Assembly: GCA_903940125.1 (NCBI GenBank)
Contig: CAJAJL010000118.1
Location: 1 to 64,000, forward strand
Reading direction: 5' to 3'
Origin: an uncultured Chlorobiaceae bacterium
GTDB lineage: Bacteria; Bacteroidota; Chlorobiia; Chlorobiales; Chlorobiaceae
Length of the DNA stretch: 64,000 nt
How positions within the stretch are numbered: position 1 is the first letter of the stretch; every line of letters starts with the position of its first letter. Shown piece by piece: positions 1-64,000 of the stretch. Below the pieces are notes generated by a model. The model ran no database searches. It was not told the origin of the DNA and was given only the letters and a program-made list of their open reading frames with translations. The translations under genes and the position numbers were made by a program.

Positions 1-1458
1 GTGTGTGTCGGCAAGATTGATCCTGCCACAGGGAAGTTCATCCCCTCTAAACGACTGAACCCACAACAGGCGGCAATTCGGGATCCAGCAGTCACTGCAT
101 CAGCCCAGATAATCGGCCCAGTGGCAGTACTCAATGAGTTTTCCAAACGCACTGGCTTGGCAAACTTGCTGAAATCTTGCTTTCCCGACACCCACAGCCA
201 AATACTGGCGATGGCGAACTACCTCGTCATACAGGGTGGCGCGCTGAGTCATTGCTCATCTTGGGCAAAAAGCCATGAACCAGACCTTGCAACCTCATTA
301 ACCAGCCAGCGGATCAGCGAGATTCTTTCCTCTATCGGAACCGATGCCAAGCAGACGTTTTTGTCCAAATGGATGAAAAAAACGTTGGAAGATGACTATA
401 TCTGTTACGACATCACCTCGATCTCCTCATACTCAGAATTGAACGAATACATCAAATATGGCTATAACCGTGATGGTGAGAAGCTTCCCCAACTCAATCT
501 TGCGATGCTGTTTGGTCAGAAGTCAGCTCTACCGGTCTATTACCACCGCGTTCCGGGCAGCATTACCGATGTCTCAATGCTGCACAATCTTATGTTGACC
601 TTCAAGAAGCTTGAAGTAAATCGACTCCATTTCGTCATGGATAAAGGGTTCTACAGCAAAAAAAACCTTGATGATTTGGTAGAACACCGTGATCGCTTCA
701 CGATCGGAGTCCCCTTGAGCAATAAGTGGTTACAGCATGCTATCGACGAGATCCGTGATACCATTCATGGTCCTGCAGGGTATCGCAAACTTGATGACGA
801 GATACTTTATGTTCACTCACGTCTATACCCTTGGGGAGAGAAAAAACGCCGATGTTACCTCCACTTGTACTACAACGCCAAAAGCCATGCCAAGGATGTG
901 GACATGTTTAATGGGGAACTGCTTGATTACAAACAAGAACTCGAGTCAGGTAAGCCAGTGGCAGAGCACCAGAAGGCCTATGATAATTTCTTTATCCAGA
1001 AGAAAACTCCCAAGCGCGGTCTGCAGGTCTCCTATAACACCGAGGCAATAAGCCATCACATCAGCCGGTACGCAGGATTCCAAGGACTTCTTTCCAATGG
1101 AATCAAGGATCCAGTGGAGGCAATGAGGGTTTACCGGGACAAGGATGCGGTGGAGAAGTGCTTCGACGACCTGAAAAACTCGTTAGACATGAAGCGTCTA
1201 CGAATGCACCAGTCGGCGACTGTCGACGGAAGACTCTTCATCCAGTTTATTGCACTGATCCTGATCAGCGCTCTACGCCAGAAAATGAGAACATCTGGGC
1301 TCATAGAGAAATACACAATCCATGAACTCCTGCGTGAAATGGAAACTATTGTCAAAGTGCAATATTCTGGAAGGTACGGACACATTCTCACCGAGGTTAC
1401 CAAGGCGCAGCGGGATATTCTCAAAGTGCTGGAGGTTCAGCTGTCGGACTATGCATAG
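1..1458 (+). CDS. IS1634/IS4-like DDE transposase (5' end may lie outside window)
   Basis: Transposase of an insertion sequence, 485 residues from a GTG at base 1. A DDE catalytic core can be followed: an Asp in CYDITSISSY near residue 137, a second Asp in FVMDKGFYS near 214, and a C-terminal Glu in DAVEKCFDDLKNSLDMKRL near 385, which is the IS4/IS1634 arrangement. The family is often 500-600 residues long, so the true start may be upstream of the window. No inverted terminal repeat could be fixed, because the left end is not in view. The element ends just before the remains of a Nif11-like peptide gene at 1482, so it may have inserted into that small locus. The reading frame is intact to the TAG at 1456-1458. 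Confidence 0.85.
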   Translation: MCVGKIDPATGKFIPSKRLNPQQAAIRDPAVTASAQIIGPVAVLNEFSKRTGLANLLKSCFPDTHSQILAMANYLVIQGGALSHCSSWAKSHEPDLATSLTSQRISEILSSIGTDAKQTFLSKWMKKTLEDDYICYDITSISSYSELNEYIKYGYNRDGEKLPQLNLAMLFGQKSALPVYYHRVPGSITDVSMLHNLMLTFKKLEVNRLHFVMDKGFYSKKNLDDLVEHRDRFTIGVPLSNKWLQHAIDEIRDTIHGPAGYRKLDDEILYVHSRLYPWGEKKRRCYLHLYYNAKSHAKDVDMFNGELLDYKQELESGKPVAEHQKAYDNFFIQKKTPKRGLQVSYNTEAISHHISRYAGFQGLLSNGIKDPVEAMRVYRDKDAVEKCFDDLKNSLDMKRLRMHQSATVDGRLFIQFIALILISALRQKMRTSGLIEKYTIHELLREMETIVKVQYSGRYGHILTEVTKAQRDILKVLEVQLSDYA

Positions 1459-1481
1459 TTATAAAATACACGGGAATTTAG
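1459..1481. mobile_element. Probable right boundary region of the insertion sequence
   Basis: Short stretch between the transposase stop and the first in-frame codon of the decayed peptide gene. The right end of the IS should lie here or within the following few bases. I cannot give the exact terminal repeat or a target duplication without the left end. Confidence 0.35.
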
Positions 1482-1562
1482 GTTGAATTCAAAGACTCTT
1501 CACCGAAAACTGGAGGTTATGCCAAGCCGACCAAAGAAATTGAACCGCGATTCAAAGATTAA
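1482..1562 (+). pseudogene. C-terminal remnant of a Nif11-like peptide gene with GYAxP tail
   Basis: Only the last 26 codons survive after an in-frame TAG at 1479-1481. They encode a tail containing SSPKTGGYAKPTKEIEPRFKD followed by TAA. The same tail, with changes, ends the next gene at 1831 (SSPQTAGYAKPSKAIERRF), so the two were tandem paralogues. The N-terminal part is missing and an IS transposase gene lies directly upstream, which suggests the copy was cut by insertion or an IS-associated deletion. Function is not known. Confidence 0.55.
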
Positions 1563-1576
1563 AAACAAGTACGCTT

Positions 1577-1833
1577 ATGCCTCAAGAACCATTGGAAGCA
1601 CTGATTAATAGAATGAAAGGTGATACTGCGTTTCGCGCGGAATTGATGGCGAAAGAGGATGTGACGGAACGCATAACGCCGAATGGAATGCCGTCGAAGA
1701 TTGCATGGAGAAGAGTAAGGAGGGTAGTAATTCTGGTGGAGGCAATACGACATCAGTGCTTCAAGGCTCTTCTCCGCAAACTGCAGGTTATGCAAAACCA
1801 AGCAAGGCAATTGAGAGACGGTTCAAGGATTGA
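1577..1833 (+). pseudogene. Nif11-like leader-peptide family gene with apparent one-base frameshift
   Basis: From ATG 1577 the frame reads MPQEPLEALINRMKGDTAF and on to KEDVTERI, which resembles the N-terminal helices of Nif11-type leader peptides (RiPP precursor-like). Near base 1670 the sensible reading moves to the frame ending at TGA 1831: NAEWNAVEDCMEKSKEG, a Gly/Ser linker, then SSPQTAGYAKPSKAIERRF. One missing base around 1669-1674 would join the two halves into a protein of about 86 residues. The tail is shared with the remnant just upstream. Two alternatives remain: a sequencing error (the gene is then functional), or two overlapping short genes. The Nif11 assignment is by pattern only. 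Confidence 0.5.
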
Positions 1834-1876
1834 AGTCCCCACATGCACTATACGAAAAAAAGCGGCTCGAATAATT

Positions 1877-2491
1877 TCAGTACACCAGAGCTTCCTCCTT
1901 CTGCCAAACCTCATTGCGCAGCTGCCAAGCCAAATCAGCATTAATCAAACCGGATTTCATTACCTTATACCACGCCCATTGACTCCACGTTTCATTCTGA
2001 AACTTCCACCATGCCTGTATTGCACGAGCTGCTTTTTCTGCGATCTCTCCGGCCTTATCACCCTTGAAACATCCAATAGCTAAATCGAAATAATCATAGG
2101 AGTCGCATGAATTCTGCGAGAGGGTTACAGCATAGACATTATAACCGGGAAGAAACGTCGCATAATAGGTTTCAGGCCATGATAACGCCGGAACGGAATC
2201 CTCCGCCCAGTTAATTTCAAAAAGATGGATGGGGCTGAGCAGGTCGTTTCGACGGTGAACAGAACAATCCCAGAATTTGCGGTCAAAAACTTTAGAGCAA
2301 TCCTCCATGATTGTGATGCATTGAGGAAGCCGTTCCTGAACCAAAAAGAGTGCAATCTCAGCGACTTTGTTTGAATCGGACAGATCGTCCCTTTCCGGAT
2401 AAAGTGGCGAATGCTCTATCCACCATTCAATGGCGGCCTGTTCATCCCTTGTATAGATGGAAGGTATTATCATACTCTCTTGAAAAATCAT
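1877..2491 (-). CDS. Hypothetical protein, 204 aa, not recognised
   Basis: Soluble protein rich in Trp and acidic residues with no signal peptide, membrane segment or motif that I recognise. The start at 2491 is preceded by an AAAGG about eight bases upstream, which supports it; a second Met lies six codons further in. It is convergent with the decayed Nif11-like genes and divergent from the DUF2156 gene across an AT-rich gap. Its length, smooth composition and ribosome site argue for a real gene. The role is unknown. Confidence 0.6.
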   Translation of the reverse strand: MIFQESMIIPSIYTRDEQAAIEWWIEHSPLYPERDDLSDSNKVAEIALFLVQERLPQCITIMEDCSKVFDRKFWDCSVHRRNDLLSPIHLFEINWAEDSVPALSWPETYYATFLPGYNVYAVTLSQNSCDSYDYFDLAIGCFKGDKAGEIAEKAARAIQAWWKFQNETWSQWAWYKVMKSGLINADLAWQLRNEVWQKEEALVY

Positions 2492-2541
2492 GGTATTACC
2501 TTTTTAAAGTTGCAGGCAGAGACCTTAATATTCTACAAATA

Positions 2542-2575
2542 TGATAAAAATTATTTTTTTATAAAATTTTTATCA
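2542..2575. repeat. AT-rich inverted repeat in divergent intergenic region
   Basis: TGATAAAAATT (2542-2552) and AATTTTTATCA (2565-2575) are perfect 11-base arms around a 12-base T-rich spacer. They lie between the divergent genes at 1877-2491 and 2773-3723, where an operator would sit. With so little GC the repeat could also be chance. The rest of the gap (2492-2772) shows nothing else clear. Confidence 0.35.
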
Positions 2576-2772
2576 GAAAATGTCAATAATTTGAGGGGGT
2601 ATGACAGAGGATATTGGAAAACGGTTTACGGATCAGGAACTTTTTATCAGCATCAAAATCACAGTTTCTGCAAGGAAAAACTGTTGTGTTGTGGTTATGG
2701 ACTGAATTTTTGTTATCGTTTTGCATCCGATACGTTTTAATTTGCCTCAAGTCAATTGAGAAAACCGGTTGT

Positions 2773-3723
2773 ATGCATGAACTCCTCCCTTTAAGCTGGA
2801 CGAGGATCGACAGTCTCCGTCCGATCTACCGGACCATCACTTTACCATTATCAGGGATAACGTGGATCACTTATGCTGACATTCCCCGCAATTATTCATT
2901 TGAGATCCTCCATGAAGACCTGACGGCATCTTATTCAGACGGGTACGTATTTCGCGGATGCACTCAAAAAATGAGCAACTATTTTGCAGCATCACATTGC
3001 AGTATATTGAGGACTGGAGCAGAAGCTGTTCTGGATTTGCACAGTTCTCATATAGAGAAAAAAACAGTTGTCAGCTCTCTTGTCAGAGGGAAAAAACAGG
3101 GAGTTGCGGAAGAGATTGCGCTGAGTGATTTACATCAAAAGCATTTTGAGCAATTTCGAAGGGAAACAACACATGCAGGGAAACCACAGCTTCACCATTT
3201 ATTCAGGGAGCTCCCTTCCAGGATAAGTCGCTGCTTTGTGTTTCGTGCATTTTCGGGTAAATGGCTTGCGGCAATAACGCTCTCACAAAGGGGGAAAGTG
3301 GAGATGCATACGGAACTGATGTTGAGGCATCGGAATGCACCAGGTGATATTATGGAATGTCTGGTGGCAGCTATATTTGAGTTACTGAGACATGAAGGAA
3401 TGCGTGAATGGAGTTTAGGTGAAGTGCCATTCATCCAGTTGATGCAGAGTTCCGAAGAAGTGCTTACCCCGATGGAGCAGTTGATGGTTTCACTGGCACA
3501 TCGGTGCAAACATGCTTACGACTTTGAAGGTCTTTACCGTTTTAAAAACAAGTTCGCACCGATATGGCGACCTGTGATGCTCTGCACGAACACCACACCT
3601 ACCCCGCTCATGCTGGTGGAACTTGCTTTCAGTATGGGTTTTACCAATCTGCTGATGCACGAATCTTTCGTACACTCCCTGAAGCCATTTTATTTTCCAA
3701 AAGTGCTTTTCCTGCAACAATGA
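2773..3723 (+). CDS. Stand-alone DUF2156 / LPG_synthase_C-like protein
   Basis: 316 residues from ATG 2773, chosen because upstream codons read like translated intergenic sequence. It resembles the C-terminal cytosolic domain of phosphatidylglycerol lysyltransferases (a tandem GNAT-like fold, DUF2156). The signs are LMLRHRNAPGDIMECLVAAI followed by a REWSLGEVPF segment and an LYRFKNKFAPIWRP block near the end, which matches the usual 'F-K-x-K-F-x-P-x-W' ending of this family. The membrane flippase half of MprF is absent. Aminoacyl transfer to lipid is therefore possible but unproven; many stand-alone DUF2156 proteins have no known substrate. It is convergent with the response regulator at 3767-4495. 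Confidence 0.7.
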   Translation: MHELLPLSWTRIDSLRPIYRTITLPLSGITWITYADIPRNYSFEILHEDLTASYSDGYVFRGCTQKMSNYFAASHCSILRTGAEAVLDLHSSHIEKKTVVSSLVRGKKQGVAEEIALSDLHQKHFEQFRRETTHAGKPQLHHLFRELPSRISRCFVFRAFSGKWLAAITLSQRGKVEMHTELMLRHRNAPGDIMECLVAAIFELLRHEGMREWSLGEVPFIQLMQSSEEVLTPMEQLMVSLAHRCKHAYDFEGLYRFKNKFAPIWRPVMLCTNTTPTPLMLVELAFSMGFTNLLMHESFVHSLKPFYFPKVLFLQQ

Positions 3724-3766
3724 GCTTGAAAGGCACTGTATCAGAACAGCAAAAGCAACCTGGATC

Positions 3767-4495
3767 TTATACGGTGTTGATTGAAGCCGCAAAAGAGTAC
3801 CCGGAGCCATGGGTGGTTTTAACAGGAATGCTGTATTTGAGACCATCCTTTTTAAGACGCAAACGATGAACCAGCGCATCCAGGGAACGATTGCCAAGTT
3901 CATTGTTTTCATAACCAAGACCTGTTAACAGATCCTGACGGAGAATAACCGTGTTTGAAGATAGTGCCAGCCGTTCAACCAGATCAAATTCCTTTGAAGT
4001 AAGTTTTATCTTTTCTCCTGCGGGAGAACATAAGGTCCAGTTACTGCGTATAAGTGTCCATTGCGAGTGCTTATTCTCCAAGGCCGGTTCGACTGCCTGC
4101 TGTGATAATGACAGGCAGAGACTCGCATCAAGGCGACGGAGCATGCTGTAAATCGATGCCGACAATTCCGAAAAGTCTATCGGTTTAACCAGATAGATAT
4201 CCGCCCCAGCCGTATAGGCATTTACTTTGCTTTCCAGTGATGACTGTGCAGTGAGCATAATAATGCGTATATCCGTATTGTTGCGGATATATTCGGCCAG
4301 CACCAGACCGTTCTGGTCCGGCAGTCCGATATCGAGAATTGCCAGATCATATTGGTGCATAGTAATGCTCTGATAGAACTGCAGTGCTGATTCTACACCG
4401 GTAACATCAAGTCCCTTCAGCACAAGATATTCCACCATACTTTCACGGAAATCACAATCATCTTCAACAATGATTACTCGTCTGCAGTCGGCCAT
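3767..4495 (-). CDS. OmpR/PhoB-type response regulator
   Basis: 242 residues. The receiver domain (about 1-118) has the acidic pair in VEDDCDF and the phospho-acceptor Asp55 in LAILDIGLPD, with a conserved KPID lysine loop. Residues about 140-240 form a winged-helix trans_reg_C domain (KIKLTSKEFDLVERL, then RLKK and the terminal HGSGYSF). It follows the eight-PAS kinase on the same strand by about 100 bases, so the two are very likely a cognate pair. The target genes are not visible; the chlorosome-like genes upstream of the kinase are one possibility. Confidence 0.9.
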   Translation of the reverse strand: MADCRRVIIVEDDCDFRESMVEYLVLKGLDVTGVESALQFYQSITMHQYDLAILDIGLPDQNGLVLAEYIRNNTDIRIIMLTAQSSLESKVNAYTAGADIYLVKPIDFSELSASIYSMLRRLDASLCLSLSQQAVEPALENKHSQWTLIRSNWTLCSPAGEKIKLTSKEFDLVERLALSSNTVILRQDLLTGLGYENNELGNRSLDALVHRLRLKKDGLKYSIPVKTTHGSGYSFAASINTV

Positions 4496-4596
4496 AGGTG
4501 AGCCAAATGATTTTATTAATTAATTTTATAATCAATATACTCAAATTTTCATTCTATATATGTTCTGATTACTTCCTTCATGTTGCATATACTCAT

Positions 4597-7500
4597 TCAA
4601 TGCGCCCGACGAATAAGAGGCAGGAGAATTGTTGCTTCGACTCCTGATGCAATACCTTTAAGGCTGACCTGCCCGTTATGTTCTTCGATGATGTTCTTCA
4701 CCATCCACAACCCGAGACCTGCACCTCCGGTATTCATGGAGTTACTACCGCGCTTGTACTTTTCAAATAATATTTCAGCTTCGCACTTTTTAATCGGTTT
4801 ACCATAGTTAGTGATGCATATAACAGCATTGTCTCCCTCCAGAAAGCAGTCGAGTTCGATCGGAGAGTCTGGTGAAGAATATTTACGGGCATTATCAAAA
4901 AGGTTGAATATGGCTAATTTCAACTGTGAAGGATCACCGATAATTTTACATTCTTCAAGGTTTTCTGAATAATGAACATCCTGATCAGGCCACATAGCCA
5001 TAAAAGAATGAACCTGTGAAGTAATGACAGGAGCAAGTTGAAAAGATTTCAATGGCAATACGTTCTTTGATGTGAATAAGCGGTTTTCATGCATGGACTC
5101 TTCCATAACCTCTACTAACCGGTCGATAGCACGACGTATTTTGGTCATTTCGACTTGATGAACACAGTTACTGTGTTTATTTTTCAGCTCTATGAGATCA
5201 AGGTTACCTCGGATAATTGCCAGAGGGGTTCGGTATTCATGGGAAATCATGTGTAAAAAGCTGTTAAGGCGCTTCACTTCCTCTTTAAGCTGATGCGTAC
5301 GATCAGCGACAATCTGCTCCAACCGTTCTATGCTTACCTGTTGTACCTCCTGTAAAGTCATATCCATCATCATCACCAGAACACACTCTTTGTCGTTAAG
5401 AGTAATTTGATCTTCAGAATAAAGGACGTAAACTATCTCTCCGTTTTTTTTTCGGAAGTGGGAAGCCTTGTTAATTATTTTCCCATGTTCATTGATCGTC
5501 GCGACATCAGTTTCATAATCTTCGTTTTTTATATACAGCTGCAGGTCTTTAAAACTTCGTCCTATGACCTCTTCTTTCGTATACCCTAAGATTCGCTCCC
5601 ACGCATCATTGACATCGAATAGTTTATCATCCAGAATATCTCTGATAGCAATAGCAATAGGGGAATGATCAAAAATAGTTCTGAATTGGAGTTCACTTTC
5701 CCTGAGTACAGTCTGAAAGAGTTTTTGTTCGGTAATATCCTGTACAATACCTAAAACATGACTTGATTTGCTGTTTTTGTCGTGCTTGAATGCGCCGGTA
5801 ACTCTAATCCATCGCAAATCACCCTTTGCAGAGTGAATTCGACACTCGAAAGCATATTTTTCCTTTTTTTCTATTGCGCTTTTAATAAAAGTCTTTGTTC
5901 CGACACGATCTTCGGGAATGATATGATCTAAAAACTTCTCAAGTGACCATACTTGCGAAATTGTCTCGTAACCGAAAATACGGGCATGCTCAAGCGTCCG
6001 AGCTGTAGTGTTATCATTCAGATTCCAGTCCCAAACCCCGATATGACTGTTTTCAAGAATAAAATTAAGCCGTTCCTGACTTCTTATAAGCTTTTCTTCT
6101 ATTGCTTTCCTTTCGGTTATATCAATAATTGTACCGATATACCGCTCAACGCTTCCATTCCTGTCGTATATGGGTCTGCCGCGGGACAACAGCCAACGTT
6201 CAGAACCGGTATTATTCGAGATCCTATATTCAACGTAAAGCTCGCTTTCATTGTCGGCTGCTGAGGATACGGCCTGGATAGCCATCTCGCGGTCATCAGG
6301 ATGAATGGTTTCAGCCCAGAGATCGAAGGACGGTGTGCTGCAAGCCTTTTCAAGCCCATATAATCCCCATGTCTCTTCCGACCAGATGTTCGCTCCTGTT
6401 TTCAGGTTCCACTCCCAGATACCTGCACGTGCAGCATCCAAAGCCTGGGCAAGCCTCGTCTGGCCTTCAAGAAGTTGGTTTAACAACTCCTTGCGGCTTG
6501 TAATATCAGTAACAGTTCCGATATAAGATTGCAACTGACCGTCAGCATTATATCTCGGCAAACCCTTACACATCAGCCAGTGGATGGAACCGTCCTTATA
6601 GCATACGCGATATTCGATATTTATTTCAATCTCTTTGCTTGCTGCAGCCATGACTTGCTCGAATACCAAATCCCGATCGTCAGGGTGAATGTTGCTTTCG
6701 CAAAGTTTGTGTGTTGCCGGTTTGCTGTTCGGTTCCAATCCATATAATTTCCAGACATTGTCAGTCCAAGTAACTTTATCCGCGATTACATCCCATTCCC
6801 AGACGCCTGTATTTGTTGCTTCCAGAGCAAAAGTCATTCTCTGTTTACGCTCGAGGAGCTCTGTTTCTATCTTTTTGCGTTCGGTAATGTCGATGATTGT
6901 TCCGATATACCGTGTCACTTGACCTTTAGCGTCATGCAGAGGCATTCCTCGTGATGTGAGCCAGTGAACGGAGCCGTCAGGGTGACAAGTGCGATATTCG
7001 AGAGATGCAGCGATACCGTTACTGACAGCATCTCGTATGATCCAGGATACCATCTCACGGTCATCAGGGTAAATGGTATCTACACAGAGCTGGTTGTTCA
7101 AAGGGAGACTGTTTACTTTCAAACCGTACAATCCCCATACCTGCTCCGACCAGCTCAGTTCATCGGTTTTAACATTCCATTCCCAAATGCCGGATTGCGC
7201 TGCATCCAGTGCATAACTGTATCTCAGTTTGCTCTCAATCAGCTCAAGCTCCATTTTTTTACGCTCAGTGATATCAATTATCGTCCCGATGTAATGAGTC
7301 GCGGAGCCATTATTGTCGAATAACGGCTTACCGCGAGACATGAGCCAGTGGACAGAGCCGTCAGAGTACAAGACACGAAATTCGACACTCAACTCTGTTT
7401 CGTTCCTGGCAGCACGGGAAATTGACTGGATTGCCGACTCCCTATCATCGGGATGAATTGTATCTGACCAAAGCTGGAAAGTGGGTTTTTGATCGACCCG

Positions 7501-8400
7501 TTCCAGTCCGTATAATGACCATATCTCATCAGACCAGATAACTTCATCAGTTTTAAGGTCCCATTCCCAAGCTCCGGCATGAGCAGCTTCCATAGCCTGG
7601 TGAAGCCTGTTTCTGTTGTTGATCAGTTCTGTTTCTATCCGTTTTCGATTGCTTATATCGACACCAATAGAGACTGCACAGGGCTTACCTTCGATGAAGA
7701 TCCTGCTGGTGTTTGTCAACAGCCATAACGGTTCAGTCCCACCCTGAGGAAAAACTTTTATTACTTTGTTATACTCAATCCCAGAAGTGATGGTTTCCAT
7801 GAATTTTTTTCTGAGAAAACCCATATCCTGAGAACCAAAAAAATCATTAGCAGTAACGCGAAGCCTGGCGGTGTCTGTTGAACAGAAAAGCAAACCCTCC
7901 GCATACTTGTTCCTGACAATAATGCGAAGATCCGCATCAAAAATAATGGCAGAACACGGTATCGAATCGAGAAGGGCTGTTTTCAGGGCACGCTCTTTCT
8001 GCAATTCCTTGTCAATACGTTTCTGCTCGGAAATATTCTGTATTGTGATGAGCAGTCTTGAAATTTCACCTTCCGCAATCAGAACCGGACTGATGGTGAC
8101 TTTTCTGACATCCTTTTCATCTGCAAAAACGACCCGTTTACCAGTGCGAAGAACCTCTTGACATTTCTCTCTGTGGTAAACTGCAAGTTCAGGCAATTGC
8201 AACACGTTCATGATCAGATCATAAACATTGATTCCGATGCACTCCTGCGGATGCTTACCGAATTGTGCGGCAAACAGGGTGTTGGTATTGAGAATAAAAC
8301 CTTTGAGGTCTATGAGGTAAACCGCATCAGGAAGGGATTCAAGTAATGCAGAAACCGTATCGTCTACACGGTTTTTTTCATAAGAGATATTTTTTTTCAT
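4597..8400 (-). CDS. Multi-PAS sensor histidine kinase (eight PAS domains)
   Basis: Soluble kinase of about 1267 residues. I used ATG 8400; a TTG at 8415 is an alternative. There are eight PAS domains: two diverse ones (about 10-255), four near-identical PAS_3 copies with a 128-residue period (about 265-770, each with WEW..K...W and IHPDDR motifs and ending YIGT..DITERK or close variants), then two more diverse ones (to about 1025). A HisKA domain follows with the phospho-acceptor His in MISHEYRTPL near residue 1054, then HATPase_c with FNLFDNARKYS and GGAGLGLWMVK. No membrane segments are seen, so the signal is probably sensed in the cytoplasm (redox, light or a small molecule; inference). 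Its partner is the regulator at 3767-4495. Confidence 0.92.
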   Translation of the reverse strand: MKKNISYEKNRVDDTVSALLESLPDAVYLIDLKGFILNTNTLFAAQFGKHPQECIGINVYDLIMNVLQLPELAVYHREKCQEVLRTGKRVVFADEKDVRKVTISPVLIAEGEISRLLITIQNISEQKRIDKELQKERALKTALLDSIPCSAIIFDADLRIIVRNKYAEGLLFCSTDTARLRVTANDFFGSQDMGFLRKKFMETITSGIEYNKVIKVFPQGGTEPLWLLTNTSRIFIEGKPCAVSIGVDISNRKRIETELINNRNRLHQAMEAAHAGAWEWDLKTDEVIWSDEIWSLYGLERVDQKPTFQLWSDTIHPDDRESAIQSISRAARNETELSVEFRVLYSDGSVHWLMSRGKPLFDNNGSATHYIGTIIDITERKKMELELIESKLRYSYALDAAQSGIWEWNVKTDELSWSEQVWGLYGLKVNSLPLNNQLCVDTIYPDDREMVSWIIRDAVSNGIAASLEYRTCHPDGSVHWLTSRGMPLHDAKGQVTRYIGTIIDITERKKIETELLERKQRMTFALEATNTGVWEWDVIADKVTWTDNVWKLYGLEPNSKPATHKLCESNIHPDDRDLVFEQVMAAASKEIEINIEYRVCYKDGSIHWLMCKGLPRYNADGQLQSYIGTVTDITSRKELLNQLLEGQTRLAQALDAARAGIWEWNLKTGANIWSEETWGLYGLEKACSTPSFDLWAETIHPDDREMAIQAVSSAADNESELYVEYRISNNTGSERWLLSRGRPIYDRNGSVERYIGTIIDITERKAIEEKLIRSQERLNFILENSHIGVWDWNLNDNTTARTLEHARIFGYETISQVWSLEKFLDHIIPEDRVGTKTFIKSAIEKKEKYAFECRIHSAKGDLRWIRVTGAFKHDKNSKSSHVLGIVQDITEQKLFQTVLRESELQFRTIFDHSPIAIAIRDILDDKLFDVNDAWERILGYTKEEVIGRSFKDLQLYIKNEDYETDVATINEHGKIINKASHFRKKNGEIVYVLYSEDQITLNDKECVLVMMMDMTLQEVQQVSIERLEQIVADRTHQLKEEVKRLNSFLHMISHEYRTPLAIIRGNLDLIELKNKHSNCVHQVEMTKIRRAIDRLVEVMEESMHENRLFTSKNVLPLKSFQLAPVITSQVHSFMAMWPDQDVHYSENLEECKIIGDPSQLKLAIFNLFDNARKYSSPDSPIELDCFLEGDNAVICITNYGKPIKKCEAEILFEKYKRGSNSMNTGGAGLGLWMVKNIIEEHNGQVSLKGIASGVEATILLPLIRRAH
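6090..7620 (-). repeat. Four tandem PAS-coding repeats, period about 384 bp
   Basis: Inside the kinase gene, four consecutive PAS_3 + PAC units repeat with a 128-codon period. Shared landmarks are WEWDLKTDEVIW, WEWNVKTDELSW, WEWDVIADKVTW and WEWNLKTGANIW, each followed by IHPDDR. The copies have clearly diverged, so the duplication is not recent, but unequal crossover could still change copy number. Confidence 0.8.
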
Positions 8401-8482
8401 AAGCACAGGTACCAAGGAAGATCTGTTTAGATCCCATGATCATACTACTGGCTTATAATTTATTGAGAATCCTCAATTATAA

Positions 8483-8506
8483 AAATAACAAGCTGTTCAA
8501 CTTGTT
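8483..8506 (-). terminator. Weak terminator-like hairpin after the 81-aa chlorosome-like gene
   Basis: AACAAG (8487-8492) pairs with CTTGTT (8501-8506). On the minus strand it is followed by ATTTTTAT. The hairpin overlaps the stop codon. A further imperfect AT-rich hairpin lies at about 8450-8485. Confidence 0.4.
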
Positions 8507-8742
8507 TTGCTCTCCTCTGCTTTTCGATTCAACGGGTTATCTTTGCTCTTGAGTATACCTGTAGCTTTAACGACAAGCGAACCTACAGAAAAAATTCCAA
8601 GTCCTACAACTGCAATACCGGCAAGGCCATGAAGTACAGGTATTGCAACTGGAAGGGCTACTGGAAGGGCTGGAGAGACAAGCGCTGCTCCACCTATGCC
8701 TATTGCAGCCTTCGTCATATTATTCGGATTCACCGGAACCAT
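8497..8742 (-). CDS. Small hydrophobic chlorosome envelope-like protein (CsmC/CsmD type?)
   Basis: 81 residues: a short polar start (MVPVNPNNMTKA), a long Ala/Gly/Val/Pro-rich hydrophobic hairpin (about 12-62), and a charged Lys-rich tail. This size and composition fit small proteins of the chlorosome lipid monolayer, and the gene sits directly downstream of a CsmB/CsmF-like gene in the same orientation. I believe it belongs to the CsmC/CsmD-motif group, but I cannot confirm the subfamily by reading alone. A generic small membrane protein is the alternative. Confidence 0.5.
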   Translation of the reverse strand: MVPVNPNNMTKAAIGIGGAALVSPALPVALPVAIPVLHGLAGIAVVGLGIFSVGSLVVKATGILKSKDNPLNRKAEESKTS

Positions 8743-8784
8743 AGCAACTATCTCCTCGTATTAAGGTTATCAATATGTTCAGCG

Positions 8785-8826
8785 AAATAAAAAAAGCACC
8801 CTATGCAACATGGCGTAAAGTGCTTT
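8785..8826 (-). terminator. Intrinsic terminator of the CsmB/CsmF-like gene
   Basis: AAAGCAC (8793-8799) pairs with GTGCTTT (8820-8826), with further pairing inside the loop (CCTATG/CATGG). Read on the minus strand the hairpin runs into a T-rich tract (TTTTTTTATTTC). It lies between the two chlorosome-like genes and should end or attenuate the upstream transcript. Confidence 0.65.
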
Positions 8827-8855
8827 CCGCCAATACGGAAATTAAAGCCGAGTGC

Positions 8856-9083
8856 TTACGCTTTCGGAGCAATTGCGGTTGATACCTTCTGAACCGTCTG
8901 GCTACAAGTATTGAACACATTGCCCGGAATTTCAAGAGCGGCTTTGCACAATGGTTCAACAGCCGCTGCGATAGATTTAATACCACCAGTAACCAATTCA
9001 ACCTGCTGCTGACCCAGTTTTCCTACAATTTCCACCAGATTACTGACTGCAGCCGAAATGTCGTTTGTTGTTTCGTTTGCCAT
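8856..9083 (-). CDS. Chlorosome envelope protein of the CsmB/CsmF family
   Basis: 75 residues from the ATG at 9083 (MANETTNDIS); another in-frame ATG at 9095 adds four residues and cannot be excluded. The sequence has the family pattern of an amphipathic helix with VEIVGKLGQQQVELV, a central NxxK-like IKSIAAAVEPL stretch, and a terminal VSTAIAPK. CsmB and CsmF are small proteins of the chlorosome envelope, the light-harvesting organelle of green sulfur bacteria, and this copy is of the usual length. A terminator follows at 8785-8826. B and F cannot be told apart by reading, so no symbol is given. Confidence 0.75.
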   Translation of the reverse strand: MANETTNDISAAVSNLVEIVGKLGQQQVELVTGGIKSIAAAVEPLCKAALEIPGNVFNTCSQTVQKVSTAIAPKA

Positions 9084-9308
9084 CTCTGTTATCATTTTAG
9101 TTGGGAAAAATTATAAATGTTATTCGAAAAACGAAAAAGCACTCTGTCGCTGTACGAAAGAAAGGTATTACTTGTTTATTTTTTTGTTTTCTTATTTATT
9201 TGTTATAAATGTCATAAATATTAAATAACCTTGCAAGCTAAAAAAATATTTTTGGATCCTGTTCATTTTGTCACAGCAATTTTTATCATTTATTGCAGAT
9301 TTCCGGGC

Positions 9309-9656
9309 ATGCAGACTTTACCATCAAATGCTCTCATTTCATCGCTTGATCCCGCCTCCGTTTCTTCAGAGGAACTTCTTCATCAGCTCGCAGCACAGCA
9401 AAAGTCAAGCAAAAAATGGCTGTTGATCCAGCCGATGAGCGCCATGCTCCACCCTGATTTCAGCTATGCCCTTTCATCAAAAAACTCCAAAAAATACAGT
9501 TCGCGAATCCCGCTTCCTGCTACCAAAGGCTGTCCGGCAGGATGCAACTTCTGTACGACTCCGACGGTCTACGGCAAACACTATCGCTACAGAGAACTTG
9601 ATCTTGTGCTCGATGAAATCAGCCTCCCATCAACCGGCTGTCAGCCATTACTGTAA
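9309..9656 (+). pseudogene. Truncated B12-binding/radical SAM-type gene fragment
   Basis: About 115 codons from ATG 9309 that retain the radical SAM 4Fe-4S motif CxxxCxxC in KGCPAGCNFCTTP followed by YGKHYRYRELDLVLDEI, typical of B12-binding radical SAM proteins such as the BchE relatives. The usual N-terminal cobalamin domain is absent and the rest of the TIM barrel is missing: the frame stops nine bases before the next gene. It is therefore a remnant, or at best a very short derivative. Its position directly before bchG suggests that the intact ancestor belonged to a bacteriochlorophyll or related operon (inference). Confidence 0.65.
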
Positions 9657-9665
9657 CTTTTCAAT

Positions 9666-10670
9666 ATGTCATCAAACTTTCGTTCAGGATTTATCGATAA
9701 AATCAAAGCTCATCTGGAGCTGCTGGATCCGGTAACCTGGATCAGTGTCTTTCCCTGTCTGGCTGGTGGCGTCATGGCCTCTGGAGCCATGCAACCGAGT
9801 ATTCACGACTACCTGCTGCTGTCAGCCCTCTTCATAATCTATGGCCCCCTTGGCACCGGCTTCAGCCAATCGGTCAATGATTACTACGATCTCGAACTCG
9901 ATATGGTTAATGAGCCGAGCCGTCCAATTCCTTCGGGACGCCTTTCTAAAAAGGAAGCCATCTGGAACTGGAGTCTGGTGCTTTGTGCGGCTGTGTTGCT
10001 GGGCACATGGATCAGTATCCACATCGGAGGTCAGCGCGGGATGGTGTTTGCCGGTACTCTGCTGACAGGGTTATTTGTCGGGTACATTTACTCGGCACCT
10101 CCTCTCAAGCTGAAAAAAAACATTTTCCTGTCCGCTCCAGCTGTTGGCCTTTCTTACGGCTTTATCACCTATCTCTCTGCCAACGCATTGTTCAGTGACA
10201 TACGCACTGAGGTAATCGGTCTTGCCTGTTTAAACTTTTTCATGGCAGTGGCGCTGATCATTATGAACGACTTTAAATCAAAAGAGGGGGATGCGAAAGG
10301 GGGAATGAAATCACTCGCTGTCATGATAGGGTCAAAAAATACTTTTCTGGTCGCCTTCGTGATTATTGACCTTGTTTTCGCCAGTTTCGCCATTCTTGCC
10401 TGGAGTTGGGGTTTTCATATCCTGATGTATGTCATCCTTGCTTCACTTGCTGTGAATGTATTCGTCCAAATACCGATATACAGTGATCCGAAAAACAGCG
10501 TTTCATTCATGCAGCATGCCGTTGATGATGGATTCGGTAACGCAATCGGCAAAAGCGATGTCCAGGAGCATAATGCGTTTCTCCGTTTCCAATTGGTAAA
10601 CAATTTCCTCTTCTTCATCAACCAATTAGTCGCTGCTGGTTTGATAGGCATAAAGTATCTTAGCCTGTAA
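9666..10670 (+). CDS. bchG: Bacteriochlorophyll synthase (UbiA prenyltransferase family)
   Basis: 334-residue membrane protein with about eight or nine hydrophobic segments. Both UbiA aspartate motifs are present: NDYYDLELDMVNEPSRPIPS near residue 76, and NDFKSKEGDAKGGMKS near 206. These coordinate Mg2+-diphosphate. The first motif with NEPSRPIPSGR and the early DPVTWISVFPCLAGG segment are characteristic of chlorophyll/bacteriochlorophyll synthases, which esterify (bacterio)chlorophyllide with phytyl or farnesyl diphosphate in the membrane. Green sulfur bacteria carry two main paralogues, BchG (BChl a) and BchK (BChl c). I favour BchG from the overall pattern but cannot exclude BchK. Confidence 0.8.
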   Translation: MSSNFRSGFIDKIKAHLELLDPVTWISVFPCLAGGVMASGAMQPSIHDYLLLSALFIIYGPLGTGFSQSVNDYYDLELDMVNEPSRPIPSGRLSKKEAIWNWSLVLCAAVLLGTWISIHIGGQRGMVFAGTLLTGLFVGYIYSAPPLKLKKNIFLSAPAVGLSYGFITYLSANALFSDIRTEVIGLACLNFFMAVALIIMNDFKSKEGDAKGGMKSLAVMIGSKNTFLVAFVIIDLVFASFAILAWSWGFHILMYVILASLAVNVFVQIPIYSDPKNSVSFMQHAVDDGFGNAIGKSDVQEHNAFLRFQLVNNFLFFINQLVAAGLIGIKYLSL

Positions 10671-10689
10671 TATACGTATAAAACTCAAC

Positions 10690-10917
10690 TCAAAACTTCA
10701 AACAGATTTCCGCACAAGGGAAGGTGGTCTTAAGCGAATAAATTAATGTGTCCTCCTCAAACGGCCCAAACTCCTCGACCTTGATCGGAAAATCGGGACT
10801 TCCGCTTTTGAGGACAACGGCAAACTCTCCTTCGCTGTTTTCTTTCAGAACATCAACACACCACTTTTCCGGAAATGATTGTGTATCCCACCAGGCTATT
10901 ATCTGTTCCTTTGACAT
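10690..10917 (-). CDS. Small conserved-looking hypothetical protein, 75 aa
   Basis: Acidic soluble protein starting MSKEQIIAWWDTQSFPEKW. Its start is preceded on the minus strand by GGAGG seven bases upstream (within ACAATGGAGGTAAG), a strong ribosome site, which supports a real gene. It has two short beta-rich stretches and no known motif. It is convergent with bchG (20 bases apart) and lies downstream of the kdp cluster on the same strand. The function is unknown. Confidence 0.65.
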   Translation of the reverse strand: MSKEQIIAWWDTQSFPEKWCVDVLKENSEGEFAVVLKSGSPDFPIKVEEFGPFEEDTLIYSLKTTFPCAEICLKF

Positions 10918-10991
10918 CTTACCTCCATTGTAACATTGAAAAAAATATTGAGCGTATATTTTTTGTGTATTGCGTTAACACAATTATCACT

Positions 10992-12671
10992 TCATTTCTT
11001 TTTCTGCTCAGCTACCCAGTATCGAAGAACGTGCATAACATCCTCTTCTGATCCAGCTTGAAGCATAGTGGTGCGCCACTGGCTGTCACCAGCCATTCTG
11101 CTGAGCATCCCGAGCAACTTGACATGGCTGTCAGGCCGGCTGACGGGAGAGAACATGAGAAACATAATCGTTGCCGTATTGCTTGATCCGGGATCATAAA
11201 TTCCGAGCTTGCTGACCCCGATGGCAAGAACGCTGGATTCAATCCCTTCAAGACGGGCATGGGGTATGGCAATTTCTTCTCCGATAAAGGTCGCTCCCTG
11301 TTTTTCACGTTCGAGTATAGCTCTCCCAGCATAATCGAATGGAATCGAGGAGTTCCTCGTACAAAGCTTTTCGAGCAACTGGCGAATTGCAACATCTTTT
11401 TCGAGCACCTCATTCCAAACCAGAACATCTGCCTGAAGAATCGTCGCTTCCCTGTCGTCCGGCGCCGCCTGTTTACCCTGCTGATTGATACGAATACCCG
11501 ACAGATAATCGTAGACACGTTTTTTCTGTTGGGGATTCTCCTGACTGCGGATATCGGGCACGATTATTGTGATTCCCAGACTTTCCTGTATCAGTCGTTC
11601 GGTTATACTGCGCCTGCCGATCAAGCGATGCCAGAGGGGAACCTGTTTTCCCGAATTGCCGACCACGATATTGCCAACCCTGTATTCCCTTGCGAACTGA
11701 AGGACGGTCGAAACGAAGTCGTTGCCCTTGTAGATAAAAACAGTTGCTCCGAGCTGCTGGGCAAGGGCAAGAGTATTGGACAATCTGCGCTGGATGCCTG
11801 CATCGATTTTTTCAGGGCTTTCTGAAAGACTCTGTACATAGACTGCGTACCAGTTACGGTTCAGGCGGCCAGCGATTCGTGACGCATAGCGCAGCAAGGC
11901 CGCGCTGTTTTCGGACTTTGAACTCAGGCAGACCATAACCTGATCCGGACTTAATGATGGCTCATCCTGCAGAGGGTTACTGCGCTTTGAATCGATTTGG
12001 GCGACTACCTCACGAAGGGTCAGTTCTCTGAGCTGTTCAAGGTTTTCCTGTCTGAAAAAGTTGGAGAGAGCAGACTCAGTCTTGCCTGCCATATATACTT
12101 TGCCCTCTTTCATGCGCTGCAACAGATCGTCGGTAGCGATATCGACATTAACCAGTTGATCGGCCTGTATTACCATGCGGTCGGGAAGACGTTCCTTGAC
12201 TTTTACACCGGTGGCATGCTCGACGGTTTCGTAGAGGCTTTCAAGATGCTGGATGTTGAGCGTTGAAACCACATGGATACCCGCTGCAAGAATTTCTTCG
12301 ACATCCTGATACCGTTTCGCGTTCCTTGAGCCCGGTACATTGGTATGAGCAAGTTCATCGACCATTACTACTGCAGGATGACGCTTTATAATGGCATCAA
12401 TATCCATTTCCGTGATTTGGATGCCGCGATAGGTCAACGTTTTCCGGGAGATGATGTCAAGGTTTTCGAGCAGGGCTTCTGTCTCTTTTCGCCCGTGCGT
12501 TTCGACAATTCCAACAACAACATCGACCGCTTGTGCCAGAAGGCGTTTTGCTTCGAGCAGCATCTGGTAGGTTTTTCCTACGCCTGCGCAGTACCCGAGA
12601 TAAATCCTCAAGCGACCACGCTGCGAACGTTGTATCAAGCGGAGAAAACTATCCGCCCTGTTTTCTTCCAT
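10992..12671 (-). CDS. kdpD: Kinase-less KdpD fused to a PTS EIIA (fructose-type) domain
   Basis: 559 residues. Residues 1-215 are the KdpD N-terminal domain with Walker A GYCAGVGKTY and Walker B VVMVDELAHTN. About 245-370 is a universal stress protein-like domain (GNIVVGNSGKQVPLWHRLIG). The usual four transmembrane helices, HisKA and HATPase domains are absent. Residues about 415-555 instead match a type 2 PTS EIIA domain, with the phosphorylatable His471 in GEEIAIPHARLEG. It is the last gene of the kdp operon, 21 bases after kdpC. It probably senses K+ or nucleotide signals and a phosphorelay state and passes them to a separate kinase (inference); the kinase/NtrC pair at 17294-20765 is the obvious partner. 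Confidence 0.9.
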   Translation of the reverse strand: MEENRADSFLRLIQRSQRGRLRIYLGYCAGVGKTYQMLLEAKRLLAQAVDVVVGIVETHGRKETEALLENLDIISRKTLTYRGIQITEMDIDAIIKRHPAVVMVDELAHTNVPGSRNAKRYQDVEEILAAGIHVVSTLNIQHLESLYETVEHATGVKVKERLPDRMVIQADQLVNVDIATDDLLQRMKEGKVYMAGKTESALSNFFRQENLEQLRELTLREVVAQIDSKRSNPLQDEPSLSPDQVMVCLSSKSENSAALLRYASRIAGRLNRNWYAVYVQSLSESPEKIDAGIQRRLSNTLALAQQLGATVFIYKGNDFVSTVLQFAREYRVGNIVVGNSGKQVPLWHRLIGRRSITERLIQESLGITIIVPDIRSQENPQQKKRVYDYLSGIRINQQGKQAAPDDREATILQADVLVWNEVLEKDVAIRQLLEKLCTRNSSIPFDYAGRAILEREKQGATFIGEEIAIPHARLEGIESSVLAIGVSKLGIYDPGSSNTATIMFLMFSPVSRPDSHVKLLGMLSRMAGDSQWRTTMLQAGSEEDVMHVLRYWVAEQKKK

Positions 12672-12692
12672 CGGATATGCCTCCAGTTTTTA

Positions 12693-13295
12693 CTATCGGG
12701 GAACACTATTTGTTTTTCTGGCTGCATCGAGCTCCATATTCAACTCCAGCACATTGACAAAGCCATCTCCTGACTCTAAGATCTGTTGTCCGGCAGCGTG
12801 GCGACGTATTGCCGCCTGGACATCTGAAAGAGCCATCCCTCTGGCATACGCAACCCTCGATGCTTGAAAAAGAGCTGCCCGAAGGGTAATGAGGGGATCG
12901 AGTCCGCTGCCTGATGTTGTCGCAAGATCCGCAGGAAGAGGTCGCCGGAAATCGGCACCAAATGCTTTGACGGTTTGTGCAGCACGCTGGCGCACTTCGG
13001 GACCTGCCGGCGAGAGATTGCTTCCCCCTGCTGCTTCTGCGGTGTACTTCACTGCCGATGGACGTGGCCAGAAATAGCCCGGCTTGGTAAAGGCCTGGGC
13101 AATAAGCCTGCTGCCGATAACCTTTCCTGCCTGGTTACGAACCAGCGATCCTGAAGCGCTCTCTGGTGTGACGAAATGAGCAAAACTGAATATGAACAGC
13201 GGATAGAGCCCTCCGCACAGCACGATAGTCGCAAGTGCTATTCGGAGCGATGCCGAAAGATTGGCGCCCGTATCTTCCATAAGTGTGGTTTTCAT
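12693..13295 (-). CDS. kdpC: Potassium-transporting ATPase subunit C
   Basis: 200 residues with one N-terminal membrane helix (about 18-38, IALATIVLCGGLYPLFIF), then the periplasmic/cytoplasmic KdpC signature: GSRLIAQAFTKPGYFWPRPSA, the SNLSPAGPEV block, and SGSGLDPLIT followed by QASRVAYARG. KdpC stabilises the KdpFABC complex and helps ATP binding by KdpB. It is 14 bases after kdpB and of normal length. The N-terminal 15 residues (MKTTLMEDTGANLSA) are slightly long, and an internal Met at codon 6 could also start it. Confidence 0.95.
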   Translation of the reverse strand: MKTTLMEDTGANLSASLRIALATIVLCGGLYPLFIFSFAHFVTPESASGSLVRNQAGKVIGSRLIAQAFTKPGYFWPRPSAVKYTAEAAGGSNLSPAGPEVRQRAAQTVKAFGADFRRPLPADLATTSGSGLDPLITLRAALFQASRVAYARGMALSDVQAAIRRHAAGQQILESGDGFVNVLELNMELDAARKTNSVPR

Positions 13296-13309
13296 GTGAT
13301 GGTACTCCT

Positions 13310-15427
13310 TCAGAACAAACCGGTTATTGATAACATCATGTCGATCAGCTTGATGCCGACAAAAGGCACCAGGACGCCGCCGACACCATAAACGAGCAGA
13401 TTTTTCCGCAAAAGCGCTTCAGCCCCGAGAGGACGGTATTTTACCCCCTTGATGGCTATGGGAATGAGCATGGGAATGATGATCGCATTGAAAATCAACG
13501 CTGAAAGAATTGCACTGCCCGGGGTCGAGAGCTGCATGATGTTCAGCACGCGAAGTCCGGGAATGGCCAGCAGGAACATCGCTGGAATGATGGCGAAGTA
13601 TTTTGCAACGTCGTTGGCAATGGAAAAGGTGGTCAGCGCTCCCCTGGTCATCAGGAGCTGCTTGCCGATTTCGATGATTTCGATCAGCTTTGTCGGATCG
13701 CTGTCGAGATCGACCATATTCCCCGCCTCTTTGGCCGCCTGTGTGCCCGAATTCATAGCTACCCCGATATCTGCCTGCGCCAGGGCCGGTGCATCGTTCG
13801 TTCCGTCACCCATCATGGCGACGAGACGTCCGGAGTGCTGCTCCTTGCGGATATACTGGAGTTTATCTTCGGGTTTCGCTTCGGCTATATAATCGTCAAC
13901 ACCTGACTGTCTTGCAATTTCAGCTGCCGTAAGCGGATTGTCACCGGTCACCATCACAACACGCAGTCCCATGGAACGCAACCGTCTGAACCGGTCTGTG
14001 ATTCCCGGCTTAAGAACATCGGACAACTCGATAACCCCAAGCGCCCGGCTGCCATCGACCACAACAAGGGGAGTCATGCCTTTACGGGCAACAATATCTA
14101 CAATTGCCTGAAGCTCCCCGGGTATGGTTCCACCCTGCTCCAAAATGTATTTTTGGACCGCATCGCTGGAGCCCTTGCGCAACTTTCTTCCATCGGAAAA
14201 ATCGAGGCCGCTCAATCGTGTCTGAGCTGAAAAGGGAATTACTTCAGCAGTCAAAGTTTCCCGTGGAGCTTCTGACGCAAGAATGCTTTCGCTGAGTGTC
14301 ACAATTGAGCGTCCTTCCGGTGTTTCGTCACCGAATGAGGATTCCATGGCGACCCTTGCAAGGTACCTGGTGTCTACGTCGTTCAGTGGAATGAAGCTGG
14401 TTGCCTGGCGATTACCCATAGTAATGGTACCGGTTTTATCGAGAAGCAACGTATCGATGTCGCCAGCCAACTCGACTGCCTTGCCGCTTTTTGCCAGAAC
14501 ATTGGCAGACAAAGCCCTGTCCATACCTGCAAGTCCTATTGCAGAAAGCAAGGCTCCTATGGTGGTCGGAATGAGGCATACCAGCAGGGCTACCAAGGTG
14601 GGCACCGAAAGGGTGATGCCGAAATACCTGCCGATCGGCCAGAGTGTACCCGTGACCATCAGAAACGCAAGGGTCAATCCCGCAAGGGTCACCGTCAAGG
14701 CGAGTTCGTTCGGGGTTTTCTGCCGGACGGCCCCTTCAACGAGGGCGATCATCCGGTCGAGGAAAGAGTTTCCGGCCGAGACGGTAATCTTGACAATAAT
14801 CCGGTCGGAGATCACCCTGGTTCCTCCCACGACCCCCGACCGGTCACCACCAGCGTCCCTTACGACTGGTGCTGATTCTCCTGTGATGGCCGATTCATCG
14901 ACCATTGCAACGCCTTCGACAACCTCGCCGTCACCAGGAATAAGTTCTCCGGCGGAAACTACGACAAGGTCGCCTTCGCGAAGGTCGTCAGAGTTGACTT
15001 GCGTCACTTTGCCATCATGAAACCTGTTGGCCGCAGTGTTCTGGCGTGTGCGTTTGAGACTGTCTGCCTGCGCCTTTCCGCGTGCCTCGGCAAGCGATTC
15101 TGCAAAATTCGAAAACAGGACGGTCACCCAGAGAACCAGCAGTACTGAAAGGTTGTAGATCAACCCCGGTTTGTTGAGCGATGCGTCGTAAACGGTAATA
15201 GCCGTTGTCAGCACTGCACCAATTTCTGTAATGAACATGACCGGATTTTTTGCCATGACCATAGGATTAAGCATCCTGAACGACTGCACTATTGCGGCAC
15301 TGACCAGTGAAGCTTCGAATATGGAGGCATTGCGCGCTCTTCTCCGTTCCGTTTTACCGGGCAGACTCTCCTGTATGCTGTGAGAGTTAATGCTATTAGG
15401 GTTATTCATCATGGGTTCGGGATTCAT
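13310..15427 (-). CDS. kdpB: Potassium-transporting P-type ATPase, subunit B
   Basis: 705 residues, normal for KdpB. The P-type ATPase landmarks are present: TGES in the actuator domain ([12 protein letters not shown]), the phosphorylation site DKTGTIT, and the [24 protein letters not shown] hinge region. KdpB hydrolyses ATP to drive K+ uptake through KdpA at very low external K+. The start codon abuts the kdpA stop (TAAATG), which implies translational coupling. The N-terminus is rich in Asn and Ser ([12 protein letters not shown]) and a little longer than usual. Confidence 0.97.
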
Positions 15428-17101
15428 TTATTGAATAGAAGTCGAAAGGTAGTCGGCTACAGGCCCAAGCACTGCGACAGGCATGAAAAGCAGTGCGCCA
15501 ATGAGAAGCACGCTTCCGAGAATAACGACAGCAAAAAGCGGAGTATCTATGCGAAGCGTACCTGTGGTTTCGGGAACGGGTTTTTTTGCCGCCATGGAGC
15601 CTGCAATCGCCAGCGGAAGAATGATGGGGATATAACGGCCCAGCAGCATGACCAGGCCGGTCGCTACATTCCATGGTACTGTTCCATCGCCGAGGCCTTC
15701 GAATCCGGAACCGTTGTTGGCTGCCGCCGAACTGAACTCGTAGAGAATTTCACTGAATCCGTGAGCGCCCTTGTTGAGCACGGTGCCTGCGCCCCATGTG
15801 GTGGATGCGAAAATGGCCGTGCCGACAAGGATGAGCAGCGGATGGACAAGCAGCGCGAGCAGTGCAAGCTTCATTTCATGGGTTTCCACTTTACGGGCGC
15901 AGTATTCGGGTGTCCTTCCGACCATCATGCCGCAGATGAAGACTCCAACGATAATGAAGATGAACATGTTGATGAATCCGACCCCGACTCCGCCGAAAAT
16001 AACATTCAGCCACATGCCTGCGAGCGGTACCAAGCCGGTCAGCGGGTTGAGGCTGTCATGCATGCAGTTGACTGAGCCATTGCTGGTAGCGGTTGTGACA
16101 GCTGCCCACATTGCGGCAGTACCGGCAGGTCCGAAACGCAGTTCCTTGCCTTCGAGATTCGATGCAGACTCGATCGGCAATCCCTTGAATGCCATTGCAG
16201 GAGCGCTTTCGAGATTGAGTGCGATGACCGATTTCAGAAGGAGAAGCAGCAGCATCACTGAAAAGATCACTGCAGCATGGCGCATCCGTCCGGTTATGCG
16301 TCCGAACATCCATACCGTTGCCATTGCAATCAGAGGAATGCTCACACATTCGATATAATTGGTCAGGAATGATGGGTTTTCGAACGGGTGCGTCGAATTA
16401 GGGCCGAAAAATCCTCCACCGTTCGTGCCGAGCTGTTTGATGGCCACCATGGCAGCCACCGGCCCCCTGGCGATGGTCTGCATCGCTCCTTCAAGCGTAC
16501 TGGCTGCGGCTGCTCCTTCAAATGTCATGGGCACTCCTCCTGCGACAAGCAGAAGAGCCACCACAAGCGAAAGCGGCAAAAGAATGAAGAGGGTTGAGCG
16601 GAGCAGATCGCGGTAAAAGTTGCCAACAAGCGTGCTGCCTGCCAGTGCTCTGGCCAATGCGGTAAAACAGGCGATGCCCGTCGCAGCTGAAACAAACTGC
16701 AGCCAGGTCAGGGCGAAAAGCTGGGAGAAATAGCTCATGGAAACTTCACCGGCGTAATGCTGCAGGTTGGTGTTGGTCACAAATGAAGCTGCCGTATTGA
16801 AAATCAGACTGGCTTTAAGAGGGCCCTTGCCGTCCGGATTGAGCGGAAGCATCTGCTGCAGTGCAAGCATGAGAACTACGGCAGCGAACATGTTGGCATT
16901 GAAGAAAAGCATGGAGATCAGGTAGCCTTTCCAATCCTGTTCCCTCTGGAGCATCCTTCCGCCGGTTTTTCTCAGAAGGATTGCCAGCATGCCTTCACTG
17001 GAGTTGGCCGAAGGATTCATAACAGCTGTCATGAAACGGCCCAGCGGCCATGAAAGCAAAACAGGCATGACAATAAAGAGAAGCAGCATGAGTAGTTGCA
17101 T
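15428..17101 (-). CDS. kdpA: Potassium-transporting ATPase subunit A (channel-like)
   Basis: 557-residue polytopic membrane protein with about ten helices. It carries the four pore-loop repeats of the SKT family: the segments around AASFVTNTNLQHY, GTNGGGFFGPNSTHPFENP, TATSNGSVNCMHDSLNPL and SSAAANNGSGFEGL are the K+-selectivity regions. A ribosome site (AAAGGAG) lies before ATG 17101. It starts eleven bases after kdpF and is followed without a gap by kdpB. Length and motifs are normal. Confidence 0.97.
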   Translation of the reverse strand: MQLLMLLLFIVMPVLLSWPLGRFMTAVMNPSANSSEGMLAILLRKTGGRMLQREQDWKGYLISMLFFNANMFAAVVLMLALQQMLPLNPDGKGPLKASLIFNTAASFVTNTNLQHYAGEVSMSYFSQLFALTWLQFVSAATGIACFTALARALAGSTLVGNFYRDLLRSTLFILLPLSLVVALLLVAGGVPMTFEGAAAASTLEGAMQTIARGPVAAMVAIKQLGTNGGGFFGPNSTHPFENPSFLTNYIECVSIPLIAMATVWMFGRITGRMRHAAVIFSVMLLLLLLKSVIALNLESAPAMAFKGLPIESASNLEGKELRFGPAGTAAMWAAVTTATSNGSVNCMHDSLNPLTGLVPLAGMWLNVIFGGVGVGFINMFIFIIVGVFICGMMVGRTPEYCARKVETHEMKLALLALLVHPLLILVGTAIFASTTWGAGTVLNKGAHGFSEILYEFSSAAANNGSGFEGLGDGTVPWNVATGLVMLLGRYIPIILPLAIAGSMAAKKPVPETTGTLRIDTPLFAVVILGSVLLIGALLFMPVAVLGPVADYLSTSIQ

Positions 17102-17112
17102 AAAGAACTCCT

Positions 17113-17193
17113 TTAAAATTTTTCGGGTGACACAACGGCAATCATGAGATAAACCGCACAGGCAAGAAGAACCGGTAAGACGAAATATTCCAT
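17113..17193 (-). CDS. kdpF: KdpF small membrane subunit, 26 aa
   Basis: A 26-codon gene: MEYFVLPVLLACAVYLMIAV, then VSPEKF and TAA. It has a strong Shine-Dalgarno (AAGGAG seven bases before ATG). One hydrophobic helix with the terminal 'PEKF' is exactly the KdpF pattern. KdpF is a lipid-like stabiliser of the KdpABC complex. It is the first gene of kdpFABC, eleven bases before kdpA. At this size it is easily missed by automatic annotation. Confidence 0.92.
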   Translation of the reverse strand: MEYFVLPVLLACAVYLMIAVVSPEKF

Positions 17194-17293
17194 TTCAAAC
17201 TCCTTATAATTGGTGAATCAAGTGAACAAGGCCCTTTAACAGTTGAAAAGTCAGTTACTACAGATACATGGATTGGTGGATGTTCATCCTGCA

Positions 17294-19168
17294 TCATGAC
17301 CGTCCGTTTAAATAAAGCTCACCGGTTGACAACTGTTTTTTATGAATCGGCAAGGTGAAGCTGAACAAGGATCCTTTATCTGGCTGGCTTTGTGAAGAGA
17401 CCATGCCGCCCTGTGCTTCGACAAGTTCTTTGACAATGGAAAGCCCCAGACCGACACCGGAACGAACATCCTGACCAGGAGCCCTGAAAAACTGCTCGAA
17501 GAGATGAGCCATGTGTTCAGATGCAATTCCTGATCCGGTATCCTCAACGAAGAACCGGACAAAGTCGCCTTCCTTTTCGGCTCCTGCCTTGATGGTACCG
17601 CCGGGGCGGGTGAATCGCAGGGCATTGGAAAGCAGATTTGCAAATACATGCCGGATAGCTAATGGATCGGCAAATACATCCGGCAAGTTTTCAGGCATGG
17701 CGTCCGTCAGAGTGACATTCCTGTCTTTCGCTTCACTCAAAAAAGGCTCCATACTCTCCCGAACAAGCAGGGAAGGTTGCACTGGACGGGGCTCAAGGTT
17801 TGCCTTGCCCGATTCGATCCGGTTGAGGTCGAGAAGGTCATCGAGCATTTCGACCAGGCGTTCACAATCTTCCCGTGCTCCGACCATCAATTCGGTCTGC
17901 TTTACGTTAAGAGCACCCACCTCTTCATCAAGGAGGAGGTGAATTGACATGCGCAGCGAGGTCAGTGGAGTTTTGAGTTGATGTGAAACGGTGGAGAGCA
18001 TCCCCTGCTTCATCTCCTGCTGTTCGTGTATCTGCGTGACATCGGTCATCATCAGCATCGAACCGCAAACGTCGCTTGATTCCGGTTCAGATTCCGAGAT
18101 GATCGGGACTGCCTCGGGCTTGAAGAAATATTCCTTGTTTTTCACGAACTGCTGCACATAGCCTTTATCGTCAAGTGAAGCCGGTCGTTGTGTAGCAAAA
18201 GAGTTGTCCACCAGGCCTGACATCCAGGAAAATGGCAGATCTCTGACTGAAACTCCGGGCTTAAGGCCAAAGAGCCGGACTGCTGTTTCGGTCGAAACCT
18301 TTACCTGCCCATGGGGATCGATGACCGCTACAGGTACAGGTAATACACGAAAAACATCTTCGGTCAACTTGCGGCTTCTGATCAGGTTAGCCATGTCGCT
18401 GTTACGGTTTTGACGGAGCGCAATCAGCATGGCATTGAAAGAACGGGACAGTTGACCAACTTCATCATGGGCAGACGTTTGCAGGACAACTTCAAGATTG
18501 CCTCGACGGATCTCTTCTGTTGTTTCAATCAAACGCCGTAACGGATGGAATACCCAGCGGTGAATTTGATAACTCAGCAGTATGGCGAACAGAACACTGG
18601 CCAAACTGACGGAAAGCATCCGCCATCGCGCTGAAATCGCAAGGGTTTGGGTCGCATTTTTTTCTGTTATCATGTTCGCCTGATTCATATCGAGAATTTC
18701 CTGGGCGACTTTTTTGATGTCGTTGAACACATCTACCTGCTTTGTGAAATAGAGATTCCGACGAACCGGCTCGGTCAGTGAGGTGTCCATAACCCGGGAA
18801 AGAGTGCTGAAATATTCTTTAGACAGATGCTGAATCCGATCAGCACGCTCTTGTTCGCCTGGCAAGGTGATAAGGTGCAGTTCACGATCGAGTGCATTGA
18901 GGAACTTCGCTTTATGCTCGTTCACGTTTATCTGCATATCCTTGTCGTGATTGCCGAGAAACGAGTTCAGCTCGGCACTGTTGATAGTGTCGAGCGCATC
19001 TTTCATATCCTGAGAAGCCACTACGCTCTGGTAATTCTCTTTCAGGACGATGGCAAGGGATTTTCCGAGGACATCGATCTGACGGATGGTCACAAGGCTT
19101 ATTGCTGCCACGATGACCAGCATTCCGCTTAACCCGAGCAAAAGCTTTTGTCTGATTCCGATTTTCAT
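17294..19168 (-). CDS. Membrane sensor histidine kinase (HAMP-PAS-HisKA) of the kdp locus
   Basis: 624 residues. Transmembrane helix 1 spans about 9-28, a periplasmic helical sensor 30-178, transmembrane helix 2 about 183-203, and HAMP about 203-255. A PAS domain (about 268-380) reads LPVPVAVIDPHGQV. HisKA has His396 in VSHQLKTPLTSL, and HATPase_c has NLLSNALRFTRPGG, EDTGSGI and GVGLGLSIVKE. It resembles the KinB/NtrB-like group that pairs with NtrC-type regulators, and the gene upstream on the same strand is such a regulator. It lies 100 bases before kdpF. It probably supplies the kinase activity that the local KdpD lacks (inference). Confidence 0.92.
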   Translation of the reverse strand: MKIGIRQKLLLGLSGMLVIVAAISLVTIRQIDVLGKSLAIVLKENYQSVVASQDMKDALDTINSAELNSFLGNHDKDMQINVNEHKAKFLNALDRELHLITLPGEQERADRIQHLSKEYFSTLSRVMDTSLTEPVRRNLYFTKQVDVFNDIKKVAQEILDMNQANMITEKNATQTLAISARWRMLSVSLASVLFAILLSYQIHRWVFHPLRRLIETTEEIRRGNLEVVLQTSAHDEVGQLSRSFNAMLIALRQNRNSDMANLIRSRKLTEDVFRVLPVPVAVIDPHGQVKVSTETAVRLFGLKPGVSVRDLPFSWMSGLVDNSFATQRPASLDDKGYVQQFVKNKEYFFKPEAVPIISESEPESSDVCGSMLMMTDVTQIHEQQEMKQGMLSTVSHQLKTPLTSLRMSIHLLLDEEVGALNVKQTELMVGAREDCERLVEMLDDLLDLNRIESGKANLEPRPVQPSLLVRESMEPFLSEAKDRNVTLTDAMPENLPDVFADPLAIRHVFANLLSNALRFTRPGGTIKAGAEKEGDFVRFFVEDTGSGIASEHMAHLFEQFFRAPGQDVRSGVGLGLSIVKELVEAQGGMVSSQSQPDKGSLFSFTLPIHKKQLSTGELYLNGRS

Positions 19169-19192
19169 GATTCAATCTTTATCTGCTCTTCT

Positions 19193-19208
19193 ACAAATAA
19201 CGTGCCAT
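19193..19208 (-). promoter_or_regulatory. Candidate sigma-54 promoter (-24/-12) for the kdp kinase gene
   Basis: Minus strand TGGCACGTTATTTGTA matches the sigma-54 consensus TGGCACG-N4-TTGCW except that the -12 GC is GT. The spacing is correct, and it sits 25 bases before the kinase start at 19168. The neighbouring sigma-54 activator gene makes it plausible. Confidence 0.45.
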
Positions 19209-19268
19209 ACGCAGAATCAAGGAATACCGGGGAGATGCGACCGATAAAGAGGTGGGTTGGGGTGTAAA

Positions 19269-19314
19269 TTGCACGGTCGACAACGGGGTAAGAGTGCAAA
19301 ATTCAACGTCGACC
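19269..19314. promoter_or_regulatory. Nested dyads, possible NtrC-type upstream activating site
   Basis: Two inverted repeats interleave: TTGCAC (19269-19274) with GTGCAA (19294-19299), and GGTCGAC (19275-19281) with GTCGACC (19308-19314). They lie 60-110 bases upstream of the candidate -24/-12 element, the usual distance for an enhancer of an NtrC-family activator. Confidence 0.35.
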
Positions 19315-19406
19315 ATCAAGGGGAAGCGTCAAAATAGATACAAGCAGAGTAACGGGGATTGAACGGTGAAAATCCGGCGATAAAAACAGCAGGTCGGTTA
19401 TAGCCC

Positions 19407-20765
19407 CTACTGCTTGCGCTTTCTCCAGAGTGTTGCCTTGTCGATACCGAGGACCTCAGCAGATTCCTGTACAGAGGAGGTCGAAGCAAGTACCCTGCGA
19501 ATATGAAGTTCTTCAAGAGTTTCGAGCGTTATTCTATCCCCTATTTTGATTTGCGGGGGTTGAGCTGAGATAAGGGTTTCAGGAAGAAGCTCCTCACCTA
19601 TAACCGACGTTGTACAAAGAATCACCGCCCGTTCGACCACGTTTCGAAGCTCGCGGATGTTGCCCGGCCAGCCATAATCGTTAAAAATGCGCAACACCTC
19701 AGGACTGAAACCGTGAATGGCCTTGTGGTTCTGGGCATTGAAAAATGCAAGCATGTTTACAGCAATCCCTTCGATATCGCGGGAACGCTCGGCCAGTGAG
19801 GGAAGCGTTATCTGAATGACATTGAGGCGATAGTAGAGGTCTTCGCGGAAACGGCCCGAAGCGACCGCGGATTCGAGATCAACATTGGTGGCTGCAATAA
19901 TACGCACATTCGCTTTTCGGGTGTGCTGGTCGCCGACACGTTCATATTCCCGCTCCTGTATGAATCGCAGGAGTTTCGACTGGATGGAAAGCGGAAGTTC
20001 ACCTATTTCGTCAAGGAAGAGGGTTCCTCCCTCGCAGCTCGCAACTCGTCCAGGATTGTCCCTTAAAGCATTGGTAAACGCTCCCTTGACGTGACCGAAC
20101 AGCTCGCTTTCAAGAAGTTCCTGACTCAATGAAGGACAGGATATAACACCGAATGGCTTGTCGGACCTTGGACTCCAGGAGTGGATGAATCGGGCAAGCA
20201 TGGTCTTTCCAGTGCCACTCGGCCCCCGGAGCATCACGACCGCATCGGAAGCTGAAACCTGTCGGGACAGTTCTATTACCCTTTGCATAGAGGGGTGATT
20301 GGAGCTCAGTGAGATATCCGGGTCTTTACGGTTCAGATCGTCCTGGAGAAGAGTGACGCGCTGTTCAAGCGTCCGGATGGAAGCAAGTCGCTCAAGAACA
20401 AGTTTGAGCTGACCCGGCATAAATGGTTTGGGAAGATAATCCGCAGCCCCGCGTTTCATCGCTTCGACGGCTGTATCAACCGATGCAAACGCTGTCATGA
20501 CAACAATCTTCAGCCATGGTGATTTGGCAAGCAGAGAAGAAACCAGATCAAGTCCACTTTCCAGACCTAACCGGATATCAACGAATGCAAGATCAAAAAT
20601 CTGTAAGCCGGCCTCAGTCAAGGCATCCTTAATGTTGGATACCGTTGTGACTTTGTGCTGCCTCATCTCGAAAAACATCATCATGGTTTTTCTGATGTTG
20701 CTCTCGTCATCAACGACCAGGACATTCATAATGACTGAGGGGGGCGCTTTTTCTTCACTGCTCAT
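19407..20765 (-). CDS. NtrC-family sigma-54 response regulator of the kdp locus
   Basis: 452 residues. The receiver (about 13-125) has VVDDES and phospho-acceptor Asp63 in FVDIRLG. A sigma-54 AAA+ domain (about 150-380) contains the Walker A GPSGTGKT, the sigma-54-contacting GAFTNA loop and a Walker B GGTLFLDEIGELP. A Fis-type helix-turn-helix lies at the C-terminus (VQESAEVLGIDKATLWRKRKQ). An internal ATG (20729, MNVLVVDDES) is an alternative start. The gene precedes the membrane kinase by 238 bases and is the likely transcriptional activator of kdpFABC, replacing the KdpE type found in most bacteria (inference). Confidence 0.93.
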   Translation of the reverse strand: MSSEEKAPPSVIMNVLVVDDESNIRKTMMMFFEMRQHKVTTVSNIKDALTEAGLQIFDLAFVDIRLGLESGLDLVSSLLAKSPWLKIVVMTAFASVDTAVEAMKRGAADYLPKPFMPGQLKLVLERLASIRTLEQRVTLLQDDLNRKDPDISLSSNHPSMQRVIELSRQVSASDAVVMLRGPSGTGKTMLARFIHSWSPRSDKPFGVISCPSLSQELLESELFGHVKGAFTNALRDNPGRVASCEGGTLFLDEIGELPLSIQSKLLRFIQEREYERVGDQHTRKANVRIIAATNVDLESAVASGRFREDLYYRLNVIQITLPSLAERSRDIEGIAVNMLAFFNAQNHKAIHGFSPEVLRIFNDYGWPGNIRELRNVVERAVILCTTSVIGEELLPETLISAQPPQIKIGDRITLETLEELHIRRVLASTSSVQESAEVLGIDKATLWRKRKQ

Positions 20766-20780
20766 GATTGATCACCTGAA

Positions 20781-20798
20781 TATTGTGATATAACAATA
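20781..20798. promoter_or_regulatory. Palindrome before the NtrC-type gene
   Basis: TATTGT-GATATA-ACAATA is a perfect six-base dyad 16-33 bases upstream of the regulator start. It is a possible operator, or part of an AT-rich promoter. No -35/-10 pair could be fixed. Confidence 0.3.
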
Positions 20799-20839
20799 CA
20801 ACCTATGGGACCAACAGGACTTTTGGGACTTATAAAAAC

Positions 20840-21847
20840 TCAGAGTTTATAGTAGTCACGGTACCAGGTTACAAAACGGCGGATACCTTCCTGTACTGTG
20901 GTTTCGGGTTTGTAATGGACATCGTGCATAAGCTGATCAACATCAGCGTAAGTATCGGGGACATCACCTGGCTGCATCGGTAGAAACTCTTTTGCTGCTG
21001 TACGGCCAAGCTCGTGTTCAAGAGCCTCGATGTAGTCCATAAGATTGACTGGGCTGCTGTTGCCGATATTGTATACTCGCCAGGGATCGCGGCTTGAACC
21101 GGGATCAGATGTAAGTCCTGACCAGTCGGGGTTGGGTTCTGCCACATGATCAAGCGTCCTTATCACTCCTTCAGTAATATCATCAACAAAGGTAAAATCG
21201 CGTCGGTGGTTGCCAAAATTGAAAACCTGAATAGGCCTGTTGTTGACAATAGCATCGGTGAATAGAAAGAGTGCCATATCAGGCCTTCCCCAGGGACCGT
21301 AGACGGTAAAAAAGCGAAGCCCGGTTGTTGGCAGATTATAGAGGTGACTGTAGGTATGCGCCATCAGCTCATTGGCTTTTTTACTTGCGGCATAGAGCGA
21401 AAGCGGATGATCGACATTGTCGTGCACCGAAAAAGGCATGGTTTCGTTGGCTCCATAGACTGAACTTGAGGAAGCATACACAAGATGCTTTACCCCATGA
21501 TGACGGCACCCTTCGAGGATATTGAGGAACCCGAGAATATTGCTGTTGATGTAGGCATGAGGATTGATAAGGGAGTACCGCACCCCTGCCTGTGCGGCAA
21601 GATTGATCACCCGTTCAAAACTGCCTGTGCGGAAAAGCTCTTCCATTGCGTCCCGATCGGCAATGTCTGCTTTTATAAATGTGAACCCCTCGCAGGGAAC
21701 CAGCATTGCAAGGCGTGCCTCTTTAAGAGAAACATCGTAATAGTCATTCATGTTATCGAGGCCGGTAACCCGATCACCGCGCTCAAGCAACTGCCTGCAG
21801 ACATGAAATCCTATAAATCCGGCTGCGCCGGTCACCAGAATATGCAT
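20840..21847 (-). CDS. NAD-dependent epimerase, UDP-glucuronate 4-epimerase type
   Basis: 335 residues of the extended short-chain dehydrogenase family. It has the N-terminal Rossmann motif [11 protein letters not shown], the catalytic Ser/Tyr/Lys (YASSSSVYG and YAASKKANE), and the capsule-type signature [20 protein letters not shown]. This pattern is that of UDP-glucuronate 4-epimerases (Cap1J/LpsL/WbnF), which make UDP-galacturonate for capsule or lipopolysaccharide. A close alternative is UDP-glucose 4-epimerase. It is on the same strand as the NtrC-type gene but is not obviously linked to it in function. No other sugar genes are adjacent. Confidence 0.85.
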
Positions 21848-22128
21848 CAGGAGTAATCGTTAAAATGTTGCAAATATATTATCTATGGACCATACAATAC
21901 CCCCTATGTCCTGTTTGAATAGTATGATAAAAACAATTCACCATCCTGACAAGACAAAAACAGTCAGCTGCTCAAGAGAAAAAAGTTTAATGCCATCAGT
22001 AAACGTTTTTTCCTTCATCAAGTAACTTATTTAGGTTATTATTATCAAAATCCGAAATTATTTAAGTATATACAGGATATGAAAAGTAAACAAAAGCTGA
22101 TTCTCAATAACCCAGAAGTAATATCCGT

Positions 22129-23577
22129 ATGAGTCGCTTTTTTGAGCGATATGAAGCAGATGCCGTCCGGTTTTTTGATGAGGTTATCTCAAAGGAAGGA
22201 ATTCCCCGGCCACACTACAACAAGCTGCTTCACCGCTTCGGTCAGTTTTCAATTGACGATATAAAAGCCCGCCGAGAAATTGTTAACATTTTTTTTCGGA
22301 ACCAGGGTATCACCTTCACCGTTTACGGCGAGGATGAGGGCGTCGAACGAATTTTTCCTTTCGATCTTATTCCGAGGGTTGTGCCTGCTCATGAATGGCA
22401 GACTATCGAAAAAGGTCTTGTGCAGAGAATTAAAGCGCTCAATGAGTTCCTGTACGATATCTATCACACTCAGAAAATACTTAAGGACAAAATTATTCCT
22501 CCTGAACTGATTCTCGGAAGCCAGCATTTCAGAAGGGAGTTTGTCGGGGTAAACCCTCCTCTCGGTATTTATATTCATATTACCGGCAGCGATATCATCC
22601 GGGACGGCGCCGGAAACTACTTAGTCCTTGAAGACAACCTGCGCACTCCGAGTGGTGTTTCTTATATGCTGCAGAACCGACAGGCTATGAAACGTGCTTT
22701 TCCGGTCCTTTTTGACAAATACAAGATCCGTCCGATCGAAAATTATCCTCAGGAACTGCTCCGTACACTGCAGGAAATCAGTCCTGATTCCCGTCGTGAA
22801 CCAAACGTCGTGGTACTTACACCCGGTATTTACAATTCAGCATATTTTGAGCACAGCTTCCTGGCCCGACAGATGGGTGTGGAACTGACTGAAGGAAAAG
22901 ATCTGGTTGTCAACGATAATAAGGTCTATACAAGAACCACCCGTGGCCTTGAAAGGGTCGATGTGATTTACAGGAGAGTTGATGATGCCTTTCTTGATCC
23001 GCTTGTATTCCGCCCTGACTCGAAGCTTGGTGTTGCGGGTCTGGTCAATGCATACCGTAAAGGAAATGTAACGCTTGCCAATGCCATCGGTACAGGAGTT
23101 GCCGATGACAAGGTTATCTACAGCTTTGTGCCTGCAATCATCAAATACTATCTCGGCGAGGATCCTATCCTGCAGAATGTACCAACCTGGCTGGCGAGCA
23201 ACCCATCTGATCTTAAATATATTCTTGAAAACCTCGGCTCGCTTGTTGTGAAGGCTGCCAATGAATCCGGCGGATACGGTATGCTGGTAGGTCCGGAATC
23301 AACCATTGAGCAGCAGGAAACTTTTGCCGAGATGATTGTTGCCAATCCGCGCAACTATATCGCCCAGCCCACTATTTCGTTGTCGCGTCATCCCAGTTTT
23401 TTCAATGACACCGATCTCTGGGGCTGTCATATCGATCTTCGCCCCTATGTTTTGTATGGTAAAACTGTTACTATAGTTCCTGGAGGACTTACAAGGGTGG
23501 CCCTCAAGCGTGGTTCGCTGGTGGTGAACTCTTCACAGGGCGGAGGCAGCAAGGACACCTGGGTTGTCGATGAATAA
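22129..23577 (+). CDS. Circularly permuted ATP-grasp type 2 protein
   Basis: 482 residues of the DUF404/DUF407 (CP_ATPgrasp_2) family. Landmarks are the N-terminal [22 protein letters not shown]-like [16 protein letters not shown], the [15 protein letters not shown] block, and the ATP-grasp loop [16 protein letters not shown]. The family is thought to ligate amino acids or peptides with ATP, but the substrate is unknown. It begins a three-gene operon with the alpha-E and transglutaminase-like genes (18- and 24-base gaps). This gene order recurs in many bacteria and points to a peptide-processing or peptide-synthesis role. The 281 bases upstream hold no recognisable RNA gene. Confidence 0.92.
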
Positions 23578-23595
23578 ACACTAATCTTCATTTTC

Positions 23596-24669
23596 ATGTT
23601 AAGCCGTGTTGCCGAATCCCTGTTTTGGATGAGTCGTTATTTTGAACGTGCAGAAAACACAGCAAGGTTCCTTGACGTCAATTTCAACCTGCTGCTCGAC
23701 CTCAATAAAATTACACCAATAGAAAATCCGAACTACTGGATTGCTCTTATTCTTGTTACAAGCGACAAGGTGCGCTTCAATAATCAGTACAACGAATATA
23801 CTGCACGCAGCGTTACCGATTATCTGGTATTCAACAAAGATAATCCGAATTCCATTATCTCATGTATCGGTCTTGCGAGAGAAAATGCAAGGAGCATTAT
23901 CGAAAGCATTTCGAGTGAGATGTGGGAGCAGGTGAATAACCTCTACCACTACCTCCAGAACATTACTCCTCAGTACGTACACAACGATCCCTACAGCTTT
24001 TATAAAGAGATAAAAAACGCATCGCATCTCTTTCAGGGAATTACTGACAACACATTCTCGCATAACGAAGGATGGGATTTCATACAGATTGCCAAGTATC
24101 TGGAGCGCAGTGACAATATTGCGCGGCTTATTGATGTGAAGTACCACATGCTGCTTTCTGAGGCTCAAAGCCAGCCTGAGATCGTTGAAGGATCGGAAGA
24201 TATTATTCAATGGATGGCAGTGCTGAAAAGCTGCAGCGCATTGGAGGCATTCCGTAAAGTGTACCTTTCAAAAATAGATCCTGACAACATTCTTCGGTTT
24301 CTTATTCTTGACAGAACATTTCCGCGCAGCATTAATTTTTCGGTATGCGCTGCTGAAGATGCCCTATGGCGCATCTCAGGAAGCTCAAGGCATCGATACG
24401 TCAATAATGCTGACCGACTTATAGGAAAAATGGAGGCGGAGCTCAGTTATACCGCCATTGAAGATATATATGCGAAAGGATTGCACGTTTATTTAGAAGA
24501 CCTTGAACAGAGGCTGGTTAAAGTGGGTGAACAGGTACATCTTACCTATTTTGCCTATCATACTCCTGAAATTGAATCATCGGACATTGCTGAAGCACTT
24601 CCTTTTACCGGAATTGCAGGAGGACGCCCTAACTGGAGTCAGGCTCAGCAACATCAGCAGCAGCAATAA
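23596..24669 (+). CDS. Alpha-E domain protein (DUF403)
   Basis: 357 residues, predicted all alpha-helical. It has the family start MLSRVAESLFWMSRYFERAE, followed by NTARFLDV, and later YLERSDNIARLIDVKYHML and RSINFSVCAAEDAL. Alpha-E proteins are always found with circularly permuted ATP-grasp and transglutaminase-like partners, as here. Biochemistry is not established; a helper of the ATP-grasp ligase is assumed from context. The C-terminus is Gln-rich (QAQQHQQQQ). Spacing to both neighbours fits a single transcript. Confidence 0.92.
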   Translation: MLSRVAESLFWMSRYFERAENTARFLDVNFNLLLDLNKITPIENPNYWIALILVTSDKVRFNNQYNEYTARSVTDYLVFNKDNPNSIISCIGLARENARSIIESISSEMWEQVNNLYHYLQNITPQYVHNDPYSFYKEIKNASHLFQGITDNTFSHNEGWDFIQIAKYLERSDNIARLIDVKYHMLLSEAQSQPEIVEGSEDIIQWMAVLKSCSALEAFRKVYLSKIDPDNILRFLILDRTFPRSINFSVCAAEDALWRISGSSRHRYVNNADRLIGKMEAELSYTAIEDIYAKGLHVYLEDLEQRLVKVGEQVHLTYFAYHTPEIESSDIAEALPFTGIAGGRPNWSQAQQHQQQQ

Positions 24670-24693
24670 CGAGACACACTTAATAAAGAGAGC

Positions 24694-25512
24694 ATGATTG
24701 TAAAAGTTGAACATTCCACCCTGTTTGAATATGATAATCCAATCTATGAAACAGCTACTGAAGTCAGGCTGCACCCCGACAACAATCATGCGGCTCCGCA
24801 ACGTTGTGCAAGCTTCAAACTTATAGTCGATCCCCCAGCCACCATTTTTGAATACACTGATTTCTACGGAAACATTGTCAATCATTTCAACCTGCTCCAG
24901 AGTCATAAACAGGTGAAAATCGTAGCCACTTCTGTGGTTGAAACCGGTATTGGACGCAGTGCATCCTCCGAGAATGAGGATATTTTTCTGATCGACTTTA
25001 CCTGCCAGAGTCGATATGTGCATTTTGATCAGGCGATACGTGACTTTGCCTCCCTTTTTGCCAACAATACCGACCATTTTCAACTTGCCGAATCGATATG
25101 CCGGCACATCAATGAATCATTCATCTACGAACCTGGAGTGACCGACGTTCACAGTACCAGTGCTGTCGTCATGGCGCTCGGACGTGGAGTCTGCCAGGAT
25201 TTTGCCCATATCATGCTTGCAGCCTGCAGATATCTCGGTGTGCCTGCCCGATATGTCAGCGGGTACCTTTTTGGAGGAAGCACTCCAGATGGGCGGGATG
25301 AAGCTACACACGCATGGTGTGAAGTCTATTGCGGTAAAGAACAAGGGTGGATCGGGATGGATCCGACACACAGTACCCTTTTTGTTGATGAGCGGTATAT
25401 TAAAATCGGTTCGGGGCGTGACTATGATGACGTCCCGCCAGTACGCGGTACTTATAAAGGCAATGGACTGGAGACTCTAAGGGTATCGGTCAAAGTCAGC
25501 TCAATGGAATAA
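24694..25512 (+). CDS. Transglutaminase-like cysteine protease family protein
   Basis: 272 residues. An N-terminal beta domain (Bact_transglu_N, about 1-80) reads VKVEHSTLFEYDNPIYETATE. The transglutaminase core follows, with catalytic Cys in RGVCQDFAHIMLAACRYLGV, His in THAWCEVYC, and an Asp in GWIGMDPTH. There is no signal peptide. It is the third gene of the ATP-grasp/alpha-E set, and in this context it probably acts as an amide-bond hydrolase or transferase on the peptide product (inference). Confidence 0.93.
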   Translation: MIVKVEHSTLFEYDNPIYETATEVRLHPDNNHAAPQRCASFKLIVDPPATIFEYTDFYGNIVNHFNLLQSHKQVKIVATSVVETGIGRSASSENEDIFLIDFTCQSRYVHFDQAIRDFASLFANNTDHFQLAESICRHINESFIYEPGVTDVHSTSAVVMALGRGVCQDFAHIMLAACRYLGVPARYVSGYLFGGSTPDGRDEATHAWCEVYCGKEQGWIGMDPTHSTLFVDERYIKIGSGRDYDDVPPVRGTYKGNGLETLRVSVKVSSME

Positions 25513-25541
25513 TAACATGTGCAATTGTACAGATTAACCGG

Positions 25542-25568
25542 CCCCGACATGACTACTGCATGCCGGGG
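25542..25568. terminator. Hairpin between convergent genes
   Basis: CCCCG-A-CATG pairs with CATG-C-CGGGG around a seven-base loop, with one mismatch. It lies between the stop of the transglutaminase-like gene and the convergent hybrid kinase. No clear U-run follows on either strand, so it is a plausible but imperfect terminator. Confidence 0.45.
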
Positions 25569-25587
25569 ATTCATTCAAAGTCAATGC

Positions 25588-28077
25588 CTATTGAACTACA
25601 ATTGCGGAACGAAGGAGTTCATTTATTTTTATCGTCAACTCCTTGATCAAAAAGGGCTTCCGGATAAAACCCACTTCGACGCCCTCTTCCAGAAACCCGT
25701 TTCGAGCAGTAATAACGCTATCAGAACCTGACATAAACAGGGTTTTCAACTTGGGACATATCGGCAGAAGCTTTTTTGAAAGATCACAGCCGTTCATTTC
25801 CGGTAAGACTGCATCGACAAGAAGAAGATCAATATCACGCTGGTATTCATTTGCGAACCTGAGAGCTTTATCTGGTGTATCAAACGCGTGGATGGTATAT
25901 CCTGTTTTTTCAAGCATACGCTTATAGAGATTCAGGGTATCAGGCTCGCCCTCGACCAGCAATATCGTTTCTTTCAACTCGAGGCTTGGAATAGGCTCCT
26001 CATCTTCAGAAAAATAGTTGTTTCCCATATAACGAGGCAAATAGAGAGTAAAGACACTTCCTTTGCCCAGTTCAGTCTGGCATTCAATATATCCCTGGTT
26101 CTGTTTGGCAATACCATAGGCTATCGACAAACCAAGACCCATGGCTTTTCCTGCATCCCGGGTAGTAAAAAAAGGTTCAAAAATATGGGGAAGATTCTGT
26201 TTTTCAATCCCAATGCCGTTATCGGTCACGGCAAGCTTCACATAGTTACCGGGAACAAGGCAGGTGTGATCGGCGGCACAATCTTGCGGATCAATAAAAA
26301 TCCTGCTGGTTTCGATAGTGATCCGACCTTTACCGGTGATTGCATCACGGGCATTGAAACAGAGGATGGCAAGAAGCTGATCAATTTGCGAGGGATCAAT
26401 TTTTACCAGAGTTTTTTGTCTGTCAGGTATCCAGTCAAGCGAAATCTGTTCGCCGACAAGCTCTCTCATAGCACTCAACTTCCCTTCAACAAGAATATTT
26501 AACTCGAGAACGATTGGCATAACGGCACCACTTCGAGCAAAAATCAAGAGTTGACTCATCATTTCGGAAGAACTGCACGTGGTTTCCAGAATATCCCTCA
26601 GGTTATTGACCAGTGAGATACTTAAATGCTGGTGATCCAAGGCCATCTTGACGTTACCAAGAATGATATCGAGCATCTGACTGTAATTACAGCCAATTCT
26701 TTTGATAACATTGCCGACAAATGCCATTTTCTGAGCATGAATCAATGAAGTGTTAACATTCATTTCAGACTGTTCAGCACGCTTACGAAGAACAAGATCA
26801 CTTGCAAGTTCCGCAAAACTCGTTACCACACATTCATCATACTCATCATAATTTGAAGATTTGCCACCGACCCCGACAATCGCAGTGACCATATCCCCTT
26901 TTATGATTGGTACAACCAATGTCCGCATGAATTTTGAATGATCATCCGGTTTGTTGCAGTTAATTGCTTTAGTATTGCATTCATTATGAATCATGGTTTT
27001 CTGCGACCGTAATACCTCAAGAAAAAGCTCTTTCTGGTTTAACGAGCCTCGTTTACCACCTGATTCCGTACAACCCATATTCATGTTCGAATTGCCGGAC
27101 AATACCTGCAAGTCAGGTACTCTCATATCGTCCGCAAGAAAGTAGCAAAAGCCGACTGTACTGTCTGTCAGGCGTTCGGCCTCATCCATCGTAGCTTGAA
27201 GAAGTTCTTCAATTGAACAGGTATCAGCTTTGTCAAACAGGCTCGTACGAAAAAGAGTGTGAAATTCTATGCCCTTGCGCGCCGTTATATCATGAAGCAA
27301 CCCTACGATGAAGGAATGTCCCTTGTCTGCAACACATTGTAAATGCAGTTCACCCCAGAATAGGGAACCATTTTTTCTGCGGAAGTGCCATTCGAGGACC
27401 TGAGTCGGAAGGTGGTTTGTTCCGGTTTTACTTATAGCGGCAAGAGCTCCGGGAATTTCTTTTTCTTCCTCAAGAAATCCTGCAACCGATTTCCCTGTCA
27501 TTTCATTCGGCATAAACCCAAACAGGTTTTCCGCAGCCGGCGAAATATAGTTCAATATCGAGTTTTTATCAGATATAAAAACAGCACCATCAAGGTGCTC
27601 TATCATGGAACGATATTTATGTGCTGCCTGAATCAGATTATCTTCCACCTGCTTACGTGCTGTTATGTCGAGTATCATACAGATAACAAAAGGGTTACCC
27701 TCAATTATTATCCTTCTGCCCGTCATCATGAACCAGCGTAACTCCTGTTCACCTTGAAAAAGAACTCTTGCTTCTGCAGTTTCTTCGTAGCCTTTTGAAA
27801 GAACACTGAGCAGTTTTTCTTTTATAAGCGGCTGATCAGCATGATAAATCAGCTTATCAATGACATTGATACGATCTTTCTTTCTGAGAGGTTTGACTGT
27901 TGCTTTTTGCTGGAAGGAGTCACTCCAACTGACATAATACCCTTTGGTATCAATAACGAAAACGGAGTGAAGCACAACCTGTGAAATGCCATTACTTGTC
28001 ACCTGGACATCCTCCCCGGAATGTTTCCGGCTAAGGGCTCGAATGTCTGTTTTTTTACTGCGCCTTGTTTTCTGCAT
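25588..28077 (-). CDS. Degenerate hybrid PAS-GAF histidine kinase-like protein
   Basis: 829 residues. PAS domains lie at about 30-140 and 150-268, a GAF domain at about 275-430, a HisKA-like helix pair at about 445-515, HATPase_c at about 540-680 (N-box-like CFNARDAITGKG, TDNGIGI, GLGLSIAYGIAKQ), and a C-terminal receiver at about 705-825 with Asp755 in LLLVDAVLPEMNG. Related kinases have AHDFNN at the phospho-acceptor; here the aligned segment reads IGCNYSQML, so Cys463 replaces the histidine. The receiver acidic pair is also altered (VEGEPD). It may bind ATP and signals without autophosphorylating, or act as a partner for another kinase. There are no membrane segments. Confidence 0.9.
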   Translation of the reverse strand: MQKTRRSKKTDIRALSRKHSGEDVQVTSNGISQVVLHSVFVIDTKGYYVSWSDSFQQKATVKPLRKKDRINVIDKLIYHADQPLIKEKLLSVLSKGYEETAEARVLFQGEQELRWFMMTGRRIIIEGNPFVICMILDITARKQVEDNLIQAAHKYRSMIEHLDGAVFISDKNSILNYISPAAENLFGFMPNEMTGKSVAGFLEEEKEIPGALAAISKTGTNHLPTQVLEWHFRRKNGSLFWGELHLQCVADKGHSFIVGLLHDITARKGIEFHTLFRTSLFDKADTCSIEELLQATMDEAERLTDSTVGFCYFLADDMRVPDLQVLSGNSNMNMGCTESGGKRGSLNQKELFLEVLRSQKTMIHNECNTKAINCNKPDDHSKFMRTLVVPIIKGDMVTAIVGVGGKSSNYDEYDECVVTSFAELASDLVLRKRAEQSEMNVNTSLIHAQKMAFVGNVIKRIGCNYSQMLDIILGNVKMALDHQHLSISLVNNLRDILETTCSSSEMMSQLLIFARSGAVMPIVLELNILVEGKLSAMRELVGEQISLDWIPDRQKTLVKIDPSQIDQLLAILCFNARDAITGKGRITIETSRIFIDPQDCAADHTCLVPGNYVKLAVTDNGIGIEKQNLPHIFEPFFTTRDAGKAMGLGLSIAYGIAKQNQGYIECQTELGKGSVFTLYLPRYMGNNYFSEDEEPIPSLELKETILLVEGEPDTLNLYKRMLEKTGYTIHAFDTPDKALRFANEYQRDIDLLLVDAVLPEMNGCDLSKKLLPICPKLKTLFMSGSDSVITARNGFLEEGVEVGFIRKPFLIKELTIKINELLRSAIVVQ

Positions 28078-28415
28078 TGGTATGGGGTTAAATTCTAAAG
28101 GTCCAAATCCTTGGGGAAAGAGAAGAGAAATAGAATACAGGTACCGTGCAGCTTATGGTCCATCATGGGTGGCGCGCTGGAATTCAGTGTAGGTGCAAGT
28201 TGTCGGCTGCAAAAAAACTTATATTACGTTTTAATATCTTCAATGTACTATAATTTTCATTACAACCGCATTATATTACGTATAATATTTCTTTATTACT
28301 CAATAAAATCACTTTGCATTGTAATATTTTATCGTATAGGTGTGATAGCACCTAAATCAGACGATAGCCATGTTGCCTGCTTTTTTTTATGCAGCTCATT
28401 GGCTACCTTGATACT
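28078..28415. other. Intergenic region between hybrid kinase and tgt
   Basis: AT-rich promoter region for the two divergent genes. The only structure seen is a six-base hairpin, TAGGTG (28337-28342) with CACCTA (28349-28354). A preQ1 riboswitch was looked for because tgt follows; the loop is too short and the A-rich pseudoknot tail is missing. No tRNA or other RNA was seen. Confidence 0.4.
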
Positions 28416-29549
28416 ATGAAATTCAGCATCATTACCACGGATCCTTACTCTTCAGCCCGATGCGGAGTGCTTGAAACCGCCCATGGAACTATTCCTACCC
28501 CGGTTTTTATGCCTGTCGGCACTCGCGCAAGCGTCAAATCCGTTGAACCCCATGAACTGAAGGAGGTCAATGTTCATATTATTCTGGCGAATACCTACCA
28601 CCTCTATCTGAAACCGGGAAATGACATTATTTTTAAAGCCGGCGGTGTGCATAGGTTTATGAACTGGGATGCTCCTCTTTTGACGGACAGTGGCGGCTAT
28701 CAGGTTTATTCTCTCTCTCTGTTGCGCAAGATCACTGAAGAGGGTGTCATGTTCAAGTCGCATCTTGATGGTTCAAAACAGCATTTTACTCCTGAAAATG
28801 TTGTTGATACCCAGCGCATTATCGGCAGCGATATTATGATGCCTCTCGATGAGTGCCCGCCTTCGACAGCCGAAAAAGAGTACATCCGCAAATCCGGGGA
28901 ACTGACCATCCGCTGGGCTGAACGGGCAAAAAATCATTTTGCTTCGACCTCTCCTCTTTACAGGCATGAGCAATACCTTTTCGGCATAACACAAGGCGGG
29001 GTCCATGAGGATCTGCGTAAAATTTCGATTGAAGCTCTGGTCGATCTTGATTTTGACGGATATTCCATAGGGGGGATGGCTGTGGGTGAGCCCGCTCAGG
29101 AAATGTACCGTATCCTTGAACTTTCACATGCGCTGCTTCCTGAAGATAAACCGCGCTATCTTATGGGGGTAGGTACTCCTGAAAATATCCTGAACGCTAT
29201 TGAACGGGGGGTAGATATGTTTGACTGCGTTATCCCCACCCGTGAGGGGCGAAACGGCAGGGTCTATACTCGACATGGAAAGATGAACCTGCGCTCGGCA
29301 GTGTATGCTGAGGACTTTTCTTCAATCGATGAAGGGTTCGACAACCATGTCTGCCGAAATTTTTCGCGTGCTTATATCCGTCACCTGCTGAATGTTGGTG
29401 AAATTCTCGGCCTTAAACTCTGCACGCTGCAGAATATTTCTTTTTTCATGTGGCTTACTGCAACGGCACGAACACACATAGAACAGGGCTCTTTCAAAGA
29501 GTGGATAACAGATTTTCTTGAACGATTCAACCACCATGAAAAAGCATAA
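28416..29549 (+). CDS. tgt: Queuine/preQ1 tRNA-ribosyltransferase with altered zinc site
   Basis: 377 residues from ATG 28416; an in-frame ATG nine codons earlier is less typical. It swaps guanine-34 of tRNAs for preQ1 in queuosine synthesis. Motifs are TPVFMPVGTRASVKSV, LTDSGGYQVYSL, the active-site GGMAVGEP, and FDCVIPTREGRNG with the nucleophilic Asp. The family's zinc site is normally CxCxxC plus a distant His; here the matching stretch reads EGFDNHVCRNFSRAY, so only one of the three cysteines remains. Zinc may be lost or bound otherwise. It overlaps rimO by 14 bases and probably shares its transcript. Confidence 0.93.
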   Translation: MKFSIITTDPYSSARCGVLETAHGTIPTPVFMPVGTRASVKSVEPHELKEVNVHIILANTYHLYLKPGNDIIFKAGGVHRFMNWDAPLLTDSGGYQVYSLSLLRKITEEGVMFKSHLDGSKQHFTPENVVDTQRIIGSDIMMPLDECPPSTAEKEYIRKSGELTIRWAERAKNHFASTSPLYRHEQYLFGITQGGVHEDLRKISIEALVDLDFDGYSIGGMAVGEPAQEMYRILELSHALLPEDKPRYLMGVGTPENILNAIERGVDMFDCVIPTREGRNGRVYTRHGKMNLRSAVYAEDFSSIDEGFDNHVCRNFSRAYIRHLLNVGEILGLKLCTLQNISFFMWLTATARTHIEQGSFKEWITDFLERFNHHEKA

Positions 29550-30828
29550 AGTATTTCTTCTGAGCCTCGGCTGCTCTAAAAACACGGTCGATTCCGAACG
29601 TCTGATGGCTCAGGCTGAAGCATCGGGCATCATCTTTACCGAGAAGGCCGATGATGCTGAAACTATTCTCATCAACTCCTGCGGCTTCATTGCCGATGCA
29701 AAAGAGGAATCCATCAACGAAACTCTGGCCGCCATCTATAAAAAAGAGGAGGGGTTCATCAAACGAGTTTTCGTGATGGGATGCCTCACCGAACTCCATA
29801 GAGCAGAGCTTCTGGAAGAGATGCCTGAAGTTGACGGTTTTTTCGGCACCCGTGAACTGCCTGATGTGCTTGCTGCAATAGGAGCTGAGTACCGTGAAGA
29901 GCTCTACGACCGTCGTTCACTGCTGACACCTCCCCATTATTCTTATCTCAAGATTGCCGAAGGATGCAACCGGGCCTGTTCATTCTGCTCAATTCCGAAA
30001 ATCAGGGGCCGATACCATAGCCAGCCTCCTGAACAGCTGCTGAGAGAAGCTGCTCTGCTGAAAAGCACCGGCGTCAAAGAACTGAATGTCATTGCCCAGG
30101 ATATAAGCCTTTATGGGTATGACCTGGCGGGAAAAACATTGCTGAATGATCTTGTGCTGCGCCTTTCAGACATTGGATTTGACTGGATCAGGTTGCTCTA
30201 TGCTTACCCGGTTAACTTCCCGCTTGAGGTAATTGATACCATGCGTGAGCGTGAGAATATCTGCAACTACCTCGATATTCCACTGCAGCATTGCAATAGC
30301 CGCATCCTGCAATCGATGAACCGGGGCATTGATAAAATTCAAACGGTACAACTCCTTGAGACCATCCGGGAGAAAAATCCCGATATCCGTCTGCGGACAA
30401 CCATGATCGCGGGCTATCCCGGGGAAACACGGGAAGAGTTTGAAGAGCTGCTTGAGTTCGTTGAGACAAGCCGTTTTGACAGGCTGGGCTGCTTTCCTTA
30501 CTTTCATGAAGAGCATGCGCCGGCTTATGCGCTTAAGGAGACACTCAGTACTGAAGAAAAACAGGAACGTGTTGCAGAGATCATGGAACTGCAGGAAGAG
30601 GTTTCGGAAGAGAAGAACCGGATATTCGAGGGAAAAGTGATAAAGGTACTGATCGACCAGATCGAAGAAGACAGTGCTTTCGGCAGAACGGAATATGATG
30701 CTCCGGAGGTTGATAATGATTGTATCATTACAATTGGCGATACGCCTGTCAACGTGGGTTCGTTCTGCTTTGCAAAAATCAATGATACTAATGCTTTTGA
30801 GTTGCACGGTTCAGTCGTTGAATTATGA
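29536..30828 (+). CDS. rimO: Ribosomal protein uS12 methylthiotransferase
   Basis: 430 residues from ATG 29536 (MKKHKVFLLSLGCSKN), which overlaps the tgt 3' end. It is a radical SAM methylthiotransferase that adds SCH3 to Asp of ribosomal protein S12. The N-terminal UPF0004 domain has three cluster cysteines (LGCSKN, INSCGF, VMGCL). The radical SAM motif is EGCNRACSFCSIP, and a C-terminal TRAM domain follows from about 370. The 'SLGCSKNTVDSE' start and the RGRYHSQP loop separate RimO from MiaB. It overlaps the following gene by four bases (ATGA). Confidence 0.95.
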   Translation: MKKHKVFLLSLGCSKNTVDSERLMAQAEASGIIFTEKADDAETILINSCGFIADAKEESINETLAAIYKKEEGFIKRVFVMGCLTELHRAELLEEMPEVDGFFGTRELPDVLAAIGAEYREELYDRRSLLTPPHYSYLKIAEGCNRACSFCSIPKIRGRYHSQPPEQLLREAALLKSTGVKELNVIAQDISLYGYDLAGKTLLNDLVLRLSDIGFDWIRLLYAYPVNFPLEVIDTMRERENICNYLDIPLQHCNSRILQSMNRGIDKIQTVQLLETIREKNPDIRLRTTMIAGYPGETREEFEELLEFVETSRFDRLGCFPYFHEEHAPAYALKETLSTEEKQERVAEIMELQEEVSEEKNRIFEGKVIKVLIDQIEEDSAFGRTEYDAPEVDNDCIITIGDTPVNVGSFCFAKINDTNAFELHGSVVEL

Positions 30829-31808
30829 GCATAAGGTATATCAAACCCCATAGTTCTTCAGCTGGAGACAGTTTATCAGAAAAAGTACTCTCTCAGGTCC
30901 GAAAGGAGTTCGGAGCAGAGGTTGAACCCTTTACCCTTCACAATCCGGTACCTGAACTCCTCGCCAGCGCATGGATGGCATGCAGGGAAACACTGCTTGC
31001 AGGTGAGGGAGCCCGTGATGCAAAAGAGCTTGTTGCAGCTGCTGTTTCAGACATTAACCGCTGCCCATACTGTGTCGATGCCCACAGCATCATGCTGCTG
31101 GAATCCTCTGGACATGATTACCAGGAAGCGCTTGCAGATCCAAACCTTGGAAAAATTGCCTCATGGGCATCGGCAACTCGGACACCTGACTCGCCGATTC
31201 TGCATTCACCTCCTTTTCTTGACTCAGAAGCCCCTGCATTTATAGGAACAGCTGTCTTTTTTCACTACATCAACCGTATGGTGACCATACTGCTCGGTGA
31301 GTCCCCGCTCCCCTTTTCCAGCGGACTTCCAAAAAAAGTTTCGCTTCACCTTGCCGCATGGTTTTTCGGTGGTGCTATCCGCCTCGCCAAGGTACCTGGA
31401 GCATCGCTTGATCTCCTGCCTGAAGCTGCATTGCCAAACGACCTTTCATGGGCAAAAGCCTCTCTGCCGATAGCAGGTGCATTTGCTCGATTTGCGAAGG
31501 CAGTAGAACATGGTGGTGTGCTTTCCCTCTCGGAAGATGTCCGGGCAGCTGTCAGCACATCAGCAGGAGACTGGGACTGCAGTAACCCTGCCATGAATGA
31601 TGTATGGTTTGAAAACAAAATCGCGCACCTTCAGAGCGAAGACAAGGCTGCGGGAAAACTTGCTTTCCTCACGGCATTTGCTCCTTACAAGGTAGATGAA
31701 AAGTGTGTTCGAGCTTTTTCAGAGCGCTTCCCTGGTGACGACATACTTATCTCCGCGCTTGCGTGGAGCAGTTTCACTGCTGCCAGAAGAATCGGCTCCT
31801 GGCTTTAA
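30825..31808 (+). CDS. AhpD-like / carboxymuconolactone decarboxylase-fold protein
   Basis: 327-residue, Ala-rich, all-helical protein. It has the AhpD-type redox motif in NRCPYCVDAHSIMLLES near residue 80 (CxxC with a downstream His). AhpD-family proteins reduce peroxidase partners or act as small-molecule oxidoreductases. At 327 residues it is about twice the usual length, so it may contain two fused copies of the fold with only the first keeping the CxxC. Translation is coupled to rimO by an ATGA overlap. The physiological substrate is unknown. Confidence 0.8.
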   Translation: MSIRYIKPHSSSAGDSLSEKVLSQVRKEFGAEVEPFTLHNPVPELLASAWMACRETLLAGEGARDAKELVAAAVSDINRCPYCVDAHSIMLLESSGHDYQEALADPNLGKIASWASATRTPDSPILHSPPFLDSEAPAFIGTAVFFHYINRMVTILLGESPLPFSSGLPKKVSLHLAAWFFGGAIRLAKVPGASLDLLPEAALPNDLSWAKASLPIAGAFARFAKAVEHGGVLSLSEDVRAAVSTSAGDWDCSNPAMNDVWFENKIAHLQSEDKAAGKLAFLTAFAPYKVDEKCVRAFSERFPGDDILISALAWSSFTAARRIGSWL

Positions 31809-31902
31809 CCTTCCCTATAATATCACACTCATTATACATCGCATTTCTATTCAATTTGTTATTTTTTAGAAACAGAAGGCTATAAATGTCGTCCTCCTTG
31901 TT
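31809..31902. other. AT-rich spacer upstream of the sulfate-transport leader
   Basis: Contains no gene and no clear hairpin. A promoter for the leader RNA probably begins at its right end, next to the palindrome at 31903-31931, but no confident -35/-10 pair was found. Confidence 0.3.
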
Positions 31903-31931
31903 ATACCATATTTATGGTATTTTTATGGTAT
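31903..31931 (+). promoter_or_regulatory. Operator-like palindrome with a third half-site
   Basis: ATACCATA-TT-TATGGTAT is a perfect eight-base dyad (31903-31920). A third copy of TATGGTAT follows at 31924-31931. The set lies upstream of the structured leader of the sulfate transporter, where a repressor or activator of sulfur genes would bind. The regulator is unknown. Confidence 0.55.
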
Positions 31932-31996
31932 ATGCTTGGAGAGCTTGAAAAGATTGGGTTTTATTAACCGTTATGAATTTAACGTAGAGACTATGA

Positions 31997-32105
31997 GCAC
32001 TATACCTGAAAGAACTGTTCGCTGCTCCAGCACTTCGTGCTGTCAGGAAAGGGAGTGCACTGTAATAAGGAAATCCGGTTCGTGTCGATAGTGCAATTGA
32101 GCACT
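31997..32105 (+). ncRNA. Riboswitch-like structured leader upstream of the sulfate transporter
   Basis: A long-range helix GCACTAT (31997-32003) with ATAGTGC (32088-32094) closes a domain. Inside is a two-tier hairpin: CCTGA/TCAGG (32005-32009, 32043-32047) outside CAGCAC/GTGCTG (32028-32042). The 3' arm of the closing helix can instead pair with GCACT at 32101-32105. CCGGTTC at 32075-32081 repeats the 5' arm of the terminator that follows, so it can compete for the same 3' arm. This is how an aptamer with alternative expression-platform pairing looks. I do not recognise a known riboswitch class. A stand-alone small RNA ending at the terminator is the alternative. Confidence 0.55.
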
Positions 32106-32113
32106 TTTCAACA

Positions 32114-32152
32114 GCCGGTTCCTGATAATGCAGAGAACCGGCTTTTTTTTTT
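32114..32152 (+). terminator. Strong intrinsic terminator before cysP
   Basis: GCCGGTTC (32114-32121) pairs perfectly with GAACCGGC (32135-32142) and is followed by ten T. It lies 47 bases before the cysP start, so transcription must pass or be prevented from stopping here. This implies attenuation control of the transporter. Confidence 0.85.
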
Positions 32153-32199
32153 GCCATACTAATTTTTGAACATTATTAACACATTACAAGGAGAAGAGC

Positions 32200-33216
32200 A
32201 TGAACCTTCAAGGAATAAAAAAAATAACTCTTGCTGCAGCGATCATTCTGGCCTCGGGTATACCCGGAACAATTGCCGGTGCAGCGGAAAGTTCAACACT
32301 GCTTAATGTTTCTTATGATCCAACAAGGGAGCTTTATCAGAGCGAAAACAGCGCGTTTATTCAATACTGGCAAAAGAAAAGCGGTCAAACCGTTGTAATC
32401 AACCAGTCGCACGGAGGATCAGGAAAGCAGGCTCGCGCAGTCATTGACGGACTGGAAGCTGATGTGGTAACTCTGGCTCTTGCTTATGACATCGATGCTA
32501 TCGCTGACAGCAAACTACTGGACATCAACTGGCAGAAGAGACTGGCCAGCAACAGCACTCCATATACCTCCACCATCGTCTTTGTTGTCAGAAAAGGAAA
32601 TCCAAAGCAGATCAAAAACTGGGATGATCTTATTAAACCGGGTGTATCAGTCATCACTCCAAACCCAAAAACATCCGGTGGTGCCCGCTGGAACTACCTG
32701 GCGGCATGGGGTTACAAGCAAAAACAAACCGGTTCTGCTGAGCAGGCAAAAACTTTTATCAAGGCATTATACAAGAATGTCCCGGTGCTTGATACCGGTG
32801 CCCGTGGCTCAACATTGAGCTTTGCTCAGCGCGGTCTGGGCGATGTGCTTATTGCATGGGAAAATGAAGCTCATCTGATTCTTAAAGAGTTTGGTTCTGA
32901 CAAGTATGAAATCGTTTCTCCATCGGTAAGTATACTGGCCGAACCTCCTGTAGCTGTCGTTGATAAAAATGTTGCGAAGCACGGTACCCGTAAGCTTGCA
33001 GAAGCCTATCTGAACTTCCTCTATACACCAAAGGCACAGGAGATTATTGCAGAAAACTATTACCGTCCGCGTAATCCTGCAGCTTTGAAAAAATATGCGG
33101 CGAACTTCCCCAAAATCAAGCTTTTTACCTTGGGCGAAGTGTTCGGTAACTGGCGTACTGCACAGAAAACCCATTTTAACGACGGCGGTGTTTTCGATCA
33201 GATTTACACGCCCTGA
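32200..33216 (+). CDS. cysP: Sulfate/thiosulfate-binding periplasmic protein
   Basis: 338 residues with a signal peptide (about 1-29, cut after AGA or GAA). The family core reads [17 protein letters not shown] near the start, [31 protein letters not shown], and [20 protein letters not shown]. These are the anion-binding loops of the Sbp/CysP family. The protein captures sulfate or thiosulfate in the periplasm for the CysTWA importer encoded next. GGAG lies eight bases before ATG. Sbp and CysP cannot be separated by reading, so the symbol is a choice. An upstream leader with terminator suggests attenuation. Confidence 0.9.
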
Positions 33217-33254
33217 AGCAGGGTTCTTCACCACTGAACTGCAGAATAATTATC

Positions 33255-33290
33255 TGGAAAACGGGGTAAAGCCTCCTGTCCCGTTTTCCA
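33255..33290 (+). other. Intercistronic hairpin between cysP and cysT
   Basis: TGGAAAACGGG (33255-33265) and CCCGTTTTCCA (33280-33290) form a perfect 11-base stem with a 14-base loop. No T-run follows. Such hairpins after binding-protein genes often protect the upstream message from 3' decay and so raise its level over the permease genes. Confidence 0.6.
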
Positions 33291-33317
33291 CTGCGGTTCG
33301 CATCAAAAAGATCAACG

Positions 33318-34154
33318 ATGGGATTGTTTCAGAGAAAAAGACGCAACATTCTTCCGGGTTTCGGGCTGTCGATGGGGTACACGGTTTTTTACCTTTCGGC
33401 AATTGTCATTGTACCGCTGAGCATGATCTTTTTTAATACCATTCCTATGGGATGGGAACCATTTGTTCATGCTGTTACAGCTCCTCGTGTTCTTGCATCT
33501 TACAGACTGAGTTTTTCCACAGCTTTCTTTGCTGCGATTTTCGATGCATTGGCAGGCCTTCTGACCGCATGGGTGCTGGTGCGCTATCGTTTCCCCGGTA
33601 AAGGGCTGCTGGACGCCCTTGTCGATCTGCCTTTCGCCCTGCCAACGGCAGTAGCCGGCATCTGCTTTGCAACTCTTTATTCACCAATGGGCTGGTTTGG
33701 ACAGATCCTCGCTCACTGGAACCTGCAGATCATCAACACACCTACAGGAATAGTGATTGCACTGATATTTATCGGCTTCCCGTTTGTTGTCCGCACTATT
33801 CAGCCTGTTCTTGAAGAGGTGGAACAGGAAATTGAAGAGGCTGCGCACTGCCTTGGAGCAACACGGTGGCAGACCTTCAGGAAAATCCTTCTTCCTCATC
33901 TCTTCCCTGCTCTGCTTACGGGAGTCACTCTCGCTTTTGCCCGAGGCATCGGAGAGTACGGATCAGTAATCTTCATCGCAGGCAATCTGCCGATGAAAAC
34001 CGAGATCGCTCCATTGATGATTATGTCGAAGCTCGATCAGTTTGACTATGCTGGAGCGTCAGCCGTTGCGCTTGTGCTTCTCTGTATTTCATTTTCCATG
34101 CTTCTGCTGCTGAATGCAGTGCAGGAGTGGCAACAGAAAGAATACAATTCATAA
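33318..34154 (+). CDS. cysT: Sulfate ABC transporter permease CysT (CysU)
   Basis: 278-residue permease with six predicted helices. The EAA loop reads EEAAHCLGATRWQTFRKILLPHLFPAL. Sulfate-permease signatures are DLPFALPTAVAGI and RGIGEYGSVIFIAGNLPMKTEIAPLMI. It forms a heterodimer with CysW in the inner membrane. It lies 101 bases after cysP, with a stable hairpin between, and three bases before cysW. Confidence 0.93.
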   Translation: MGLFQRKRRNILPGFGLSMGYTVFYLSAIVIVPLSMIFFNTIPMGWEPFVHAVTAPRVLASYRLSFSTAFFAAIFDALAGLLTAWVLVRYRFPGKGLLDALVDLPFALPTAVAGICFATLYSPMGWFGQILAHWNLQIINTPTGIVIALIFIGFPFVVRTIQPVLEEVEQEIEEAAHCLGATRWQTFRKILLPHLFPALLTGVTLAFARGIGEYGSVIFIAGNLPMKTEIAPLMIMSKLDQFDYAGASAVALVLLCISFSMLLLLNAVQEWQQKEYNS

Positions 34155-34157
34155 TCC

Positions 34158-35027
34158 ATGCCACAACCCGAATCAGCGAAGAGTACTCCACCCGTTGTCA
34201 AAAAAAGAATAACCGATCCTCGATCAGTTCAGGTTTTTCTGGTCGGATTTACCTATCTCTTTTTTATCGGATTTATCTTTCTGCCGCTTGGACTGGTTTT
34301 TTCCCAGGCTTTCCAGAAAGGATGGAGCTTTTATCTTGAATCCATCCGAGAACCATACGCTATAGAAGCGGTAAAACTAACGCTTCTGACTGTCGCCATT
34401 GTTGTACCGGTTAATGCTGTTTTCGGTGTGGCAGCTGCATGGGCTATTACGAAATTCAACTTCAAGGGAAAGAGCGCTCTGAAAAGCCTGCTTGACCTTC
34501 CCTTTGCAGTCTCTCCGGTTATTGCCGGTCTTATTTTTGTCCTCCTTGTCGGCAGCCGGACAACTTTTGGTTCATGGCTTGGTGAACATGGTATAAAAAT
34601 TATCTTTTCAACCCCGGGAATTATCATAGCCACCATATTTGTAACGTTTCCGTTTATCGCCCGCGAACTGATACCTTTAATGGAAGCTCAGGGAAGGGAT
34701 GAAGAGGAAGCAGCCCTGACACTGGGTGCAAAAGGATGGCAGATTTTTGGAAAAATCACTCTTCCAAATATACGATGGGGACTTATATACGGCATGATTC
34801 TTTGCGGAGCGCGCTCAATCGGAGAGTTTGGCGCGGTATCTGTAGTTTCGGGACATATCCGCGGGCAGACGAACACCATTCCGCTGCATGTTGAAATTCT
34901 CTACAGCGAATACAACTTTACGGCATCGTTTGCCGTTGCATCACTTCTCGTCTTTCTTGCTCTGCTTACTGTGGTTATCAAGGGTGGAATAGAAAAACAA
35001 TTTCAGAAAAAAAGCTTTCATCTTTAG
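34158..35027 (+). CDS. cysW: Sulfate ABC transporter permease CysW
   Basis: 289 residues with six helices and an EAA loop [27 protein letters not shown]. The CysW signature is [23 protein letters not shown], followed by [13 protein letters not shown]. It starts three bases after the cysT stop and ends eight bases before cysA. Normal length; no anomalies. Confidence 0.94.
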
Positions 35028-35035
35028 GATCTGAC

Positions 35036-36109
35036 ATGGGTATAGAACTGCAGAACATTACCAAAACATTTGGCGAGTACAAAGCGATTGACAATCTCAG
35101 TCTAAGCATACCTTCAGGAGATCTGATTGCTCTTCTGGGTCCTTCGGGATGTGGGAAAACCACGCTGCTACGCATTATTGCCGGATTGGAACTGGCCGAC
35201 TCAGGAAAAATCATTCTTGAAAACAAGGATACCACGAACCTTCCTCCACGAGAAAAAAATGTCGGTTTCGTTTTTCAGCATTATGCACTGTTCAGACGTC
35301 TTACTGTTTTTGAAAATGTAGCTTTCGGGCTTAAAGTGCTCCCGTTCAGACAACGCCCTGCACGGAAGGAAATACGCGAAAGGGTGGAACATCTTCTGAA
35401 GCTGGTACAGATGGATTGGGCGCTTAAACGTTACCCTTCGCAACTTTCAGGCGGTCAGCGTCAGCGTGTTGCTTTGGCAAGAGCTTTAGCCGTGAACCCC
35501 AGAGTTCTCCTCCTTGATGAACCATTTTCAGCATTGGATGCAAAGGTACGGCAGGAACTTCGACGCTGGTTAAGAAAACTGCACGATGAAATCCACGTCA
35601 CCAGTATTTTCGTTACCCACGACCAGGAAGAGGCTCTTGAACTGGCTGATAAAATTGTCGTGATCAACAAAGGCCGGATTGAACAACAGGGAACCCCGCA
35701 GGAGGTCTACGATCATCCGGCAAATGCCTTTGTCTACAACTTTCTGGGAAATGTCAACGTCTTTCATGGACGTATCAAAAACGGCAAGGTCAGCCTCGGT
35801 AATCACCATCTTGATGTGCCTGATGAGCTGAAAAACGTTGAAGAAAAAACAAGTCAGACCTTTGTACGGCCTCATGAAATCGGTATAAGCAGAATACGCA
35901 GTAACGACAATGACCTTGAAGGAACGATCCGTGAGGTTCGTCTTCAGGGTGGACAGATAGGATTGAACATAGAGTGCGAAGGCCTTGACGGAGCCATTGA
36001 AGCTGAAGTCCCGAGAGAGCTTTTTATAAATCTTCAACTTGCCAAAGGGGTTCAGGTTTTTGTTACCATTAACCGTGTCCGAGTGTTTACCGGGGATTAT
36101 GAGATTTAA
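35036..36109 (+). CDS. cysA: Sulfate/thiosulfate ABC transporter ATPase
   Basis: 357 residues. The ABC domain (about 1-235) has Walker [15 protein letters not shown]-loop [20 protein letters not shown], signature [15 protein letters not shown], Walker [13 protein letters not shown] and switch [16 protein letters not shown]-like C-terminal domain follows (about 240-355). It drives sulfate import through CysT/CysW. The '[14 protein letters not shown]' and '[15 protein letters not shown]' stretches are typical of CysA. Confidence 0.95.
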
Positions 36110-36161
36110 TGCCTCATCTGTGCTTTATAATTGCTGGAAAAAAGCTTGTGGTTTTACAAAA

Positions 36162-36209
36162 GTGACAGTATAGCGAATCAATAGTGTCGACTTGCGCTTA
36201 TACTGTCAC
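36162..36209. repeat. Long inverted repeat downstream of cysA
   Basis: GTGACAGTATA (36162-36172) and TATACTGTCAC (36199-36209) are perfect 11-base arms; GCG/CGC next to them extends the stem past a bulge. No T-run follows directly, so it is not a classic terminator. It could be an end-processing hairpin for the cys message, or a mobile-element relic. The gap 36110-36282 holds nothing else. Confidence 0.55.
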
Positions 36210-36282
36210 GATTGCATGGCCCGTTACGGATAAAGCAATACAATCTGCCAGATTTTTTTTTGTACAGGGAACAGGTTTTATT

Positions 36283-36915
36283 TCACTCAAAAGAATACCC
36301 TCGGCTACTCAGCCATTGTTTAGAATCAGGTTCGTTAAGCTTTGCTGCTTTTTTATAATCTGCCAAGGCTCCATCTTTATCACCAAGGTGGCCTTTTGCT
36401 GTCCCTCTATTAGTATAAGCTACACCATAATTTTGTGTTAACTCAATCGCCTTTGTATAGTCTTCAATCGCACCACTGAAGTCCCCTATAGCTGTTTTAG
36501 CATTTCCACGATTATTATACGCTATGACGTATTTAGGGTTTAGCTTAATTGCTATTGAGTAATCGGATATCGCACCGGCGTAATCTCCCTTTTTAGCTAT
36601 TTCTATACCCCGATTAGAGTACGCAAAGGAGTTTTTTGGATCCAGCTCTATAGCCTTATTGTAGTCGGCTATAGCTCCAAGGGCATCGCATTCAGTACCC
36701 TTAACTATACCACGATGCAGGTATGCATAAGAATCTTTGGGATTTTGTTCAATGGCTTTTGTATAATCCTCTATAGCTCCCCTGAAATTATTTGTTTTAA
36801 ACTTTGCAGCAGCACTTGTGCAAAGACTTTTTGTATCCTTTGCAGCATAACCTGCAGGGCACTCAAGCATTATAGCGGTAATCGCTATTACAATTATTAT
36901 CAAATATTGTTTCAT
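36283..36915 (-). CDS. TPR-repeat protein with N-terminal signal or anchor
   Basis: 210 residues. A hydrophobic N-terminus (about 4-22, YLIIIVIAITAIMLECPAG) suggests export, possibly as a lipoprotein-like or anchored protein, although the Cys is not in an ideal lipobox. About five tetratricopeptide repeats follow, with the pattern GAIEDYTKAIE..P...AY..RG. TPRs mediate protein-protein contact; the partner is unknown. It is convergent with cysA and marks the start of an AT-rich accessory region. Confidence 0.8.
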   Translation of the reverse strand: MKQYLIIIVIAITAIMLECPAGYAAKDTKSLCTSAAAKFKTNNFRGAIEDYTKAIEQNPKDSYAYLHRGIVKGTECDALGAIADYNKAIELDPKNSFAYSNRGIEIAKKGDYAGAISDYSIAIKLNPKYVIAYNNRGNAKTAIGDFSGAIEDYTKAIELTQNYGVAYTNRGTAKGHLGDKDGALADYKKAAKLNEPDSKQWLSSRGYSFE

Positions 36916-37420
36916 TGGCCAGCTCCTGATTTTTTTACATTTATTTTACTATATATAAATTTCACAACTCAAATAATAAATGCATATTTTGAGCCAAAAT
37001 GGTCAATAAGCACCAAACCTAAACCATCTAATATTCTATTAAACATAGAGTTATTTGATAAATGCTTTTTTTAATCTCTGTTATTGAACTTCATAACTGT
37101 AACCTTTATCACCATAAATCGAGACAGCTGCGAGATACAATACGAGACAAAATATAGTGCCACTATGTATGTTCATTTATATTGAAATAAATATTCTTTT
37201 ATGAAGTATTGCACACCCTCGCATGAAATGATATATTTGCTTATGAGCATGGTTGATGTGAAATGATTATCTGTAATTGTTTGACGTCCACTTACTCTTC
37301 ACTACCCCTAACCCCAAAAAATGACTTATACGGTTTTATCTCCCGATAAGTGTTGCTTGTGAATTATGGGAAATTCTTGCACTGACTCCCCCAACATCAG
37401 ATTTTCTTATTCCACACATT
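36916..37420. other. AT-rich intergenic region, no gene seen
   Basis: About 500 bases between divergent genes. No convincing reading frame, tRNA or terminator was found. It must hold the promoters of the TPR gene and of the transpeptidase-like gene, but none is clear. Confidence 0.4.
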
Positions 37421-38095
37421 ATGCGTAAAAATACACATCACCTTCGTTATTGGCTTTATGTTGCTGCCCTGATGGTAAGTTTTGAATGTATCTCTTTTTC
37501 AAATACGGCTGCAAAAAGTGAAAACAAGGCTTATTTTGGCGCTGAACAAACCTCTAATGATGTTCAACTGGTAGCTAACTGGGTTGTCCAATCGCATGAT
37601 AATCACGGAATGCCATTTGTTATCGTTGATAAAAAGCAAGCAAAAATCTTTATTTTTGATGCTGAAGGTAAAATTTTAGGCGCAGCACGAGCGCTGCTTG
37701 GTATGGCTGAGGGGGATTATGACCCGGAAGGTATCGGAAATAAGAGTCTGGCACAGATCCCCCCGAAACAACGTATAACTCCAGCTGGCAGGTATATAGC
37801 TCGTTTAGGAAATAATGGACATGGAGGATTGTATCTTTGGGTTGATTATGACGCTAATCTCGCAATTCACGCTGTTGTTAACCCCCCTGGGCAAAGACGT
37901 CTGGAACGTATAGTTTCACCGGATCCCAAAGAACACAGGATTTCATGGGGATGCATCAATATCCCTGTAATTTGTTTTAATGATATTATTTGTCCACTTT
38001 TCAAGAAAAGTAAAGGTATTGTCTATATACTTCCGGAAACAAAATCTCCAATTGCTTTCTTCGGAATTTCACCCGACTATTTAGTTACTAAATAA
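37421..38095 (+). CDS. Exported L,D-transpeptidase-like (YkuD fold) protein
   Basis: 224 residues with a hydrophobic N-terminus (about 11-31) that looks like a signal peptide. The C-terminal half carries a YkuD-type active site: LAIHAVV with the catalytic His, then HRISWGCINIP with the Ser-x-Gly-Cys nucleophile. YkuD enzymes cross-link peptidoglycan or attach proteins to it. The preceding PKQRITPAGRYIARLGNNGHGG stretch also fits the fold. The domain is somewhat divergent from classic L,D-transpeptidases. It lies 244 bases upstream of a run of secreted proteins. Confidence 0.8.
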   Translation: MRKNTHHLRYWLYVAALMVSFECISFSNTAAKSENKAYFGAEQTSNDVQLVANWVVQSHDNHGMPFVIVDKKQAKIFIFDAEGKILGAARALLGMAEGDYDPEGIGNKSLAQIPPKQRITPAGRYIARLGNNGHGGLYLWVDYDANLAIHAVVNPPGQRRLERIVSPDPKEHRISWGCINIPVICFNDIICPLFKKSKGIVYILPETKSPIAFFGISPDYLVTK

Positions 38096-38243
38096 TGAGT
38101 TACTTAACATGTAAATTCTCTTAAGCCTTATGGTGAGAGGAATTATTCTCTTATTGATCATCAGAAAAAGCATTCCTTGATCGAAATTTCTCCTATCTGT
38201 TGTTAATCAGGATGTCAGCATGACCACGATGCCTGCTTAACTT

Positions 38244-38273
38244 TTGTAAAAAGAATAGTTATCCTTTTTACAA
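38244..38273 (+). terminator. AT-rich hairpin after the transpeptidase-like gene
   Basis: TTGTAAAAAG (38244-38253) pairs with CTTTTTACAA (38264-38273) around a ten-base loop; T-rich tracts follow (GGTTTTTTG, then TATTTTTTTT). It is a possible terminator, or a regulatory dyad for the next gene. Confidence 0.45.
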
Positions 38274-38339
38274 ATTGATGGTTTTTTGTATTTTTTTTAC
38301 TTCGTATTCGAAATACATTAATGACCACCAATTACACCT

Positions 38340-39518
38340 ATGCAGTATTACCATTGTCGTTGGAAAATAATAACGTTGTTTTTCGTGGCGTTGACATTTA
38401 TATCGTCAACAGCTTCTGCACAGGATAAACTGCTTTTTTCCGGATTTGCTTTTTCAGGAAACTATGAAAACAGAAAGGAACTCTATCCATATAGTTCAAC
38501 AGTAGAATTATTAAAAAGCGATAATGGACAACCGTTGCTCAATAAAGTGTTTTATGAAAAAATAAAAAGCCGGCCTCATGAAGATGCACGATTAACAACA
38601 GAGCTTGGCAGAATTGGTCAGGGGAATCAAATTACGGTCGCTTTCGCCCTTACGTATGAGAAGGTTGAGTATATGGAACTGGATGGGCATCTGCTTTTAT
38701 TTCTTGGTATAAATGCAAATGTTCTCGCTTTCGACAGAGCATCAAAACAATTGATTGCTGCTTATCCTCTTCGGATACGATATCATGACACCGTCAATCA
38801 GCGGCTCAGTGATGAACAGATTGTGGTGTTGTTCAAAAAGCTCTATTTAACAAACGAATTAGGAATCAACCCATTTGACGAATGGCTGAACAAGTTTGCC
38901 GGTATCACGTTTAAAGGACGCCATACAAAGTATCTGCAGGTAAAAAATATTGATATAGAACCTGAAGCCCTGAAGATGGTTACTGCTAACAATCAAAGCC
39001 CGAAGGCTCTAAAAAATCTTATTGCTAATGAATTAGAGTCGTCAATAGCTTCAACAAATAATATTCCTATCATACCCTGGAGCCCTGGTGAAGTTGTCGG
39101 AAGGGTTATGGCATTAAGGTTCTGTGATGGTAATACTTTTAATTTAAACCTGCCTAATCCTGATTACGAGGTTGATTTTGCTCTTCGTGCCTTTCGAGGA
39201 ACAGAAGTTGAGGGTGCTTACTCTAAACAAAAGATCTATCGCACCTTGGGAACAATTAAAATTTACGAGCCTGGTTCAAAAAAATATCTCTTGAATGAAA
39301 ACATTTATAACACTCAAATTGTAACTCTCGCCAAAGCTTATGATGCAAAAATTGAAGATTGGGAACAATACAAAAAAACTTTAAACGAGTTACTTTATGA
39401 TACTTCAAAACAGTTTTCATCTGTAAATTCAGGCTGGATTAAAGAGCATGCTTCAAGAGGTGCTGAAGCGATTAACACTTTTCATGATGCTTCAAAAAAA
39501 ATAGATCAATTAAAATAA
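38340..39518 (+). CDS. Exported hypothetical protein, 392 aa (first of a five-gene secreted set)
   Basis: Signal peptide about 1-28 (FFVALTFISSTASA, cleavage before QDK). The mature part is mixed alpha/beta with no transmembrane helix and no known catalytic motif. A conserved-looking core reads EYMELDGHLLLFLGINANVL and IAAYPLRIRYHDTV. I do not recognise the family with certainty. It leads a same-strand group of five small exported proteins with gaps of 13, 1, 27 and 22 bases, so it is probably co-transcribed with them. Confidence 0.7.
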   Translation: MQYYHCRWKIITLFFVALTFISSTASAQDKLLFSGFAFSGNYENRKELYPYSSTVELLKSDNGQPLLNKVFYEKIKSRPHEDARLTTELGRIGQGNQITVAFALTYEKVEYMELDGHLLLFLGINANVLAFDRASKQLIAAYPLRIRYHDTVNQRLSDEQIVVLFKKLYLTNELGINPFDEWLNKFAGITFKGRHTKYLQVKNIDIEPEALKMVTANNQSPKALKNLIANELESSIASTNNIPIIPWSPGEVVGRVMALRFCDGNTFNLNLPNPDYEVDFALRAFRGTEVEGAYSKQKIYRTLGTIKIYEPGSKKYLLNENIYNTQIVTLAKAYDAKIEDWEQYKKTLNELLYDTSKQFSSVNSGWIKEHASRGAEAINTFHDASKKIDQLK

Positions 39519-39531
39519 CCTGATAAAAACC

Positions 39532-40266
39532 ATGAGATTTAAATCATTATTACTCCTTGGTGCGCTATCGCTTTTTATCTCTGAACCGTCTATGGCCGAA
39601 CCTATGAGGTCAACCCATTCGCTTTTCACCTTTTTATTTATGGCACGAAAAGCAACCTCAATCACACAATTTGATGAAAGAAGAACTGATGTTCGGGTAC
39701 GGAAAAATACTTCGCCAGGCTCGTTAGGTTTTGTATCAGGAACTCAGATGGAGCAAACAGGCGGGAGCACTCTAAGAAAAGCCGATGCCGTTACCTATGA
39801 GGTTACGAGTTCCCAGGATATAGATTCTGCTATGGGAGAAGTTCTGACTAATGCAGGAATTGAGTATGCCGCTTATGATGATGTGATGATCAATGGAGGT
39901 GGACCTGATCCTGCGGTCATCAAACCTGAATTTGTCCATAAAGATGATTTAAGCGCGCAAACAAGAGCAAAAATCATTACTGCGTCCAGAAAGTGCGATG
40001 TCCGCTATTTGGCTACCGGAACTATTGATATCGGAGTTAATGATGTCGATCCGGTATCAGGAAACAGGCGTGTCTATGTTTCAGTACGTGCTAATCTCTG
40101 GGATATCAGCACAACACTGCCAAGAAAGGTCGGCTCAGTAGGTCCTGTTCAATTTTCAGGCCTGGGACCTGACCAAAGCGTCGCAAGCCGTAATGCGCTT
40201 ATCGTTGCCGCAAAAGAAACAGCATTGAGCCTTGTTGATCAATTGAACGCAAAAGGAGTTCGATAA
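39532..40266 (+). CDS. Exported protein with FlgT/CsgG/LPP20-like features
   Basis: 244 residues; signal peptide about 1-22 (LLLLGALSLFISEPSMA). The C-terminal half reads DVRYLATGTIDIGVNDVD, RRVYVSVRANLWDIS and ASRNALIVAAKETALSLVDQL. This alternation of a 'bioavailability of a gene product as TGTI' strand, a VRANLWD strand and a final A-K-A-A helix resembles periplasmic domains of the FlgT/CsgG/LPP20 type that help build outer-membrane assemblies. That is a fold-level guess only. The stop is one base before the next start. Confidence 0.65.
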   Translation: MRFKSLLLLGALSLFISEPSMAEPMRSTHSLFTFLFMARKATSITQFDERRTDVRVRKNTSPGSLGFVSGTQMEQTGGSTLRKADAVTYEVTSSQDIDSAMGEVLTNAGIEYAAYDDVMINGGGPDPAVIKPEFVHKDDLSAQTRAKIITASRKCDVRYLATGTIDIGVNDVDPVSGNRRVYVSVRANLWDISTTLPRKVGSVGPVQFSGLGPDQSVASRNALIVAAKETALSLVDQLNAKGVR

Positions 40267-40267
40267 C

Positions 40268-40882
40268 ATGAAGTTACGAGCATTGGTACTTGTCGGAGCA
40301 TCACTCCTGATTGCGTCACCGGCAAAGGCAGGATTCGGCTTGCCCGATATTCTCATCAGCAGTGATTCACACGGAGGAAATTCACATGTCAGAGAAGTTG
40401 TTCATGATTGCAGAAGGGCTTTGCATAATTATCTTGAGTCACAATACCTCATTATAGATGCGTTAGACCTGAAAGAGGAGTTGGCCGCCAGAAAAGCCAC
40501 ACTTAAATTTGCAGAAAAAGGCAGCGCTGGCGAGTCTGACGATGACCTGATAGCAGAATCCAATGCATGCAGCGACGTTATACAACCACGTATTGAATCA
40601 AATAAACGTCTGGATGCCGAGCATAAACAACTTGCTGGAGCTGCAGCACTGAGGTATGTTCGAGCTGTCATTGAAACAAAGAAAATGGTTGGGGCCCTTA
40701 CCAGTGTCAAGACATCATCGCTCGGTTTCAGTGACGTCGGCCCTGTTTTGTTCTTAGTTAGAAATGTTCCTCCATTAGTTTCAAATGCTGTTTCTACAAC
40801 TGGTAAACTATTGCATTATTTATCTGCTAACAATGTTGATGTTACAGAGGCAAATAAAGCTGCTGGCGACCTTGGTGTATAG
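40268..40882 (+). CDS. Exported hypothetical protein, 204 aa
   Basis: Signal peptide about 1-22 (LVLVGASLLIASPAKA, before GFG). The mature protein is mainly helical, with two Cys (near residues 47 and 98) that could form a disulfide. No family is recognised. It follows the previous gene by one base, which implies translational coupling and a shared task with it. Confidence 0.65.
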   Translation: MKLRALVLVGASLLIASPAKAGFGLPDILISSDSHGGNSHVREVVHDCRRALHNYLESQYLIIDALDLKEELAARKATLKFAEKGSAGESDDDLIAESNACSDVIQPRIESNKRLDAEHKQLAGAAALRYVRAVIETKKMVGALTSVKTSSLGFSDVGPVLFLVRNVPPLVSNAVSTTGKLLHYLSANNVDVTEANKAAGDLGV

Positions 40883-40909
40883 ATACCTGTTAATTAATTT
40901 TATAATGTC

Positions 40910-41221
40910 ATGATAAAATATAAATCATTCTTAACTGCAGTAGCATTTGTTGGGATTATGGTGTCTGGCGTCAAGGTTTCCTATGCTGATGCTGCTTTCT
41001 GGAAAGAGAGGGACAATGAAGATGCTGCAGCACAAGAGACATTGCACCAGCAGAAGCTTGAGATCATGGATCAAAAAGCAGAGGCGAAATTGCGGCTGCA
41101 ACGAGAAAAAACTGAACAGGAGCGATTGCGGTTGGAACGAGAAGATGTCAGGCTTGAGGAGCGAGAGTTACGGAATGAACGACTGAGGCCTCAGAATAAC
41201 TATATCATCGTGGAGCCATAA
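40910..41221 (+). CDS. Exported coiled-coil protein, 103 aa
   Basis: Signal peptide about 1-27 (ending VSYADA), then an almost uninterrupted charged helix (about 35-95) rich in Glu, Arg, Gln and Leu in a heptad-like pattern (KLRLQREKTEQERLRLE). The tail NNYIIVEP is short and apolar. It is likely a periplasmic spacer or scaffold. It lies 27 bases after the preceding gene and 22 before the lipoprotein gene. Confidence 0.6.
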   Translation: MIKYKSFLTAVAFVGIMVSGVKVSYADAAFWKERDNEDAAAQETLHQQKLEIMDQKAEAKLRLQREKTEQERLRLEREDVRLEERELRNERLRPQNNYIIVEP

Positions 41222-41243
41222 TTTTCAAAAATATGAAACTGCC

Positions 41244-41624
41244 ATGAAAACAGCTTTTTTTGCATTAGTCATGAGTCTGAGTCTCATCGGGTGTTCCTCA
41301 ACAGACTCAATAAGTTCGCAAAACAGGCAGAATATGACCGGCCTTTACACTGGGATGCCAAGACAAAACGTCTTGGCATCCATGGGCACAAACACCATAA
41401 GGAGTGCTGACGGTCGACTGATTAACAATCCATACCGTACAGAAATATACCGTTCACCACGGCACGAGTTTGAGCTGTTGCTCTATTTCACAGCTGAAAA
41501 CCGCCGTGGTGACGGCATTACTAATGATGATCTGACTCCACTGGTTATTATGGACGGAAAGCTTGATGGCTGGGGTTGGTCTTACTGGAACACACTTGTA
41601 CAGAAGTATGAACTGCGCCTCTGA
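41244..41624 (+). CDS. Small lipoprotein, 126 aa
   Basis: The N-terminus MKTAFFALVMSLSLIGCSS has a clear lipobox (SLIGC), so the mature protein is lipid-anchored at Cys17. The mature part reads MTGLYTGMPRQNVLASMG, reminiscent of the BamE/SmpA-type 'I..GM....V...LG' start, then a short beta domain ending DGKLDGWGWSYWN. A BamE-like fold is possible but unproven. It is the last gene of the five-gene exported set. Confidence 0.7.
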   Translation: MKTAFFALVMSLSLIGCSSTDSISSQNRQNMTGLYTGMPRQNVLASMGTNTIRSADGRLINNPYRTEIYRSPRHEFELLLYFTAENRRGDGITNDDLTPLVIMDGKLDGWGWSYWNTLVQKYELRL

Positions 41625-41647
41625 CATAGAGGAACATTTGGGGATGT

Positions 41648-42241
41648 TCAGAATCCTTTCTCTTTCAGTTCACGATATTTATCACAACCTTCCTGTATTC
41701 CGTTATCACATGATTTTCCGAACCACTCTTTTGCAACACTTTTATCCTGCCTGACACCTTTACCATCAGCATACAAAGCCCCAAGTATAAATTGAGCCGC
41801 TGCATATCCCTGATCAGCAGCAAGCCGATACCATTTTATGGCTTCTGTATAGTCCTGCCGTACACCTTTACCCTTTTCGTACAATTTCCCAAGATTTGAC
41901 TGAGCAGCAGCATCGCCTTTATCGGCTGCAAGATGAAAGTACCTGGCCGCTTCAACATAATCCTGCCGAACACCTTTACCGTAAGCATGCAACATACCAA
42001 GATTGTAGAGAGCTGAAACACTTCCCTTATCAGCAGCAAGTCGATACCATTTTACAGCCTCAGCGGAGTCCTGCCTGACACCTTCTCCCTTTTCATACAG
42101 CATCCCGAGATTTGACTGAGCAGCAGCATCACCTTGATCTGCAGCATGACGGTATGCTTGTACCTCAGATGGCGTCACTGCTTTTGCAATAGTGAAAAGG
42201 AGCATTGAACAAAAAACGGATATAACTATTTTTTTAAGCAT
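41648..42241 (-). CDS. Exported Sel1-repeat protein
   Basis: 197 residues: signal peptide about 1-21 (ISVFCSMLLFTIAKA), then four 36-residue Sel1-like repeats with the pattern AAxQGDAAAQSNLGMLYEKGEGVRQD and a final partial repeat that reads SCDNGIQEGCDKY. Sel1 repeats build a superhelix for protein binding; exported members occur in cell-envelope pathways. It is convergent with the lipoprotein gene and may belong to the same accessory region. Confidence 0.85.
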   Translation of the reverse strand: MLKKIVISVFCSMLLFTIAKAVTPSEVQAYRHAADQGDAAAQSNLGMLYEKGEGVRQDSAEAVKWYRLAADKGSVSALYNLGMLHAYGKGVRQDYVEAARYFHLAADKGDAAAQSNLGKLYEKGKGVRQDYTEAIKWYRLAADQGYAAAQFILGALYADGKGVRQDKSVAKEWFGKSCDNGIQEGCDKYRELKEKGF

Positions 42242-42328
42242 AGATATCGATTTTTAAGTTTGAGATGACGGAAAAGTGGTTGAATAGTTCATTATAAGCA
42301 TAACAAAATAAAAATAGCGTGTTGTTTT

Positions 42329-43045
42329 TCAGCCGAGATATGCAGCCATTACAGCCGGGTTCTCTGCAAGGTCCTTGCTGGCGCCTTCTAAAACAACGCT
42401 GCCGCGTTCAATGATATAAGCGCGGTCAGAGAGTGCAAGAGCGATCCTGGCAAATTGCTCGGACAGCAGGATGGTCATCCCTGAGGCATGGAGTGAACGG
42501 ATTGCTTCGAACACCTCTTTGACCACTACAGGGGCAAGGCCCATCGAAGGTTCGTCGAGTACCATAAAGCGTGGACGTGCCATAAGGACACGACCGATTG
42601 CAAGCATCTGCTGCTCTCCCCCGGAAAGGCTCCCCGCCTGCTGCAACCGGCGTTCTCCAAGTCGGGGAAACATGCCGTATATGCGCTGCAGATCGCCGGA
42701 AGCTGCCCGTCTGAAGGGCCCGAATGATGGCAGGCGCGGGTAGGCGCCAAGAAAAAGGTTCTCCTCGACCGTAAGCGGACCAAACACACGCCGTCCCTCG
42801 GGACACAGGCAAAGACCTCTCCTGGCGACCTCGCTGGCAGGAAGTCCGGTTATCTCTTTTCCGTCGAAGAACACCCGTCCTGCCCGAGGTATGAGAAGAC
42901 CACATAGAGCTTTCGCCAACGTACTTTTTCCCGCACCGTTTGCTCCAACCAGCGCAACACATGAACCTTCAGCAACCTTTATAGAAATACCCCGCACAGC
43001 ATCATCACCGCTATATCCAGCGCGCAGGTTTTCAACGTTCAGCAT
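42329..43045 (-). CDS. livF: Branched-chain amino-acid type ABC transporter ATPase LivF
   Basis: 238 residues. Walker A GANGAGKSTLAKA, signature LSGGEQQMLAIGRVLMARP, Walker B RFMVLDEPSMGLAP, and a short LivF-type C-terminus. It energises import with the fused LivM-LivG protein. The start overlaps the stop of that gene by seven bases (ATGCTGA), so translation is coupled. The imported substrate (branched-chain amino acids, amides or urea) cannot be read from the sequence. Confidence 0.92.
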   Translation of the reverse strand: MLNVENLRAGYSGDDAVRGISIKVAEGSCVALVGANGAGKSTLAKALCGLLIPRAGRVFFDGKEITGLPASEVARRGLCLCPEGRRVFGPLTVEENLFLGAYPRLPSFGPFRRAASGDLQRIYGMFPRLGERRLQQAGSLSGGEQQMLAIGRVLMARPRFMVLDEPSMGLAPVVVKEVFEAIRSLHASGMTILLSEQFARIALALSDRAYIIERGSVVLEGASKDLAENPAVMAAYLG

Positions 43046-44952
43046 AATTGCGGCTCCGATTTACTTTGTACACTTGTGTGATCATCATCTGCTCCAAGAT
43101 ATGCCTCAATTACTTTCGGATTATGACGAACCTGATCCGACGTTCCAAGTGCAATCAGACGGCCTCCATCCATCACTGCGACCCGGTCACACAGTTCAGC
43201 GACAACGTCCTGATGGTGCTCAATAAGCAGAATCGGCACCCCGGCACGCTTAATTGAAACAACCAGATCAACAAGACGGGCAATATCAGGCTTGGACATA
43301 CCAGCTGCCGGTTCGTCAAGCATAAGAAGACGGGGGCGGGTAGCTAAAGCCCTCGCAATTTCAAGAAAACGAAGATCTCCGTATGACATCTCTGAACAGC
43401 GCTGCCGCGCCTTCTCCTCAAGAGCTACCACGCGAAGCCAACCCATAGCCTCCGATTTACCTCCGTCGTGTTGACAAACAAGAATTGACTCCAACGCAGT
43501 CAAGCCGGAAAAAGGCTGCAGATTTTGAAATGTTCGAGCAGCTCCAGCTGAGGATGCAGACATCAAACTACCTGGAAGCGGTCTTGTACCGGCAATTTCT
43601 ATAGTGCCAGAGTCGGGCGCATAGAGCCCTGATACTAAATTGATAAACGTTGTCTTACCAGAACCATTGGGTCCAATCAACCCAAGAATTTCATCCTGAC
43701 CAATATCCAACGTAACGTTATCCACGGCCCTCACACCTCCGAAAGATTTACTGAGCTTCAAAACATGCAAGGGCTCCGAAACGGAGATTCCTGCCGGCCT
43801 GAATCCTCCTGACACTGGCGGTAATGGATCAGGTGTAAATCGTATAAGTTTATGCAAAGCAGAAACAACAGCCCCGGCAAGACCATCGGGAAGACCTACA
43901 ACTGCGGCAAAAAGGAAAAGTGCAAATATCCCTTTGCGCCACTCTTCTACGTTGTTCGCAAAAAGAGAGAGAATCAAAGCCGCTGCCATAGCTACTGCAG
44001 GAGCAGCTTCCTTGAATGCGGGAACCTTACGGGAGATAAGTGACCTGAAAATTGGAAAAAGTGTTAAAATACAACCGAAACTGACAAGAGTTGAAAAAAG
44101 TGTCCGATTCGAAAGCAAGTTAGGCAGCATAGCCACAACCGCCGCTCCGGCAAAGGCACCCCACTGGCTCCGACGTCCTCCAAAAACTACGCCAAGCAGC
44201 AACATAACCATCAAGTCATACCCGAAGGCAGCAGGCTGCAGGTAACCGAAATTCAACGCATGCAAGGCACCGGCAAGACCGGCAAGTGCGCTTCCCCAGG
44301 CAAAAGCCAATACCTTGTGTCTTAATGTACCTATCCCCAGAGCATCTGTAGCGGTTGGAGAATCGCGCAATGCCTCAATGGAAAGTCCGAACCGTGATTT
44401 AAGCAGGAGCTGAGATACCCACCACGACATAAACAAAACCACCAGACAGAGCCAGTAAAAACCTCTTGCATCCAGAGCAACTGTAAAGAGTGATGGTCTG
44501 ACAATCGACAAACCAAGCGCTCCATGGGTTATTGATTCAGATTCATTAAGAACAATGACCGACAATGTAGCGAATGAGAGGGTAGAGAGTGCGAACTGGG
44601 GACCTTCCAAGCGCAAGGCCGGCAATGCGAGGGCCGCTCCTGGAAGCAGGGCTGCAATGACTCCTGCAATTAACGCTAAAGGAAAAGATGCCCCTGCCTG
44701 GACGGCCAAAGCTGTGCCGTAAGCACCAAGGCCAAAAAGCGCAGCCTGGGCAAGATTCACCTGTCCAAGATATCCAACTGTAGCGTCAAGGCCGATGAGA
44801 AGCACTCCGTAAACAGCCATCAGGGTAAGCAGGCCGAGTGCATACTGGCCTTGCCAGAACGCCGGAAGCGCACCAAGCCCTATGAAAAGAACTATGCGCA
44901 CGATCCGTTCCGCTGTATTCTCTTTCAGGCCAAGATCAACACCGGTAAACAT
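43039..44952 (-). CDS. LivM-LivG fusion: permease plus ATPase of an HAAT-family transporter
   Basis: 637 residues. The N-terminal part (about 1-365) is a LivM permease with about ten helices (TVGYLGQVNLAQAALFGLGAYG signature near 55). A linker leads to a LivG-type ATPase (about 390-630) with Walker A GPNGSGKTTFINL, signature MSYGDLRFLEIARALATRP, Walker B LLMLDEPAAGMS, and a LivG-style C-terminus (VIEAYLG). In most bacteria these are separate genes. It sits between livH and livF, so the cluster still encodes all five functions. Confidence 0.92.
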   Translation of the reverse strand: MFTGVDLGLKENTAERIVRIVLFIGLGALPAFWQGQYALGLLTLMAVYGVLLIGLDATVGYLGQVNLAQAALFGLGAYGTALAVQAGASFPLALIAGVIAALLPGAALALPALRLEGPQFALSTLSFATLSVIVLNESESITHGALGLSIVRPSLFTVALDARGFYWLCLVVLFMSWWVSQLLLKSRFGLSIEALRDSPTATDALGIGTLRHKVLAFAWGSALAGLAGALHALNFGYLQPAAFGYDLMVMLLLGVVFGGRRSQWGAFAGAAVVAMLPNLLSNRTLFSTLVSFGCILTLFPIFRSLISRKVPAFKEAAPAVAMAAALILSLFANNVEEWRKGIFALFLFAAVVGLPDGLAGAVVSALHKLIRFTPDPLPPVSGGFRPAGISVSEPLHVLKLSKSFGGVRAVDNVTLDIGQDEILGLIGPNGSGKTTFINLVSGLYAPDSGTIEIAGTRPLPGSLMSASSAGAARTFQNLQPFSGLTALESILVCQHDGGKSEAMGWLRVVALEEKARQRCSEMSYGDLRFLEIARALATRPRLLMLDEPAAGMSKPDIARLVDLVVSIKRAGVPILLIEHHQDVVAELCDRVAVMDGGRLIALGTSDQVRHNPKVIEAYLGADDDHTSVQSKSEPQLC

Positions 44953-44964
44953 GGCATCCCCCCC

Positions 44965-45849
44965 TCAAACTTTACGGATAATTTTTTTACCGAAGATTCC
45001 CTGCGGGCGAAGTGCCAACGCCAGAATAAGCAGAAGAAGACCCGGAGCTTCGCGCCATCCACTACCGAGCACATAGCCGGAAAGGTTTTCCGCTGCCCCT
45101 AATGCTATACCTGCAATAACAAGACCAAACCCGCTGTCGAGACCAGCGACCACCGCGACCGAAAACGCTTTCAACGTCAATGCTGCCGCCATTGTGGGGC
45201 CGACAGTGGTCACGGGACCAATAACTGTTCCTGCAAATGCTGCAGCAGCTCCTGAGACAGCCCATGAGAGAGAGATCGCAGAGCTTGAACGAACTCCACA
45301 TAGCTCGGCTGCTTCAGGATCTGCACTGACTGCCTGAACAGCAATACCTGCCATTGTATAGCGCTTGGCTAACTCAACAAAAATCATGATGCCCAATGCA
45401 CCCATTGCAATAGCAAGTTCCGGCCAGGTTACCGATATTCCATAAAAATCAAGGGGGGCGGCTGGCCATGGTACGGGAAATGGTCTGTCGTCTCTCCCCC
45501 AAATATTCTCCACAAAGGAGAGAGCGAACAATCCGACGATGATCGTGAGGAGAATCCATCCCTCATTATGTTGCTTCAAAGCAAGCCTGACAGCGACTCG
45601 CTCGACAAACCATCCCAAAGCTGCTCCTGCAACCATCGCCCCTAAGACAGAAACTCCGTAGGGAAGACCTGAACCGGCAAGTGAAATACCTGTAAAAGCT
45701 CCAAGCATAACAAGTTCACCCTGCCCGAAGTTCACTGCCTTACCAGCGGCATAGGTCAATTGAAAGCCGTAAGCTACAAGAGCATAGGCCATGCCCATCA
45801 GTCCTCCGCCCACAGCCATTTGAGCAAGCGCAATATATTTTGCGTCCAT
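44965..45849 (-). CDS. livH: Branched-chain amino-acid type ABC transporter permease LivH
   Basis: 294 residues with about eight helices and the LivH motif LTYAAGKAVNFGQGELVMLGAF near the start, then TLKAFSVAVVAGLDSGFGLVIAGI near the end. It pairs with the LivM domain of the downstream fusion. It is 12 bases before the fusion gene and 35 after livK. Confidence 0.93.
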   Translation of the reverse strand: MDAKYIALAQMAVGGGLMGMAYALVAYGFQLTYAAGKAVNFGQGELVMLGAFTGISLAGSGLPYGVSVLGAMVAGAALGWFVERVAVRLALKQHNEGWILLTIIVGLFALSFVENIWGRDDRPFPVPWPAAPLDFYGISVTWPELAIAMGALGIMIFVELAKRYTMAGIAVQAVSADPEAAELCGVRSSSAISLSWAVSGAAAAFAGTVIGPVTTVGPTMAAALTLKAFSVAVVAGLDSGFGLVIAGIALGAAENLSGYVLGSGWREAPGLLLLILALALRPQGIFGKKIIRKV

Positions 45850-45884
45850 AATTGCCAGTTACAAAACCGTTTACAGATCAAGAC

Positions 45885-47114
45885 TCACTTGACAGCTGTC
45901 CCCTCCAACACAAATTTTTCAGACGGATTAGCCAAGACAACCCGCCCGTTCTGAACCTTACCCATAACGGTGGTTGCCCGGCGGAACGCCTCATGTGTCT
46001 CGACATTTGAAGGATTCCATTTAGACCATGGCTTTTTCCAGTCTGCGATGGCTCCTTTGACGGTCACTTTGAGGTTCTCTAATGAAAGCTTGATTTTAGA
46101 GGGAGTGGTAGAACCTGCCTCATGAATAGCTTCGGCCAACAACAGAGCTGCATCGTAACCCTGTGCAGCAGAAACGGGAGAAGGAATTCTGGAAACAGCG
46201 TAAGCTTTATGGTAAGCCTGAATGAATGGTTTTGCCCTTGCTATGGACTCATCTTCGATAAAAGTCTGAGGCATGAGAGCACCATTGCCGGATGCGCCAG
46301 CTGTATCAATGAAATTGCTCATCGACAAGGTCCATCCGCCAATCATCGGCACCTTAAATCCCAACTTCTCCTTGCCAGATGCTACCGCAGCCAGCTCAGG
46401 CCCGATACCCCAAATCAGAATCGCCTGCGCACCAGCGGACTTGGCTTTAATGAGCTGACCTGTCATATCTTTATCTCCAATGGCAAACTTTTCTACTGAC
46501 ACCACCTTCAGCTTTCCACCCTGTCTGCTAATCTGTTCGATGAGGTCGTCTCGTCCGGAAACACCATAATTGGTGGCGTCATGCAATATCGCAACATTCG
46601 TAAATCCGAGTTTGAGGGCTTTTTCAACTACCATTTGAGCCTGAATGCCGTCGTGTGAGGCAAAACGGAAAATCGGCAAATCCTTCACGCCTGCTTTGCT
46701 CCACTGCGTCATGGAAGCGCTGCCTGCCGCCGGTGTGATAATTTTGACAATTCCCTTCTCAACATAATATTTGTCACCCATCACAGCAACACCGGTGTTA
46801 ACCGTGCCTATGACTGCAGAAATATCACCCATTGACGATATTTCCTGTGCTACAAGCGCACCGCGGTCATTCTTACCTTCGTCGTCGCGTTCGATAAGCT
46901 CAATCTTCATTTTTCTGCCAGCTACATTGATACCTCCATTTTGGTTAATCTGGGAAATGGCAAGTTTTGCGCCATCTCTCATAGAAACACCCATAGGAGC
47001 TGAGCCCCCTGAAAAAGGACCGGTGATGGCAATTTTGACAACATCAGCAGCCATGGCGACTGTGGAAAATGAAGTCGCAAGCAGAACCGCAAGAATGGAA
47101 CGGGAGGCTTTCAT
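45885..47114 (-). CDS. livK: Periplasmic substrate-binding protein of the Liv-type transporter
   Basis: 409 residues with a signal peptide (about 1-22, SILAVLLATSFSTVAMA). The type I periplasmic-binding fold has the family pattern VVKIAITGPFSGGSAPMG, AKLAISQINQNGGINV, and VIGTVNTGVAVMGDKYY. It captures the substrate for LivH and LivM. The first gene of the operon, it has a GAGAAG ribosome-site-like stretch before ATG. Substrate specificity is not clear from reading, so the symbol reflects position rather than proof. Confidence 0.88.
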   Translation of the reverse strand: MKASRSILAVLLATSFSTVAMAADVVKIAITGPFSGGSAPMGVSMRDGAKLAISQINQNGGINVAGRKMKIELIERDDEGKNDRGALVAQEISSMGDISAVIGTVNTGVAVMGDKYYVEKGIVKIITPAAGSASMTQWSKAGVKDLPIFRFASHDGIQAQMVVEKALKLGFTNVAILHDATNYGVSGRDDLIEQISRQGGKLKVVSVEKFAIGDKDMTGQLIKAKSAGAQAILIWGIGPELAAVASGKEKLGFKVPMIGGWTLSMSNFIDTAGASGNGALMPQTFIEDESIARAKPFIQAYHKAYAVSRIPSPVSAAQGYDAALLLAEAIHEAGSTTPSKIKLSLENLKVTVKGAIADWKKPWSKWNPSNVETHEAFRRATTVMGKVQNGRVVLANPSEKFVLEGTAVK

Positions 47115-47214
47115 GTTTCTTCTCCTATAGTATTAAGTGATTTTTTTATCTCCTTTGTACAATTTCATGAAGCTACAGCCTGGGATAAATGATCTCTGAT
47201 AGATGGAAAGGAAC

Positions 47215-47763
47215 TTATGATGTCGAGCTACTTTGAATGACTTTGCTGTGCATATCGCTGGTCAACACCTCAATACGCTGGCTAAGCTCTTTTACAAGTT
47301 CGGTCAATTGCGTGTTTTGTTGAAGCAACACCAATAGCTGTTCAGATTGCTGTACTGCATAGGTCTGTCGCTGCTCGCTCGCCAATGCAAGAGCTTCACG
47401 ATGCTTGGCATCTGCATCTGCATGCGCCTTGTCACGGTCGGCCTGTCGAGTTTGCGCAAGGAGGATAAGAGGAGCAGCATAGGCCGCCTGCAGACTGAAA
47501 GCAAGATTGAGAAGAATAAAGGGATAAACATCGAACTTGGTAAGTCCAAAGGCATTCAATCCTATCCAGATGGCAACGATGACTGTCTGTCCGACAAGAA
47601 AAACCGGTGTCCCGAAAAAACGAGCGAATGCCTCGGCCTTGAGAGAGAACCAGTCATCACCGAAGACAGAACCAAGATGAAGATGTGGAAGATGAAAACG
47701 GAAGTAATTATTCGGAACTGGAGAAGTTGGGCTAGTATTCGATTTATTAGGGATTGATTCCAT
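47215..47763 (-). CDS. DUF1003 membrane protein
   Basis: 182 residues. Two membrane helices (about 52-72 and 82-104) are joined by the DUF1003 hallmark GLNAFGLTKFDVYPFILLNLAFSLQAAYAAPLIL, in part. A C-terminal coiled coil follows (RQADRDKAHADADAKHREAL, then LLQQNTQLTELVKEL). The family is widespread and of unknown role. A strong AGGAGG ribosome site precedes ATG. It lies 61 bases after ald and may be co-transcribed with it. Confidence 0.85.
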   Translation of the reverse strand: MESIPNKSNTSPTSPVPNNYFRFHLPHLHLGSVFGDDWFSLKAEAFARFFGTPVFLVGQTVIVAIWIGLNAFGLTKFDVYPFILLNLAFSLQAAYAAPLILLAQTRQADRDKAHADADAKHREALALASEQRQTYAVQQSEQLLVLLQQNTQLTELVKELSQRIEVLTSDMHSKVIQSSSTS

Positions 47764-47824
47764 ATGTTCCTCCTTTTACAAGCAGATTGGTTTCGGATCT
47801 ATAAAAACTAAACGGTATCGGAAA

Positions 47825-48928
47825 TCAGACAAACGGATTTTCCTGACATGGCTTCCCCAGTGATTTTGCAAGAGCTTCATGGGTTATCGTTCCTTTCCAG
47901 ATGTTCAGGCCCATAGAGAGACTGGGTACCATAACCATGGCACTCTCAAGCCCGAAATCGGCAATTCTCCTTATATAGGGCAGCGTCACTCCAGTCAGTG
48001 CTTCGGTTGAAGTTTGAGGATAGGCGGCAGGCATGTTTGTCACACAATAATGTACAATCCCCTCTTCAACAAAAACCGGATCTTTATGAGTCGTCGGTCT
48101 GCAGGATTCAACACATCCTCCCTGATCAACCGCTATGTCGACTAGAACAGCTCCCTGCTTCATCTTTCGCAGCATTGACCTCGTAACAAGTTTGGGGGCC
48201 ACAGCACCGGGGACAAGCACCGCTCCAATGAGAAGATCAGCCGTTTCGAGCTGCTCTTCAATATGCAACTCGGTCGAATAAAGAGTATGAACCTGAGAGG
48301 GCAATGCTGATTCGAGGAAACGCATTTTATCCTGATCTATTTCAAGAACAGTCACATCAGCACCAAGTCCTGCGGCTACTTTTGCCGCATGCATTCCGGC
48401 TGATCCACCACCAAGAATAGTAACTTTGCCCGGCAGAACACCTGGAACTCCACCCAACAGCTTTCCTTTACCGCCATGATGATGACCAAGATAAAAAGCA
48501 CCCATAAGAACACTCATTTTTCCGGCAATTTCGCTCATTGGTGCAAGCAATGGAAGACGACCACCATCCTGAACCGTTTCATACGCGATAGCCGTAACCC
48601 CTGACTCAAGCAATTTCGCCGTCAGTTCAGGCTCTCCTGCCAAGTGTAAAAAAGTGAAAAGCACGAGCTCTTCTCGAAAAAATCGGTATTCCTGTTCGAG
48701 GGGCTCCTTAACCTTTACAATAAGATCACTTTTCCATACCTTTTCGGCTGAAGAGGTCACAACAGCACCGGCACGACGGTACTTATCATCACTGAATCCA
48801 CTGCCGGCACCGGCACCAGCCTCAACAACAACCCTATGACCTGCAGCAACAAGATTACGTACCCCGGAAGGAGTACAGGAAACCCTGTTCTCTCCGGACT
48901 TTATTTCAACAGGTATACCTATATGCAT
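47825..48928 (-). CDS. ald: Alanine dehydrogenase
   Basis: 367 residues. It interconverts L-alanine and pyruvate + NH3 with NAD. N-terminal substrate domain: [20 protein letters not shown] with the conserved Lys and Arg. NAD-binding Rossmann motif: [25 protein letters not shown] catalytic His is expected in [14 protein letters not shown], and the Asp in [18 protein letters not shown]. It has the normal length. In a green sulfur bacterium it would help ammonia and alanine balance. It follows the DEAD-box gene by 28 bases on the same strand. Confidence 0.95.
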
Positions 48929-48956
48929 GTCATATATGCTTTAGCGTTGCATGGAA

Positions 48957-50213
48957 CTATCGGGCGGCTCTCGGCTTGTCAGACCACCTTTTCGGAGCGA
49001 CTTTTGCAAAAGGTTTCGGTGCAGGGTGACCTGAATTTCCTCGGCCTTGCTGTTTCGGGACTTTTACCGGATGATGATCAAGCAATGGAAAAGAGTGCGT
49101 CTCAATAACCGGAATTTTTTTTGCGATCAGTTTTTCAATATCACGCAGATACTCTTTTTCTTCGGCATCACAAAACGAGAATGCAGTGCCTTTTGCCCCC
49201 GCTCTCCCCGTTCGACCAATACGATGAACATAGGTTTCCGGAATGTTGGGCATTTCAAAATTGATTACATATTCCAGATCGTCCACATCAATACCGCGCG
49301 CAGCAATATCAGTCGCTACAAGAACACGGGTATCCTGTGCTTTAAAATTTTTCAACGCCCGCTGACGGGCATTCTGGGCTTTGTTTCCATGTATCGCCTC
49401 AGCTGTGATATGATGTTTCTGCAGGATTTTCACCACTTTATCGGCACCATGCTTTGTCCGCGTGAAAACCAGAGCCGTTTTGATATCAGAATCTTTTAAA
49501 ATGTCGACAAGCAAGGCATTTTTATTTCCCTTGTCTACAAAATAAACATATTGATTAATAATATCTACCGTTGATGAAACCGGAGTTACCGAAACATGGG
49601 AAGGATTATGCAATATTGATGCCGCAAGCTTGACAATTTCGGCGGGCATAGTGGCAGAAAAAAAAAGAGACTGCTTCTTTTTTGGAAGTGCTGCAAGGAT
49701 TCTTTTGACATCGTGAATAAAACCCATGTCGAGCATGCGATCTGCTTCATCAAGAACAAGTATCTCGACATCACGTAAATTTAAATGGCCCTGATTCATG
49801 AGATCCAGAAGCCTGCCCGGTGTTGCAATAACTATGTCGACCCCGCGAAGCAATGACGATGCTTGCGGATTTTGATTGACACCGCCAAAAATCACTGTAT
49901 TGGTTAATCCTGTATGGCGGCCATAAGCTTTAAAACTATCGCCTATCTGAATGGCCAACTCTCGTGTTGGCGTAACGATCAGGCTCCTTATTTTTCTTTG
50001 TTTTTCATACACCTTATGCAAACTGAGAAGCTGAAGAATAGGAATAGCGAACGCTGCAGTCTTTCCTGTACCCGTCTGGGCACAGCCAAGCAAATCACTC
50101 CCCTGTAGAATAATCGGTATTGCTTCCGCCTGTATTGGTGTCGGAGTAGTATACCCTTCTTCCTGAACTGCCTTTAAAATTGGATCAATGATGTTTAATG
50201 AATCAAATAGCAT
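48957..50213 (-). CDS. DEAD-box ATP-dependent RNA helicase (RhlE-like)
   Basis: 418 residues with all core motifs: Q-motif [14 protein letters not shown], motif [13 protein letters not shown], Ia [49 protein letters not shown], and [16 protein letters not shown] short basic C-terminal tail (about 385-418, rich in Lys, Arg and Pro) fits RhlE-type helicases that act on rRNA or mRNA. RhlE versus DeaD/CsdA cannot be settled, but the missing long RNA-binding tail favours RhlE. Confidence 0.94.
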
Positions 50214-50284
50214 AAAGTATTGTAATGATTGAACTGTTAGTTATGAGAACACATGAACGCCCTTAGACGCTCTTCTCTTCACGC

Positions 50285-50404
50285 ATAATCACCGTCAACA
50301 TTCTGAATTGAAATATCCCTGCTCAATGAGAGGGCATCGGGTTCAAGGCGTACAAAAGGCAGGAATTCATTATCTGTCAGCCGTGTAAAGGGCTTTTTAG
50401 GGGC
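50285..50404 (-). pseudogene. Short remnant frame, unknown gene
   Basis: In the 276-base gap between the helicase and the metalloprotease, the minus strand has a 39-codon open stretch with no start: RLTDNEFLPFVRLEPDALSL, then SRDISIQNVDGDYA and a stop. It reads like protein and may be the 3' end of a lost gene. It could also be chance. Confidence 0.3.
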
Positions 50405-50489
50405 GGATTAAATCGCTAAGGGTACCTTTTGTTCAATATAACGATTCCATTCATATTGTTGCATCTGCATTAACAGCAATACTTCAAAA

Positions 50490-51212
50490 CTATGTGGAGA
50501 CCCAAGCAGGCACATATTTCCAGGCACTCCTCATCTCGGCATTATTAGTGCGCCAAAGAGGATCGTGTCTGGAAACCAGAGCCCAGAATGCTTTGGAATG
50601 GTTCATGTGAACCGTGTGACAAAGCTCGTGAATCATAATGTAATGAACCAGATAATCCGGCAAAAAAAGCAGCTTGGTGTTCAAGGTTATCAGTCGACGG
50701 GATGAACAACTTCCCCAGCGGGAGTGCTGCAGACGAACCAATGCCTCAGCATACTTGAAATCATGTGCTTCGGCAAGCTTCTGAAAAGAGGGGATAAGGT
50801 GTTTCTGTGCCTGCAACTTCAGCCAGGCAAGCAATTGACGGCGACCGAGCTCCGCTTCGTCAACATCAGCTGAAAGAAGCAGCTTTTTCCCGTTGTCATC
50901 TTCAATATCAATCACTCTCCTGCCTTTATTATTATACTCAACACTCCATTTTTCATCGATGTGGAGAAATTCAATAGTGTATGGGAGTCCGTTGTCAGTA
51001 ATGGGAAGAGGTGCTGGCCGATGCTCCTCAATCCGCTCCGCAGCCTTTTTTATCCATGCATCGTATCGGAGAAGAAGAGCGGGAAGATGCTTCTTGTTAT
51101 AGCCATCTGGAAGTACAACCACAAGACCATCATGAGGCGTCATTTTTAAACGCGCGCTTTTAGCCCTTGAGCTGATTTTGACAGTATAGGAAACAGGACG
51201 AGGCTGTGTCAC
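50490..51212 (-). CDS. YgjP-like zinc metallopeptidase (M48/DUF45, WLM type)
   Basis: 240 residues. The zinc-peptidase motif HELCH (His195, Glu196, His199) occurs in YIMIHELCHTVHMNHSKAFW, with a third His at 205. Upstream are the family's KSARLKMTPHDGLVVVLP strand and the SRWGSCSSRRLITLNTKLLFLP block before the active site. The family (YgjP, DUF45) is found widely; substrates are not known. The start is preceded by a 20-base palindrome 33 bases away. The gene is divergent from the hybrid kinase at 51465. Confidence 0.88.
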   Translation of the reverse strand: MTQPRPVSYTVKISSRAKSARLKMTPHDGLVVVLPDGYNKKHLPALLLRYDAWIKKAAERIEEHRPAPLPITDNGLPYTIEFLHIDEKWSVEYNNKGRRVIDIEDDNGKKLLLSADVDEAELGRRQLLAWLKLQAQKHLIPSFQKLAEAHDFKYAEALVRLQHSRWGSCSSRRLITLNTKLLFLPDYLVHYIMIHELCHTVHMNHSKAFWALVSRHDPLWRTNNAEMRSAWKYVPAWVST

Positions 51213-51244
51213 TGATTGATTATGGATAAAAATATTTTCTTATT

Positions 51245-51264
51245 ATAACGTTAATAAACGTTAT
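51245..51264. promoter_or_regulatory. Palindrome in divergent promoter region
   Basis: ATAACGTT-AATA-AACGTTAT is a perfect eight-base dyad 33 bases upstream of the metalloprotease start and 200 bases before the hybrid kinase. It is a candidate operator for either gene. No regulator is known. Confidence 0.4.
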
Positions 51265-51464
51265 TGATGTAATAGAAAGTATCACAAAGGGTTAAAACAT
51301 CAATTACCCTGATAAACCTTTTTTACTGCAAGAAATTGGCATACTGTTCTGAAATAGTAACATTCGGTGCATTGCCCCCCTTTGCATTTCATAATATCTT
51401 CAATATTACTGTTTCAGATTTGATACTATAGCGGAGCCCCTGCATAACGACAACGAATAAAACA

Positions 51465-53750
51465 ATGGTCTTCGACAGTAGTTTAGAACAACGTTATAAT
51501 ACTCTCCATGTAGCATTCGACACCATTGAACCTGCGTTTATCATGAATCGGGAAGGAACGATTCTTGATGCCAACAAAGCTTTTGCAGCAGCATTTGGCA
51601 AACAGGTGGAAGAGTGCCTGCAAACAAACGCTTTTGATTTACTCCCTCCTGAAGTGGCGGCAAAGCGCAAAATTAAAATCGCAGAGGCTCTCAGTACATC
51701 GAAAATGGTCATGTATGAAGATGAACGATATGGCCGTTTTATTCGTCTTTCTATTTCTCCCATTGCTGATAACGATGGGAACATGACAAAGCTCTATATC
51801 GTTGCACAGGATATAACAGACTTAAGACTTGCAGAGAAAAACTCGAAAAGTCAGGAAACGTTCAGTAAAGCGCTTATCGAGGCAATTCCCGGCGCGTTTT
51901 ATATGGTTGACAGTGAAGGACAGTATGCTGTATGGAACACTTTCCAACGGGATGTCGTCGTAGGGAAACCTGATAGTGAAATGATGAATACCTATGCAAT
52001 AGATACCATTCATCCGGATGATAAAGCATTGGTTGCTGAGAAAATGACAAATATCTTGCAACACGGATCAGAAGAATCAGAAGAGGTGAAAATCCTTATT
52101 CATGGCGGACCTGAATTCCGATGGTTTCGAATATCCGGAAAAAAAATAATATTCAATGGCGACCCATTCATTTTGGGTATCGGCTCCGATATCACAGAAC
52201 GAAAAAAAGCTGAAGAAAAAGCTTTCAAAAGTAGTGAGAATCAACTTCAAAAACTGAGTGCTGCAATAGAGCAGAGTCCCGCTGTTGTTATTATTACTGA
52301 CCCTATGGGTGATATTGAATACGTCAACCCGATGTTTACCCAACTGACCGGGTATTCAGCAGAAGAGGTACATGGGAAAAATTCCCGCATTCTTCAATCG
52401 GGGCTGATGCCAAAGACACTCTATGAAGATCTCTGGCACACCATTCTTTCAGGAGGCATCTGGCGTGGAGAAATACAGAACAAGAAAAAAAACGGTGAAC
52501 TTTTCTGGGAAGCAGCAGTTATTTCAGCCATTCTGAATGAGGGGGTTGTAAAAAATTTTGTCGCAGTCAAGGAGGATATCACTGAACAGAAACAATATTT
52601 AAATGAATTGATCGCGGCTAAAGAAAGGGCTGAAGAGTGCGACCGTTTAAAATCAGCGTTTCTGGCCAATATCAGCCATGAAATACGCACCCCGATGAAT
52701 GGTATTCTCGGCTTTTCAGAACTCTTGAAGGAACCCCGTTTATCCGGAGAAAAGCAGACCGTTTACATCGACCTTATTCAGCAAAGCGGCCAACGAATGC
52801 TGAACCTTATCAATGATCTCATCGATATATCACGTATAGAAGCTGGCGAAGCAATACTTCAGATATCCGAAACACAGGTAAACAAGCTTATTGAAGATCT
52901 TCATGTTTTTTTCAAACCAGCGGCTGACAAAAAAGGGTTACGTTTGAGGTGTTCGACCGGACTTCCGGACGAGGAAAGTATCATTCAAACAGACAGTTCA
53001 AAACTGAACCAGATTTTGACAAACCTTGTCCATAATGCCCTTAAGTTTACCCATTCCGGAGGTATTGACTTTGGTTATTCCAGAAAAGATTCCATGCTTG
53101 AATTTTATGTGATCGATTCTGGCATTGGTATTCCTGTTGACATGAAAGAGAAAATTTTTGAGCGGTTCCGGCAGGTTGACAACTCCTTAACCAGGCATCA
53201 TGAGGGATCTGGCCTGGGGTTGAGCATTTCCAAGGCTTATGTTACCATGCTGGGGGGCACCATCCGGGTTGAATCGGTAGAAACAAGAGGAAGCGCATTC
53301 CTTGTCACCCTGCCTTATAATCCACCCGGCTTATCGAACGTAGAGCCACATGCTCCCGTCACTGAGGAATATTCCGCATCTGCTCCGGTTTTAACCATTC
53401 TCATAGCAGATGATGACATGGTGAGTGGCCTGGTGCTTAAAATGTTCCTGAAAAGCAAAAACATTACCATTCTTTCTGCCGTTAATGGCAAGGAAGCTGT
53501 TGAACTTGTTGAAAAGCATCCCGAGATCCATCTTGTGCTTATGGACATTAAAATGCCGGTGATGAATGGCTTAGAAGCTACCAGACAGATCAAGCAGTTG
53601 CGGCCCGAATTGCCTGTTATCTCTCAGACAGCGTTTACCTCTGATGAGGATATAGAAAAAGCGGTCAAGGCCGGATGTGACCGCGTTATCCTCAAACCAA
53701 TCAACAAGAACGAGTTGCTTGAATTGATCTCGGAGCTGCTCTACCACTAA
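51465..53750 (+). CDS. Soluble hybrid PAS histidine kinase with receiver
   Basis: 761 residues: PAS domains at about 8-122, 130-245 and 260-375, each ending in DIT-type PAC motifs; HisKA with His405 in FLANISHEIRTPMNGILGF; HATPase_c with NLVHNALKFTHSGG, DSGIGI and GSGLGLSISKAYV; and a C-terminal receiver (about 640-758) with IADDDMV and Asp694 in LVLMDIKMPVMNG. No membrane segments. All phospho-sites are intact, in contrast to the hybrid at 25588-28077, whose first PAS domain shares the pattern RWF..(S/T)G(K/R)(K/R)II and so is probably related by duplication. No separate regulator gene is adjacent. Confidence 0.94.
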   Translation: MVFDSSLEQRYNTLHVAFDTIEPAFIMNREGTILDANKAFAAAFGKQVEECLQTNAFDLLPPEVAAKRKIKIAEALSTSKMVMYEDERYGRFIRLSISPIADNDGNMTKLYIVAQDITDLRLAEKNSKSQETFSKALIEAIPGAFYMVDSEGQYAVWNTFQRDVVVGKPDSEMMNTYAIDTIHPDDKALVAEKMTNILQHGSEESEEVKILIHGGPEFRWFRISGKKIIFNGDPFILGIGSDITERKKAEEKAFKSSENQLQKLSAAIEQSPAVVIITDPMGDIEYVNPMFTQLTGYSAEEVHGKNSRILQSGLMPKTLYEDLWHTILSGGIWRGEIQNKKKNGELFWEAAVISAILNEGVVKNFVAVKEDITEQKQYLNELIAAKERAEECDRLKSAFLANISHEIRTPMNGILGFSELLKEPRLSGEKQTVYIDLIQQSGQRMLNLINDLIDISRIEAGEAILQISETQVNKLIEDLHVFFKPAADKKGLRLRCSTGLPDEESIIQTDSSKLNQILTNLVHNALKFTHSGGIDFGYSRKDSMLEFYVIDSGIGIPVDMKEKIFERFRQVDNSLTRHHEGSGLGLSISKAYVTMLGGTIRVESVETRGSAFLVTLPYNPPGLSNVEPHAPVTEEYSASAPVLTILIADDDMVSGLVLKMFLKSKNITILSAVNGKEAVELVEKHPEIHLVLMDIKMPVMNGLEATRQIKQLRPELPVISQTAFTSDEDIEKAVKAGCDRVILKPINKNELLELISELLYH

Positions 53751-53779
53751 CCGGTCAGCAGCTCCGTGAGATATCCCTC

Positions 53780-54916
53780 TCAGCCAAGCGCACTCTGCAG
53801 ATCAGTTATAAGATCATCGCGATCTTCAATCCCTACAGAGAGCCTTATTATTGAATCCGTTATCCCTGCTGCCAGTCTATGCTCGCTATCCATTGAAGCA
53901 TGGCTCATCGTTGCCGGATGCTCAATCAGCGATTCAACTCCTCCAAGGCTTTCAGCAAGCGCAAAAAGCTTTGTAGCCTTCAGTACTCTGTAAAGTTCCT
54001 CAAGTGGCCCGTCAAGCTCAAAAGAGACCATGCCACCAAAACTGCTTTGCTGTTTTTTAGCCAGCTCATGCTGCGGATGGGCTGGAAGGCCTGGATAAAA
54101 CACCCTCTTAACCTTTGGATGCCTGTCAAGAAACTCTGCAACAGCAAGTGCATTTCTCTCATGCTCACGCATCCGTACCACAAGAGTTTTAATACCGCGA
54201 AGCACAAGCCAGCAATCGAAAGGCTGGGCACAGGTTCCAAGGGCATTGACAAGAAACTTCAAACGACTGTCGAGATCCTCGCTGTTCGAGAGCACTGCTC
54301 CGCCAACAACATCGGAGTGGCCATTGAGGTACTTGGTGGTCGAATGAACCACAACGTCAGCCCCAAGTTCAAATGGCTTCTGGCCATAAGGAGAGAGAAA
54401 GGTATTGTCAACAATGGTTAAAAGGCCTCTCTCTTTTGCAAGAGCCGAAACCGCCGAAATATCAACAAGGTTCAGAAGCGGATTGGAAGGTGTTTCAACC
54501 CACACTGCCCTGGTATTATCATTCACAAACGGAAGAAGATTTGATGCATCCTGAAGGTTGACAAAATGCACCCTGATACCGAAATGCTCTTCAACGGTTT
54601 TCATCAGTCTTGAGGTGCCACCATAACAGTCGTCTGTACAGATAATCTCGTCGCCTGACCGGAAAAGATTCAGCGTTGTTGTAATCGCTGCCATACCGGT
54701 GGTTACCGCGACAGCTGAAGTGCATCCTTCAAGTGCACAAAGACTGTCTTCAAGTGCTTTGCGAGTAGGGTTGCCGCTTCTCGTATAATCAAATCCCCGA
54801 TGCTTCCCGATATCCTCAAAAACAAAGGTTGAGGATTGGTAAATAGGTGTCATAATGGCGCCATATGCCTTGTCAGGTGCTACTCCGGCGTGAATTGTGT
54901 CAGTCTGAAAACTCAT
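53780..54916 (-). CDS. metB: Cystathionine gamma-synthase / gamma-lyase family PLP enzyme
   Basis: 378 residues of the Cys/Met metabolism PLP-enzyme family. The PLP Lys is about 195 in VVVHSTTKYLNGHSDVVGG, with YTRSGNPTR near 45, VTTGMAA near 72 and SLGGVESLIEHPATMSHA near the end. It either makes cystathionine from activated homoserine and cysteine (MetB) or cleaves it (MetC/CGL); the sequence does not decide. The symbol is tentative. A long leader RNA with an intrinsic terminator precedes the start, so expression is probably attenuated by a sulfur metabolite (inference). Confidence 0.85.
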   Translation of the reverse strand: MSFQTDTIHAGVAPDKAYGAIMTPIYQSSTFVFEDIGKHRGFDYTRSGNPTRKALEDSLCALEGCTSAVAVTTGMAAITTTLNLFRSGDEIICTDDCYGGTSRLMKTVEEHFGIRVHFVNLQDASNLLPFVNDNTRAVWVETPSNPLLNLVDISAVSALAKERGLLTIVDNTFLSPYGQKPFELGADVVVHSTTKYLNGHSDVVGGAVLSNSEDLDSRLKFLVNALGTCAQPFDCWLVLRGIKTLVVRMREHERNALAVAEFLDRHPKVKRVFYPGLPAHPQHELAKKQQSSFGGMVSFELDGPLEELYRVLKATKLFALAESLGGVESLIEHPATMSHASMDSEHRLAAGITDSIIRLSVGIEDRDDLITDLQSALG

Positions 54917-54953
54917 GGATACCTCAATTAAAATTTTAATAGATAAACAAAAT

Positions 54954-54987
54954 AAAAAAACCCCTTCCCTGATGAGCCTGGAAGAGG
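54954..54987 (-). terminator. Intrinsic terminator in the metB leader
   Basis: On the minus strand CCTCTTCC and GGAAGGGG (plus-strand 54980-54987 and 54961-54968) form an eight-base stem with one G-U pair, followed by seven T. It lies 38 bases before the metB start, so it must be regulated or leaky for the gene to be expressed. Confidence 0.8.
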
Positions 54988-55172
54988 TTTATTACATAAC
55001 TCTGTTTCTTATGGCAGTGCCTGAAGCGGCAAACCTGTTTTGAAAAGAGAGGCTGAAAAAAGCTCTTTTTCACTCATCGTTCTTCAGCTTCATCTGAAAT
55101 ATCCAGATGCATAGAGTGCAGAAGTAGAATGTGGCACCGTGTCCTGTTAAGAATAACAGAATCGGTTGTCAA
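54954..55172 (-). ncRNA. Structured leader RNA upstream of metB, riboswitch-like
   Basis: After a TTGACA (-35-like, plus 55167-55172) the minus strand holds a chain of hairpins: CACTC/GAGTG enclosing CATCTG/CAGATG, an alternative GCTGAA/TTCAGC, AAAAGAG/CTCTTTT, TGCC/GGCA, and then the terminator. A GGTGCCACATTCTAC stretch opens the leader. Competing pairings (CAGATG region with GCTGAA region) and the terminator before a Met/Cys gene suggest metabolite control. S-box and SAM-II signatures were looked for and not found. The exact start is inferred. Confidence 0.45.
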
Positions 55173-55429
55173 GGCTTCATCGGGTCTATTCCCTCAGCCT
55201 TTCTTGATGACCAGCAATGCGAAAAAAGAACAAATTCACAATCGTTAATATACGATATCGCATAATAAAAACAATAAGCCAACACGCTCATTCCTCAATT
55301 TGATTTGATTGAGACGTTTGCAAATGAAGCTTCCGAGAATACTGGATTCATCGCATAAACCCGGAATGACAGATTGGAACGGGCGGAATGATTGGTACAC
55401 TTTCAGACCATACCTTGGTTTTTTCCCAA
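55173..55429. other. Intergenic region, no gene seen
   Basis: About 260 bases between the metB leader and the tmRNA terminator. No credible reading frame or RNA was found. Its part near 55340-55370 (CCGGAATGACAG) resembles common dispersed intergenic repeats but no second copy lies in the window. Confidence 0.3.
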
Positions 55430-55464
55430 CAGAAAAGCAAAAACCCCTGATTTTACAGGGGTTT
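55430..55464 (-). terminator. tmRNA terminator
   Basis: AAACCCCTG (55441-55449) pairs perfectly with CAGGGGTTT (55456-55464). On the minus strand, T-rich sequence (TTTTTGCTTTTC) follows. It lies 33 bases past the tmRNA CCA end. Confidence 0.85.
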
Positions 55465-55497
55465 GCGGACTTCTTTGTATGTTGCTGGATGGTCACT

Positions 55498-55900
55498 TGG
55501 TGGAGATGGCGGGAGTCGAACCCGCGTCCAGAACATTGCTCAATAAAGCTCTCACACTCATCTCAGGTGTTTAGTGTTTCATGAACCATTGCTACACCTG
55601 TAAAGACCGATTCACTATCCCAGTTTGTATCACCCGTCTGCCTTTTCGGGCAAAAACAGAGGGGGCTTACTTGCGCGAACCGAAGCTCAAGCGCGGGTTA
55701 TGCCATCCGTTGGCTTTAGAGTAAGCGCCTCCCCCAACGGACGATGGCTGATTAATTAACTTGTGCTAATCAGGCAGCCATTGCATACGAATAATCGTCT
55801 GCATGTATAGTTGCATAGACTTCTTTAACGAGTCCATCCATGCTGAAACTCGGAGTGCAACTCCATTTCACATCTACCCTGTCGAAAGCCTGTCATCCCC
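55498..55900 (-). ncRNA. ssrA: Transfer-messenger RNA (tmRNA)
   Basis: 403 bases on the minus strand, one-piece form. The 5' end is GGGGATGACAGGCTTTCGAC; the 3' end carries a T-arm (GCGGG-TTCGACT-CCCGC) and an encoded CCA. The 5' GGGGATG pairs with 3' CATCTCC to give the acceptor stem with one G-U pair. The tag frame reads ADDYSYAMAA then TGA, the known Chlorobium-type tag as I recall it. tmRNA with SmpB rescues stalled ribosomes and marks the product for degradation. The gene is followed by a clear terminator. Confidence 0.97.
55770..55802 (-). other. tmRNA tag-peptide reading frame
   Basis: Ten codons plus stop inside the tmRNA: GCA GAC GAT TAT TCG TAT (ADDYSY), then AMAA and TGA. The hydrophobic end is the usual ClpXP recognition signal. 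The resume codon is GCA. Confidence 0.93.
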
Positions 55901-56002
55901 ATGCTTAACAAAGAACAAATCTATTTTGAAAGCAGTGTTATATATGCTTTTTCAACCAATTGAACAACAAAATCTCTTTTTTTGTTTCCCTGATATAATC
56001 TG

Positions 56003-56566
56003 TCAGTTGAGACCCGGCAGTTCTGGTGCGTTGGCTACGAGCTGGTATTCCCCGCCTTTTGATCGCACGGAACGGCTCCACATTCTCTCATAGGCATCAC
56101 TGAATATCGTCTCCTTTGATGCTTCGGCTGTATACCAGGATCCTTCTTCAAACTCAGCTTCGAGCTGCCCGGCAGTCCAGCCGGCATAACCAAGAAAAAA
56201 GCGGATTTCCGAAGGCATCATAACGCCTGTATTGAGCAGAAAACTCAGCTGGTTTTTGTCGCCACCCCAGAAAAGTCCGGGTAAAATTTCAAGTGAGTCC
56301 TCAATGAGATCACCCCTTAGATGAAGGAAATGTACGGTATCTACCTGAACTGGACCACCCATGTGAAGAGATTCCTCAATATCCTCAAAACCAGCTATTG
56401 CTTCACAAACCTTGAATTCCATCGGGCGATTGAGTATAAAACCCAAAGAACCCTTTTCGTTATGCTCACACATTATCAAAACCGTCCGCTTGAAATTTGA
56501 TTCCAGCATATTGGCTGAGGCAAGCAGAAGTTTTCCGGCTTTAAGCTTGTCAAATTCGTTTACCAT
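56003..56566 (-). CDS. YqgE/AlgH family protein (UPF0301)
   Basis: 187 residues. Family motifs: LAS ANMLESNFKRTVLIMCEHNEKG near the start, LGFILNRPM, GGPVQVDTVHFLH, and FLGYAGWTAGQLEAEFEEGSW. The family has no established molecular function; AlgH was linked to alginate regulation and YqgE to stress in some species. It lies six bases after bcp and so is probably co-transcribed with it. Length normal. Confidence 0.93.
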   Translation of the reverse strand: MVNEFDKLKAGKLLLASANMLESNFKRTVLIMCEHNEKGSLGFILNRPMEFKVCEAIAGFEDIEESLHMGGPVQVDTVHFLHLRGDLIEDSLEILPGLFWGGDKNQLSFLLNTGVMMPSEIRFFLGYAGWTAGQLEAEFEEGSWYTAEASKETIFSDAYERMWSRSVRSKGGEYQLVANAPELPGLN

Positions 56567-56572
56567 GCTCTT

Positions 56573-57046
56573 TTATGATGTTTTTTGATTCAGATAGTCG
56601 AGCAACTCTTCGGCATGAACTGCCGGATTGACTTTTGGCCAAACTTTCTCAATTATCCCTTGCTCATTTATCAAATAGGTCACCCTGCTTGTACCCATAT
56701 ATTCACGACCCATAAATTTTTTCTTTCCCCAAACGCCGTAAGCTTCAACAATATGCATTTCCGGATCAGCAACAAGCCTGAACGGCAGAGTGAATTTTTC
56801 AGCAAACTTTTTATGCTTGCTCTCACTATCGATACTGACACCAAGAATATCTACTCCCAGCTTCTTAAAGTTAGGGAAATTATCCCGAAAAGCACAAGCT
56901 TCCTTCGTACATCCAGGAGTGTCGTCTTTAGGATAAAAATAAAGAACAACCTTCCTGCCTCTGTATTCTTCAAGCGAAACAGGTTTTCCATCCTGATCCT
57001 GAGCCGATATTGCCGGTGCAACTACACCTTCTTCAAGTATTGTCAT
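56573..57046 (-). CDS. bcp: Thioredoxin-dependent peroxiredoxin (Bcp/PrxQ)
   Basis: 157 residues. Peroxidatic Cys46 and resolving Cys51 lie in YPKDDTPGCTKEACAFRDNF, the PrxQ pattern with a five-residue spacing. VLGVSIDS and YMGTSRVTYLINEQG complete the fold. It reduces peroxides with electrons from thioredoxin. It is the first gene of a pair with the YqgE gene. Confidence 0.95.
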   Translation of the reverse strand: MTILEEGVVAPAISAQDQDGKPVSLEEYRGRKVVLYFYPKDDTPGCTKEACAFRDNFPNFKKLGVDILGVSIDSESKHKKFAEKFTLPFRLVADPEMHIVEAYGVWGKKKFMGREYMGTSRVTYLINEQGIIEKVWPKVNPAVHAEELLDYLNQKTS

Positions 57047-57131
57047 TGATATGAATAAAACTTATTCTGTTTATATAACCTTACATACTTTCTAAATCAA
57101 TCGCTCCTGTAAAAAGTTTCTTGACGGAATC

Positions 57132-57656
57132 ATGAAATCTTATTCATTTTGTCCGATATGCGCTCAGAAGCTTGAGGAGGCTCTCATAGATGGACGCGAA
57201 CGGATGTTCTGCCCGCGTTGTTCATGGGTACATTATATTAACCCTCTTCCTGTAGCAGTTGCGTATACGGTCAACTCAAAAGATGACCTCCTTGTCATTC
57301 GAAGAGCTCATGAACCAGCTTTTAATGAATGGGCACTTCCAGGCGGTTTTCTTGAAACCGGTGAAGAACCTCATGAAGGATGTTTGCGGGAGCTTATGGA
57401 GGAGACTTCACTCGAAGGAAAAGTTGACAGGCTTATAGGCGTTTACCATCGTGATGTAGAGCTCTATGGGTCGCTGCTTGTTGTAGCTTACAGGGTTATT
57501 GTTGTGCATGATGCTATTACCATCAACCATGAGTTGTTCGATGCCGGATTTTTTCCTCGACACCTCATGCCGGAGATACGAATCCCACTGCACATCCAGA
57601 TTATACAGGATGCGAACAATAGTCAGAGCCCCGCTTTCCAGCAGGCGGCTTCATGA
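57132..57656 (+). CDS. Zinc-ribbon Nudix hydrolase
   Basis: 174 residues. The N-terminal zinc ribbon (CPICAQKLEEALIDGRERMF followed by CPRC) and a Nudix box GGFLETGEEPHEGCLRELME, then EETSLE, fit the GX5EX7REUXEEXGU consensus. Such proteins hydrolyse NAD(H), ADP-ribose or related dinucleotides; the NudC-like zinc ribbon favours a nucleotide-sugar or NADH substrate, but this is not proven. The 3' end overlaps the convergent ABC gene by 34 bases. Confidence 0.9.
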   Translation: MKSYSFCPICAQKLEEALIDGRERMFCPRCSWVHYINPLPVAVAYTVNSKDDLLVIRRAHEPAFNEWALPGGFLETGEEPHEGCLRELMEETSLEGKVDRLIGVYHRDVELYGSLLVVAYRVIVVHDAITINHELFDAGFFPRHLMPEIRIPLHIQIIQDANNSQSPAFQQAAS

Positions 57657-58591
57657 CCGGGGTGATAAGTAACAAGCTCGGGCTGAACCTGCCGACAATG
57701 CGAATCGGCAAGGGGACATCTGCCTGCAAACCTGCACCCCTCAGGCAGATTTACTGCGCTCGGCACATTGCCCTCAATGACATGCAGCCTCTCTTTTGAT
57801 GAACCTAATCGAGGTATGGAGTTCAACAGTCCCCTGGTGTAGGGATGGAGCGGATCGCTGAAAAGCTGATTAACCAGACCTTTTTCGACAACTCTCGAAG
57901 CATACATCACAATAACCTCTTCACAAAGCTCGGCCACAACTCCAAAATCATGAGTAATGAGCATAACACTCATACCGGTGTCGGACTTGAGTTTGCTGAT
58001 AAGATCCAGAATCTGTGCCTGAACGGTAACATCAAGAGCGGTGGTTGGCTCATCGGCAATGAGCAAAGCGGGATTGCAGGAGAGCGCCATAGCAATCATG
58101 ACACGCTGCCGCATACCTCCTGAAAGCTCATGAGGATATGAGGAAAAACGTTCAGCTGGGTTGGGTATTCCGACAAGATGCAAGAGTTCGATTGAGCGGT
58201 TTTTCGCTTCTGCATGATTAACCTCCCGATGAATACGAATCTGTTCCATGATCTGGCTCCCGCAGGTAAAAACCGGATTGAGCGAACTCATCGGTTCCTG
58301 AAAAATCATGGCAATCTCGTTCCCTCTCAACCTGCGCATTTTTTCTTCTGAGAGCTTCAAAAGGTCACTCCCTTTCCAGAAAATCTCCCCTCCGGCAAAA
58401 TAACCGGGCGGCATGGGCACAAGGCGCATAATGGAGAGTGCAGTCACCGACTTTCCGCACCCGGACTCCCCTACAACACCAAGCGTAGAGTTGCGACCGA
58501 GAGAAAAGCTTACGCCATCCACTGCTTTTGCAATACCACTGTCTGTTGAGTAGTAGGTCCTGAGATTTTTCAGTTCAAGAATTTTTTCCAT
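57623..58591 (-). CDS. Oligo/dipeptide ABC transporter ATPase (DppD/OppD type)
   Basis: 322 residues. Walker [18 protein letters not shown], signature [20 protein letters not shown], Walker [15 protein letters not shown], switch [13 protein letters not shown]. The C-terminal oligopeptide/dipeptide extension includes [17 protein letters not shown] with the Fe-S-like Cys cluster of DppD/DppF proteins. No permease or binding-protein gene is adjacent in this window, so its partners must lie elsewhere. It overlaps the Nudix gene end to end. Confidence 0.92.
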
Positions 58592-58650
58592 ATATAACAG
58601 TCTTCCCTGACTGTAAAGGATTCAGAGGGTTACTCCGCATTAGCGGAATC

Positions 58651-61600
58651 ATGCATGAAAATATAGTTTGTAAGCTTCATATGAAAACGTTATCAGATTC
58701 AGACCCGCAAAGCGCTGCCGTCACGAAAAAAAATTTGAGTTTTCTCTTTGAGTCCATTAAGCAATCAATGCCTTACCGTCTGCTTAACAAATCATTAGTT
58801 GGCAGTCGGCCTGATAACAATGATACTTTTTCCCCTATCGATATCTCCGGATTACAGGGCTCACTCTCATCCATTCTTGCCGCAACTCTTTTTTCCGATC
58901 TGCACTCCAATCTCATGGTTGTTTGCGGTCAAAACAGCTTTGAATTGTATGACAATGATTTTGATGCTCTCCTTCCTAAAGAGAAAATCTGCAACACATC
59001 GGATGAGCTTTCCCTGTCAATCGGTGCAATGTCTAAGGGGAAAAAATCGGTTATCCTCTCTTTTTTTGATGACCTTGATGTCGCCCTATGTAAACCGGCC
59101 GATGCTGTAAACCGGATTTTTCGGCTGAATACTGACCAGAGTGCTGGATATGAGGCCCTGAAACAATTTCTTGCTTCAAACAACTTTGAGCAGAGAGAGT
59201 TTGTTGAGGATGAAGGAGAATACTCGGTACGAGGCTCAATTATTGATGCGTTTCCTTTTGGAGCGAGAGAACCATTTCGAGTTGAATTTTTTGGAGATAC
59301 CGTCATCTCGCTGCGTATTTTTGATATCAACAGTCAACTTTCAGGCAAAACGTTGTCAACTGCCGATATCACTGCCAGTTTTACCGATTCCACAACAAAT
59401 TCCGGCAGTGCTGCAACAACAATTCTTGACTATCTTGATCCTTCAACAGTTATTATTATTGATGACTCAACGGAATTTGCTTCGCGTGATAATCATGATA
59501 CTCTGGCGGAAGCACTTTCACGGTTTCGATGCGTTAGAATCTCGCACTTTTCGTCTTCATCAATAGACTTCAAGTCGTCCGCACAAAAAAAACTTCAGGC
59601 AAATTTCCGCATTCTTGCCACCCTCCTGCAAAAGGAAATTGCCACGAATAAGAAACCGCTTTTTGCAACAAGTTCCCGCCGGGAAATCGAGGAGTTGACC
59701 GATTTTCTGGCAGAGGAAATGATGAATTCGGGAAGCAAGGATACCCTTGAAGCAAGCTGGGTACCAATCAACCTTCATACCGGCTTTACCTTCGAAAATC
59801 TTGACCTCTATACTGAATCCGACATTTTCGGAAAACTTCACTCACATAAAACGCACCGTAAACGAAAAGTCAGGGGAATCTCGCTCAAGGATCTTCAGAA
59901 GCTGAAAGTCGGCGACTATGTCGTCCATGAAGATTACGGTATCGGAATTTTCAAATCCCTTGAAACCATAACGGTGGGAAATTCCGAGCAGGAATCTGTA
60001 CTTATAGAATATTCCGGTGGAGATCAGCTGTTTGTTAATGTTCAGAATATCAATCTGCTCTCGAAGTACACGGCTTCGGAAAGCTCTCTGCCCTCACTGT
60101 CAAAACTTGGGAGTTCTAAATGGGCGTCCAAAAAGGATAAGGTCCGTAAAAAGCTTCGTGACATTGCAATAAACCTTATAAAGGTTTACGCCCAGCGAAA
60201 AATGCAACCAGGCTTTGCCTTTGATGCAGACTCGATATTCATGCGCGAATTTGAGTCATCTTTTATTTTTGATGAAACTCCGGATCAGCTTAAGGCGATT
60301 GAGGCTGTTAAAAAAGATATGCAGGAAGCTCATCCCATGGACAGGCTGATCTGCGGTGATGCCGGGTTCGGAAAAACTGAGATAGCCATGAGGGCTGCAT
60401 TCAAGGCGGTAGAATCAAAAAAGCAGGTTGCTGTACTGACTCCTACGACTATTCTTGCTCATCAGCACGCCGAATCGTTTACCAGAAGATTTGAGAATTT
60501 TCCGATTTCAATTGCGGTACTCAGTCGTTTTGTACCAAGAAAAGAACAAGTGGAAATACTGAAAAAAATAGAACTGGGGCTGGTTGATATTGTCATCGGC
60601 ACACATCGAGTGGTATCGAAGGATGTTCACTTTAAAGATCTCGGACTGCTGGTGATTGATGAAGAGCAGCATTTTGGTGTTGAGGTTAAAGAGAAACTGC
60701 GTGAACAGTTCCCCGGGGTTGATACCCTTACCATGTCAGCAACACCTATTCCCAGAACCCTGCAATTTTCAATGCTTGGCGCAAGAGATCTTTCGATAGT
60801 CTCGACCCCTCCTAAAAATCGCCAGCCGGTTGAAACCCTCATCACTGATTATGATCCTGCACTTATTCAATCGGCCATACGCAGCGAAATTAAACGCGAG
60901 GGGCAGGTGTTTTTTCTGCATAACCGCATTGCGTCTCTTGAGGATATACTGAAAACTCTGAGAGAACTGGTTCCTTCGGCACGGATTGTCTTCGCACATG
61001 GCCAGTTACCATCGAAAGAGCTTGAAAAAATTATGATGGATTTCATGCAGAAAGAGGTTGATGTCCTTATATCCACCACCATTATTGGTTCCGGTCTCGA
61101 CATCTCCAATGCCAATACCATCATCATCAACCGGGCTGATATGTTCGGACTTTCCGATCTCTATCAGTTGCGGGGAAGAGTGGGACGAAGCGATAGAAAA
61201 GCATTCTGCCACCTGATCACCCCTCCGTTGCACACGCTGAAAAGAGAGGCCGTTCAACGTCTTGCCGTTATTGAAAGCTTTACAGAACTTGGATCAGGAT
61301 TCAACATTGCCCTTCGCGATCTCGATATCCGCGGTGCCGGTAATCTGCTTGGTGCGGAGCAATCCGGATATATCCATGAGCTTGGTTTTGATCTCTATCA
61401 GAAAATGCTTGCAGAGACTGTGGCAGAATTGAAATCAACTGAATTCAGCCACATGTTTTCAGAAGAGGGCAACCCGCCGGAAAGACAATCAAAGGCCTGT
61501 GATCTTCTCTTTTTCTTTGACGCTCTCATTCCGGATTATTATGTCAACGCAACCCACGAGCGTTTTGCGTTTTATGATAAAATTTCAAAGGCTCCTTCAG

Positions 61601-61995
61601 AGGAGATTATTGATGCACTTGCAGTTGAACTCAAAGATCGCTTCGGGATACTGCCCGAGGAGGTTTCCAACCTGCTTCTTCTGACAAAACTTAAAATCAC
61701 CGGTTCGTCTCTCGGACTTGAAAAAATTGATATTCAAAAGCATCATGTAACCCTTTTTCTCCCTGATCAGCATGATGAAGCTCTGGGCAACAGGGAGTTT
61801 TTCCAGTACCTCTTTGTTTCGGTTCAGGAAACATGGATGCAAAAGTACAAACCCGGATTCAATATGGATAAAAAAATGAAACTGGTACTGCATCATCCGG
61901 CAGGTGCCGATACTACTCCTGCCGCTTTGATAGATGAGTATTCGGAATTGCTGAAAAGACTCAACGCCACTTCAAAAGAACAGACTGTTGAGTAA
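58651..61995 (+). CDS. mfd: Transcription-repair coupling factor
   Basis: 1114 residues. An N-terminal UvrB-like region (about 1-330, [23 protein letters not shown]); the RNA polymerase-interacting CarD-like domain (about 415-480, [21 protein letters not shown]); the RecG-like helicase with Walker [26 protein letters not shown] as motif [11 protein letters not shown], and [13 protein letters not shown]; and a TRCF C-terminal domain. It removes stalled polymerase and recruits UvrA to DNA damage. The first Met (58651) may be preceded in use by ATG 58681. Length is normal for the family, slightly short. Confidence 0.96.
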
Positions 61996-62040
61996 TAAAG
62001 TGCTGATTTCTGAGGTTTGAGAGGGGAAAAAGGAGGGGCA

Positions 62041-62074
62041 AAAAAAAGGTCCGCTTGAAGCGGACCTTTTTTTT
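62041..62074. terminator. Bidirectional terminator between mfd and glnN
   Basis: GGTCCGC (62048-62054) pairs with GCGGACC (62060-62066) around TTGAA; A-runs precede and T-runs follow, so it can work on both strands for the convergent genes. Confidence 0.9.
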
Positions 62075-62093
62075 GTTGGATGGAATTGCAGGA

Positions 62094-64000
62094 TTAATGC
62101 TCAAAAAGCATTTCAGAGTAGGTCGGCAGCTGCCAGCGGCTACGATCAACAACCTGTTCGAGTTTGTCGGCTACCTCACGCACGGTGCTCATGAACGGAA
62201 GAAGTGTATCAGCACAATAGTCAGCTTTCTCGAATTCGGTTTTCAGTGTTTCGATTTTTTCAACTGCTTCATCAAGCTCGGCAGTGAGATCGATAAGAGC
62301 CGAAAGGTTTTCGGCCACCAATTTAAGGTTATCGGCCTGGCTCTTGAGCGCCTTGTCGGAAAGTCCGATAGCATCAGCGGCAGAAAGCAGGTTATTAAAG
62401 GAGTTCCCGAGATCACCCTGATATTCTGACACATCAGGAATAACAAAGGTCTTCAGCATGAGCTGCAGGGTACGTGCTTCGATATCTATACCCTTGACAT
62501 AGCGTTCGAGACGAATGTGCAGACGAGCATCTATTTCCTGAACACTCAACACGCCATATTTGACAAAAACATCCTGTACATCTTTCTTAAGCAGGGTTCT
62601 GAGTGCCTGCGGCGTATTCTTGAGATTCGGCAGACCTCTTTCCTTTGCTGCTGTCTGAAGGGCTTCGGCATAGTTATCACCCTGATAACGGATAGGTTTG
62701 GTAGCGGTAATCTGCTCGCGAAGTGTTTCAAGAATTGCAGATTCCTTTTCCTTGCCAGCTTTGAGTTTTGTGACAATAGCGTCAGTTATTTCGTCAAGTG
62801 CTTCGGCCATAAGGGTGTTGAGCACCATGTTCGGAACAGAGGCGGCCTGCGATGACCCTACAGCCCTGAATTCGAACTTGTTACCGGTGAAAGCAAACGG
62901 TGAGGTACGATTACGATCGGTATAGTCTTTATTAACCACAGGAACCTGTGAAAGACCGAGATTGAGTACCTGTTTTTCTGTTTTAAGATCAACCTTGCCG
63001 CTTTCGATTGCATCAAGCACTCTTTCAAGCAGCTCGCCGAGGAATACGGTTACAACAGCCGGCGGAGCTTCGTTGGCCCCAAGACGGTGATCGTTGCCCA
63101 TACTGGCTATAGACATTCTCAATACATCAGCTCTCTTGTAGACACCTTTGAGGACGGCGACAAGGAAAACAAGAAACTGAACGTTCTTTTCGGGAGTATC
63201 ACCTGGATCAAGCAGATTAATACCGGTATTGGTGCCGATCGACCAGTTGTTGTGTTTGCCTGAACCATTAATGCCGGCAAACGGCTTTTCAGCAAGCAGC
63301 AGTGCAAACCCTTTTTTGTCAGCTATCTTTCTCATCACTTCCATGACAAGGAGATTGTGATCAACGGCGATATTGGCCTCTTCAAAAATCGGAGCAATCT
63401 CAAACTGGTGAGGTGCGACCTCGTTGTGACGGGTCTTGGCTGGAATACCAAGCAGATAGAGTTCATGTTCGACCTCCTGCATATATTCAAGCACACGATC
63501 CGGAATAGAACCAAAATAGTGATCTTCAAGCTGCTGGCCTTTCGGTGGAAGAGCACCAAGCAGAGTACGGCCGCACATGACAAGATCAGGACGCTCGGTA
63601 TAGAATTTTTTGTCGATAAGGAAATATTCCTGTTCACAACCGGCAAACGTTTTTACTCGTGTGACACCGGTAACACCAAGCACCTCAAGAAGACGGATAG
63701 CTGATTTGCTGACTGCTTCCATAGAACGCAACAGTGGAGTCTTGGCATCAAGAGCTTCGCCGTGATACGAAATAAACACTGTCGGAATACAAAGAGTCAG
63801 GTCTTTTCCACCTTTCATGAGAAATGCAGGGCTGGAAGGATCCCATGCAGTATAACCACGAGCTTCAAAGGTAGTCCTCATACCGCCTGAAGGGAAGCTG
63901 GATGCATCAGGCTCACCCTGAATAAGCTGTTCACCCGAAAAACGCTCGATTGGTGTACCATCACGGTCAATCGATAAAAATGCATCGTGTTTTTCTGCCG
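62094..64000 (-). CDS. glnN: Type III glutamine synthetase (GSIII), 5' end beyond window
   Basis: At least 635 codons on the minus strand; the open frame runs to the window edge (reading DAFLSIDRDG, then FPSGGMRTTFEARGYTAWDP). GSIII signatures are FPSGGMRTTFEARGYTAWD, TRHNEVAPHQFEIAPIFEEAN, NGSGKHNNWSIGTNTG and NEAPPAVVTVFLG. The protein makes glutamine from glutamate, NH3 and ATP; GSIII enzymes are large (about 700-730 residues) and common in Bacteroidetes/Chlorobi. The C-terminal 150 residues are helical. The start codon lies outside the window. Confidence 0.95.
   Translation of the reverse strand, partial: AEKHDAFLSIDRDGTPIERFSGEQLIQGEPDASSFPSGGMRTTFEARGYTAWDPSSPAFLMKGGKDLTLCIPTVFISYHGEALDAKTPLLRSMEAVSKSAIRLLEVLGVTGVTRVKTFAGCEQEYFLIDKKFYTERPDLVMCGRTLLGALPPKGQQLEDHYFGSIPDRVLEYMQEVEHELYLLGIPAKTRHNEVAPHQFEIAPIFEEANIAVDHNLLVMEVMRKIADKKGFALLLAEKPFAGINGSGKHNNWSIGTNTGINLLDPGDTPEKNVQFLVFLVAVLKGVYKRADVLRMSIASMGNDHRLGANEAPPAVVTVFLGELLERVLDAIESGKVDLKTEKQVLNLGLSQVPVVNKDYTDRNRTSPFAFTGNKFEFRAVGSSQAASVPNMVLNTLMAEALDEITDAIVTKLKAGKEKESAILETLREQITATKPIRYQGDNYAEALQTAAKERGLPNLKNTPQALRTLLKKDVQDVFVKYGVLSVQEIDARLHIRLERYVKGIDIEARTLQLMLKTFVIPDVSEYQGDLGNSFNNLLSAADAIGLSDKALKSQADNLKLVAENLSALIDLTAELDEAVEKIETLKTEFEKADYCADTLLPFMSTVREVADKLEQVVDRSRWQLPTYSEMLFEH

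Follow-up and report, generated by a model that had tools for sequence, protein, structure and literature searches.

The chlorosome baseplate protein CsmA is essential, and its C-terminal residues are removed by proteolysis (PMC4992139). The mature CsmA sequence in the PDB (2k37, 5lcb) stops at residue 59 (...SLRGS59), the precursor continuing with SPEVSGYAVPTK, and His25 of the mature domain is a ligand of bacteriochlorophyll (BChl) a (PMC4992139). To our knowledge, neither the route by which CsmA is delivered nor the protease that trims it has been identified. A second group of precursors, the Nif11-leader RiPP precursors (N11P, PF07862/TIGR03798), typically consist of a conserved leader, a Gly-Gly motif and a core that varies from protein to protein (PMC2887384). 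C-terminal cargo-loading peptides of encapsulin and microcompartment systems provide a third point of reference; in these, a folded domain is followed by a disordered linker and a short conserved terminal peptide. Our search of the literature, which was restricted to open-access papers, found no mention of Nif11 and the chlorosome together.

The window analysed here is a stretch of 64,000 nucleotides that forms the start of contig C118 in the 2.98-Mb draft genome (G000) of an uncultured green sulfur bacterium. It contains the broken remains of a two-gene unit, in which a CsmE-type gene is followed by a gene fusing a Nif11 domain, a variable linker and a CsmA/CsmE-type propeptide, and the fusion gene is intact in relatives. 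The genome encodes both csmA and csmE, and its close relatives in the named-genome collection are metagenome-assembled genomes (MAGs) of Chlorobium/Chlorobiaceae.

Organization of the broken locus

The window opens within an insertion element of the IS1634 family, the right part of which occupies 1-1482 on the forward strand (transposase 1-1458; NF033559 transpos_IS1634, 285.5 bits). The left end of the element is on contig C66 of the same genome, whose start has 141 bp in common with the window start; the element has inverted ends and a 6-bp target duplication, TTGAAT, common to both outer flanks. Contigs C66 and C118 are neighbours in the genome, and the assembly break lies inside the element (window 1-141, G000:C66:1-460).

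A preliminary description of this locus had proposed tandem Nif11-like genes ending in nearly the same tail, the second gene being joined by an apparent one-base frameshift. The sharing of the tail held: a visual count gave 16 identical residues among the 21 that start at SSP in DSSPKTGGYAKPTKEIEPRFKD and GSSPQTAGYAKPSKAIERRFKD. The Nif11-like identity held only for the second gene. The first tail, present in an ORF ending at 1562, belongs to what is left of the 3' end of a CsmE-type (Bac_chlorC) gene (1483-1562, forward strand; propeptide tail FKDSSPKTGGYAKPTKEIEPRFKD), which was recognized from positions 55-80 of profile PF02043 (25 bits), from DNA alignment with intact csmE-like genes and from the joining of the flanks. 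Joining the two flanks of the element at the TTGAAT duplication gives a continuous reading frame, MSKLSGVFTNWGEAYGRLVE-FKDSSPKTGGYAKPTKEIEPRFKD, and the flanks are therefore one gene, of the CsmE type, which had already lost ~40 internal residues by an in-frame deletion before IS1634 was inserted. A Nif11 gene at this position was ruled out; the remnant was cut by IS1634, and its other half is on contig C66.

The second gene (1577-1833) has a Nif11-like domain first and the propeptide tail last. Its N-terminal domain (MPQEPLEALINRMKGDTAFRAELMAKED..., 1577-1672, forward strand) scored 16.8 bits with PF07862 and 19.4 bits with TIGR03798, both below the curated cut-offs (23.8 and 32.3 bits, respectively), while the linker and the tail (GSSPQTAGYAKPSKAIERRFKD) occupy 1705-1833 of the same strand. 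The N-terminal part is 78% identical over 33 amino acids to the intact protein of relative G033, and the linker and tail part is 67% identical over 53 amino acids. The one-base frameshift was ruled out as the lesion: DNA alignment with three relatives revealed a 49-bp deletion at approximately 1660-1665 (forward strand), and therefore the frame is shifted by a net one base, which puts the tail out of frame.

The tail is a CsmA/CsmE propeptide

Among the 1,832 stop-to-stop ORFs of at least 20 amino acids in the window, a GYAxPxK-type motif is found only in the two with the tails. The second tail ORF, taken by itself, exceeded the PF02043 cut-off of 25 bits (35 bits, E 1.5e-8), although only positions 50-80 of the 80 in the profile were matched. 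Against the propeptides of CsmA (SSPEVTGYAVPSKEVTSKFAK) and CsmE (SSPEVSGYAKPCKDIEKRFKD) from the same genome, the window tails had BLOSUM62 scores of 56 and 81-82, respectively, and none of 20,000 shuffled tails equalled the observed score, the best shuffle reaching 46. The earlier suggestion that the tail resembles the CsmA propeptide was thus borne out, including in the comparison with shuffled sequences.

The block common to the fusion proteins begins exactly at the end of mature CsmA (RGS/SPEV..., the slash marking that end), and upstream of it there are only ~4-5 loosely similar residues. GSSP, GYA and RF are 100% conserved among 10 fusion tails. Like CsmA and CsmE (PF02043), which are baseplate and envelope proteins of the chlorosome, the fusion protein has the C-terminal propeptide GSSPxxxGYAxPxKxIExRF with identical residues at the cleavage site; in contrast to them, it has a Nif11-derived domain and nothing of the pigment-binding mature part, in which His25 is the BChl a ligand. 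This coincidence with the cleavage site is shown, whereas cleavage of the fusion protein after GS is inferred. Across 110 genomes from the order and neighbouring groups, the only sequences above the PF02043 cut-off other than CsmA/CsmE-type genes, their fragments and pseudogenes were Nif11 fusions. Further matches were set aside: the tail at G104:C163 is that of a CsmA cut by the contig end, and weak matches inside a carboxylase-like gene (G029:C54) and inside repeats (G033:C231) are due to chance.

Intact fusion genes and selection

The profile search identified full-length intact fusion genes in G005, G009, G016, G033 (two), G087 (two), G088, G090 and G100, and possibly in G105, whose copy has lost the standard start codon and has a changed Gly at the scissile site. 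Intact genes are thus present in 8-9 other Chlorobium genomes at the species level, in agreement with the earlier expectation that intact Nif11 genes with this tail occur elsewhere. The copy of G086 is diverged, and that of G089 is broken, at the syntenic place. A match at G084:C124 is a different Nif11 ORF and not a tail fusion. All carriers belong to the genus of the window, and the profile search gave no full-length copy elsewhere in the order, the sister genus included. No isolate was found among the carriers, as the scan of named genomes returned only MAGs, including Lake 227 and GSB_A/GSB_B bins, which are apparently all from uncultured freshwater bacteria. The carriers being draft genomes of one genus, assembly errors could touch single copies but not the recurrent pattern.

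Both ends of the fusion protein are maintained by purifying selection, and the linker is loose. For four disjoint pairs, the N-terminal domain had a pN/pS of 0.21 (95% interval 0.15-0.31) and the tail one of 0.20 (0.07-0.41), against 0.50 in the linker, which also varies in length; the departure from neutrality had p values of 6e-12 and 1e-5 for the two ends. These results bear on the possibility that the gene is a non-functional relic of recombination between nif11 and csmE that remained open in some genomes by chance. In favor of a relic, the copies of the window and G089 are broken, that of G086 is diverged, the csmE-type neighbours have decayed repeatedly, and an unfused arrangement is seen at G016:C48. 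However, the substitution pattern at both ends largely refutes this explanation, and intact copies are spread over 8-9 species-level genomes; we therefore consider a relic very unlikely.

In the AlphaFold model of the fusion protein, residues 5-61 are helical, with a mean pLDDT above 90 in the part from 11 to 40; the linker is predicted to be disordered, and the tail contains a short helix (92-97). No solved relatives were found by sequence, the best Foldseek hit had an E value of 5.6, and there was no match to phage families.

Relation of the N-terminal domain to Nif11 leaders

The N-terminus of the fusion protein is homologous to the Nif11 RiPP leaders of the same bacteria. As with the window copy, the scores of its intact relatives (18.8 bits for PF07862 and 20.9 bits for TIGR03798) are below the curated cut-offs, and the homology was established by profile-profile comparison with 16 tail-less Chlorobium Nif11 proteins (hhalign probability 98.2, E 4.6e-14, 43% identity over 49 columns). 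Most of these tail-less proteins end in ...DEAAGG followed by a variable core, and in G033:C137 their genes flank an NHLM exporter (TIGR03796 and TIGR03797 above cut-offs); therefore, they are typical RiPP precursors of the kind described previously (PMC2887384). The likeness to N11P is confined to the first ~35-49 residues of the fusion protein. Unlike in N11P, the Nif11 domain of the fusion proteins is without its second, C-terminal half, and no Gly-Gly motif or variable core was found in their alignments, the conserved tail standing in their place. Furthermore, gene maps of 12 loci showed no maturation or export genes, such as an NHLM exporter, adjacent to the fusion gene. The N-terminus of the fusion protein is thus related to RiPP leaders, in line with the earlier suggestion that a RiPP-type leader family carries the tail, but the characteristics of a RiPP precursor are gone.

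It could be argued that the fusion protein is still a RiPP precursor, with the Nif11 part as the leader and the tail region as the core of a secreted peptide. The homology to Nif11 leaders, the presence of true Nif11 precursors with an NHLM exporter in the same genus, and a SPASM radical SAM gene ~3.4 kb from the fusion gene in G087 and G105 would be in line with this. Against it, the protein has neither the second half of the Nif11 domain nor a Gly-Gly site, its gene is not adjoined by one for an exporter or a modifying enzyme, and the scores fall short of the TIGR03798 cut-off. Moreover, the region that would have to serve as the core is conserved and matches CsmE, in contrast to the variable cores of RiPPs (PMC2887384). 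This explanation therefore seems very improbable.

Arrays of Nif11-leader RiPP precursors with DEAAGG and a variable core were observed in Chlorobium at L092:1-13641 (G033:C137), L088:6126-13004 (G006:C58), L091 (G016:C12) and L093 (G026:C84); the NHLM exporter was confirmed in G033, and similar genes are present in G006. A regulator gene at L088:5064-5852 (G006:C58), whose product is 48% identical to the regulator of the window locus, adjoins a Nif11 RiPP cluster, and from this it is conceivable that the fusion locus and RiPP clusters have a type of regulation in common.

In G016:C48, the gene immediately after a csmE-type gene is a Nif11 gene that is complete (32.6 bits) and has no tail. The gene order is that of the fusion loci, but the protein has the full Nif11 domain and no CsmA tail. 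This arrangement could represent the state before the fusion or, alternatively, a derivative that has lost the tail.

Gene neighborhood and csmE-type paralogs

A csmE-type gene is located 11-17 nt upstream of the fusion start at five loci (G033, G087, G016, G100 and G090). Fusion genes without a csmE-type neighbour are found in G005, G087:C42, G033:C13 and G088, and therefore the fusion does not depend on the csmE-type gene. The linked csmE-type genes form a clade (support 100/99) in which the domain is present but His25 is replaced by Thr or Ser in all seven intact copies. The same seven copies have lost the Tyr of GYA in their own tails (GFA, GTA, GVA or GIA), whereas GYA is kept in 69 other CsmE-type sequences, in all 19 scored CsmA tails and in 10/10 fusion tails.

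These paralogs without His and Tyr, with GTWW or GSWW for GHWW, are located at L041:2444-2698, L079:8516-8770, L089:9839-10093, L082:8135-8425, L084:7955-8227, L087:7749-8009 and L199:4938-5210, and they have probably lost the ability to bind BChl a. The same His has been lost a second time, independently, in a different csmE-type paralog at L200:4882-5199 and L201:5044-5382 (G007 and G015), after which lies a gene for a B12-binding radical SAM protein. Two-part ORFs, with a CGF[AS]TG-motif part and a Nif11-like part, are present at L200:5231-5725, L201:5394-5888, L203:701-1258 and L045:862-1371, just before csmE-type paralogs and/or the B12 radical SAM gene; the first half occurs alone as well (L204:580-852, L079:8749-9198 and L041:2028-2279), and does so at loci with the Nif11 and tail fusion.

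The chlorosome-type context of the fusion gene recurs. Downstream of it in the window are a gene for a conserved protein of ~204-220 amino acids and unknown family (1877-2491, reverse strand; no Pfam match), with orthologues beside the locus in G033, G087, G086 and G089, and a gene for an LPG_synthase_C domain protein (2764-3723, forward strand; PF09924, 77.4 bits), also near fusion genes in G005, G087 and G089. These are followed, on the reverse strand, by genes for an OmpR-type response regulator (3767-4495; PF00072 and PF00486 above cut-off), found beside the locus in G033, G087, G009, G086 and G089, and a multi-PAS histidine kinase (4597-8415; PAS, HisKA and HATPase domains), whose linkage is the same in relatives. 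This conserved pair borders the locus in six genomes, that of the window included. A small ORF of 84 codons (8856-9110, reverse strand; no Pfam family) resembles small Csm-like ORFs of other fusion loci (blastp, 33% over 74 amino acids, E 2e-13). Such small ORFs, tentatively named CsmB/F- or CsmC/D-like although Pfam and phmmer did not bear these names out, recur near the fusion genes together with the 204-220-amino-acid ORF, the LPG_synthase_C protein, an ArsA-type ATPase and a B12 radical SAM protein. In G087:C16, the response-regulator gene beside the fusion locus is split by a transposase-like ORF (L079:6289-7524).

The main rival to the reading that we favor, in which the tail is a cleavable signal, is that the fusion protein is a decoy or regulator: as a propeptide mimic, it would occupy the maturation protease or an assembly factor of CsmA/CsmE and thereby tune baseplate assembly under the control of the adjacent kinase and regulator. 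The canonical GYA of every fusion tail, set against the loss of Tyr in every intact linked CsmE-type copy, and the two-component genes beside six loci are in its favor. However, all 10 tails have kept the scissile GS/SP unchanged, for which an inhibitor that is not cleaved would have no need, and some fusion genes have no csmE-type neighbour at all. We consider the decoy unlikely.

Proposed role of the fusion protein

At a probability of roughly 0.6, and as an inference from sequence alone, we favor the reading that the tail serves the fusion protein, CsmA and CsmE alike as a signal for processing or sorting that can be cleaved off, and that in the fusion protein it takes a repurposed leader domain to the chlorosome. 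According to this reading, GS/SPxxxGYAxPxKxIExRF would be the recognition and cleavage signal of CsmA/CsmE maturation, the tail would direct the Nif11-derived protein to the envelope of the nascent chlorosome, and a cut after GS at that site would release an accessory protein of roughly 65-82 residues. The homology of both ends and the recurrence of the intact gene are shown; the chlorosome location and the role of the mature Nif11-derived domain are inferred, in the absence of cleavage, expression or localisation data. The preliminary description had also suggested a shared processing signal or protease; a protease common to the fusion protein and CsmA/CsmE is plausible but not shown.

Several points count against this reading. 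The named carriers are MAGs of one genus, and the G105 copy has an altered start codon and scissile-site Gly. It is also possible that recombination with the neighbouring csmE-type gene supplied the tail incidentally and that the tail was kept for another reason, such as binding to CsmA.

By analogy, the layout of domain, linker and terminal peptide in the fusion protein is similar to that of encapsulin and microcompartment cargo peptides. However, the two are not homologous, chlorosomes are not enclosed by a protein shell, and the fusion tail is probably cleaved off. In a bolder reading, which we are slightly inclined to doubt, the CsmA propeptide would be a tag for sorting to the chlorosome that is both portable and cleavable, and a leader domain of RiPP origin would have been recruited as non-pigment cargo of the chlorosome by gaining it. 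The fusion protein would then be the first protein without relationship to CsmA on which the tag is seen.

Exactly the piece that is cleaved from CsmA has been grafted naturally onto an unrelated domain and kept there by selection, which means that the piece is functional by itself. The graft also shows that a RiPP leader domain has moved into the biology of a photosynthetic organelle.

Follow-up and report, generated by a model that had tools for sequence, protein, structure and literature searches.

What decides whether the sulfate transporter genes of this Chlorobiaceae bacterium are transcribed? In the window, by which the whole analysed stretch of 64,000 nucleotides is meant, cysPTWA lies behind a structured leader that was originally predicted to be a candidate new riboswitch class, possibly with a sulfur compound as its ligand. 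The features concerned are the following.

31997..32003, + strand: 5' arm of the proposed closing helix of the leader (partner 32088-32094), kept in close relatives only
32200..33216, + strand: CysP/Sbp, substrate-binding protein of the sulfate ABC transporter, first gene under the proposed control (NF008022 and TIGR00971 over cut-off)
33318..34154, + strand: CysT permease (TIGR02139 over cut-off)
34158..35027, + strand: CysW permease (TIGR02140 over cut-off)
35036..36109, + strand: CysA ATPase (TIGR00968 over cut-off; CysA_C_terminal)

The RNA elements behind that prediction are present as described. The closing helix (GCACTAT, 31997-32003, with ATAGTGC, 32088-32094) is complementary at 7/7 positions, an inner two-tier hairpin joins CAGCAC (32028-32033) to GTGCTG (32037-32042) and the flanking CCTGA (32005-32009) to TCAGG (32043-32047), and a competing hairpin pairs TGCACT (32056-32061) with AGTGCA (32090-32095). 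A copy of CCGGTTC is found at 32075-32081, the original being part of the terminator 5' arm (32115-32121), and the terminator stem is followed by ten T (32143-32152), with the cysP start at 32200 a further 47 nt on. The folding energy of the leader is -64.5 kcal/mol (z = -2.5), a value matched by 2 of 200 dinucleotide shuffles. That no known RNA class is recognisable here was also borne out, since nothing beyond chance matches at the leader came out of Rfam at either the gathering or a relaxed threshold, with neither a known riboswitch aptamer family nor a T-box sequence or structure among them. What the 5' regions of cysP relatives conserve is a short ORF, not RNA helices, and the leader is very probably a ribosome-mediated transcription attenuator that senses cysteine via charged tRNA-Cys.

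Elsewhere in the window, Rfam matches a tmRNA and a SAM-I riboswitch (55071-55213, - strand, 54 bits). The latter, a genuine riboswitch for the methionine side of sulfur metabolism, lies upstream of a gene (53780-54916, - strand) that, judged by eye, is presumably a PLP enzyme of Cys/Met metabolism.

The reading frame in the leader

Leaders were found by comparing the 5' regions of about 50 cysP relatives, mostly from Chlorobiaceae. The resulting set of 41 comprises the window and 40 Chlorobiaceae relatives, nearly all of them located before cysP. The coding features in the window are:

31993..32091, + strand: leader peptide ORF, MSTIPERTVRCSSTSCCQERECTVIRKSGSCR and stop, 32 codons, frame kept in 41 leaders
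32023..32025, + strand: Cys codon 11
32038..32043, + strand: tandem Cys codons 16-17 (TGC TGT) with the proposed regulatory role, where the ribosome would stall, from the leader alignment
32056..32058, + strand: Cys codon 22
32083..32085, + strand: Cys codon 31, in the antiterminator 5' side; a conserved TGT that may reflect RNA pairing

The ORF starts with ATG and has 32 codons in most of the 41 leaders, some others running past the usual stop, and in several leaders a length reduction of exactly 9 or 12 nt leaves the reading frame intact. Among the 29 ungapped leaders, codon 17 encodes Cys in 29 and codon 16 in 28 (the exception reads Ser-Cys), while codon 15 is also Cys in 21. The mean number of Cys codons per leader (n = 41) is 4.9 in the ORF frame. 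The two remaining frames have means of 0.44 and 0.85 and contain stops in 33/41 and 32/41 leaders respectively. For the ORF in the window, the chance of at least five Cys including a CC pair in an open shuffled frame is P = 0.00085. A few more distant leaders (L035 and L042) retain only part of the Cys pattern.

Outside the Cys codons the peptide drifts freely, with a nonsynonymous/synonymous rate ratio of about 0.93 in close leader pairs and hardly any conservation of non-Cys residues, which fits a leader peptide whose codons matter and whose product does not. Against the attenuator reading, the Shine-Dalgarno match of the ORF in the window is weak (-1.7 kcal/mol), and the mean of the 41 leaders is -3.5 kcal/mol, versus -2.9 for shuffled sequence and -7.3 for cysP. 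The ORF has the appearance of a translated frame, and we infer that it is translated.

Terminator, antiterminator and the proposed switch

Downstream of the tandem Cys codons, the leader contains the elements between which a moving or waiting ribosome could choose:

32068..32079, + strand: antiterminator 5' arm (segment 2), AGGAAATCCGGT, pairing with the terminator 5' arm before the 3' arm is made
32090..32105, + strand: antiterminator inner hairpin AGTGC/GCACT, starting within the leader stop codon (predicted fold)
32113..32152, + strand: intrinsic terminator (segments 3 and 4) with ten T, in all 41 leaders

The terminator lies about 121 nt from the ATG in most leaders, and 94.6% of the cells of its stem are paired in an alignment of 34 leaders, with covariation that was reached by 1 of 500 shuffles. 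The segment AGGAAAUCCGG (32068-32078; also AGGAAATCCGG) begins about 24 nt past the tandem Cys codons and, in the window and its ten-sequence clade, is predicted to pair with the terminator 5' arm around the inner hairpin to give an extended antiterminator. A second clade pairs GUGUAGGUAAC against GUUCCUGACAC instead, so that in the predicted folds pairing with the terminator 5' arm is retained across clades while its register shifts. Compared with shuffled upstream sequence, the antiterminator energy gives z = -2.98 in the window and a mean z of -1.5 over the 41 leaders, 17 of which reach p <= 0.05, although these sequences are related and the results hence not independent. RNAalifold found no single consensus antiterminator in a subset of 30 leaders, where the consensus fold consists of the terminator only and the antiterminator appears within clades only. 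In the clade alignments, covariation of the antiterminator arms did not rise above that of shuffles, and the antiterminator step therefore rests on position and energy.

The CCGGTTC copy had originally been expected to take over the 3' arm of the terminator. Close relatives could form such a pairing, yet the best partner is not the same from clade to clade, and the copy is better explained by palindromic CCGG pairing with the terminator 5' arm as part of the antiterminator. Since CCGG is self-complementary, the stalled-ribosome model is better served by pairing with the 5' arm than by capture of the 3' arm.

Predicted folds of the window with a ribosome placed at the stop codon have the antiterminator pairing blocked and only the terminator formed, whereas a ribosome placed at the Cys codons leaves the antiterminator able to form before the terminator. 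In full-length equilibrium folds of the window the terminator wins in every state, a stalled ribosome included, so that the switch would have to act kinetically, while transcription is under way. The leader combines a short Cys-rich ORF, a terminator between this ORF and the first gene, and a competing antiterminator downstream of the stall codons, the last being predicted in the window and in most relatives.

In the proposed mechanism, RNA polymerase would transcribe the 32-codon ORF with its Cys codons (16-17, plus 11, 22 and 31) and then the intrinsic terminator. With Cys-tRNA plentiful, the ribosome would reach the stop codon (32089-32091) and cover the antiterminator 5' side, upon which the terminator would form and cysPTWA would stay untranscribed. 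When cysteine is short, the ribosome would wait at codons 16-17, leaving the RNA from about 32068 free to pair with the terminator 5' arm, so that the terminator would fail and the sulfate transporter would be made. Sulfate uptake feeds cysteine synthesis, which makes cysPTWA a sensible target of cysteine attenuation. Translation, stalling, readthrough and the on/off outcome are all steps that we infer from the sequence.

The original reading, a true riboswitch in which binding of a sulfur metabolite to the leader RNA would switch the terminator and no translation would be needed, has in its favour a structured leader with mutually exclusive helices and a terminator, and the ten closest relatives mostly retain both the closing and the inner helix. 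It is nevertheless very unlikely, as Rfam has no match at the leader and the closing helix does not hold up beyond the nearest relatives. In the ten closest leaders 87% of its cells are paired, with covariation not above shuffles, and across 34 leaders 50% are paired, with covariation below shuffles and the helix absent in most; beyond that closest group the helix thus does not pass the covariation test by which the original prediction was to be judged. Moreover, there is no conserved aptamer-like core, and the best-conserved feature upstream of the terminator is the in-frame pair of Cys codons, which an aptamer would not need. With its 5' arm inside codons 2-4 of the ORF and its 3' arm overlapping the stop codon, the closing helix would be opened by a translating ribosome. 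In the clade of the window, the helix may still serve as a classical segment-1:segment-2 pairing. What stands of the original proposal is transcription attenuation of a sulfate transporter and the link to a sulfur compound, but not the riboswitch, the signal being better explained by charged tRNA-Cys read by the ribosome than by an RNA-bound ligand.

If the ORF instead encoded a functional small Cys-rich protein, for example a metal- or thiol-binding one, and the terminator were constitutive, the conservation of an ORF with about 16% Cys would be accounted for, as would the C-terminal Cys-Arg that is conserved in many leaders. The near-neutral drift of the non-Cys residues argues against such a protein, as does the coincidence of the C-terminal codons with the antiterminator arm, and unrelated poly-Cys leaders occupy the same position before other sulfur genes; this explanation is even more improbable than the riboswitch. 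A Cys T-box, or another tRNA- or protein-binding leader, would sense the same signal as the attenuator, and is the least probable of the three, given that Rfam has no match at either threshold and that a conserved reading frame forms no part of a T-box. A T-box before hisS has been reported in Chlorobia (PMC2965389).

Cys-codon leaders and an upstream element at other sulfur loci

A covariance model built from the leader matched cysP leaders across Chlorobium and in a few genomes of a second genus, and several weaker matches proved to be other leaders with Cys-codon runs and a terminator. Beyond the class, in other families of the phylum, the matches were weak, many covering only the terminator part. 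Two candidates from genus g2 (L177 and L178) were rejected as Cys leaders, having terminators but weak Cys runs or none.

A DUF4395/O-acetylhomoserine-sulfhydrylase locus, a porin gene and an SsuA-type transporter each have an unrelated leader of their own, in which 3-7 consecutive Cys codons are combined with a terminator. In the genome of the window, a leader ending in YIMCCCCCSLQMHSDKRISGSTT stands before the DUF4395 gene, which is followed by an O-acetylhomoserine/O-acetylserine sulfhydrylase gene and, further on, by a serine O-acetyltransferase gene:

L281:4153-4623: DUF4395 gene in the genome of the window (related loci L221-L250)

Within the class, at least three consecutive Cys codons, and up to seven, are found in the leaders of 20 of the 24 DUF4395 genes examined. 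A serine O-acetyltransferase-like gene followed by a family 2B encapsulin shell gene (L281:8272-10716) was also observed close to the DUF4395 locus.

The same genome has a leader containing SSCCCCLLMDADILN before a porin-like gene (with only a weak porin match), and one beginning with MTPHNISNSSSCCCRLRIRL before an ABC transporter. The binding protein of this transporter has the SsuA sulfonate family as its best match, at a score below the family cut-off. A weaker candidate containing CSDIYCC (MIIETILHTFCSDIYCCHLQVIVE) heads a cluster (L184, G000:C69:6500-26385) that encodes two variant radical-SAM proteins and several parts of SsuA-type ABC transporters and also contains a second cysP copy, which has no Cys leader directly before it. 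When runs of four Cys codons in short ATG frames were considered elsewhere in the genome, a terminator followed only the porin leader; to this the DUF4395 leader, which was read from other loci, adds a second case. By their sequence, the Cys leaders before several sulfur loci look like a cysteine-attenuation regulon.

Upstream of the cysP leader lie two further conserved features:

31904..31938, + strand: conserved DNA element TACCATATTTATGGTATTTTTATGGTATATGCTTG, candidate activator/promoter site, with tandem GGTAT repeats 11 bp apart and an inverted TACC
31960..31968, + strand: conserved TTTATTAAC, possible -10 region of the leader promoter, a function suggested by the upstream alignment

A sigma-70 scan did not recognise TTTATTAAC. 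The pattern of the GGTAT element is TACCNTATTTAYGGTATNTTTAYGGTATNTGCTTG, with sites at G000:C13:6472, C29:603, C69:16513, C69:21712 and C28:24318 (loci L284-L290) in addition to the window. The core has five exact matches in the 3-Mb genome, which are exact by construction because the core was defined from these five sites, and no further exact match in the whole genome. All five are at sulfur-uptake loci or Cys-leader genes: at cysP, at the second cysP, at the head of the cluster, at the porin leader and, on the opposite strand, near the SsuA-type transporter. A site with two mismatches precedes the sulfite reductase/PAPS reductase operon found elsewhere in the same genome, and the element was matched in 40 of 98 genomes of the class, compared with none for a reversed-pattern control. 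This distribution suggests control of initiation by some factor on top of attenuation, with the element as a candidate sulfur-regulator site.

An element with one mismatch was also seen upstream of a frameshifted remnant (L289, G000:C69 near 22284), which we take by eye to resemble an arylsulfatase (VMSGKWHLG).

Taken together, these loci make it fairly probable that green sulfur bacteria possess a genome-wide cysteine-attenuation regulon, in which independent poly-Cys leaders and terminators would control sulfate uptake, an SsuA-type transporter, a porin and the DUF4395/O-acetylhomoserine-sulfhydrylase genes, layered on a previously undescribed GGTAT transcription factor site and tying DUF4395 to cysteine supply.

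Relation to known attenuators and meaning

Classical attenuators are those of the trp, his, leu and ilv leader peptides. The cysP leader resembles them in its peptide rich in regulatory codons, its competition of antiterminator and terminator, and its coupling of transcription to translation, but differs in that cysteine is sensed, the targets serve nutrient uptake and the antiterminator changes its register from clade to clade. Among described leaders, the closest is the uORFC-8-2 motif found before cysS in Rhodobacterales, for which ribosome-mediated attenuation by uncharged tRNA-Cys has been proposed (Brewer et al. 2021, PMC8632094). Both have a short uORF, tandem Cys codons (14-15 there, 16-17 here) and an intrinsic terminator, a likeness of layout. 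The Rhodobacterales motif belongs to another phylum and has a single reported target, the cysteinyl-tRNA synthetase gene cysS, whereas the leaders described here stand before a sulfate transporter and at several loci, and the cysP leader is not upstream of cysS.

Cys-rich leader peptides have also been described before cys operons of Mycobacterium, Propionibacterium and Bifidobacterium (Seliverstov et al. 2005, PMC1262725; Canestrari et al. 2020, as cited elsewhere), and the mycobacterial ones are cited as translation attenuation. Common to these actinobacterial leaders and the cysP leader are a short ORF in front of sulfur-assimilation genes, in which several Cys codons follow one another, and cysteine as the signal. 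The actinobacterial leaders have no obvious intrinsic terminator, while that of the cysP leader is strong and conserved. In the literature searched, outside which most subscription journals fall, cysteine attenuation in Chlorobi is not described, and cysteine-codon attenuation with an intrinsic terminator is found only before cysS of Rhodobacterales. The principle is known from Rhodobacterales cysS and the actinobacterial cys leaders, while the lineage, the target genes and the scale of the regulon appear to be new.

For the sulfate transporter of these bacteria, the riboswitch hypothesis is replaced by an attenuation mechanism that is directly testable. The GGTAT element is a candidate promoter or operator site for sulfur limitation in Chlorobium, and the combination of Cys leaders with a sulfhydrylase neighbour is a functional clue for the uncharacterised membrane protein DUF4395. 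If several unrelated-looking Cys leaders operate in one genome, Chlorobiaceae would be using cysteine attenuation as a strategy at the level of a regulon.
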